DNA of 34,693 nucleotides, taken from assembly GCA_019136215.1 (NCBI GenBank), contig JAGVUP010000170.1, positions 1 to 34,693 on the forward strand, written 5' to 3'. The DNA comes from Chloroflexota bacterium. Lineage in GTDB: Bacteria > Chloroflexota > Anaerolineae > Anaerolineales > Anaerolineaceae. The position numbers were made by a program, and so were the translations under genes. Below are positions 1-34,693 of this stretch, piece by piece. The notes beneath the pieces are model-generated. The model did not search any database and was not told the origin of the DNA. It saw only the letters and a program-made list of their open reading frames with translations. Positions within the stretch are counted from its first letter, which is position 1; each line of letters opens with the position of its first letter.

Positions 1-1
1 C

Positions 2-403
2 CAGCTTGCGGACAGGCTGAATATCAGCGAGATTTCCGTCCGCCATCACCTGCAGAAGCTGGAGGCAGAAGGTATTGTGACCTCATCTGAAGAACGCCAC
101 GGCGTGGGCAGACCGCGCTTTGTCTACCGCCTGAAGGAAAAAGGCTTTCAAGACGCTCCTGTCAACCACATCAAACTGACCGATCTGCCCCTTACCACGA
201 TGGAGCGCGTTCTCGGCGCGGATGCGTTGGCAGAGCTTTTCAAGCAGATCGGTGCAGACCTGGCGGAAGATTACTGGAATTCTCTCACATTTCACTCTCC
301 CGAAGAAGCGCTCACCGCCCTGACCAAACGGCTCACGGAAGATGGGTTCATCGTGTCCTGGTCAAAAGATGGCGAATTTGTACGATTAGCCACGCTTTGT
401 TAG
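2..403 (+). CDS. SufR-like winged-helix transcriptional regulator, 5' partial
   Basis: The frame is open from base 2, so the gene began before the window and only its 3' part is seen. The first visible residues (QLADRLNISEISVRHHLQKL, then EAEGIV) are a helix-turn-helix and recognition helix, and GVGRPRFVYRLKEKG at about codons 36-50 is the wing, typical of ArsR/SufR-type regulators. The following region (LTTMERVLGADALAELFKQIG onward) resembles the effector part of SufR-like proteins. The position just ahead of an Fe-S assembly factor fits control of Fe-S biogenesis, which is inference. Odd point: the frame stops after RLATLC, where relatives usually go on into a cysteine-rich segment, so the Fe-S-binding cysteines are missing. 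A GTG at 77 could be read as a start, but it would delete the DNA-binding helix. Family confident, exact regulon not. Confidence 0.75.
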   Translation, partial: QLADRLNISEISVRHHLQKLEAEGIVTSSEERHGVGRPRFVYRLKEKGFQDAPVNHIKLTDLPLTTMERVLGADALAELFKQIGADLAEDYWNSLTFHSPEEALTALTKRLTEDGFIVSWSKDGEFVRLATLC

Positions 404-487
404 AATCTCTCCTCCAGCGGGCGATCAGCCTCGAACCGGGAGTTTTAAGCGGGGAGGCAGTCTGCATCTATATACAAGAGGTCGATA

Positions 488-832
488 ATGGAAAGTAAAG
501 CTAAGTTCACCTGGGAGATCGAAACCACTCATCCCGAAAAATACAAAGACTTGATCGAGGGATTGTCAGGCATCACCGATCCCGAGTTGGGTTATTCTGT
601 CATCGAACTCGGCTTGGTGCGGGAAATCAAGCTCAACGAAGAAGGCGCCTACGTCCGCATGCTGTTGACCACGCCTTTCTGCCCTTATGGTCCGGCAATG
701 CTGGAAGACACCCGCAAAAAAGTTGAAGAGATCCTCGGAGTTCCGACCAAAATTGAATTTGGCGTGGAACAATGGACTCCCGATATGATGGAAGACGACC
801 TCCTGGACCCCAAGTGGGGCTTGTTGTTTTAG
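488..832 (+). CDS. MIP18/SufT family metal-sulfur cluster assembly factor (DUF59)
   Basis: 114 residues, close to a single MIP18 (DUF59) domain. The domain signature is clear: the motif ITDPELGYSVIELGLVREI at about residues 30-48 and the conserved cysteine in LLTTPFCPYGPAM near residue 60. Family members such as SufT help load or mature Fe-S clusters on client proteins in the cytoplasm. A short tail follows the domain (WTPDMMEDDLLDPKWGLLF). The start is supported by AGAGG a few bases upstream of ATG. It follows the SufR-like regulator by 84 bases, probably in one transcript, which supports an Fe-S role. It could equally be annotated as a generic iron-sulfur assembly protein; the precise client is unknown. 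Confidence 0.85.
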   Translation: MESKAKFTWEIETTHPEKYKDLIEGLSGITDPELGYSVIELGLVREIKLNEEGAYVRMLLTTPFCPYGPAMLEDTRKKVEEILGVPTKIEFGVEQWTPDMMEDDLLDPKWGLLF

Positions 833-833
833 G

Positions 834-944
834 TTAACGCTTCAGCAATCCTATCAGCTTCATTCCCAGCGCCAAGTCGTCATCGACTTTGTCTTTTCCG
901 CTCTTAAGCGCCGTCATCGGGTCAAGATCGCCGTCCAGCAGTTT
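834..944 (-). pseudogene. Relic of an SCP2 sterol-carrier-like domain, C-terminal fragment only
   Basis: Read on the minus strand, 944 to 834 gives about 36 codons. They include LLDGDLDPMTALKSGK, then KVDDDLALGMKLIGLL and a stop codon. This is the usual C-terminal signature of SCP2 domains (xGxLDPMxAxxSGKxKVxGDxxLxMKL). Immediately upstream the frame meets a stop at 945-947. An extra A in the AAAA run near 942-946 would explain part of the frame loss, but no further SCP2 sequence is recognisable in the other frames. It therefore looks like a decayed remnant caught between two plus-strand genes. A chance match over this many signature positions is unlikely. Confidence 0.6.
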
Positions 945-1050
945 TCAGTATCGGCGGCGCTGTTTTCAGGGTCCGTTGAGGCTCCCAAATGCCAAACGCT
1001 GCCCTTCTAAATACCATCGAAACAGCGCCACCTTATGGTAAGATAGATCA

Positions 1051-1923
1051 ATGATAAGACCTTTTATCGAAACTCTCCGTCCGCGCCAATGGACGAAAAA
1101 TGCTGTGATATTCGCTGGGCTCGTCTTTGACCGCCAGCTCTTTATCCCAGGTTCAGCATTACACGTATTGGCAGCCTTTATTCTCTTCTGTCTGGTCTCC
1201 GGGCTCACGTACACCATCAATGACCTCATTGACCTCAAAGCCGACCGTCAACACCCACAAAAATGCCACCGTCCGATTGCTTCCGGACGCCTCTCCGTGA
1301 AACAGGCAGTCATGTTTGTCATCTTCCTCGGTCTATTCACCTTCACAATGGCTTTTGTTCTCTCCTGGAAGCTCGGTCTCGTTTGCCTTGCTTACACGCT
1401 GCTCATGCTGGCTTATTCAAAATGGCTCAAACAAGTCATGATCATTGACGTAATGGTCATCGCCGCAGGCTTCCTTTTGCGTGTTTTCGCGGGAATCAGC
1501 GTCATCAAAGTAACCTTTTTCTCCCCCTGGCTCTTTCTCCTCACCGGGCTTCTTGCCCTGTTCCTGGGTTTGGGAAAACGCCTCGCCGAGCTAAGGCTGC
1601 TCGAGGGCAACGCGGGTGAGTTCCGCAAAGTGCTCAACGGTTACTCAGCGCCCCTCCTGAACCAGTATCTGGTTGTCATGCTTGCTTCGATCCTGATCAG
1701 CTACATGCTCTACACCTTCTCCGCCTGGCCCCAGGGACCTTCCTACGGGATGATGATCACCATACCCTTTGTTCTCTATGGTATTTTGCGCTACATGTAC
1801 CTGATTCAAAATTTCAACACCGCCTCCACTCCGGAGGAGGTGCTTCTCAAAGACCGACCTCTGCAAGCCGCTATCTTCCTTTGGGGGTTGGCTGTTTTAC
1901 TGATTCTTTATCTCAGACCGTGA
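1051..1923 (+). CDS. UbiA-family prenyltransferase, decaprenyl-phosphate phosphoribosyltransferase-like
   Basis: 290 residues with about nine hydrophobic segments. The N-terminus (ETLRPRQWTKNAVIFAGL) and the first Asp-rich motif NDLIDLKADRQHP followed by RPIASGRLS match the UbiA branch that contains decaprenyl-phosphate (DPPR) synthases. That branch transfers 5-phosphoribose diphosphate to a polyprenyl phosphate at the membrane. A second polar motif lies around YSKWLKQVMIIDVMVIAAGFLLRVFAG. The neighbouring downstream genes make isoprenoid precursors, consistent with a polyprenyl substrate. The substrate cannot be fixed from sequence, so another UbiA function (quinone or lipid prenylation) remains possible. 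No Shine-Dalgarno is visible before ATG 1051; a TAAGAT hexamer ends six bases upstream. The stop is six bases before the mevalonate kinase start, so they are likely cotranscribed. Confidence 0.8.
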   Translation: MIRPFIETLRPRQWTKNAVIFAGLVFDRQLFIPGSALHVLAAFILFCLVSGLTYTINDLIDLKADRQHPQKCHRPIASGRLSVKQAVMFVIFLGLFTFTMAFVLSWKLGLVCLAYTLLMLAYSKWLKQVMIIDVMVIAAGFLLRVFAGISVIKVTFFSPWLFLLTGLLALFLGLGKRLAELRLLEGNAGEFRKVLNGYSAPLLNQYLVVMLASILISYMLYTFSAWPQGPSYGMMITIPFVLYGILRYMYLIQNFNTASTPEEVLLKDRPLQAAIFLWGLAVLLILYLRP

Positions 1924-1928
1924 GGTGA

Positions 1929-2882
1929 ATGATGCCCGTAAAAACCGCGAATGCCTGTGGAAAATTGATTTTGCTTGGTGAACATGCCGTAGTGTACGAC
2001 AGCCCTGCTATTGCCATCCCATTGCTCAGCCTCAAGGTTCGCGCCACCGTCGAACCGCTCATCGGTAAGCCTCAGGGCAGCATCCAGATCAAAGCCGCCC
2101 CTCTGGGGATCGATCAGGACATTGATGATCTTGGGAAAGCGCATTTTTTGGCGCAGACTCTCGACCTGCTCTTCGATTACCTTGGGCTGCTCAAGCGCCC
2201 CACCTGCCGCCTGACCCTCAGCTCCGAGCTGCCCATTGGGGCTGGGTTAGGTTCCAGCGCTGCTATTGCCGTGGCGCTGCTGCGGGCAATGTCCGCTTTT
2301 CTTGGATACACCCTCAAGCCGCAGGAACTCAACACCCTGGCTTTTCAGTCCGAACAGGCTGTCCACGGACGACCATCAGGCATTGACAATACCGTCATCA
2401 CCTACGAAAAGCCGGTTTATTACCAGCGCGGAAAAATGATCGAATTTTTCCAACCAATTCGGGAATTCACCTTCGTGGTTGCTGATTCCGGGGTGCGCAA
2501 GTCCACCCGCGAATCAACTGGTCAGGTCGCGCACGACCTCGCCGCCAATCCCACCTTCATCCAGCCCCATTTGGATGCCATCGCGGAACTGGTCAGAGAG
2601 AGCAAACGTTCCTTCCAGATCGGCGATATCGAAGCTCTCGGCAGGGCGATGAACGCCGACCAGGAGCATCTCTCCGCGCTGCGCCTCTCCTGCCCGGAAC
2701 TGGACGCGCTGATTCTCGCCGCCCGGCAGGCTGGCGCCCTCGGCGCCAAGCTCACCGGTGGGGGCATGGGCGGGCACATGCTCGCGCTGGTCACACCCGA
2801 AATACAAACCGCTGTCAGTGAAGCGCTCAGCGCTGCAGGCTCGCCGCGCGTGTTCTTGACCCAACTCCGCCCCGAGGATTAA
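1929..2882 (+). CDS. mvk: Mevalonate kinase
   Basis: 317 residues of the GHMP kinase family. It phosphorylates mevalonate to 5-phosphomevalonate in the cytoplasm. Motif 1 is ANACGKLILLGEHAVVYDSP (about residues 7-26), motif 2 is the ATP loop PIGAGLGSSAAIAVA (102-116), the substrate region HGRPSGIDN is at 146-154, and motif 3 TGGGMGGHMLAL lies near the C-terminus. GEHAVVY and GRPSGIDN favour mevalonate kinase over galactokinase or homoserine kinase. The start is ATG 1929 or the adjacent ATG 1932, with GAGGTGA just upstream. The gene sits between the UbiA-type transferase and IPK, which strongly supports an isoprenoid role. Confidence 0.92.
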   Translation: MMPVKTANACGKLILLGEHAVVYDSPAIAIPLLSLKVRATVEPLIGKPQGSIQIKAAPLGIDQDIDDLGKAHFLAQTLDLLFDYLGLLKRPTCRLTLSSELPIGAGLGSSAAIAVALLRAMSAFLGYTLKPQELNTLAFQSEQAVHGRPSGIDNTVITYEKPVYYQRGKMIEFFQPIREFTFVVADSGVRKSTRESTGQVAHDLAANPTFIQPHLDAIAELVRESKRSFQIGDIEALGRAMNADQEHLSALRLSCPELDALILAARQAGALGAKLTGGGMGGHMLALVTPEIQTAVSEALSAAGSPRVFLTQLRPED

Positions 2883-2888
2883 AGCCCG

Positions 2889-3683
2889 GTGACCGTGCCA
2901 CGCCTCACCTTTCTCAAATTGGGCGGCTCGCTGATCACTGACAAAGACCAGCCGGAAACCGCACTGACTGACCAGATCGATGATCTGCTTGCTCAGATCG
3001 CGGCTTGGCGCCAGGTGAACCCGGATCGGCGGCTCCTTTTGGGTCATGGTTCAGGCTCTTTTGGGCACCATACCGCTGCCAAATTCGGCACGCGCGAAGG
3101 CGTCCGCAGCCCGGAGGAATATCTCGGCTACCAGCAGGTCTGGTACAGCGCGCGAAGCCTGAACCAGATTTTTCTTTCCCGGGCGCAGGCGTTCAGCCTT
3201 CCGCTGATTGCCTTTCCGCCTTCCGCCTGCGTTTCCGCCGAGAATCGTCATATCCAGACCTGGAATCTCCATCCGATCATCCGAAGCCTTGAAATGGGCT
3301 TGATTCCCCTCGTATACGGAGATGTCGTCTGTGATGTTGCCCTCGGGGGCACGATCCTTTCGACCGAGGATCTCTTTGTCCACTTGGCAGGCTCGCTGCG
3401 ACCAGAGCGCATCCTCCTCGCGGGCAAAGTCGATGGGGTTTTCGCGGATTTCCCGCGCAATCAGCAGCTCCTGCCCCGCATACCCGCCGATTCCGATTTC
3501 TCTGTTTTTTTGCACGGCTCAGCGAGCGAAGATGTTACCGGCGGAATGGTCACCAAAGTCCAAACCATGCAGGCATTGTGTCGTTCCCTGCCCGGGCTTT
3601 CTGTGCAAATTTTCTCCGCCGCCGCTCCTGGAGCGCTGCGCAATGCCCTGGATGGCGGCGCAATCGGCACAATCATCGGCTGA
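2889..3683 (+). CDS. ipk: Isopentenyl phosphate kinase
   Basis: 264 residues of the amino acid kinase superfamily. It converts isopentenyl phosphate to isopentenyl diphosphate. The N-terminal nucleotide loop reads FLKLGGSLITDK (residues 8-19), and GHGSGSFGHH ends at about residue 61 with the conserved catalytic histidine near position 60. Later blocks include GDVVCDVALGGTILSTEDL and the C-terminal DVTGGMVTKV. IPK is typical of archaea and of some Chloroflexota that use a modified mevalonate pathway. It starts with GTG at 2889 (a second GTG lies at 2895), six bases after the mevalonate kinase stop. The decarboxylase step is not in this window. Confidence 0.9.
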   Translation: MTVPRLTFLKLGGSLITDKDQPETALTDQIDDLLAQIAAWRQVNPDRRLLLGHGSGSFGHHTAAKFGTREGVRSPEEYLGYQQVWYSARSLNQIFLSRAQAFSLPLIAFPPSACVSAENRHIQTWNLHPIIRSLEMGLIPLVYGDVVCDVALGGTILSTEDLFVHLAGSLRPERILLAGKVDGVFADFPRNQQLLPRIPADSDFSVFLHGSASEDVTGGMVTKVQTMQALCRSLPGLSVQIFSAAAPGALRNALDGGAIGTIIG

Positions 3684-3732
3684 TATCCCCAGTTCGACCG
3701 GATTACACGTATAATTCCCGCAGAGGCATTGA

Positions 3733-4887
3733 ATGATTTACACCAGACAACAGCTTGAAGAGATTGAAGACCAAACCCTTGCGCCATACGGCATCCGCAG
3801 CAAGAATTCCAAAGGGCGCAAGTATCCTGAGGAAGAAGCCGACTATCGCACAAGTTTCCAACGCGACCGCGAAAGGGTCATCCACACAACCGCTTTCCGC
3901 CGTCTGGAGTACAAGACCCAGGTCTTCATCAATCACGAAGGAGACTATTACCGCACCCGCCTGACCCACTCCATTGAGGTCGCGCAAATTGGGCGTTCGG
4001 TTGCCCGCACGCTTGGCGCCAATGAAGACCTGGTGGAAACCATCTGCCTCGCCCATGATATCGGGCACCCCCCTTTCGGTCATTCAGGCGAAACAGCCCT
4101 TGCCCGTCTGATGAAAGAGCACGGCGGTTTTAACCACAACCAACAGTCACTGCGGGTGGTCACGCAGCTTGAGAATCGCTATCCCGACTTCCCGGGGCTC
4201 AACCTGAGCTGGGAAGTCCTCGAAGGAATGGTCAAACACGAAACGGATTACGACATCGCCGACGCCCAGGATTACGATCCTGAACTGCGCGGCAGCCTTG
4301 AAGCTCAAATCGCCAACATTGCTGATGAACTGGCATATACCTCCCACGACCTTGATGACGGCTTGCGTTCCGGGATGATCACCCCCTCCCAACTGGACGG
4401 CATCGCCCTGTGGGAAATCGTCAACGAAAGCCTCGGACGCCGGCGCAGCGAAACGCTCGATGACCTCTCACGGCATCAAATCATCCGCCGCCTTATCAGC
4501 TTTGAGATCACTGACCTTATCCAGTCGATCGACCGCTACCTGCGAAAAAGCGGCGTCAGTTCTTCCCTCGACCTGCAAAAACTGCCCTTCAATGTGGCAG
4601 GCTTCAGCGAAGATATGTACCGCCGCAACCGTGAGTTGAAAGATTTCCTTTTCAACAAACTCTACCGCCATCATCGCGTGGTGCGCATGTCGGGCAAAGC
4701 TGAACGAATTATCACCGATATCTTCACCATGTATCAGAGTACCCCCGCCGCCCTGCCCGAATCAGTCCAGGAGTTCATTCCTCAGCGCGGTCTTGAACGC
4801 GTTATATGCGACTACATTGCCGGGATGACAGACCGCTTCGCGATCGACGAACACCTGCGGCTCTTTGACCCACAATCATTACCATAG
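3733..4887 (+). CDS. dgt: dGTP triphosphohydrolase-like HD-domain protein
   Basis: 384 residues. The N-terminal block HTTAFRRLEYKTQVF, then GDYYRTRLTHSIEVAQI (His79) and LAHDIGHPPFGHSGE (His108-Asp109) form the HD metal site of deoxyguanosinetriphosphate triphosphohydrolases, which cleave dNTPs to nucleosides plus triphosphate. The C-terminal antibiotic-binding-type helical region is present, so the length is normal for the shorter dGTPase-like subgroup. GAGG lies six bases before the ATG. A TATAAT hexamer at 3710-3715 hints at its own promoter, but no good -35 is visible. greA starts 13 bases after the stop. Confidence 0.92.
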   Translation: MIYTRQQLEEIEDQTLAPYGIRSKNSKGRKYPEEEADYRTSFQRDRERVIHTTAFRRLEYKTQVFINHEGDYYRTRLTHSIEVAQIGRSVARTLGANEDLVETICLAHDIGHPPFGHSGETALARLMKEHGGFNHNQQSLRVVTQLENRYPDFPGLNLSWEVLEGMVKHETDYDIADAQDYDPELRGSLEAQIANIADELAYTSHDLDDGLRSGMITPSQLDGIALWEIVNESLGRRRSETLDDLSRHQIIRRLISFEITDLIQSIDRYLRKSGVSSSLDLQKLPFNVAGFSEDMYRRNRELKDFLFNKLYRHHRVVRMSGKAERIITDIFTMYQSTPAALPESVQEFIPQRGLERVICDYIAGMTDRFAIDEHLRLFDPQSLP

Positions 4888-4900
4888 GAGTAAGGTATAT

Positions 4901-5374
4901 ATGGCTCTCTCACCTCAAATCATAACACCTGCCGGCAAGGCAAAACTTCAGGAAGAATTGGCTGAGCTCAAAGGACCCCGCCGCGAAGATCTTGCCCGCC
5001 GGCTGAAACAAGCCATCGAAATGGGCGACCTTTCCGAAAACGCGGATTATCATGCCGCCAAGGAGGACCAGGGATTCCTCGAAGGGCGCATCCAGCAGAT
5101 CGAAGCCATCCTCGCGACCGCGATTGTGGCGGAAGATACGGACATCAACACCCACGTTGTGCAAATTGGTAACACCGTCACCCTGCAGGAAGGAAACGAA
5201 CCCGAAGAGACCTACACCATTGTCGGTGCGAACGAAGCCAATCCCCGCCAGCGCAAGATTTCCTACGAATCTCCGATGGGGGCTGCCCTGATGGGTCATA
5301 AAAAAGACGAAACGGTTACGGTTCATCTCCCAAATGGCGAGTCGGTGATGATTAAAATCATCAATATTGCCTGA
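4901..5374 (+). CDS. greA: Transcription elongation factor GreA
   Basis: 158 residues. GreA binds the RNA polymerase secondary channel and stimulates cleavage of backtracked RNA. The N-terminal coiled coil contains TPAGKAKLQEELAELKGPRR and the tip motif GDLSENADYHAAKEDQGFLEGRI with the acidic residues that act at the polymerase active centre. The C-terminal domain has QIGNTVTL and an SYESPMGAALMGHKKDETV segment typical of the FKBP-like fold. I start at ATG 4901, behind AGGAG, because the in-frame ATG at 4865 would overlap dgt and adds twelve residues foreign to the family. It ends at a strong terminator. Confidence 0.95.
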   Translation: MALSPQIITPAGKAKLQEELAELKGPRREDLARRLKQAIEMGDLSENADYHAAKEDQGFLEGRIQQIEAILATAIVAEDTDINTHVVQIGNTVTLQEGNEPEETYTIVGANEANPRQRKISYESPMGAALMGHKKDETVTVHLPNGESVMIKIINIA

Positions 5375-5395
5375 CCATTCTCCGCAAATCAAAAT

Positions 5396-5429
5396 AAACG
5401 GGTCTCATGCGCATGAGACCCGTTTTGTC
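5396..5429. terminator. Bidirectional rho-independent terminator, perfect palindrome
   Basis: Bases 5396-5425 are a perfect inverted repeat with 15-base arms (AAACGGGTCTCATGC and its complement), followed by TTTTGTCT on the plus strand and by a T-run on the minus strand. It lies 21 bases after the greA stop and 22 bases beyond the stop of the converging minus-strand gene, so it can end both transcripts. Confidence 0.92.
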
Positions 5430-5450
5430 TGATAAATGCTTAGGGAAAGA

Positions 5451-6608
5451 TTATTTCCGGTAAACTGCCAGCTCCACGGTGCTGCGCTGGAAGTAACTGT
5501 CTTCCGGCAGAGGCATCTCGCCGTACATGACGTCCACGATCCGTCCTTCAAGGCGCAGCGTTGCCGTCTCGAGCACAAATTGCTTTCCAGGTTCAGCCAA
5601 AATGGGTTCTCCGCGGATCTCGAGACGCTGCAGCGTGTTGGTGTCCTCAAAACTGTGCCTGCTCATCAGCACTTTCGTCACGGTCTGAATGTCATTTTTA
5701 TCAAAGAGCCAGACTTCAAACGCGGAAATTTTCTTGGGCTCGCCTACGCCGATGATGTCCGAAATGCTGACACCGCATTCGCCCAGAAACTCCCCGTTAG
5801 GAGCGTCAAAAGTAAAGGATTCATCATAACGGTCATCGCCAAACGCGTAAGTTGACATGAATTGAGCAACCGGCTTTTGCGGAGCAACGCCGCCTGACTG
5901 CTTGCCGTTGCCAAAAAACGGGGGCTTAAAGACCGACTGGCTTTGGGCAGGTGCCGGAGGAGCGGGTTCGGCTGCCGGGCGCATCGGAACAGCGGCGGGC
6001 TGTCTCACCGCAGCCGGCGCGACACGGTTCCGGGAAGTATCCTCATCCCATGACGAGCCTTTCTGTACCGCCCGCTCTTTGAAATAGAAGCGGTACGCTA
6101 AATACGCGCCAACCCCCAGGATCGCCAGGAGCGCAAACCCCAGCCATAACAGCGTGTTGGATTTCGTGGGCGCACCTTCATCACCATTATCCACCTTGAT
6201 CTCGGTTCCGTCTTCCAACGTCAGCGGCGCTGTGCCGGTATTCTCCCCGCTGGATTGGGGAATAGCGATTCCCAGGGCAGTCGTAAACCGCGTTATTTGC
6301 TCGGTGGAGAGAAAGCCCGGTTCTGCCAGCAATTTGCTCAATGTGGGTTCGGCTTTCTTACCCAACTCACCGTAGAGCTGCAGAGCTTTCTCTTTGTCGC
6401 CATTTAGGGTATAGGTCGTGATCAGATTGCGCAGATAGTCCTGGCGCAAATCTTCCCGCAAGTGTTCCGCGGAAGCGTCTGTCCACTGCACAGGCAGGAT
6501 CACCCATCCAATAATTAAACCGAGCACCAACCCGGCAACGGCTGTAGCGATTGCCAGATTTCTCGGTTCCTTTAGTTTCTCTTTGATTAATTCCAGCGTG
6601 TTTACCAT
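5451..6608 (-). CDS. Conserved-looking two-TM protein of unknown function
   Basis: 385 residues that I do not recognise beyond a general resemblance to hypothetical proteins of Anaerolineae. There is one membrane segment at about residues 18-40 and a second at 153-175. The 112 residues between them form a helical region (HLREDLRQDYLRNLITTY, then ALQLYGELGKK), predicted outside the membrane by the positive-inside rule. After TM2 come a basic stretch, a Pro/Ala/Gln-rich linker (about 195-240), and a beta-rich domain of about 130 residues with FDAPNGEFLGECGVSISDIIG and EVWLFDKNDIQTVTKVLMS. The Shine-Dalgarno AGGTGCAGGT touches the start codon and is part of an inverted repeat. It lies downstream of topA, same strand. 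Function not assigned. Confidence 0.7.
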   Translation of the reverse strand: MVNTLELIKEKLKEPRNLAIATAVAGLVLGLIIGWVILPVQWTDASAEHLREDLRQDYLRNLITTYTLNGDKEKALQLYGELGKKAEPTLSKLLAEPGFLSTEQITRFTTALGIAIPQSSGENTGTAPLTLEDGTEIKVDNGDEGAPTKSNTLLWLGFALLAILGVGAYLAYRFYFKERAVQKGSSWDEDTSRNRVAPAAVRQPAAVPMRPAAEPAPPAPAQSQSVFKPPFFGNGKQSGGVAPQKPVAQFMSTYAFGDDRYDESFTFDAPNGEFLGECGVSISDIIGVGEPKKISAFEVWLFDKNDIQTVTKVLMSRHSFEDTNTLQRLEIRGEPILAEPGKQFVLETATLRLEGRIVDVMYGEMPLPEDSYFQRSTVELAVYRK

Positions 6609-6653
6609 ACCTGCACCTCAATGAAAGTGTTTATCACCTCTTAAGGTGCAGGT
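6609..6653 (-). promoter_or_regulatory. Inverted repeat covering the ribosome binding site of the two-TM gene
   Basis: A perfect 10-base inverted repeat lies between topA and the next gene: ACCTGCACCT at 6609-6618 and AGGTGCAGGT at 6644-6653, separated by 25 bases. In the minus-strand mRNA the second arm is the Shine-Dalgarno directly in front of the ATG at 6608. Folding would hide the ribosome site. There is no T-run, so it is a poor candidate for a topA terminator. Its role in translation control is inference. Confidence 0.5.
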
Positions 6654-6666
6654 TTTATACCAATCT

Positions 6667-9078
6667 TTACGCCTGCACGGGGACGTCTTCTTCCACTTCA
6701 AAGAGTGATTTGCAATTTCCGCAGACGGCTTGTTTGCCATTTTTCCTGGTCAGCATGCCACCGCACTTCGGGCAGGCTTGCGCGAGCGGTTTATCCCATG
6801 AGACGAAGTTGCAGTCCGGGTATCGCGAGCAGCTATAGAACACCCGCCCGCGTTTGCTCCGCTTCTCCACCACCTCGCCCTGACGGCAATCCGGGCAAGT
6901 GACCCCGATTTTTTCCAGCCAGGGTTCCGTGTGCCGGCACTTCGGAAAGTTGGAACAACTGATAAACCTTCCAAACCTCCCCGTCCGCAGCACTAGATCA
7001 CCGCCGCAGTCAGGGCACGCCCTGCCGACCGGCTCGGGTTTCACCTGGGTCTTGGGCATATTCTCCTTGGCATGGTCGAGGCTTTCCTTGAAAGGTCCGT
7101 AAAAATCACGGATGACATCCACCCAACCGGTCTCGCCTTGTGCGACCGCGTCCAGTTTGTCTTCCATCGCAGAGGTAAAGCCGATGTCCACGATCGACGG
7201 GAAAAATTCCACTACCAGATCATTCACCAGAAAGCCAATTTCCGTCGGGATCAGACGTTTCGCTTCGCGCGTGACGTATCCGCGCGCCTGGATGGTCGTG
7301 ATGATCGGCGAGTAGGTCGAAGGTCTTCCGATTTTGTTTTCCTCCAAAATCTGGATAAGCGAGGCTTCCGTGAATCTTGGAGGCGGCTCGGTGAAATGTT
7401 GGCTTGGATTGATGTCTATCAGATGCTGCCTCTGCCCGACCACCAGGATTTCGATCGGCAGATCGGTCTGATCTTCATCTTCTTTCTCATCTTCGCCCCG
7501 TACCGCCGCGTAGAGCGCCCGATACCCGGGGAAGATGGTCTTGCTCCCGTTCGCGCGGAACACACAGCTTTCGCTGCCCACCTTGCCGGCGATGTTCACC
7601 GCGATGGTTTCTATCAGCGCGGGAGCCATCTGGCTGGCAATAAAACGCTGCCAGATCAGCTTGTATAGTTTGTACTGGTCGTTCGTCAGGTGGTCTTTCA
7701 CGCTCTCGGGGATGCGCCTTACGGAGGTTGGTCGGATCGCCTCATGGGCTTCCTGCGCAGAAGCAGCGCGCGTGCGGTAGACCGGCGCTTTTTCGGGTAC
7801 GTATTTTTCTCCATATTTCTGCGCGATGTACTCGCGGGCTTCCCGCACAGATTGTTCTGAGACGTGTACGGAATCGGTACGCATATACGTGATCAGACCT
7901 GTTTCTTCCCCGCCGCCGAGATCGATACCCTCATAAAGCTGCTGCGCCACTGCCATCGTCTTTTTCGTCAAAAAGCCCAGACGAGTCGAGGCTTCCTGCT
8001 GCAGGGTGCTCGTGATGAAGGGAGATCCCGGGCGGACGCTCTTCGTATTGCGGTCGATGCTCTCCAGCGTGTACGCTGCCGCCTTCAATTTTTCCAGCAG
8101 CGCCATGGTTGTTTTTTCGTCCGATAGTTGCGGATCGGCGCCATTGACCTTGAAGAGACGCGCCTTATATTGTTTCTTGCTTCCTTCGGGTTCAAACAAA
8201 CCGGTGATCTTCCAATATTCAACCGGCACAAAAGCCTGGATTTCGCGTTCACGTTCAACAACCAGCCGCAGTGCCACGGACTGCACCCGACCCGCGGAAA
8301 GGTGACCCTTTACCTTTGCCCAAAGGATTGGGCTCAGGCTGTAACCTACCAGACGGTCGAGGATGCGGCGCGCCTGTTGGGCGTCCACCAGATCCATATC
8401 GATTTGCCGGGGTTGGGCAAACGCGTTCGACACCGCTTCTTTGGTGATTTCATGGAAAACGACCCTTTCCACCTTGTCCGGTTCCATTTGAGCGGATTCC
8501 ATCACATGCCAGGCGATCGATTCGCCTTCACGATCTGGGTCAGTGGCGAGGAAAATTTTCTCGCATCGCGCGGACTTTGCCGCGATTTCCGCGACCAGCT
8601 CTTTTTTTTCATTCGGTACGCGATACTTGGGTGCGAAATCGTTCTCCACATCCACACTTAATTGCGACTTGAGCAGATCGCGAACGTGCCCCACCGATGC
8701 CATCACCTGATAACCATCACCCAGGAATTTGCCGATCGTGCGCGCCTTCGCGGGGGATTCGACGATCACGAGAGGCTTTCCATTTCCCGCCGAGACCTTT
8801 CTGGCTGAGCTCGATCTGCTGCCCGCGGCAGGGGCGGCGGGCTTTCGGGCAGCGCCAGTTTGCTTACTACGGCGCGCGGTTTTCTTCGCGCCGGGTTTGC
8901 CCGGGATAATCGCGGGTTTTTCCATACCTTCGTGCGCGGGCGTCAAACCCATACGGAAAAGTTTCGTGCCGCAAACGCCGCAGACCCCCTCCGTCATGGC
9001 AGCTCCCCGGCTGGTAAAGCCGGGCTGTGCCTGGGTGATCTCGCGTTTTTCTTTACATTTAAAACAATAAGCTTCCAA
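6667..9078 (-). CDS. topA: DNA topoisomerase I with an extra N-terminal zinc ribbon
   Basis: 803 residues; type IA topoisomerase that relaxes negative supercoils. Residues 1-45 form an added zinc ribbon (C5, C8, C33, C36: YCFKCKEKRE and GVCGVCGTKLFRM), resembling the DUF5679 family. A low-complexity Lys/Ala/Ser linker runs to about 100. The Toprim domain starts at KPLVIVESPAKARTIGKFLG, with acidic ATDPDREGE at 178-186. The catalytic tyrosine is Y398 in GLITYMRTDS. The C-terminus has three topoisomerase zinc ribbons (CPDCGG, CPDCRQG, CPKCGG). The start is TTG 9078 with GGGAG upstream; it is needed to include the first Cys pair. It follows dprA on the same strand after 239 bases. Confidence 0.95.
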   Translation of the reverse strand: MEAYCFKCKEKREITQAQPGFTSRGAAMTEGVCGVCGTKLFRMGLTPAHEGMEKPAIIPGKPGAKKTARRSKQTGAARKPAAPAAGSRSSSARKVSAGNGKPLVIVESPAKARTIGKFLGDGYQVMASVGHVRDLLKSQLSVDVENDFAPKYRVPNEKKELVAEIAAKSARCEKIFLATDPDREGESIAWHVMESAQMEPDKVERVVFHEITKEAVSNAFAQPRQIDMDLVDAQQARRILDRLVGYSLSPILWAKVKGHLSAGRVQSVALRLVVEREREIQAFVPVEYWKITGLFEPEGSKKQYKARLFKVNGADPQLSDEKTTMALLEKLKAAAYTLESIDRNTKSVRPGSPFITSTLQQEASTRLGFLTKKTMAVAQQLYEGIDLGGGEETGLITYMRTDSVHVSEQSVREAREYIAQKYGEKYVPEKAPVYRTRAASAQEAHEAIRPTSVRRIPESVKDHLTNDQYKLYKLIWQRFIASQMAPALIETIAVNIAGKVGSESCVFRANGSKTIFPGYRALYAAVRGEDEKEDEDQTDLPIEILVVGQRQHLIDINPSQHFTEPPPRFTEASLIQILEENKIGRPSTYSPIITTIQARGYVTREAKRLIPTEIGFLVNDLVVEFFPSIVDIGFTSAMEDKLDAVAQGETGWVDVIRDFYGPFKESLDHAKENMPKTQVKPEPVGRACPDCGGDLVLRTGRFGRFISCSNFPKCRHTEPWLEKIGVTCPDCRQGEVVEKRSKRGRVFYSCSRYPDCNFVSWDKPLAQACPKCGGMLTRKNGKQAVCGNCKSLFEVEEDVPVQA

Positions 9079-9228
9079 AACTAACTCCCTTGACAGGTGT
9101 GTCTATAAAAATCGCACGCCTATGATACCATAACCATGTTTTTATCAAGGACGACCTTGGACGATTTTTGACAACCCTGATTTTATTTATCAGTGCTGCA
9201 TGGCAAGCCCCTAAAAGAACGCCTTGTA

Positions 9229-9250
9229 CGGGAGGGACTTGCTCCTCCCG
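9229..9250 (-). terminator. Possible weak terminator or hairpin downstream of dprA
   Basis: CGGGAGG at 9229-9235 pairs perfectly with CCTCCCG at 9244-9250, with an 8-base loop, 68 bases beyond the dprA stop. On the minus strand the nearest T-rich stretch (TTCTTTT) comes about ten bases after the stem, so the terminator is not canonical. The rest of 9079-9317 holds no gene that I can support. Confidence 0.35.
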
Positions 9251-9317
9251 AAGGTGCCCGGTAAAGATTATTGCATTTTGAAGGCAAGACCTGTTTTCCC
9301 TAGATTAAAACCATCCC

Positions 9318-10409
9318 TTACATCCATTTGCCGGCTTGGCGGTAAACCATCCCCCGCTCTTTGACGACCAAACCCCTCAATTCCATCATGGTCAGGGTGA
9401 CGGTAAGTTTCTCTACGCTCATGTCCATCCGCACGCAAATTTCATCGATGTGAAGTGAATCCTGCCCCAAGACATGCAGGATCGTCCGCTCCGCGTCCGT
9501 AAGGTTTTGCTGTTGGGGTTTCTCCACCCGGCTGTCTGCTTCAATGCGCAGCGCCTCCAGCACCGTTTTTGGATTGGTCATGGGCATTGCACCCTCACCA
9601 ATCAGATCATTCGTGCCGCGGCTCATCGGCGAAAGCACTGACCCCGGCACTGCAAAGACTTCGCGGTTTTGCTCGACCGCGAATTTCGCCGTGATCAGAG
9701 CGCCGCTCTTCTCGCCCGCCTCGATCACGATCGTCGCGCGGCTCAAGCCCGAAATGATTCTGTTGCGCGGCGGAAAGTTGATCCCATCCGGTTTCGTCCC
9801 CGGAGCATAATCGCTGACGATGGCTCCGTGTTCCTTTATCCGCTCCGCCAGCCGGCGGTGCTCCGGCGGATAGATGATATCAACTCCGCTCCCCAGCACC
9901 GCGATCGTCCTGCCTCCGGCTTCGATCGCTGCCTGGTGCGCCAGCCCGTCCACCCCACGCGCCAAACCGCTCACCACCGTCACCCCGCTTTGAGCCAGGT
10001 AGGCGGCAGTATCCTGCGTGATTTGCTTGCCATAAGAGGTAACGTTCCGTGTACCCACGATCGCCACCGCAAGGTCGTCCTGGACAGTTATTGTGCCTTT
10101 GTAATATAAAACCGGCGGCGGTTGAGCAATTTCTTTCAGATATCGCGGGTAAGCCTCATCCTCCCAGGTCAGAAAGCTAATATCCTTCGACCGCAGTTGT
10201 TCCGTCAGGGCGAGCGGATCTAGGCTTTCGCGTTTTTCGAGGATGTCGCGGACGTTTTTCTCAGAAAGACCAGCGGCGAGCAGCTCCGCGCTGTCTGCCT
10301 CCCACGCCCTGCTGAGTTCGCCAAAAAAAGAGAGCAGCTTCCGGAACCGGACCGCTCCAATGCCTTTTACGTGGCTGAACGCCAGCCAAAAACCCGTCTG
10401 GTCCATCAC
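9318..10409 (-). CDS. dprA: DNA processing protein DprA (Smf)
   Basis: 363 residues. DprA protects incoming single-stranded DNA and loads RecA during natural transformation. An N-terminal helix-hairpin-helix-like region (FSHVKGIGAVRFRKLLSFFG) precedes the extended Rossmann fold: VAIVGTRNVTSYGKQ, VVSGLARGVDGLAHQAAI, GGRTIAVLGSGVDIIYP and FPPRNRIISGLS. A C-terminal winged helix (ILHVLGQDSLHIDEICVRM) completes the full-length architecture. It begins with GTG 10409 or ATG 10406, overlapping the rimM stop, so the two are translationally coupled. Presence of dprA alone does not show that the organism is competent. Confidence 0.95.
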   Translation of the reverse strand: MMDQTGFWLAFSHVKGIGAVRFRKLLSFFGELSRAWEADSAELLAAGLSEKNVRDILEKRESLDPLALTEQLRSKDISFLTWEDEAYPRYLKEIAQPPPVLYYKGTITVQDDLAVAIVGTRNVTSYGKQITQDTAAYLAQSGVTVVSGLARGVDGLAHQAAIEAGGRTIAVLGSGVDIIYPPEHRRLAERIKEHGAIVSDYAPGTKPDGINFPPRNRIISGLSRATIVIEAGEKSGALITAKFAVEQNREVFAVPGSVLSPMSRGTNDLIGEGAMPMTNPKTVLEALRIEADSRVEKPQQQNLTDAERTILHVLGQDSLHIDEICVRMDMSVEKLTVTLTMMELRGLVVKERGMVYRQAGKWM

Positions 10410-10960
10410 CCGCGCAGCCCTTCCAACAGGCGGACTTCCAATCGTTTTTGGTCGAGATCGACCTTCTGGATCACCTCTGGAATCGCGGGAATAAGCAATT
10501 CCTTGCCATCCGGTTGGTCGATGATGTAAACCTCATTCGCGCCAGTTTCCATGATAGCCGCTAGTACGCCGAGCTTTTCTTCCCCCTCCCAGACCGTCAA
10601 ACCGACCAATTGGTGGTGGTAGTATCTGCCTTCTGGCAGGCTGGGGAGATCCTTTACCGCGGCGAAAACGTCTTTGCCGGTCAGTTCCCGCGCGCTTTCA
10701 AGATTATCGTAGCCTTCCAGCTTCAGGAGCATCAGGTTGTTCTTCCAGCGCGTGGCGATGACCTTACGCGCCTGGTACTCGGAGCCAACATAGATAATCT
10801 TCCCTCTGCGGATGCGCTCCGGAAAATCCGTGATCACGCGCATGCTGATCTCCCCCCGCACTCCGTGCGTGCGCTGGAACTTGCCAATTAATACATAAGC
10901 AGGCTCAATCGAAGCGACTGAGCCTGCTGTGTTTTGGTGTTGATCTGTCATTTTGGGCAT
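10406..10960 (-). CDS. rimM: Ribosome maturation factor RimM
   Basis: 184 residues. RimM binds ribosomal protein S19 in the 30S head and assists late 16S rRNA processing. The N-terminal beta-barrel shows YVLIGKFQRTHGVRGEISMRVITDFPERI, and the C-terminal PRC-barrel has LPEGRYYHHQLVGLTVWE and DQPDGKELLIPAIPEVIQKVD, both diagnostic. ATG 10958-10960 overlaps the khpA stop by one base (TAATG); an alternative ATG three codons later is possible. In many genomes trmD follows rimM, but here dprA follows directly. Confidence 0.94.
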   Translation of the reverse strand: MPKMTDQHQNTAGSVASIEPAYVLIGKFQRTHGVRGEISMRVITDFPERIRRGKIIYVGSEYQARKVIATRWKNNLMLLKLEGYDNLESARELTGKDVFAAVKDLPSLPEGRYYHHQLVGLTVWEGEEKLGVLAAIMETGANEVYIIDQPDGKELLIPAIPEVIQKVDLDQKRLEVRLLEGLRG

Positions 10961-11211
10961 TAACCCAGATCCACCACATCCATGGTAACCTGCTTGCCAT
11001 TGCGCGCAGCAACCACCTTCAGGATGGCTCTCAGCGAGTTTGCCACCCGGCCTTGCTTACCGATCACGCGACCGATGTCCGCTTTGCCGACCTGCAAGTC
11101 CAGATGAATGCTGTTCCCGTTGCGGTACTCGTCAACAAAGACCTGTTGTGGGTCATCCACGATCGACTGCGCGAGGAAAACCAGCAGATCATGCAATTTG
11201 GATTCTTTCAT
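10960..11211 (-). CDS. khpA: KH-domain RNA-binding protein KhpA
   Basis: 83 residues, a single type II KH domain with the RNA-binding loop IGRVIGKQGRVANSLRAIL at about residues 46-64. KhpA proteins bind RNA, often with KhpB/Jag, and affect cell division and cell-wall synthesis in Firmicutes. A position between rpsP and rimM is the standard genomic location. It starts at ATG 11211, 12 bases after the rpsP stop codon on the minus strand. The partner KhpB is not in the window. Confidence 0.93.
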   Translation of the reverse strand: MKESKLHDLLVFLAQSIVDDPQQVFVDEYRNGNSIHLDLQVGKADIGRVIGKQGRVANSLRAILKVVAARNGKQVTMDVVDLG

Positions 11212-11222
11212 GACATGCCCCG

Positions 11223-11576
11223 TTATGCCTTGGCGTAATGGGTGGTTTTGGGATGAGCGACAAGATTGCTGTAAACTTCTTTTGCCTCGGCTAAGAGAGC
11301 TTCTTTGTCCTCACCCGCTTTGAACCGCTTAAAGCGCTCATCCAGCTTTACGACTTTGAAGAGTTTCTGCACTGACTCAGAAGGCTGCGCGCCGACGCTC
11401 AGCCAGTGATAGACGCGCTCTTCGTCAAACACAATCGTACCGGGTTCAGTACGGGGATTGTACTGACCGACGATTTCGATGAAACGCCCATCGCGGGGAC
11501 TTTCTTTGTCCGCCACAATCACACGATACTGCGGTTGGTGAGCTGAACCCACCCGACGTAAACGAATACGTACCAT
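11223..11576 (-). CDS. rpsP: 30S ribosomal protein S16
   Basis: 117 residues. The start MVRIRLRRVGSAHQPQYRVIVADKESPRDGRFIEIVGQYNP, written here only to its family motif RDGRFIE and GQYNP, matches S16, as does YHWLSVGAQPSESVQKLF. S16 is an early-assembly protein of the small subunit. The C-terminus (after about residue 80) is a charged extension of the kind common in S16. AAGGAG lies 13 bases upstream of the ATG. It is part of the ffh-rpsP-khpA-rimM run. Confidence 0.95.
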   Translation of the reverse strand: MVRIRLRRVGSAHQPQYRVIVADKESPRDGRFIEIVGQYNPRTEPGTIVFDEERVYHWLSVGAQPSESVQKLFKVVKLDERFKRFKAGEDKEALLAEAKEVYSNLVAHPKTTHYAKA

Positions 11577-11674
11577 TTCTTACTAATACTCCTTGACCTT
11601 TTATCTATTTCTTCCTGGCTCCGTCAAAGGCTGAGAGAATGCTGAAGGGGCATTTCCTTCTTCCATGCCGAGGA

Positions 11675-13000
11675 TTATCCAAATAACCTATTAATATTAC
11701 CACGTCCGCCGGATTTTTGGAACTTTTTCATTAAAGTCTGTATGTCCCGGAATTGCTTCATCAATTTGTTGACATCCTGCACGTCTTTACCGCATCCAGC
11801 CGCGATGCGCCGGCGGCGGCTCGCGTTCAGGATGCGGGGATCCTGCCTTTCCCTGGGGGTCATCGAATTGATGATCGCCTCTACCGTTTTAAGTTGATCC
11901 TCCGCTTCATGCGGGTCTACCGACTTGGCAACCGTGCCAAGCTGCCCGGGCAGCATGCCCAAAACCTGCCCGATGGGTCCCATTTTTTTGATTTGCCGCA
12001 GTTGGTTGGCAAAATCCTGCAGCGTAAACTGACCGGTCAGCATCCGTTGAGCTTCTTTGACATCCATCTGCCCGGCGTAGGCGGCTTCCGCCTTTTCGAT
12101 CAAGCCGAGCATGTCCCCCATGCCCAGGATGCGCGAGGAGATGCGGGTCGGGTCGAAGACCTCCAGCGCGTCCAAACCTTCGCCAGTACCGAGGAACTTG
12201 ATCGGGATCCCAGTCACTTCACGGATCGAAATCGCCGCGCCGCCGCGGGCATCGCCATCGATCTTCGTAAAAATCAGCCCGCTCACCGGAATCACGTTCA
12301 CAAAACCTTTCGCGATGTTCAAAGCCTCCTGCCCGATCATTGAATCGACCACCAGCAGGATTTCCTTCACCGGCACCGCCTCATTCAAGGCTTTCAGTTC
12401 ATTCATCAATGTGTCGTCCAACTGTGAACGCCCGGCGGTATCCAGCAAAATGACCGAGTAACCGCCTTTTCTCGCTGCTTCCACTGCGCTTTTCGCGATT
12501 TGGACCGGTTTAGCGCCTTCCACACTATGGACAGGCACGTCGATCCGCTCACCAAGTGTCTGAAGCTGTTTGATGGCTGCCGGTCGATAGATATCCGCTG
12601 CCACCATCATTACGCGCTCGCCTCTTGAGCGAAGCCGTTTTGCCAGTTTGGCAGCCGCGGTCGTCTTACCCGAACCCTGCAGACCCACCAACATCACCAC
12701 ATGCGGTTTCTCCCCTCGCAGGTTGAGCGGAGCAGGCTGCCCGAGGATTTCGATCAATTCCTCGTGAACGATCTTGATGACTTGCTGGGCGGGGTTGAGC
12801 GCTTTTGAGACTTCCGCACCAATAGACCGTTCCTTGACCCGCTTGGTGAAGGACTTAACGACGGTGTAATTGACGTCCGCCTCCAAAAGCGCCAGGCGAA
12901 CTTCGCGCATCGCCTTCTCAACATCCTCTTCGCTCAGCTTTCCGCGCCGGCGGAGATTGTCGAAGACGGCAGTCAGTTTATCGGTAAGGTTTTCAAACAT
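11675..13000 (-). CDS. ffh: Signal recognition particle protein Ffh
   Basis: 441 residues. Ffh binds signal peptides and 4.5S RNA and delivers ribosomes to FtsY at the membrane. The N domain is at 1-90. The GTPase domain has G1 GLQGSGKTTAAAKLAKRL, DTAGRSQLDD, and TKIDGDARGGAAIS. The methionine-rich M domain starts near FTLQDFANQLRQIKKMGP, with the RNA-binding SRRRRIAAGCG helix. The C-terminal MKKFQKSGGRGNINRLFG is normal. It is the first gene of the minus-strand block. A TATCAT hexamer on the minus strand just upstream is a weak -10 candidate. No SRP RNA gene was found in the window. Confidence 0.96.
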   Translation of the reverse strand: MFENLTDKLTAVFDNLRRRGKLSEEDVEKAMREVRLALLEADVNYTVVKSFTKRVKERSIGAEVSKALNPAQQVIKIVHEELIEILGQPAPLNLRGEKPHVVMLVGLQGSGKTTAAAKLAKRLRSRGERVMMVAADIYRPAAIKQLQTLGERIDVPVHSVEGAKPVQIAKSAVEAARKGGYSVILLDTAGRSQLDDTLMNELKALNEAVPVKEILLVVDSMIGQEALNIAKGFVNVIPVSGLIFTKIDGDARGGAAISIREVTGIPIKFLGTGEGLDALEVFDPTRISSRILGMGDMLGLIEKAEAAYAGQMDVKEAQRMLTGQFTLQDFANQLRQIKKMGPIGQVLGMLPGQLGTVAKSVDPHEAEDQLKTVEAIINSMTPRERQDPRILNASRRRRIAAGCGKDVQDVNKLMKQFRDIQTLMKKFQKSGGRGNINRLFG

Positions 13001-13177
13001 GGTATTTCCCTGTTGTGGTAGCTTTTTCCTTCAAGCTCTTATGATACTCCATTCCTTGCCACTTTTCTAATAAACTTCCAATAATATATTTTGACTAATT
13101 CAGTCTTATTATTTTGCCTGCGTAACTTAATCTGCCTAAATGTGTTTTATAAAAAAAGATTTCACTTGGAGTAAGCT

Positions 13178-14035
13178 ATGAACAAAGTCGCTATTGTAAC
13201 CGACAGCACCACCGCTATCCCTGATGACATCGCGCGAGAACACAACCTCACGATCATTCCGCTCTCCGTCAATTGGGATGGCAAATCTTACCTCGACGGG
13301 ATCGAGATCACTGTGGAGGAATTTTACGAGCGGCTGTCAGAATCCAGCACGCTCCCCACCACCTCACAGCCACCAGTGGAGATGTTCGCAAAAGCCTATG
13401 AAAACCTCCTCAACCAGGGATACGATATTCTGACGATCGTTTTGTCTTCCAAGCTCTCCGGCACCTGGCTATCGGCTACTCAGGCTGCTGCGGATTTCCC
13501 AAAAAATCGGATCACCGTCCTGGACAGCCTTCAAGCTTCCATGCCTCTTACCCTTGTTGCCCTCCAAACGGCTGAGGCTGCCCTACGCGGCGCCACACTG
13601 CTCGAATGTACTAATCTTGCCAAGGACCTCTGCCAGCGTGTACGCACCCTCTTCATCGTCAATACGCTCGAATTCCTCCACAAAGGTGGCCGCATCGGCG
13701 GCGCTGCCCATCTGATCGGCACTGCGCTGCAGATGAAACCGATCCTCCAGATCAAAGATGGTCTGGTGGACTCCTTCAACAAAGTCCGCACTTTCCGGAA
13801 AGCGTCTGAACGCGTTTTGGAGGTCGCTGAAGCGGAGCTCGGAAAACAGGGCACCATTGAATACCTGGGTATTGTCACTGCCAACGCGCCCCAGGTGGCA
13901 GAGGATTTCCTGCGCGAAGCTCATGCGCGTTTCCGCGTTCGAAAAGAATTGGTCGGGTTGATCAGCCCGGTCATCGGCACGCACGTGGGACCCGGCGCGG
14001 TTGGGTTCGTCTACATTCCTGCCAAAAAATCCTGA
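13178..14035 (+). CDS. degV: DegV family protein, likely fatty-acid-binding subunit (FakB type)
   Basis: 285 residues. DegV/FakB proteins hold a fatty acid while FakA phosphorylates it. Visible motifs are VAIVTDSTTAIPDDI at the N-terminus, LPTTSQPP at about 59-66 and FIVNTLEFLHKGGRIGGAAHLIG in the central part, plus a C-terminal SPVIGTHVGPGAVGFVY with the conserved His. All are canonical. GGAG precedes ATG 13178 by six bases. A FakA homologue lies 3 kb downstream on the opposite strand, which makes the pair plausible. The bound lipid is unknown. Confidence 0.92.
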   Translation: MNKVAIVTDSTTAIPDDIAREHNLTIIPLSVNWDGKSYLDGIEITVEEFYERLSESSTLPTTSQPPVEMFAKAYENLLNQGYDILTIVLSSKLSGTWLSATQAAADFPKNRITVLDSLQASMPLTLVALQTAEAALRGATLLECTNLAKDLCQRVRTLFIVNTLEFLHKGGRIGGAAHLIGTALQMKPILQIKDGLVDSFNKVRTFRKASERVLEVAEAELGKQGTIEYLGIVTANAPQVAEDFLREAHARFRVRKELVGLISPVIGTHVGPGAVGFVYIPAKKS

Positions 14036-14055
14036 TTCCCCGAAAATCCCCATTT

Positions 14056-14086
14056 AGAGCCTGCCTGGTCAGGCTCTCTTTATTTT
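14056..14086 (+). terminator. Rho-independent terminator after degV
   Basis: AGAGCCTG (14056-14063) pairs with CAGGCTCT (14070-14077) around a six-base loop, followed by CTTTATTTT. It lies 20 bases after the degV stop, so degV is probably a single-gene transcript. Confidence 0.85.
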
Positions 14087-14097
14087 CCGCCTTGTTT

Positions 14098-14106
14098 TGA
14101 TACAAT
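14098..14106 (+). promoter_or_regulatory. Possible extended -10 promoter for the DUF1015 gene
   Basis: TGATACAAT is an extended -10 (TGn plus TACAAT) about 35 bases before the ATG at 14141 and just after the degV terminator. No convincing -35 hexamer is present at 16-18 bases upstream, which is tolerable for an extended -10. Confidence 0.4.
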
Positions 14107-14140
14107 AGGAACAACTCACCTATAGAAAAGGAGTTTATTC

Positions 14141-15460
14141 ATGTCGATCAAAGAAAAAATTGGTGTCCATGTTCCAGAAGTTCTCCTCCCGGCAAAGCGC
14201 ATAGATCCCCACAAATGGGCGGTCATCGCCTGCGATCAGTTTACCTCGCAGCCGGAATACTGGGAAAAGGTCGCTGAAACCGTTGGCGATGCCCCCTCCA
14301 CCTTCCACCTCATCCTCCCCGAAGCCTGGCTCCACAGCCCAGATGTCAAGGACCGCATTCGCCAAACCCAGCAGGCAATGCAAGACTACCTGGATACGGG
14401 CGTCCTTGAAGCGCATCACGGCTTCGTTTTTGTGGAACGCCAGATAGGCGACAAAACCCAATCTGGTCTCGTTGTCGCGCTCGACCTGGACCAATATGAC
14501 TACAACAAGGGCTCCCAAACCCTCATCCGTGCCACCGAAGGCACCATTCTTGACCGCATTCCTCCCCGGATGGACGTCCGCCGCGACGCCCTGCTCGAAA
14601 CGCCCCACATCCTTGTCCTCTACGACGACCCCGAAGGCGTTGTGCTTTCTGAGATCCTCGCCCATAAGGAAGTCCTGCCCCTTGCTTATGACTTCGAGTT
14701 AATGGCAGGCAGCGGTCACCTCGAAGGCAGGCTTGTGGAACACGCGGGACTTATTGACAGCGTCATCAATGGCTTGGCTTCTCTCATTGAGCCAGCCGCC
14801 TACATGCAGAAATACGACCTGCCAAACGCGGATTCTCCGCTGCTCTTTGCGATGGGTGACGGCAATCACTCCCTTGCCACTGCAAAAGCCATCTGGGAAG
14901 AGCTCAAACCCCATGTCGGCTCCGACCATCCGTCCCGCTACGCGCTGGTCGAACTGGTCAACCTTCACGACCCCTCCCTTTGCTTTGAACCCATCCACCG
15001 CGTGCTCTTTGATCCCGGTGAGGACTTCCTGACTGCCATGGAGGTCTATTTTGCGGAGAAGGTGAGCTTCCACCCTGCGGCAGACATGCCAACCCTCGTG
15101 GCGGAAGTCGTCAAGTCCACGCCTGCGGTGCAGCGTTTTGGCATGATCCAGCCCGACGCATACACCTTGGTTGAGCTCGACCATCCTGCCCATGACCTGA
15201 CTGCTGGCAGCCTGCAGCAATTCCTGGATCTCTACCTCAAGAGCCATCCCGACACCAAGATCGACTATGTCCACGGAGACGAAACGGTTGATGATCTCGG
15301 ACGTAAACCCGGAAATATCGGCTTCTTCCTGCCCCCTATCAGCAAGAATTCTTTCTTCCGGTCAGTCATCGTCGATGGCGCTCTGCCGCGCAAGACCTTC
15401 TCGATGAACCACGCCAAAGACAAGCGCTTCTACATGGAATGCCGACGCATAAAACCTTGA
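14141..15460 (+). CDS. DUF1015 family protein, function unassigned
   Basis: 439 residues, full length for DUF1015. Characteristic blocks are [20 protein letters not shown] with FTSQPEYWE at the N-terminus, [30 protein letters not shown] in the middle, and [21 protein letters not shown]. The [11 protein letters not shown] block, with His and Lys, looks like an active or nucleotide-binding site. No signal peptide or membrane segment is visible, so it is probably cytosolic. AAGGAG sits five bases or so upstream of ATG. It is followed by recA, whose -35 overlaps its stop codon. I know of no secure experimental function for this branch. Confidence 0.85.
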
Positions 15461-15484
15461 CGAATGGAACAAGTGTGCTATATT
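15457..15484 (+). promoter_or_regulatory. recA promoter with a LexA-like operator in the spacer
   Basis: TTGACG (15457-15462) and TATATT (15479-15484) are separated by 16 bases, a good sigma70-type promoter. The -35 overlaps the stop codon of the DUF1015 gene. Within the spacer, GAAC (15467-15470), four bases, then GTGC (15475-15478) is one base away from the GAACNNNNGTTC SOS box of Gram-positive LexA. The promoter is solid; the operator is a suggestion. Confidence 0.7.
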
Positions 15485-15518
15485 TAACCTATCCGAAATA
15501 TTAGAATTGGGAGAACTT

Positions 15519-16622
15519 ATGGCTGCCCGAAAGGTATCAACAAAAAACAATCCGCAGGAAACCGACCAGAACATGGAAGAAGCGAAAAAGGTCGTGCTCG
15601 ACCGAGCTTTACACGATATCATCAAAAAATACGGTGATGGCAGCATCATGCGCCTTGGCGAAGCCCACCATATGCAGGTGGAAGCCATTCCAACCGGCTC
15701 CCTCTCGCTCGACATGGCTCTGGGCGTCGGCGGCATTCCCAAAGCCCGCATCACCGAGATCTACGGTCCCGAATCTTCCGGTAAGACCACGCTCTGCCAG
15801 CACATCGTCGCCGAATGCCAGGCTCAGGGCGGCACCGCGGCTTACATCGACATGGAGCACGCGTTGGACCCTATCTACGCTGCCAAGTGCGGCGTCAAGA
15901 CCGACCAGTTGCTCATCTCCCAGCCGGATACCGGTGAGCAGGCGCTTGAAATAGCCGAAACTCTCGTACGCTCGGGGGCTGTGGACCTGGTGGTGATCGA
16001 CTCGGTCGCTGCGCTCGTTCCCCGCACGGAAATCGAAGGCGACATGGGCGACCCAACCATGGGTGTCCAGGCGCGCCTCATGTCCCAGGCGCTGCGCAAG
16101 CTCTCGGGTGCGATTAATCAGACCAAGACTGCAGTGGTCTTCACCAACCAATTACGCCAGAAAATCGGTGCGATGTTCGGCAATCCCGAAACGACCACCG
16201 GCGGTATGGCGCTGAAATTCTACGCTTCCGTCCGCCTGGACGTTCGCCGCGTGCAATCCATCAAGGTCGGCGCTGAAATTGTCGGCAACCGCGTGCGCGT
16301 GCGCGTGGTCAAGAACAAAGTTTCCGCCCCCTTCCGTTCAGCCGAATTCGACATCATGTACAACGAGGGTATCTCCAAATCCGGTGATATTCTCGATCTG
16401 GCAACCTCGCTTGAGGTCATCGAAAAACGCGGGTCCTTCTATTCCTACAAAGATCAACGCCTTGGTCAGGGACGCGAAGCTTCCAAGAATTACCTCGTCC
16501 AGAACCCGGATTTGATGCAGGAAATCGAAGATTCAGTTCGCGCGCTTGCCAATACGGAAGTACTCTCCGGGACTTTCGACATCTCTGGCGATAGCGACGA
16601 GGAAGACAGCGACGAGTATTGA
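15519..16622 (+). CDS. recA: Recombinase RecA
   Basis: 367 residues. RecA forms filaments on ssDNA, catalyses strand exchange and activates the SOS response. Walker A is [22 protein letters not shown] is Walker [23 protein letters not shown] is loop L1, and [22 protein letters not shown] covers L2. The C-terminus is acidic ([13 protein letters not shown]), as usual. I chose ATG 15519 because TTGGGAG at 15507-15513 is its Shine-Dalgarno; a TTG start at 15507 would use that same sequence as codons. It is transcribed from its own promoter and ends at a strong terminator. Confidence 0.97.
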
Positions 16623-16662
16623 TGCCCATTTGTTAACAAGCTTGACTTATAAGCTCAATTTC

Positions 16663-16700
16663 AAAGAGCCGGATCTCAGACCGATCCGGCTCTTTGTTTT
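16663..16700 (+). terminator. Rho-independent terminator after recA
   Basis: A 13-base perfect stem, AAAGAGCCGGATC (16663-16675) with GATCCGGCTCTTT (16683-16695), encloses a seven-base loop and is followed by GTTTT. Confidence 0.93.
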
Positions 16701-17043
16701 ATCAATGAGGTATGCTCGCGAGGAGGCTGCCCCAAATGTACAGTCAAAGCGTCATTTGAAAATCTGTAATTATGTCATACTTGAACAAGTCCATATATCT
16801 GCCCCTGAAAATCATCCATCGCCCTGCGCTTAAGCTCTCCATTGTGGCTACGCGCATTGCAAGGTTATTTTAAAATACTATTTGTTGCTTTTTCGGACAA
16901 CAAGATACAACTTCAACTCAATCGCTGCCATCCAGCCTCTCACCCTGAGATTCTTATTGAGCCTTTACCTTGTCAAAATGACAAAGGGTAAAGGCTCAGA
17001 TATCAACTAATTTTTCGGGGCGATTCTATGCGCCCGTCGGATC
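16701..17043. other. Gene-free gap between recA and fakA
   Basis: These 343 bases between two converging transcripts contain no ORF that I can support and no tRNA-like sequence. They hold the long hairpin at 16958-16998 and, at 16844-16856, a 13-base sequence (GTGGCTACGCGCA) that recurs at 23904-23916 in the other large gap. Confidence 0.6.
16958..16998 (-). terminator. Long hairpin downstream of fakA, possible terminator
   Basis: TGAGCCTTTACC (16958-16969) pairs with GGTAAAGGCTCA (16987-16998), and inside it TTGTCA pairs with TGACAA around an AAA loop, with a two-base bulge. The hairpin is 18 bp in total, about 45 bases past the fakA stop. The flank on the minus strand lacks a clear T-run, so termination is only likely, not certain. 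Confidence 0.45.
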
Positions 17044-18726
17044 TTATTCAAACGCGATGATCAGTTGGTAATGCGGCTGACCGCCTTCGTGGATCTCGAG
17101 TTCCTTATCCGGATATTTCTCGCGGATGTGGTCGCCCAAGGTATTGACCTGCTGCTGGGTGATGCCCTCTCCGTAGAAGAAAGTAACCCGTTCAACTTCG
17201 TCCAGATGAGCCTTTTGAAAAAGTTCATCCAGCGCGCCTTCGATCGTCGCGGAGGAAGAGACCAGTTTACCGTCATAGAGCGCGATGACCTGCCCTTTTT
17301 CCACCTGAACGCCTTCAATCTCAACCGACCGGGTGGATATGGTGATTTCCCCCGTATGCACCTCGGTGATCGCCTCACACATGGAGGCTTCGTTTTCCTC
17401 GAGTGTGCCGTCCGGAATCAGACGCAGCATGGCGGCGAAACCCTGAGGGGTATTACGGGTTGGGATAATGGCAATCTTCTTGACGCTCACCTTGACAGCG
17501 TTTTGCGCCGCGAGAATAATGTTTTTATTGTTCGGAAGGATGATAATCTTGTCAGTCGGCAGGTTCTCAAAGGCTGCCACCAGTTCCTTCACACTGGGGT
17601 TCATCGTCTGACCGCCCTGGACGATCGCCGCGACTCCCAGGCTGGCGAAGATGCGCGAGAGCCCCTCACCCGGAGAGACCGCCACGACAGCCACATCGCC
17701 CGGATTGACCGACGCCAGGTTCAATTTGGCGCTTTCTTTGTTGCGTCCGTTCATCTGCTCCTGGAGGTTCTCCATCATGATTTTCTTGACGGTTCCAACA
17801 CTCTCGGTGTAGGCGATCGGTTCATAGCGTTTTTCCAACTCGGTATGGATATGCATGCGGTAGATGCCATCGCCCTCCCCGACCTGGATGCTCGTGCCGA
17901 TTTCACTCAATCCATCGTAATACTGCTCAAGGACGAAGCTGCCGTTGGGCGCAAAATCGATCACAACTTCGTAATCCTGCCCTTCCTCGACCGTTTCGAG
18001 CGCGTGGCTGAGATCCAATTCAGCAATAGGACGCAAAACCGCGCCGGATGCATCCAGCGAGAGCCCCTGCAGCATGCGCAGCATGCCTTCAAAGATGTAA
18101 AAGAGCCCCATACCGCCCGAATCCACCACTCCCGCTTGTTTCAGGATCGGAAGGAGCTCTGGGGTATGCTTGACGCTCTGATCGCCAGCTTCCACGATCG
18201 CCAGCAGCATCTGACTTAGGCTGGCATTTTCCTTGAGCGCGTTCTCTGCCGCCGTGGTCATATCTTTCATGACGGTCAGGATCGTGCCTTCAACCGGACG
18301 GACAACGCCTTTATAGGCGGTGTTGCGCGCCTCCTGCATGGCACGCATCAGCAAACCGGTATCCATCGTTTCATAGTGGTCGAGCGCGCGTGAAAAACCG
18401 CGCCAGATCTGCGAAAGGATGACACCGCTGTTGCCCCTCGCGCCCATCAGAGCGCCCTGGGCAAAATGGCGGGCGCTCTCGCCGACGTTGGTCGAACGGA
18501 ACTGGTCTGCCTCACTGAAAGCCGCCTGCATGGTGAGGACCATGTTGGTTCCGGTATCGCCGTCGGGCACCGGAAAGACGTTCAATGAGTTGACATGCTG
18601 CTGGTTGGTCGTCAACCAGATCAAGCCGGCTTCAAAAAGTAACATCAGCCCTTCGCCGTTGATGGGAGACTGCAACAAGCGGTGGCGTTCAGCCTCATCA
18701 GGCAGGGTTAGAGACAATTCATTCAT
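17044..18726 (-). CDS. fakA: Fatty acid kinase catalytic subunit FakA-like (DAK2 / YloV family)
   Basis: 560 residues, matching FakA/YloV. The N-terminal DhaL-like kinase domain (about 20-215) contains the ATP/Mg motif LNVFPVPDGDTGTNMVLTM and GARGNSGVILSQIWRGF. The middle contains DSGGMGLFYIFEGMLRML, and the C-terminal DegV-like region (about 335-560) has VAVSPGEGLSRIFASLG, IILPNNKNIILAAQNAV and IIPTRNTPQGFAAM. FakA phosphorylates fatty acids presented by FakB (DegV) proteins. It starts 20 bases after the Asp23-like gene and is surely cotranscribed with it. Confidence 0.92.
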   Translation of the reverse strand: MNELSLTLPDEAERHRLLQSPINGEGLMLLFEAGLIWLTTNQQHVNSLNVFPVPDGDTGTNMVLTMQAAFSEADQFRSTNVGESARHFAQGALMGARGNSGVILSQIWRGFSRALDHYETMDTGLLMRAMQEARNTAYKGVVRPVEGTILTVMKDMTTAAENALKENASLSQMLLAIVEAGDQSVKHTPELLPILKQAGVVDSGGMGLFYIFEGMLRMLQGLSLDASGAVLRPIAELDLSHALETVEEGQDYEVVIDFAPNGSFVLEQYYDGLSEIGTSIQVGEGDGIYRMHIHTELEKRYEPIAYTESVGTVKKIMMENLQEQMNGRNKESAKLNLASVNPGDVAVVAVSPGEGLSRIFASLGVAAIVQGGQTMNPSVKELVAAFENLPTDKIIILPNNKNIILAAQNAVKVSVKKIAIIPTRNTPQGFAAMLRLIPDGTLEENEASMCEAITEVHTGEITISTRSVEIEGVQVEKGQVIALYDGKLVSSSATIEGALDELFQKAHLDEVERVTFFYGEGITQQQVNTLGDHIREKYPDKELEIHEGGQPHYQLIIAFE

Positions 18727-18746
18727 TCAGCACCTGTGGACATGTG

Positions 18747-19103
18747 TTAATCTGGGTTACTAATCCTTAAACCCCGGACATGGACATCCACACGCTTGAC
18801 GGGGATTCCCATGATTTTTTCGATTCGATATTTGACGCTTTCTGACACAGAATCTGCCACCGACTTGATCCGAAGACCATATTCGATAATCAGATTGAGC
18901 TCCAGGCTCACGCCGTCTTCCTCCGTTTTGACCAAAATTCCCACGTCGGCTTCTTTCTTGAAAAAGCGCGAGACTGTCTCCGCGGGGTTCGCGGGCGCCA
19001 GGCTGATAACGCCGTACGATTGCAAGGCAGCATTGCGGGCGAGAGTCTTGATCGCCTGCGGGAGGATGAATATGCTGCCTTCTGGGTTGCTTTGAGTTGT
19101 CAT
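18747..19103 (-). CDS. Asp23/Gls24 family protein (YloU type)
   Basis: 118 residues covering one Asp23 domain. Motifs are GSIFILPQAIKTLARNAALQ, SYGVISLAP, and the beta-strand block GVSLELNLIIEYGLRIKSVA, ending with VKRVDVHVRGLRI. Members are small alkaline-shock-type proteins, some membrane-associated, with envelope-stress links in Firmicutes; the exact role is unknown. Pairing with fakA (yloU-yloV order) is the common arrangement and supports the call. Confidence 0.9.
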   Translation of the reverse strand: MTTQSNPEGSIFILPQAIKTLARNAALQSYGVISLAPANPAETVSRFFKKEADVGILVKTEEDGVSLELNLIIEYGLRIKSVADSVSESVKYRIEKIMGIPVKRVDVHVRGLRISNPD

Positions 19104-19155
19104 AAAAAACTCTCTTTCTTCACTGATCCTAAAGCCAAAAAGCCTTAAAAATCAC

Positions 19156-19184
19156 TTGATTCTTTTCCCTTTATCTGGTATTAT
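19156..19184 (+). promoter_or_regulatory. rpmB promoter
   Basis: TTGATT (19156-19161) and TATTAT (19179-19184) are separated by exactly 17 bases. The predicted transcript starts near 19191, about 60 bases before the rpmB ATG. The promoter lies in the divergent gap between rpmB and the Asp23-like gene. Confidence 0.75.
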
Positions 19185-19251
19185 AATTTCTTGCGTGTGT
19201 ATAAGAAAGCACACATGCAGCCTGAAATTATAATGCATAAGAGGTAACAAA

Positions 19252-19437
19252 ATGGCAAAGTGCAGTCAATGTGGCAAAACCACAGCTTTCGGTCATAATC
19301 GCAGTCACTCGCTGGTGGCAACCCGGCGGAAATTCCTGCCCAATCTTCAGCGCGTTACTGTGATGGAGAATGGCAAGAGAGTCCGTAGAGTCCTCTGCGC
19401 GCGCTGCATCAAGACTTTGACCAAAAATTTCAACTAG
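19252..19437 (+). CDS. rpmB: 50S ribosomal protein L28
   Basis: 61 residues. MAKCSQCGKTTAFGHNRSHS and the later RRKFLPNLQRV are L28 signatures. It is the zinc-binding (C+) form: CxxC near the N-terminus (C4, C7) and a second CxxC (CARC) near the end. GAGGT lies about seven bases upstream of the ATG. It sits alone on the plus strand between minus-strand neighbours and has its own promoter and terminator. Confidence 0.96.
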   Translation: MAKCSQCGKTTAFGHNRSHSLVATRRKFLPNLQRVTVMENGKRVRRVLCARCIKTLTKNFN

Positions 19438-19458
19438 TTTGTTAACCCACAAACGATC

Positions 19459-19484
19459 AAAAAGTCGCGTTAGCGGCTTTTTTG
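19459..19484. terminator. Bidirectional terminator shared by rpmB and rpe
   Basis: AAAAAGTCGC (19459-19468) pairs with GCGGCTTTTT (19473-19482), with one G-T wobble and the four-base loop GTTA. It has T-runs on both strands. The rpe stop codon (minus strand, 19470-19472) lies inside the loop, so the hairpin is shared by both converging genes. Confidence 0.88.
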
Positions 19485-20147
19485 ATTTAAATCGATCGCT
19501 TCTCTCAACGCGCGCACGCCGCCAGCCACGCCGTCCGGATGCTTGAATACTGACGTTCCAGCGACAAAATTTCGGGCGCCAGCCGCGTAGACAGCCTGAA
19601 TTGTGGCTGCGCTGATGCCGCCGTCCACCTGAACCATTGCGCTGGATCCATGCGCGCTCAGGATCGCGCAGGTTTGCTCAATCTTACCGATCGCTTGAGG
19701 GATGAACTTCTGCCCTCCAAAGCCCGGATTGACCGACATGATGAGGACCAAATCCACCATCTCCGCCAGCAGCCCGAGCGATTCCACCGGTGTGCCCGGG
19801 TTGTAACTCAGCCCGGGTCTGACGCCCAGTTCGCGGATGGTCTGCAGGGTACGGTGGATATGCGGACAGGTTTCGTAGTGTACCGTCAGGTAATCTGCCC
19901 CAGCGCTTGCAAAGCTCTCCAGGTGCTTTTCGGGTTCAACGATCATCAGATGAACATCCAGCGGGAGGGAAGTGGCGCGTTTACACGCCGCGACAATATC
20001 CGGACCAAAGGTGATATTCGGGACGAATCTGCCGTCCATGACATCGATGTGGATGGCGTCCGCGCCCGCCGCTTCGCAGGCTTGCAGGTCCGCGCCGAGC
20101 CGCATCATATCAGCCGAAAGGATGGAAGGGGAGATCAAAGCATTCAT
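19470..20147 (-). CDS. rpe: Ribulose-phosphate 3-epimerase
   Basis: 225 residues. It interconverts ribulose 5-phosphate and xylulose 5-phosphate in the pentose phosphate pathway. The TIM-barrel motifs are intact: SPSILSADMMRLG, HIDVMDGRFVPNITFGPD, LDVHLMIVEPEKH, LIMSVNPGFGGQKF and QVDGGISAATIQ, followed by GTSVFKHPDG. It begins 11 bases after the kinase stop, in the same transcript, and ends within the shared terminator. Confidence 0.96.
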   Translation of the reverse strand: MNALISPSILSADMMRLGADLQACEAAGADAIHIDVMDGRFVPNITFGPDIVAACKRATSLPLDVHLMIVEPEKHLESFASAGADYLTVHYETCPHIHRTLQTIRELGVRPGLSYNPGTPVESLGLLAEMVDLVLIMSVNPGFGGQKFIPQAIGKIEQTCAILSAHGSSAMVQVDGGISAATIQAVYAAGARNFVAGTSVFKHPDGVAGGVRALREAIDLNQKSR

Positions 20148-20158
20148 AACACTTCACC

Positions 20159-21313
20159 TCAGGGTTTGAGCAGTATGTAAACATAGAACCAAAATGGCAC
20201 CAGCCCCAAAAGCAGCGCTGCCGCCAACAGACCCAGGGACCAGGTCTTCCAATCGATAGCTGGCTTCGTGGGCTCAGCCTGCGCGCTTTGCCTCGCGCTA
20301 AAATGGGTCCGGTTCGTCTGTGAGGACCGTCCATGCTCTTGGGTTGCCTTGACCGCTTCCGGAGCGGCGGCGCTTCTGTTTGGCGCGGGCACGGGGGTTG
20401 GCGTTAGCTCAATCGGCAACGGGTTTGGACGTGCTTTTTCCAGCTTGGAGAGTTGATTCAGGTTTTCGTTCGTGATGGGCACGGAAAGTTCAGATTCGTA
20501 AAAACCCATCAGCAGCCTTCCGAGCTGGTCAGCCGTCCGATAGCGGGCGGAAGGCTCTTTGGAAAGCACTTTGAGGATGATTTCCTCCAGTTTGGAAGGA
20601 ATGCTGGTGTTATAGTAGCGGGGCGCGACGGGCTTGTCCTCGCGGTGCATACGCGCAAGCTCACTCGAATCCGAAGCGATAAACGGCAGCCTTCCCGCCA
20701 GCATCTCGTAGAGAATGACGCCCAAAGAGTACACATCCGAAGCCGGCGAAGGCGGCTTGCCGCTGGCTTGCTCCGGGGAGAAGTAATGCGGCGAACCCCA
20801 AACGACTTCACTGCGTTCATCCGGAGAGATGGAAGAAAGCGCCCGCGCGATGCCAAAATCGGTCACTTTCAGGCGTCCTTCCGGAGTGACGAGCATGTTA
20901 TGGGGTTTGATGTCGCAGTGAACCAATCCAGCACGGTGGGCATATCCCACCCCTCCGCATGCCTGAATCATCAGTTCCAGCGCTTCGGCGACACTGAAGC
21001 GCCCTTTTTGCTTGATGAGCGTCTTCAGGTCTGTGCCCGGCATGTATTCCATTACGATGAAGAGATGCTTCTGATCAAGACCAAAGTCATGCACCGTGAC
21101 GATGTTCGGGTGGGAGAGGTTCGCGGCGGCTTTGGCTTCCTGGCGGAAGCGTTCACGAAAGGCAATATCCTGCGAAAAGTCCTCTCGCAGCGCTTTAACC
21201 GCGACATAACGCTCGAGCATCAGATCTTTGGCTTTATAAACGATCGCCATCCCGCCTGTACCCAGCGTTTGTTCGATTTGGTAGCGGTCATTGAGGATGC
21301 CCAGAGTGCTCAT
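20159..21313 (-). CDS. Membrane-anchored Ser/Thr protein kinase (PknB-like, non-RD)
   Basis: 384 residues. The kinase domain spans about 10-275. The glycine loop is LGTGGMAIVYKAKD, the ATP lysine is K40 in VAVKALRED, the catalytic loop is VHCDIKPHN (Asp134), DFG is at 152-154 and the SPEQAS element near 179. The arginine before the catalytic Asp is a cysteine (HCD), so activation-loop control may differ from RD kinases. A Pro/Ala-rich linker (about 300-350) is followed by one TM segment near the C-terminus (WSLGLLAAALLLGLVPFWFY). There is no PASTA or other outside domain. TATAAT ends eight bases before the ATG and no Shine-Dalgarno is present. It is upstream of rpe, as with prkC in Bacillus. 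Confidence 0.93.
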   Translation of the reverse strand: MSTLGILNDRYQIEQTLGTGGMAIVYKAKDLMLERYVAVKALREDFSQDIAFRERFRQEAKAAANLSHPNIVTVHDFGLDQKHLFIVMEYMPGTDLKTLIKQKGRFSVAEALELMIQACGGVGYAHRAGLVHCDIKPHNMLVTPEGRLKVTDFGIARALSSISPDERSEVVWGSPHYFSPEQASGKPPSPASDVYSLGVILYEMLAGRLPFIASDSSELARMHREDKPVAPRYYNTSIPSKLEEIILKVLSKEPSARYRTADQLGRLLMGFYESELSVPITNENLNQLSKLEKARPNPLPIELTPTPVPAPNRSAAAPEAVKATQEHGRSSQTNRTHFSARQSAQAEPTKPAIDWKTWSLGLLAAALLLGLVPFWFYVYILLKP

Positions 21314-21321
21314 ACCCTGTC

Positions 21322-21327
21322 ATTATA
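21322..21327 (-). promoter_or_regulatory. -10 element immediately upstream of the kinase, probable leaderless start
   Basis: On the minus strand TATAAT (21327 to 21322) is followed by only eight bases, GACAGGGT, before ATG 21313. Transcription would begin at or within one or two bases of the start codon. CATTATAATG is itself a palindrome. No clear -35 is seen, so this is a moderate call. Confidence 0.4.
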
Positions 21328-21667
21328 ATGCAAATCATCAGCTTCTCTGCTGCCGGCAGGCACGATTCGCCAGTCGGGTTATTGCGTTTGAATAGCTGAA
21401 AAGGGTATAAGGCAGAAATCGGGCAGTTTGAATACAAACCGCTTTTATCCAAAACTTTTCTGACTGATCCCTCTGATCATCCTGCTTCTCACCAGGGAAA
21501 GGCGGGAATTACGGATAAAAATGACAAAACTAAATCAAAGTTATAATTTGATTGTGATCGGAAGAGTAAACGAAAGTGATTGTTTTTTCTTTTGCGCAGA
21601 GATCCACCGTATGCTTCTGTTATTGTTTAAGTTATAAGTTGGTTTGTGCCAACTCCGGAGAAGCAAA
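21328..21667. other. Gap between the kinase and the MFS gene
   Basis: The 340 bases hold no ORF that I can support. The part next to the MFS gene (from about 21500) is AT-rich, and no promoter with two good hexamers could be fixed. A GGAG ahead of the MFS ATG is the only secure signal. Confidence 0.5.
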
Positions 21668-22903
21668 ATGAATGGAAAACTGAAAAAACTAATTCTCTTT
21701 TACGTTCTGATGCTAAGCGTTATCCTGTCGCAGGTCGGAATGTCAGTTTACATCACTGCTCTGAATTGGCGCGTGATTGAGTTTTCGAACTCTGCTTTTC
21801 ATATTGGTGTCATTGCCACGAGCATGACGTTGCCGCAATTTCTCTTCTCGCTGATGGGTGGAGCGATCGCAGATAACAAGGATAAACTGCGCTCCCTCCG
21901 TCTTATTCTTGTACTGCAAATCATCGTCGCCTGTGCCTTCAGTCTGATTTCCTCAAAACTGTCATTCAATTTCATCGTGACCTACGCAATCTCTTTCCTG
22001 ATCGGTACATTAAATGCAATTTGGCAACCCGTATTTCTTTCTTATATACCCATGCTCATCCCTCAAACCTACGTCCCTATGGGGATGAGTCTAAGTTTGG
22101 TAGGGCTTTATGCCTCGCGATTTTTAGGGCCGATGTGGGCAGGCTGGTTGCTGAAATCTTTTTCCCCTTCGACGCCCTTTTTTGTTTACTGTTACAGCAT
22201 TCTGATTCCCCTGCTTATGTTTTTTCTGATAAAACTGCCCTCTTCGATTGCAGAAACGGAAAACAAAGACTTAAAAAAGACTTTTCAACCGGATGTTCTC
22301 ATAAAAGACAAAATCATATTGCCTCTCTGGCTGATCACTATCGCGCTGTCACTGTTCATCATGTCAATTTTTTCGATCATTCCTTATTTCGCAAAGAATG
22401 TCTTTGGGCTTGATTCGAGCGGGATGAGCAAATTGATGTCATCCTGCGGGCTGGGGCAATTGATCGGGGCTGTATTATCCATGGCGATCGGGAAACGCAA
22501 CGAAACAAGATTTGGTAGAAATCAGTATCAGGGTTACGTTCTGATGGGCTTTTTCCTTCTGATATTTGCAATCAGTAGTAATGTAATTATTGCAATTAGC
22601 TCACTGATGTTAATGAATGTGATTCATGGAGTTTTATCGCCGCGGATCAACACGATCATACAGACTTACGTGCCGGAAAGCATGCGCGGAAAAGTTCAAA
22701 GCATGTTTCTCCTGGTGTTTGGGTTTGTGCCGTTCGGACAGTTTTTGCTTGGGTTGATTACCACACCTTCTGCGCCAAGACTCGGCGCAATTGTTTATGT
22801 GGTGATGTTTTTCCTGACATTGTTGGTGGTACGCTTGAAATTTGACAAGCTACTTCAACTGCAGCAGGAAAATGGCGCAATCCGTTTGAAGAATGACGCT
22901 TAA
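21668..22903 (+). CDS. MFS family exporter (12 TM, DHA3-like)
   Basis: 411 residues with about twelve hydrophobic segments, the MFS pattern. The signature loop LMGGAIADNKDKLRSLR between TM2 and TM3 is motif A. The overall look (MSVYITALNWRVIEFSNSAF, FLSYIPMLIPQTYVPMGMSL) fits the drug and siderophore efflux branch related to macrolide/enterobactin exporters. I start at ATG 21668 because CGGAG precedes it; an in-frame GTG at 21644 lies upstream of that site. Base composition and codon use are clearly more AT-rich than neighbours, and the gene sits next to a repeat region, which together suggest recent acquisition. The substrate is unknown. Confidence 0.85.
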   Translation: MNGKLKKLILFYVLMLSVILSQVGMSVYITALNWRVIEFSNSAFHIGVIATSMTLPQFLFSLMGGAIADNKDKLRSLRLILVLQIIVACAFSLISSKLSFNFIVTYAISFLIGTLNAIWQPVFLSYIPMLIPQTYVPMGMSLSLVGLYASRFLGPMWAGWLLKSFSPSTPFFVYCYSILIPLLMFFLIKLPSSIAETENKDLKKTFQPDVLIKDKIILPLWLITIALSLFIMSIFSIIPYFAKNVFGLDSSGMSKLMSSCGLGQLIGAVLSMAIGKRNETRFGRNQYQGYVLMGFFLLIFAISSNVIIAISSLMLMNVIHGVLSPRINTIIQTYVPESMRGKVQSMFLLVFGFVPFGQFLLGLITTPSAPRLGAIVYVVMFFLTLLVVRLKFDKLLQLQQENGAIRLKNDA

Positions 22904-23272
22904 TATGTATAACAACCAGCCAATGTCCTCTCGTACTTAGAAAGTAAAGTGATAAAAATAGGACCATGTGTTGAAGACAAAAAAGTGTCAAAAACCATCG
23001 GCACTGTAGTCCTCAATCCTTTCCGCATAAACCAAACTACTATACGGATAGGGCATGTGCTCGCAGGGTGTTGATCTATCCGCGCAATTTTGAACGGTAG
23101 GTGCGCAGCGATTTCATTGCCCTTTTTCGAAAAGTTATACCCCGCCGTACGGATGGGGCTCGCTCCATCCGCTCAATTTTGAACGGCAGGTCGGCGGCGA
23201 TGTCCTTGCCCTTTTTTGCAGAGGCATATCCTCGCCAGATGAACCTCAAAGCGTCCTTGAAACAAACAAATT

Positions 23273-23294
23273 CGGCGGGAGCTAGCCCCCGCCG
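23273..23294. repeat. GC hairpin, copy 1 of 3
   Basis: CGGCGGG and CCCGCCG are seven-base arms around an eight-base AGCTAGCC centre, closing module A. The copy is identical at 23432-23453 and 23579-23600. Confidence 0.85.
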
Positions 23295-23431
23295 TACGGA
23301 TGAGGCATGTGCCCGCAGGGTTTTGCTCCATCCGCGCAATTTTGAACAGTAGGTGCGCAGCGATTTCATTGCCCTTTTTCGAAAAGCTATACCCCGCCGT
23401 AGGGATGGGGCATACTTATGACAAATAAATT

Positions 23432-23453
23432 CGGCGGGAGCTAGCCCCCGCCG
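23432..23453. repeat. GC hairpin, copy 2 of 3
   Basis: Same sequence as at 23273-23294, here closing the short C module. Confidence 0.85.
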
Positions 23454-23578
23454 GACGGATGGGGCTCGCTCCATCCGCTCAATTTTGAACGGCAGGTCCG
23501 CAGTGACGTAATTGCCCTTTTTCTCGGAGGCATATACCCGCCAGATGAACCTCAAAGCGTCCTTGAAACAAACAAATT

Positions 23579-23600
23579 CGGCGGGAGCTAGCCCCCGCCG
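23579..23600. repeat. GC hairpin, copy 3 of 3
   Basis: Same sequence as at 23273-23294, here closing the second A module. Confidence 0.85.
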
Positions 23601-23996
23601 TACGGATGAGGCATGTGCCCGCAGGGTATTTCTCCATCCGTGCAAGCTGAGAAGGAAGGAACGAAGTAGAGTTGATATCTTGCCTTGCGGACACATACCT
23701 GTTCATCATATAAACCCCATAGTTCCTGCGTAGCCCTCATCTGCCACAAGCACTAAAATCACCAATAACAAACCCAAGCTCCAGTAGATGACAATCCCGA
23801 ACCCTCCTGCTCGCCAAGAATGAAACTTTTACTAGTATTAGCCCATTCGTCCCGCCCGGGAAATTTCCGACCCTATTCCTCCAAAAAAACTCAATAGCAT
23901 TAAGTGGCTACGCGCAATACTGCCCGCTGTCCTCAGGCTAACCCTTCAAATCCAGGAAAAAATCTAAAATTCCTAGCAAATTGCATGCCAAATCTC

Positions 23997-24025
23997 TTGC
24001 TTTTTTGGGGGTTCAGTCCTATAAT
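23997..24025 (+). promoter_or_regulatory. dcw (mraZ) promoter
   Basis: TTGCTT (23997-24002) and TATAAT (24020-24025) are 17 bases apart, a strong sigma70-type promoter. Predicted start of transcription is near 24032, about 90 bases before mraZ, probably for the whole cell-wall cluster. Confidence 0.8.
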
Positions 24026-24062
24026 GTGTGCAAGATTGTCATAAAGTGTCAGAAAGTGTCAC
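24023..24062 (+). promoter_or_regulatory. Putative MraZ operator: 10-bp tandem direct repeats
   Basis: Two near-identical decamers, AAAGTGTCAG (24043-24052) and AAAGTGTCAC (24053-24062), are preceded in register by AGATTGTCAT (24033-24042) and weakly by AATGTGTGCA (24023-24032), giving three or four boxes. MraZ binds tandem direct repeats upstream of its own gene; AAAGTG-type boxes are known from Mollicutes. The array begins in the -10 and covers the start site, fitting repression by MraZ. Confidence 0.7.
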
Positions 24063-24121
24063 AAAACTATAGGAAGCGCCGGGAAACCAGCGCTTCGCCA
24101 ATTAAAAGGAATATAGAACAA

Positions 24122-24568
24122 ATGTTTTACGGAAGGTTTGAGCACAACATCGACAAGAAAGGACGGATGACGGTTCCTTCCAATTACCGTGAACAAACTT
24201 CCGGCGATCTTGTCTGCGTGACCAAAGGACTGGACGGAAACCTGATGGCGTATTCCAAAGATAAGTTCGACATCATCGCTGACTCGATCAACAGCATTTC
24301 CATCACGGATCCCCGCCTGCGTTCCATGCGCCGTGAGATTTTGGGTGGTTCTGCTGAGCTCACTTATGACACAGTTGGACGCATCCTCATTCCGACACAC
24401 CTGCGGAAGTTTGCCGGCATTGAGGAAAAGGTGGTCATCATTGGCGTTGGAGACAGCTTTGAGATCTGGGCTCCCGAACGGCTGGAAGCGGAAGAAAACG
24501 CGAACAGCGACCCGAAAGCAAATGCTGACCGCTGGGCAATGTTCAATATCAATACTAGAGGAAATTGA
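24122..24568 (+). CDS. mraZ: Transcriptional regulator MraZ
   Basis: 148 residues. MraZ is an AbrB-fold, ring-forming DNA-binding protein that controls the dcw cluster. The start MFYGRFEHNIDKKGRMTVPS is canonical, and the second repeat shows LTYDTVGRILIPTHLRKFAGI, so both SpoVT-AbrB halves are present. AGGAA lies about ten bases upstream of ATG 24122. An in-frame ATG at 23981 would put the promoter and operator inside the coding region, so I reject it. It is the first gene of the plus-strand cluster. Confidence 0.95.
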   Translation: MFYGRFEHNIDKKGRMTVPSNYREQTSGDLVCVTKGLDGNLMAYSKDKFDIIADSINSISITDPRLRSMRREILGGSAELTYDTVGRILIPTHLRKFAGIEEKVVIIGVGDSFEIWAPERLEAEENANSDPKANADRWAMFNINTRGN

Positions 24569-24576
24569 GGAAAGCG

Positions 24577-25506
24577 GTGAGCGAAGACAACTTCCCGCAC
24601 CGCCCGGTACTTTACAAAGAAACAATTCAATATCTGGCTCCTTCAAGCCCGAAGCGCTATCTGGATTGCACTGCCGGCGCCGGAGGTCATTCGGAAGGCA
24701 TCCTGACCCACTGCTCCCCCCTCGGAGAGCTCCTGGCTCTGGACCTCGACCCCCAGGCAATAGCCCTCACCAGGCAGCGCCTCAGCCCCTTTGGTGAACG
24801 CGCGCGCGTTGTGCATGCGTCTTACCTGCGGAGCGCTGAAATCCTCCGCGAACTTGGATGGACGGGCGTTGACGGGATTGTGATGGACCTCGGTGTGTCC
24901 TCCATGCAGCTTGACCAGAGCGAACGCGGTTTTTCCTTCAGGCATGACGGTCTGCTGGACATGCGCTTTGACCCCACCCACGGCAAAACCGCTGCTGATC
25001 TGGTCAACGGTCTGGATGAAGCCAGTCTGGCTGACCTCCTCTGGCGCTACAGCGAAGAGCGGTTCTCCAGACGGATCGCGCGGGCAATCCTCCGAGCCAG
25101 ACCCTTGAGGACTACGGGGGAATTGGCAGAGGTGATCAGGAACGCTCTCGGCAAAACCCGAGAAAAGCAAGATCCCGCCACCAGAACTTTTCAGGCGCTG
25201 CGCATCGCAGTGAATGACGAGCTCAGAACTATTGAACAGGCAATACCGAGCCTGATCGCACTTTTAAACGAATATGGACGCCTCGCGGTCATCAGTTTCC
25301 ACTCGCTGGAAGACCGATTGGTGAAGCAGGCTTTCAAACGCGAAAGCACAAACTGCCTCTGCCCTCCCGAGCAGCCAGTCTGCACCTGCGGGCATAAAGC
25401 GAGCGTCCGGATTTTAACCTCCAAACCGGTGACGGCATCACCGGAAGAGGTTGAGAGTAATCCGCGGTCTCGCAGCGCGAAATTGCGGGTGGTAGAGAAG
25501 TTGTAA
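24577..25506 (+). CDS. rsmH: 16S rRNA (cytosine(1402)-N4)-methyltransferase
   Basis: 309 residues. RsmH (MraW) methylates N4 of C1402 in the P site of the 30S subunit. The motifs are PHRPVLYKETIQYL, the SAM loop LDCTAGAGGHSEGIL, DGIVMDLGVSSMQLDQSERG, the domain with DPATRTFQALRIAVNDEL and AVISFHSLEDRLVKQAFK. I prefer GTG 24577, behind GAGGAAAG, over the TTG at 24565 that would overlap the mraZ stop. It is 8 bases after mraZ. Confidence 0.95.
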   Translation: MSEDNFPHRPVLYKETIQYLAPSSPKRYLDCTAGAGGHSEGILTHCSPLGELLALDLDPQAIALTRQRLSPFGERARVVHASYLRSAEILRELGWTGVDGIVMDLGVSSMQLDQSERGFSFRHDGLLDMRFDPTHGKTAADLVNGLDEASLADLLWRYSEERFSRRIARAILRARPLRTTGELAEVIRNALGKTREKQDPATRTFQALRIAVNDELRTIEQAIPSLIALLNEYGRLAVISFHSLEDRLVKQAFKRESTNCLCPPEQPVCTCGHKASVRILTSKPVTASPEEVESNPRSRSAKLRVVEKL

Positions 25507-25526
25507 AGAAATGGCATAGAAACTGC

Positions 25527-26060
25527 ATGGAAAAGGCTATGAAAAAGAATCTCTTACAAGCCTATAAACAAGCCCCCTGGCGCACTCAGCTCCAGTGGAT
25601 CGGCATTTTCTTGCTGGTGCTGGTCGGCATTGCTGTAGTTGCCGGCGTATATCTGATGATCAGCGGACGCGCCGCCGCTACCGGGCGGCGGATCCAAAAT
25701 TTGGAGGCGGAAATCTTAGCCTTGGAGATGGAAATCAACGATCTTAGAACGCGATATGCGGAAGCCTCTTCCGCGAAATCATTAAGTGAACGGGCGGAAG
25801 CGCTGAACATGACCCTGCTGGACCCACTCGAGGCAATGTACATCGAAGTTCCCGGTTACATCCCGCCCTCCCAGCCGGCGCTCGCCCCTCCCCCAGCCGT
25901 TGAGGATATCAGCACACCTGTGCTGCTGCCTGAATTTACAGCATCTTTATGGGATTGGCTGAGGCTGAAAGTTTTTGTCGAGCCAAGCCCAACCGAAGGA
26001 CCAGCGGAAAGCGCAGTCCCCGAAGAGCTTGCGCCCGTTCCGACGGAGGTGGCTCCATGA
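25527..26060 (+). CDS. FtsL-like cell division protein
   Basis: 177 residues. One TM segment at about 24-45 follows a basic N-terminus, then a coiled coil at about 52-95 (RIQNLEAEILALEMEINDLR and on), then a Pro-rich tail with PSQPALAPPPAVEDI. This bitopic layout and the location between rsmH and the PBP gene are those of FtsL, a member of the FtsQLB division complex. Sequence conservation in FtsL is always weak, so the name rests on topology and context. The tail is longer than in most FtsL. Either ATG 25527 or 25539 may be the start; neither has a strong Shine-Dalgarno. It overlaps the next gene by four bases. Confidence 0.7.
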   Translation: MEKAMKKNLLQAYKQAPWRTQLQWIGIFLLVLVGIAVVAGVYLMISGRAAATGRRIQNLEAEILALEMEINDLRTRYAEASSAKSLSERAEALNMTLLDPLEAMYIEVPGYIPPSQPALAPPPAVEDISTPVLLPEFTASLWDWLRLKVFVEPSPTEGPAESAVPEELAPVPTEVAP

Positions 26061-27853
26061 AAACGACAAATTGGAATCGTTTCTTTGTTATTTGCGTTGT
26101 GGCAAGCGTGGTGGCTGCAGCCGCTGGCATCCAACTCATCCGCATCCAGAATATCGAAGGCGCGAAGCAGATCCTGGAGGACAGCGAAGCCTACCAGGGC
26201 ATCAACCGAATGATATATCCCGAACGCGGCAGCATTTACGATTCGGAAGGACGCCTCCTGGCTGGAAACGAAGTGGTATACGAAGTTGGGCTCGACCTGC
26301 GAGCCATCCAACAACCCGAAACGGTAGCGGCTGCTGCCTCAAGCGTGCTCGGGCTCGATTATGCCACCGTCCTCGGCTATTCCCAGATGACTCCTGGCAA
26401 CGGCAATCCCTACTTCGTCGTTCTGGACGGCTTCGCGAGCAAGGATAAGATCGACCAATTGGAAGTCATCAAAGATGACTATGCCAGCCGCAGCGTCAAA
26501 CGCGGCGAAGTTCGCCCCAACCTCGAAGGGCTGGTCTGGACCGCTAACAACAAACGCAGCTACCCCGAAGGCACGCTCGCGTCAAATATCCTTGGTTTTT
26601 ACAGCTTCCGGGACAGAACCGATGGTATCGGCTATTTCGGGATTGAAGAAGCCTACGATGACCTGATGGCTGGAGAACCCAAACTGATCTACTCGGCGAT
26701 TGACCCCAACCTGCTGACTTCGGTGGAAGAGGTACCGCCGGGTGTAACAGTGCAGTTAACTTTCAACCGTGAAATTCAAGCGATGACGGAAAGGAAACTC
26801 GACGAAGCGCTGAAATGGTCCGGAGCCGACAACGGCACAATCGTTGTCTACGACCCAGAAACCGGCGAAATCGTTGCGATGGCGACCGCTCCCAGGCTGG
26901 ATCCGAACGAGTACTGGAATTATTCGGAGATCTTCCCCAACCCCAAGCCCTACAACAGCGCCATCAGCAGCACCTACGAACCAGGTTCCGTCTTCAAGGT
27001 CATCACCATGGCAGCCGCTTTGGACGCCGGCGTGGTCACCGCTGACACCACCTTCAACGACACTGGCTCTATCACAGTCGGCGGCGCAACCATCTACAAC
27101 TGGAACATGGGCGGCTGGGGCGAAGTGGACATGACCGGCTGCATGCAGCACTCCCTCAACGTCTGTCTCGCCTGGCTGGGAACCGAACTTGGTCCGGACC
27201 GTTTCTATTCTTATCTGAAATCCTTCGGTTTTGACCGCAATACCGGCATTGATCTGGGCGGTGAGAACCACTGGCCTCTCAAACTCCCCGGCGACGGTTT
27301 ATGGTACGAAGTTGACCTGGCGACCAACTCTTTTGGGCAGGGCATATCCGTCACCCCGATCCAAATGGTGACGGCAATCGGCGCGGTCGCTAATGAAGGA
27401 AAAATGATGGCGCCGCATGTTGTCAAGGCAATGGTCATCGATGGCAAGCAGTACAATGTTGACCCGGTTGTGGTCGGCACGCCCATCTCCGCAGAAACTG
27501 CCCGCACCCTGACACAAATGCTGGTCGATTCTCTCGAAAACGAAGCTTCTTCGGCGCTGGTCGAAGGATACAGCCTGGCAGGCAAGACCGGCACCGGCGA
27601 AATCGCCACTCCGCTCGGCTACACAAACTCCGCCACCAACACCTCTTTCGTTGGCTGGGGACCTGCTGAAGATCCAAAATTCCTGGTCTATATCTGGCTC
27701 GAAAAACCCGAAATCTCCATTTGGGGTTCCGAAGTCGCGGCTCCGGTTTTCTCAGACCTCGTCGAAGACCTGGTAGTGTTGATGAATATCCCTCCTGATA
27801 ATGTCCGTCTGTCTTTAAGATACGACGGACGCAACATTGCAGGATTGGAGTAG
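26057..27853 (+). CDS. ftsI: Class B penicillin-binding protein (FtsI/PBP2 type transpeptidase)
   Basis: 598 residues. It cross-links septal peptidoglycan from outside the membrane. There is an N-terminal TM anchor (about 9-28), the pedestal starts at YPERGSIYDSEGRLLAGN, and the transpeptidase domain has SVFK with catalytic Ser311, SLN at 366-368 and KTGTGE with Lys510. ATG 26057 overlaps the FtsL-like stop (ATGA) and has GGAGGT eight bases upstream; the longer frame back to 25949 overlaps ftsL and is not used. There is no C-terminal PASTA domain. Confidence 0.94.
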   Translation: MKTTNWNRFFVICVVASVVAAAAGIQLIRIQNIEGAKQILEDSEAYQGINRMIYPERGSIYDSEGRLLAGNEVVYEVGLDLRAIQQPETVAAAASSVLGLDYATVLGYSQMTPGNGNPYFVVLDGFASKDKIDQLEVIKDDYASRSVKRGEVRPNLEGLVWTANNKRSYPEGTLASNILGFYSFRDRTDGIGYFGIEEAYDDLMAGEPKLIYSAIDPNLLTSVEEVPPGVTVQLTFNREIQAMTERKLDEALKWSGADNGTIVVYDPETGEIVAMATAPRLDPNEYWNYSEIFPNPKPYNSAISSTYEPGSVFKVITMAAALDAGVVTADTTFNDTGSITVGGATIYNWNMGGWGEVDMTGCMQHSLNVCLAWLGTELGPDRFYSYLKSFGFDRNTGIDLGGENHWPLKLPGDGLWYEVDLATNSFGQGISVTPIQMVTAIGAVANEGKMMAPHVVKAMVIDGKQYNVDPVVVGTPISAETARTLTQMLVDSLENEASSALVEGYSLAGKTGTGEIATPLGYTNSATNTSFVGWGPAEDPKFLVYIWLEKPEISIWGSEVAAPVFSDLVEDLVVLMNIPPDNVRLSLRYDGRNIAGLE

Positions 27854-27858
27854 AAACA

Positions 27859-29277
27859 ATGTTGACCCTCAGCCACGTTCTCAAAGCGCTCGCGCCAACC
27901 GCGGATTACCAAATCCCGCAGGATTTTGAAATCGCTTGTGGGTGTGTAGATTCGCGCTGCACTGTCAGTAAGGGGCTCTTTGTGGCGTTAAAGGGCGAAA
28001 ACACGGACGGTCATTTGTTTGTGGATCAGGCTTTTGCCAACGGCGCGGTTTTGGCGCTGACCGATCAACCGATCGAAAGCGTCTTCCCGGTAGTGGATAT
28101 CCGTCAGTCGGGTTTTATCCTGCCGGCAATCGCCCCCTTCAGCCTGCGGACCTCAAACACGCTGGAAGCTCTTCAGACACTGGCAAAATACTGGCGCGCG
28201 CAGCACAACCTGACCGTGATCGGCATCACCGGCAGCGTCGGAAAATCCTCCACCAAGGAATTGGCGGCTTCCGTGCTGGGGAGCCGGGCGAGAACCCTGA
28301 AAAATCAGGGGAACATGAACAACGAAATTGGTCTGCCGCTTACGCTGCTTTCCTTGAACGAAGAACACAAAGTGGCGGTACTCGAGATGGGCTTCTACGT
28401 TTCGGGTGAAATCGAACTCCTATGCGATATCGCCAAGCCGCAGATCGGGATCATCACAAATATCGGCACGGTCCACGCGGAACGCGCCGGCAGCATTGAA
28501 GATATTGCCCGCGGGAAAGCCGAACTGGTTGAAGCCCTGCCCGCCTCGCCGGATGGGCTCGCGATTCTTAATTACGACGATCCTTACGTCAGAGAGATGG
28601 CATCTCTCACCGCCGCGCGCGTTTTCTATTACGGGCTGGATCCCAAAGCCGACCTCTGGGCGGACGAAATCCAGAGCCATGGCTTAGAGGGGATACGCTG
28701 CCGTATGCACTATCAGGGAGAGAGCCTCTTCGTCTCCGCGCCATTGATCGGGCGCCACTCGGTCTACACCATGCTGCGGGCTGCCGCGGTCGCGTTCAAC
28801 CTGGGCATGGATTGGGACGCGATTTTTGACGCCTTCAAGGATGACCGCTTTCAGGTCCGCATCGTCACCGTCCGCACCGCTTCCGGCGCGATTCTGATTG
28901 ACGACAGCTATAATGCCTCCCCCGACTCGACCATCGCAGCGCTAAACCTGCTTAATGACCTGAATGGGCGCAAGGTAGCTGTGCTTGGTGATATGCTCGA
29001 GCTCGGTCGCTACGAGGAAGCCGGTCACAACCGTGTCGGTCTGCGGGCTTCTGAAGTCGCGGATGAGATGGTGCTCGTCGGTACTCGCAGCCTGATGACC
29101 CGCGACGCAGCTCTCGGGAACGGTTACCGTGCTGATAAAATCCGCTGGTTCGACGACTACACCGGCGCGCTCGCATATTTGAAAGAAGCCCTGCACGCCG
29201 GCGATGTTGCCCTCGTGAAAGGGTCGCATAGTATGCACATGGAAAAAATCGTATCAGCTTTGGAGGATCTAAACTAA
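27859..29277 (+). CDS. murF: UDP-MurNAc-tripeptide D-alanyl-D-alanine ligase
   Basis: 472 residues. MurF adds D-Ala-D-Ala to UDP-MurNAc-tripeptide in the cytoplasm. The ATP loop is GITGSVGKSSTKELAASVL, then TLKNQGNMNNEIGLPLTLL, NIGTVHAERAGSIEDIARGK, DDSYNASPDS, GDMLELG and the C-terminal VKGSHSMHME. These favour MurF over MurE, MurC or MurD. It starts five bases after the PBP stop. murE, which usually sits between ftsI and murF, is absent. Confidence 0.94.
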   Translation: MLTLSHVLKALAPTADYQIPQDFEIACGCVDSRCTVSKGLFVALKGENTDGHLFVDQAFANGAVLALTDQPIESVFPVVDIRQSGFILPAIAPFSLRTSNTLEALQTLAKYWRAQHNLTVIGITGSVGKSSTKELAASVLGSRARTLKNQGNMNNEIGLPLTLLSLNEEHKVAVLEMGFYVSGEIELLCDIAKPQIGIITNIGTVHAERAGSIEDIARGKAELVEALPASPDGLAILNYDDPYVREMASLTAARVFYYGLDPKADLWADEIQSHGLEGIRCRMHYQGESLFVSAPLIGRHSVYTMLRAAAVAFNLGMDWDAIFDAFKDDRFQVRIVTVRTASGAILIDDSYNASPDSTIAALNLLNDLNGRKVAVLGDMLELGRYEEAGHNRVGLRASEVADEMVLVGTRSLMTRDAALGNGYRADKIRWFDDYTGALAYLKEALHAGDVALVKGSHSMHMEKIVSALEDLN

Positions 29278-30272
29278 TGCGTGATTCTTCGCTGGCAATT
29301 GCCATAAGCAGCATCAGTTTCATGCTGACCGTCATCTGGGGCAGCCCATTCGTCCGCATGCTGCGGAAGTTAAACATCGGAAAGATCATCCGCATCGACG
29401 TTCCGGCATCTCATATGGCAAAGATGAACACCCCCACAATGGGCGGTTTCATGTTTCTCATTCCTGTGACCTTGCTTACCGTCATCCTCAACGCGGTTTC
29501 GCTCTTCGGCTCGCAACTGATCGGCTCCTCCATCCTGGTACCGCTGGCTACCATGTGGGGCTTCGCGCTGATTGGCGCGGTGGACGACTGGGAAGGCATC
29601 CGCGGACCAAGGCGCGGACTGGGAATGCGCGGAAAGACCAAATTCCTGCTGCAGTGTCTCGTGGCGCTGGTGATCGCCTATGCCCTCAAAGAAATCCTGC
29701 TGATCCCCCACCTGCTCTGGCCTACTTCATTGGTTCCCCTAAACCTGGGCTGGGCTTACCTGGCGATCGCAGCCTTCTTCATCGTCGCATATTCCAATGC
29801 CATCAACCTGACCGATGGAATTGATGGTCTGGCTGGCATGATCTCCATCGCCGCTTTTGGCGCCTACGGCATTATCGCGCTTATGCAGGGGCAGATATAC
29901 CTCGGACGTTTCTGCTTCTGCATCGTTGGCGCGCTGGCAGGCTTTCTATGGTTTAATTGCAAACCCGCAGCGCTCTACATGGGCGACACCGGTTCGCAGG
30001 CGCTCGGCGCAACGCTCGCGGTGGTCGCGCTGATGACCGGGCGCTGGCTGTTCCTGCCGCTGATTGCCATCATCCCCACCGCTGAGATGGTGAGCGTGAT
30101 CATTCAGGTGCTCTATTTTAAAGCGACCGGCGGCAAACGCGTCTTCAAGAAAACCCCGATCCATCATCATTTTGAGATGATCGGTTGGGAGGAGAACCAG
30201 ATCGTGATGCGCTTTTGGCTCATTGAGCTGATTGGCGCCATGCTGGGACTGAGTATGGCATTTTTAAGCTGA
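29277..30272 (+). CDS. mraY: Phospho-MurNAc-pentapeptide transferase
   Basis: 331 residues, about ten TM segments. MraY makes lipid I from UDP-MurNAc-pentapeptide and undecaprenyl phosphate at the inner face of the membrane. Motifs are TMGGFMFL near 51-58, the catalytic DD in ALIGAVDDWEG, NAINLTDGIDGLAG and the histidine motif PIHHHFEMIGWEENQIV. ATG 29277 shares a base with the murF stop, so translation is coupled. Confidence 0.96.
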   Translation: MRDSSLAIAISSISFMLTVIWGSPFVRMLRKLNIGKIIRIDVPASHMAKMNTPTMGGFMFLIPVTLLTVILNAVSLFGSQLIGSSILVPLATMWGFALIGAVDDWEGIRGPRRGLGMRGKTKFLLQCLVALVIAYALKEILLIPHLLWPTSLVPLNLGWAYLAIAAFFIVAYSNAINLTDGIDGLAGMISIAAFGAYGIIALMQGQIYLGRFCFCIVGALAGFLWFNCKPAALYMGDTGSQALGATLAVVALMTGRWLFLPLIAIIPTAEMVSVIIQVLYFKATGGKRVFKKTPIHHHFEMIGWEENQIVMRFWLIELIGAMLGLSMAFLS

Positions 30273-31663
30273 TGAAAACAAACTATTCTGGCAAAAAAGT
30301 GATCGTGATCGGAGCAGCCCGCCAGGGACTGGCGATTTCACGCTACCTCGCTGGAAAAGGTGCTCAGGTCCTGCTGACCGATTCCCGTTCCGCGGATGAG
30401 CTTGCGCCCGCCCGCGCCGCACTGGCAAACCTGCCGGTGGAATTCGCCTTCGGCGGGCATCCGGAAAGTCTTCTCGAAGGCGCCGATCTGCTCTGCGTCT
30501 CGGGCGGGGTGCCCCTGACCATCCCCCTCATCGTGGCGGCACGCAGCCAGGGCATCAAACTCAGCAACGACTCGCAAATCTTCCTTGAGGAATGCCCCGC
30601 AACCGTGATCGGCATCACCGGTTCCGCCGGCAAGAGCACCACTACCGCCCTGGTCGGTTTGATGGCGAAAAAACATTTTGAAATGAAAACCAGCCCTCAC
30701 CGCGCCTGGGTAGGCGGCAATATCGGCAACCCGCTGATCGATGACCTCGACAAAATGGATGAAGATGACCTGGTGGTGATGGAACTCTCGAGCTTCCAAC
30801 TGGAATTGATGACCGCTTCACCGCAGGTGGCAGCGGTATTGAACATCACCCCCAACCACCTCGACCGCCACAACTCCATGCAGGCTTACATCGAAGCTAA
30901 ATCGCGCATTTTGCGCTACCAGCATCAGGGTGATGTGGCGGTCTTGAACCGCGATGATGAAGGTACCTGGGATTTACGCAACCAGGTCCGCACGGATGTG
31001 ATCAGCTTTGGCTTGAAAGCCCCGGCTTATCGCGAAAACGGCACCTACGTGGACGATGGGCAGATTATGCTCCAAATCGGCGGAGACAGGCTCAAGATGC
31101 TGCCGGTAGAGTGGATCAACCTGCGCGGTGAACACAATCTCTATAACGTTCTGGCTGCCTGCGCCCTCGCCGCTGGCGCGACGATCGGTCTGCCGGGCAT
31201 CCAATTGGCAATTGAAACCTTCGACGGTGTTCCGCACCGTCTGGAATTGGTGCGCGAGCTGAACGGCGTGCGTTGGTACAACGACTCGATCGCTACCGCG
31301 CCCGAACGCACGGTCGCCGCAATCAATTCTTTTGAAGAGCCTATCGTGCTGCTGCTCGGCGGTCGCGATAAAAAACTTCCCTGGGACCATCTCGCGCAGT
31401 TGATCCGCAAGCGGGTTTCACGGGTAGTGATCTTTGGTGAAGCCGGCGACCTGATCGCTGACGCGATCGGTCCCAAAAAGCCCGGTCAGGCGATGCGGAG
31501 CGTTGTTCGCTGCGCCACGCTGCACGAAGCCATCAAAACTGCGTACAAACAGGCCGAAAAGGGGGATGTCGTCTTGCTCTCCCCCGGCTGCACATCCTAT
31601 GACGCCTTCAAAGATTTCGAAGAACGAGGGCAAGCATTCAGAAAATGGGTGAACGAACTATGA
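30272..31663 (+). CDS. murD: UDP-MurNAc-L-alanine:D-glutamate ligase
   Basis: 463 residues. Visible are VIVIGAARQGLAISRYLAGKG at the N-terminal fold, the ATP loop GITGSAGKSTTTALVGLM, MELSSFQLELM, NITPNHLDRH and YNDSIATAPERTVAAI, ending with LSPGCTSYDAFKDFEERG. Together these are MurD. It overlaps the mraY stop by one base and the ftsW start by four. Confidence 0.95.
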   Translation: MKTNYSGKKVIVIGAARQGLAISRYLAGKGAQVLLTDSRSADELAPARAALANLPVEFAFGGHPESLLEGADLLCVSGGVPLTIPLIVAARSQGIKLSNDSQIFLEECPATVIGITGSAGKSTTTALVGLMAKKHFEMKTSPHRAWVGGNIGNPLIDDLDKMDEDDLVVMELSSFQLELMTASPQVAAVLNITPNHLDRHNSMQAYIEAKSRILRYQHQGDVAVLNRDDEGTWDLRNQVRTDVISFGLKAPAYRENGTYVDDGQIMLQIGGDRLKMLPVEWINLRGEHNLYNVLAACALAAGATIGLPGIQLAIETFDGVPHRLELVRELNGVRWYNDSIATAPERTVAAINSFEEPIVLLLGGRDKKLPWDHLAQLIRKRVSRVVIFGEAGDLIADAIGPKKPGQAMRSVVRCATLHEAIKTAYKQAEKGDVVLLSPGCTSYDAFKDFEERGQAFRKWVNEL

Positions 31664-32889
31664 TAAACGCAACTACCCCAAAACCACGCCGGCGCGCGAA
31701 CGTCCAGTCCCTCTCCTTTGACGTGGGGCTGCTGCTGATCGTTGCCAGCCTGCTTGTGATTGGATTGCTAATGGTCTATTCCGCCAGTTGGGATGCCTCT
31801 ATGGCTATCAGCGATAGTAAAAGTCAAAACGCCATCTTTCTTCGCCAGGTGATCTGGGTCGTGCTGGGTGTGATCGGCGCGACCGTGTTGAGTTACTTCG
31901 ACTACCACCGCTACCGCAAATGGGTGGTGCCGATGATGCTTGTTGTCATCGGTATGCTATTCGCTGTGCTCATCGTCCGCGAAGTGCGCTACAACTCAGC
32001 CCGCTCCCTGCTGGACGGTTCCATACAGCCGGCCGAACTGGCAAAACTGGTTTCCGTGCTCTACCTTTCGGTTTGGCTCACAAACAATAAAGAAATGTTG
32101 AAGGATTTCAAAAACTACCTCCTGCCGCTTTCCTTCGGGATCGGTTTTGTGGTGGCTTTGATCCTCGCCCAACCTGACCTGAGCGCCGGTCTGACTGTGT
32201 TGATGCTGGGAATCATGCTGCTCTTCCTGGCTGGCGGAGATTGGAAACATGTTGCCATAGTCATCCTGGTCGGTTTGCTCGGATTTATCTTCCTCATCAA
32301 CGTGATGCCTACCGGGCGCATACGTTTCGCCCAATATCTTTCCGGGCTCGAAAACCCCACCAAGAGTTCCTACCACATCCGCCGCACCTACGAAGCGATC
32401 ATCAAAGGCGGCGTGTTCGGAGTCGGGCTTGGCAAAGCCAACACCAAGTTCACCGGACTGCCTCTGCCGCATACTGACAGTATTTTTGCCGTCCTGGCAG
32501 AAGAGACCGGCATCATCGGCTCGCTCATTGTCATCCTGCTTTATGTGCTGTTGCTCTGGCGGGGTTTCAAGATTGCCCGCAACGCGCCTGACCAGTTGGG
32601 CTCCCTGCTGGCATTCGGACTGACCAGTTGGATCGTCATCGAAGCGCTGATCAACGTGTCGGTCATCGTCGGCTTATTACCCTTTGCCGGCAACGCCTTG
32701 CCCTTCATCAGCGCGGGAGGCTCCAGCATGACCGCGACCATGGCTGCGATTGGGATCGTGATGAATGTTGCCCGACAGGGAACAACCACAACCGCTTCAG
32801 AAAGGAGTACCAGTGCGACTGTTGATTTGCGCAGGCGGGACTGGCGGCGGAGTGTATCCGGCGCTGACCGTTACGGAGAGGTTGAATAG
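31660..32889 (+). CDS. ftsW: Lipid II polymerase / division protein FtsW (SEDS)
   Basis: 409 residues with about ten TM segments. FtsW polymerises lipid II at the septum with the class B PBP. Signature elements are MVYSAS near TM1, the catalytic-region AELAKLVSVLYLSVWL, PLPHTDSIFAVLAEETG and GNALPFISAGGSS. I use ATG 31660, overlapping the murD stop as ATGA, rather than the upstream ATG in the murD reading region. The last 25 or so residues are read through the start of murG and look like out-of-frame sequence. Confidence 0.94.
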   Translation: MINATTPKPRRRANVQSLSFDVGLLLIVASLLVIGLLMVYSASWDASMAISDSKSQNAIFLRQVIWVVLGVIGATVLSYFDYHRYRKWVVPMMLVVIGMLFAVLIVREVRYNSARSLLDGSIQPAELAKLVSVLYLSVWLTNNKEMLKDFKNYLLPLSFGIGFVVALILAQPDLSAGLTVLMLGIMLLFLAGGDWKHVAIVILVGLLGFIFLINVMPTGRIRFAQYLSGLENPTKSSYHIRRTYEAIIKGGVFGVGLGKANTKFTGLPLPHTDSIFAVLAEETGIIGSLIVILLYVLLLWRGFKIARNAPDQLGSLLAFGLTSWIVIEALINVSVIVGLLPFAGNALPFISAGGSSMTATMAAIGIVMNVARQGTTTTASERSTSATVDLRRRDWRRSVSGADRYGEVE

Positions 32890-33880
32890 TGACACAGAGG
32901 TGCTCTGGGTCGGCAGCGAAGGTGGCATGGAGGCGGAGCTCATCGCTCGTGCGAACCTGCCCTACAAAGGCATCCGCGCGGCTGGGGTTCACGGCATCTC
33001 GGCGCAGCAATTGCCCGGCAATTTGGTGAAACTATGGCAAGGCTACAAACAGGCAAAGCGAATTCTCAGCGACTACCAACCGGACGTGTTGATGTTCACC
33101 GGAGGTTATGTGGCGATTCCCATGGCGCTGGCTGGTCTGAAAATCAAGACCCTGCTTTTCGTTCCGGATATCGAACCCGGACTGGCGCTGAAAACCTTAG
33201 CCCGATTTTCGGACAAAATCGCCGTCACAGTCAGCGATTCGAAGCGGTATTTCAGCAAGAAGGAACGTATTGAAGTGACAGGCTACCCTCTGCGTAAGGA
33301 CCTGATGCGATGGATCAAAGCGGATGCTCTGGAGTATTTCGGATTTGACCGTGAAAAACCCGTCATCCTCTTCACCGGCGGCAGCAGCGGCGCGCGCTCG
33401 ATCAACAAAGCAGTCATCGCCATCCTCAAAGAGCTGCTCCAGCGTTACCAGGTCATCCACCTGACCGGTCATCTCGACTGGGAAACCGTCAGGACCGCGA
33501 CCGCCAATCTTCCGCGCAGCTACCAGGCATTCCCATACCTCCACGAGATGGGCGCTGCATACGCGGCTGCCGACCTTGTGGTCTCCCGTGCGGGCGCTTC
33601 CGTTTTAGGTGAGTACCCGTTCTTCGGTCTGCCTGCCATCCTGGTGCCCTACCCCTATGCCTGGCGTTACCAGAAAGTCAACGCGGATTACCTGGTGGAA
33701 CGCGAAGCCGCCGTTTTACTGGAAGACCAATATCTGCAGAGTCAACTGCTTGCCCAAATCGACACGCTCATTCAGGATCAGCCGCGTTTGGAACATATGC
33801 GCCGCGCCATGCAAGCCCTTTCACAGCCTCAGGCTGCGGAACGCATCGCCAGCCTGATCTACGAAATGGCGGAGGGATAG
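32813..33880 (+). CDS. murG: UDP-GlcNAc:lipid I N-acetylglucosaminyltransferase
   Basis: 355 residues. MurG adds GlcNAc to lipid I to form lipid II on the cytoplasmic face. The protein starts VRLLICAGGTGGGVYPALTV and has a second glycine loop FTGGSSGARSINKAV, plus VVSRAGASVLGEYPFFGLP. GTG 32813 follows AAAGGAG and gives the family N-terminus; the frame is open further back only because it runs through ftsW. The usual GGTGGH is GGTGGG here. The gene overlaps ftsW by 77 bases. Confidence 0.94.
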   Translation: MRLLICAGGTGGGVYPALTVTERLNSDTEVLWVGSEGGMEAELIARANLPYKGIRAAGVHGISAQQLPGNLVKLWQGYKQAKRILSDYQPDVLMFTGGYVAIPMALAGLKIKTLLFVPDIEPGLALKTLARFSDKIAVTVSDSKRYFSKKERIEVTGYPLRKDLMRWIKADALEYFGFDREKPVILFTGGSSGARSINKAVIAILKELLQRYQVIHLTGHLDWETVRTATANLPRSYQAFPYLHEMGAAYAAADLVVSRAGASVLGEYPFFGLPAILVPYPYAWRYQKVNADYLVEREAAVLLEDQYLQSQLLAQIDTLIQDQPRLEHMRRAMQALSQPQAAERIASLIYEMAEG

Positions 33881-33888
33881 AAACAAAT

Positions 33889-34410
33889 ATGGTTACGCTT
33901 AACGTCTTGTTCACCATCTTCATCGTCCTCTTCGGAGTGATTGGAGCCATCAGAGGCTTGCGCAAGGAACTGGTGGTAGTCGTTTCAGGGATTTTGGCGC
34001 TCTTCATCATTCAGGAAGTGCTGCCCCGCGTGTTCAGTGACCTCACCGGAACCAAAGCCCTGACCTTCCAACTGCTCGTCCTGTTTGTCTGCGGCTTTCT
34101 CGGTTATCAGACGCCCGCCTTCCGCCGTTTTTCAGAGTCGGGGCGCTTCAACCGTGACACGCCGATCGATATAATTCTCGGCGCGGTTTTCGGCGCCGCT
34201 AACGGCTACTGGCTGATCGGTTCAGCCTGGTATTTCATCGATAAAGCCGGTTATCCCTGGAATTGGGTCATTCCTCCGGACGCCGGCACGGAATACGGAA
34301 AGCAGGCGATTGACCTTATCAACAATATGGTCCCAGACATCTTAAATGGAAACTGGACCTATGTGGCAATTGCCATTGCGGTGTTGATCGTGATCGGAGT
34401 GATGATCTGA
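33889..34410 (+). CDS. CvpA-like membrane protein
   Basis: 173 residues, mostly hydrophobic, with about four TM segments (for example 5-25, 28-45, 60-78 and the last twenty residues). The N-terminal GVIGAIRGLRKELVVVVSGI is like the CvpA family start. CvpA proteins are poorly understood; they occur in colicin V secretion and envelope stress contexts. It lies between murG and murC, with coupling to murC by a shared base (TGATG). A role in the envelope is plausible but not shown. Confidence 0.6.
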   Translation: MVTLNVLFTIFIVLFGVIGAIRGLRKELVVVVSGILALFIIQEVLPRVFSDLTGTKALTFQLLVLFVCGFLGYQTPAFRRFSESGRFNRDTPIDIILGAVFGAANGYWLIGSAWYFIDKAGYPWNWVIPPDAGTEYGKQAIDLINNMVPDILNGNWTYVAIAIAVLIVIGVMI

Positions 34411-34693
34411 TGCAAAAAGTGCATTTCATCGGGATCGGCGGAACAGGCATCTCAGCGATCGCCCTCCTGCTGCTGGAAAAAGGCTGGCAGGTCAGCGGAA
34501 CGGATAAGTCTGCCTCACGCTATTTCGACGCGGTCACAGCCAAAGGCGCACGCACGCTTCTGGGGCACAGCCCTGAGCTGGCGCTTTCCGCCGATGTGAT
34601 CGTGCGCTCTTCCGCCGTCCATGACGACGATCCTGAAGTCCTCGCCGCGCGCGCGAAAGGCATACCGGTGCTAAAACGCAACGATTTTCTGCC
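34410..34693 (+). CDS. murC: UDP-MurNAc:L-alanine ligase, 3' truncated by window edge
   Basis: Only the first 94 codons are visible. MQKVHFIGIGGTGISAIALL is the N-terminal Rossmann-like motif of MurC, followed by GWQVSGTDKSAS and DVIVRSSAVHDDDPEV, typical of the UDP-binding domain. The gene starts at ATG 34410 on the last base of the CvpA-like stop codon. The ATP and catalytic domains lie beyond the window. Confidence 0.92.
   Translation, partial: MQKVHFIGIGGTGISAIALLLLEKGWQVSGTDKSASRYFDAVTAKGARTLLGHSPELALSADVIVRSSAVHDDDPEVLAARAKGIPVLKRNDFL

Follow-up and report, generated by a model that had tools for sequence, protein, structure and literature searches.

A conserved UbiA–mevalonate kinase–isopentenyl phosphate kinase gene order and a probable modified mevalonate pathway in a family of Chloroflexota

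The stretch of Chloroflexota DNA analyzed here, referred to as the window, spans 34,693 nucleotides and corresponds to contig C157 of an assembly that comprises 222 contigs and is 88% complete. Near its start, the following genes and open reading frames (ORFs) are encoded:

1051–1923, + strand: UbiA-superfamily enzyme, probable polyprenyl-phosphate phosphoribosyltransferase (DPPR-synthase-like), 290 amino acids; assigned by NF008977, NF008978, solved relatives, and PRPP-site residues
1929–2882, + strand: mevalonate kinase (MVK), a GHMP kinase of 317 amino acids; assigned by TIGR00549 and best solved match 2x7i
2889–3683, + strand: isopentenyl phosphate kinase (IPK), 264 amino acids, GTG start; assigned by NF040647 and 11 conserved residues
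3733–4887, + strand: dGTP triphosphohydrolase (dGTPase)-like protein; NF002326, 492.5 bits against a cut-off of 390
4865–5374, + strand: GreA-like ORF, with a start codon probably later than given; homologue at most of the 73 loci compared below

The ORFs for UbiA, MVK, and IPK are complete, run head to tail on the + strand with spacers of 5 and 6 bases, and encode proteins that all exceed curated NCBIfam cut-offs. The layout given in a preliminary description, with MVK and IPK directly adjacent, six bases apart, and a DPPR-synthase-like UbiA gene 5' of the pair, is thus exact in its coordinates and agrees with the over-cut-off match of UbiA to NF008977. The dGTPase-like gene is the conserved next gene and has no evident link to the pathway. 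On the other side of UbiA, positions 77–832 encode a small protein with no Pfam or NCBIfam match and a SufT/PaaD-like protein, which among the 73 loci were detected in the window only; the same-genus loci L135 and L137, unlike the window, retain the usual divergent neighbors. Farther downstream, a cell-wall/division cluster (24565–33880) contains, in order, a MraW-type methylase, a penicillin-binding protein, two Mur ligases, a family 4 glycosyl transferase (MraY-like), an FtsW/RodA protein, and a MurG-like transferase.

MVK scores 247.6 bits against TIGR00549 (cut-off, 163.05), and its best solved match is the mevalonate kinase 2x7i (E 1.6e-40). IPK reaches 162.8 bits against NF040647 (cut-off, 120) and carries all 11 residues, catalytic His included, that are listed as highly conserved among IPKs (PMC3857490, Table 2). 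Ten of these are identical in the 73 IPKs of the family, and Pro140 is present in 72 of them. Of the best 80 of 559 related loci, Anaerolineaceae metagenome assemblies supply the named IPK genes closest to that of the window (75% identity), in keeping with the bacterial host originally proposed; more distant named loci in this set belong to Ornatilinea apprima, Pelolinea submarina, and Levilinea saccharolytica.

The preliminary description had read IPK as a sign of a modified mevalonate pathway and had regarded a DXP pathway with no mevalonate genes as the contrary case. The same assembly encodes HMG-CoA reductase (HMGR; C184:21768–22880) beside HMG-CoA synthase (HMGS; C184:20561–21577, 515.5 bits against a cut-off of 353.35), along with a phosphomevalonate-decarboxylase-like enzyme on contig C192 (TIGR01240, 260.6 bits against a cut-off of 171.35) and a type 2 IPP isomerase (IDI-2) in two pieces, at the edges of contigs C176 and C17. 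Dxr, the one enzyme by which the DXP pathway was judged, had no match in any of 81 family genomes, the window's own included, while the same search was positive in 9 of 14 control genomes. Both findings bear out the original reading. Since the window's own assembly is fragmented and incomplete, one missing gene in it says little by itself. Across the 81 family genomes, over-cut-off matches were obtained for IPK in 73, the decarboxylase in 70, HMGR in 77, HMGS in 69, and IDI-2 in 74. A tally of IPK at E ≤ 0.001 (81 of 81) was set aside because it includes weak matches, probably to other amino-acid kinases. The eight genomes with no over-cut-off IPK are G002, G023, G024, G052, G055, G056, G058, and G073, of which G023 and G058 have partial matches; 11 genomes have no over-cut-off decarboxylase.

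The PMK model TIGR01220 exceeded its cut-off in none of the 81 family genomes and in none of the 14 controls, which makes PMK the weakest of the gene absences, the more so with an assembly that is 88% complete. A divergent PMK could therefore escape detection, as would be required by a classical mevalonate pathway in which the C192 protein would be a genuine diphosphomevalonate decarboxylase and IPK would serve only to salvage isopentenyl phosphate. The decarboxylase scores fit that pathway as well, being over the cut-off of TIGR01240 and under that of the phosphomevalonate decarboxylase model NF040704 (181.5 of 475 bits). The kinase inventory argues the other way: the sole PMK-search match in the genome is MVK itself (C157:2211–2426), and GHMP_kinases_N has three matches in the assembly, to a galactokinase, MVK, and the decarboxylase. 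As a separate observation, the first ~85 residues of the galactokinase ORF (L001:955–2376, on contig C97 of the same genome) are, by eye and in frame, GIY-YIG nuclease-like, and the best galactokinase model aligns from residue 88 onward; a fusion, or two genes sharing one frame, is possible.

Residues that set decarboxylase specificity bear on the same choice. The best solved relatives of the C192 decarboxylase are 6n0x and 6n0y (E 1.1e-114) and also 6n0z, which we take to be entries for the phosphomevalonate decarboxylase of Anaerolinea thermophila; Anaerolinea belongs to the same family as the window's bacterium. The alignments show two differences between 6n0x and 6n0z, where the former has Asn and His and the latter Lys and Met; 2hk2, a diphosphomevalonate decarboxylase, agrees with 6n0z at both positions. 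The C192 protein has Asn and His, like 6n0x, and so shares both switch residues with its closest solved relative while having diverged from it in sequence. A PMD structure from A. thermophila has been described together with mutagenesis that shifted PMD specificity to that of DMD (PMC9254496). At the phosphate-site positions examined, the C192 decarboxylase has MPD-type residues (Asn, Arg, and His). Its Ser139 is MDD-like, and the same position is Ala in Roseiflexus castenholzii and Ser also in haloarchaea (PMC3857490, Table 4). We surveyed 31 family decarboxylases, namely the best-scoring 30 of the 70 over cut-off and the window genome's own. The Lys21 position is Asn in 27, Leu in two, and Asp and Met in one each, with Lys in none; Arg occupies the Ile27 position in 28; and the second switch position holds His 27 times, Met three times, and Gln once. 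Ser139 and the four relatives without His at that switch count against a phosphomevalonate decarboxylase. Given these PMD-type residues, here and in most of the 31 proteins, we consider the classical pathway very unlikely.

It is highly probable, in our assessment, that this Anaerolineaceae bacterium makes its isoprenoids through a modified mevalonate pathway of the haloarchaeal and Roseiflexus type, with MVK and IPK probably cotranscribed with the gene for a UbiA-type phosphoribosyltransferase. Predicted activities would proceed as follows: HMGS would form HMG-CoA, from which HMGR would produce mevalonate; MVK would phosphorylate mevalonate to mevalonate 5-phosphate; the phosphomevalonate decarboxylase on contig C192 would convert this to isopentenyl phosphate; and IPK would yield IPP, which the type 2 isomerase would then isomerize.

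The likeness to the archaeal and Chloroflexota version of the pathway, pointed out at the start, matches the published record, in which an alternative (haloarchaea-type) mevalonate pathway with MPD and IPK is described for R. castenholzii, a member of the same phylum (Dellas et al. 2013, PMC3857490). Like that organism, the window's genome has MVK, an MDD-like gene with MPD-type residues, and IPK; it gave no match to Dxr and, with the weaker PMK model, none to a PMK over cut-off. The Asn, Arg, and Ser of the C192 decarboxylase stand against Leu77, Arg83, and Ala201 of the R. castenholzii protein when mapped by motif and by eye. Among the classes of the phylum that could be examined in 2013, the same account recognized clear homologues of IPK in class Chloroflexi only (PMC3857490). 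The pathway is already in print for Chloroflexota and, by way of the A. thermophila decarboxylase, for a close relative.

Across 121 genomes of the phylum, IPK was found in 29 and Dxr in 89; no genome has both, and three have neither (G105, G157, and G172). UbiA is distributed more widely. At E ≤ 1e-20, NF008977 matches all 29 IPK genomes and also 50 of the 92 IPK-negative ones, and the match is over cut-off in 59 of the 121. A strict tie between UbiA and IPK was rejected on the strength of those 50 genomes.

The window UbiA exceeds the cut-offs of two NCBIfam models only, both of them for DPPR synthases, NF008977 (decaprenyl-phosphate phosphoribosyltransferase; 249.6 bits against 234) and NF008978 (207.2 against 207), and its solved relatives 8j8j (E 2e-37) and 8j8k are both decaprenyl-phosphate phosphoribosyltransferases. 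Eleven PRPP-contacting residues have been described for the mycobacterial DPPR synthase Rv3806c (PMC10994848). Counted along the printed alignment, nine of these (Arg22, Lys28, Tyr70, Asn73, Asp77, Lys87, Arg90, Tyr138, and Lys143) are identical in the window UbiA and invariant in all 72 family proteins. Unlike Rv3806c, the window protein has Met in place of Gln135 and Phe in place of Tyr157; the family proteins have Asn at the former position in 59 of 72 cases and Phe at the latter in 70 of 72. Exchange of Gln135 for Ala is reported to lower the activity of Rv3806c by 70% (PMC10994848), so the change at this position counts against full equivalence. With nine of the 11 PRPP-site residues kept, the UbiA protein is probably a polyprenyl-phosphate phosphoribosyltransferase.

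An ordinary prenyltransferase of the quinone or heme type, brought next to MVK and IPK through general isoprenoid clustering only, would account for some of the same data. Many UbiA models match the protein at lower scores, and a third DPPR-synthase model, NF008976, is far under its cut-off (158.2 of 474). Among the control genomes, Corynebacterium glutamicum alone has an NF008977 match, and because that match is below cut-off, the name of the model has no firm tie to the enzyme of Actinobacteria. The DPPR-like UbiA genes of IPK-negative genomes likewise suit this explanation. We nonetheless regard it as unlikely in view of the two models whose cut-offs are passed, the DPPR synthases that are the solved relatives, and the nine invariant PRPP-site residues, phosphoribose-binding sites being described as not conserved across the wider UbiA superfamily (PMC10994848).

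As a phosphoribosyltransferase, UbiA would transfer phosphoribose from PRPP to polyprenyl phosphate made from IPP, probably yielding a lipid-linked pentofuranose donor. The initial suggestion that its product feeds a polyprenyl phosphate sugar donor is plausible on these grounds. A DprE1-type arabinose branch, as in the mycobacterial decaprenyl-phospho-arabinose pathway, was rejected as its continuation: the ALO domain of DprE1 (PF04030) was found in none of the 81 family genomes, and the same search matched three of the 14 controls, including C. glutamicum, two of them over cut-off. Absence of the domain from the 81 genomes makes a ribofuranosyl donor more likely than an arabinosyl one, and we infer the former as the best fit. 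Bacterial systems that use such an enzyme to charge polyprenyl phosphate with ribofuranose, with no DprE1, have been described (PMC11127046). Set against the mycobacterial DPPR synthase and the Citrobacter polyprenyl phosphoribofuranose synthase (PMC11127046), the window UbiA differs in being clustered with isoprenoid genes, in a family where the ALO domain was not detected, and the NCBIfam scan showed no HAD phosphatase domain fused to it. Of the HAD phosphatase, flippase, and GT-C transferase of a three-component pentofuranose system (PMC11127046), none was recognized among the genes of the UbiA–MVK–IPK run in the window.

Gene order was compared at 73 loci, comprising the window and the IPK loci of 72 further genomes of the family in which IPK is over cut-off; the eight genomes lacking such an IPK were excluded, and some stretches end at contig ends. 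UbiA and MVK were both detected at 72 of these loci, and neither at L111 (genome G005). From the MVK stop to the start of IPK homology, distances range from −52 to +58 nt at all 72 loci; from the UbiA stop to the start of MVK homology, they range from −3 to 200 nt at 71 of the 72, with L094 (1248 nt) as the exception. The three genes are tightly packed at 71 of the 73 loci, and a dGTPase homologue was detected at 65. Among the named loci (best 80 of 559, some cut by contig ends), 57 have UbiA–MVK–IPK, 47 of them with the dGTPase; the others have MVK–IPK–dGTPase (two), IPK–dGTPase (eight), or IPK alone (13). The UbiA–MVK–IPK arrangement is beyond chance and common to most sampled members of the family. 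When the ORFs 5' of UbiA were clustered for 71 loci, three opposite-strand clusters, which are TlyA-, LepA-, and UPF0104-like, dominated (56, 49, and 41 loci), and UbiA therefore heads its run in most cases. No constant sugar-donor gene appeared among the 5' ORF clusters of the 71 loci.

Conserved order could reflect inherited synteny of UbiA, MVK, IPK, and dGTPase with no functional coupling, which we consider quite possible, and the downstream neighbors with no evident link fit that reading. Other families of the phylum bear on it in both directions. The window's family is labeled f1; f2 belongs to the same order, f15 lies outside the window's class, and f25 belongs to another class. DNA was read at the phylum's IPK loci over ~1.4 kb per side for all and at least 3 kb upstream for those refetched. 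In this DNA, IPK has no UbiA or MVK next to it in f2 (0 of 11) or f25 (0 of 6), as inherited synteny would have it, and UbiA is likewise not near IPK in the single f3, f4, and f14 genomes. Against that reading, UbiA stands directly 5' of IPK in all seven f15 genomes as well. Two side observations concern these loci: L270 has one 18-bit MVK match ~5 kb from IPK, and in the single f3 genome (L271:3950–7776), IPK follows, by eye, HMG-CoA synthase-, thiolase-, and DUF35-like genes in an archaea-like arrangement.

In a tree of 41 UbiA proteins, with 13 of 38 inner branches open and one very long row (L297), the f15 proteins form their own group (100/100), and all ten rows of f1 fall together with rows of f2 and f3, families of their own class whose UbiA is not linked to IPK (99/93). 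This tree thus gives no support to a common descent of the UbiA genes that lie by IPK in f1 and f15, and the linkage either arose separately or was lost elsewhere. The separation fits separate origins of the pairing and in that respect speaks against mere inheritance of gene order. Within the tree, one long stem branch (1.0) leads to the UbiA of the window together with that of the same-genus locus L131. Met at the Gln135 position occurs in two of the ten f1 rows, Asn being usual in the family.

We tentatively propose that UbiA, MVK, and IPK form a conserved functional unit that ties polyprenyl-phosphate supply to the phosphoribosyltransferase, that it may provide a lipid-linked donor of ribofuranose, rather than arabinose, for a glycan of the Chloroflexota cell envelope, and that the UbiA–IPK pairing may have arisen at least twice in the phylum; taken as a whole, this proposal is possible though somewhat doubtful. 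Within the openly licensed literature, we found no published account of UbiA–IPK clustering, which is the sole part of the finding not in print there. By over-cut-off IPK, the pathway first demonstrated in Roseiflexus can now be followed into 73 of the 81 genomes sampled from an Anaerolineaceae-type family, and IPK and Dxr split cleanly across 121 genomes of the phylum. The conserved UbiA neighbor, in turn, predicts an unstudied lipid-linked sugar in Anaerolineaceae-type bacteria.
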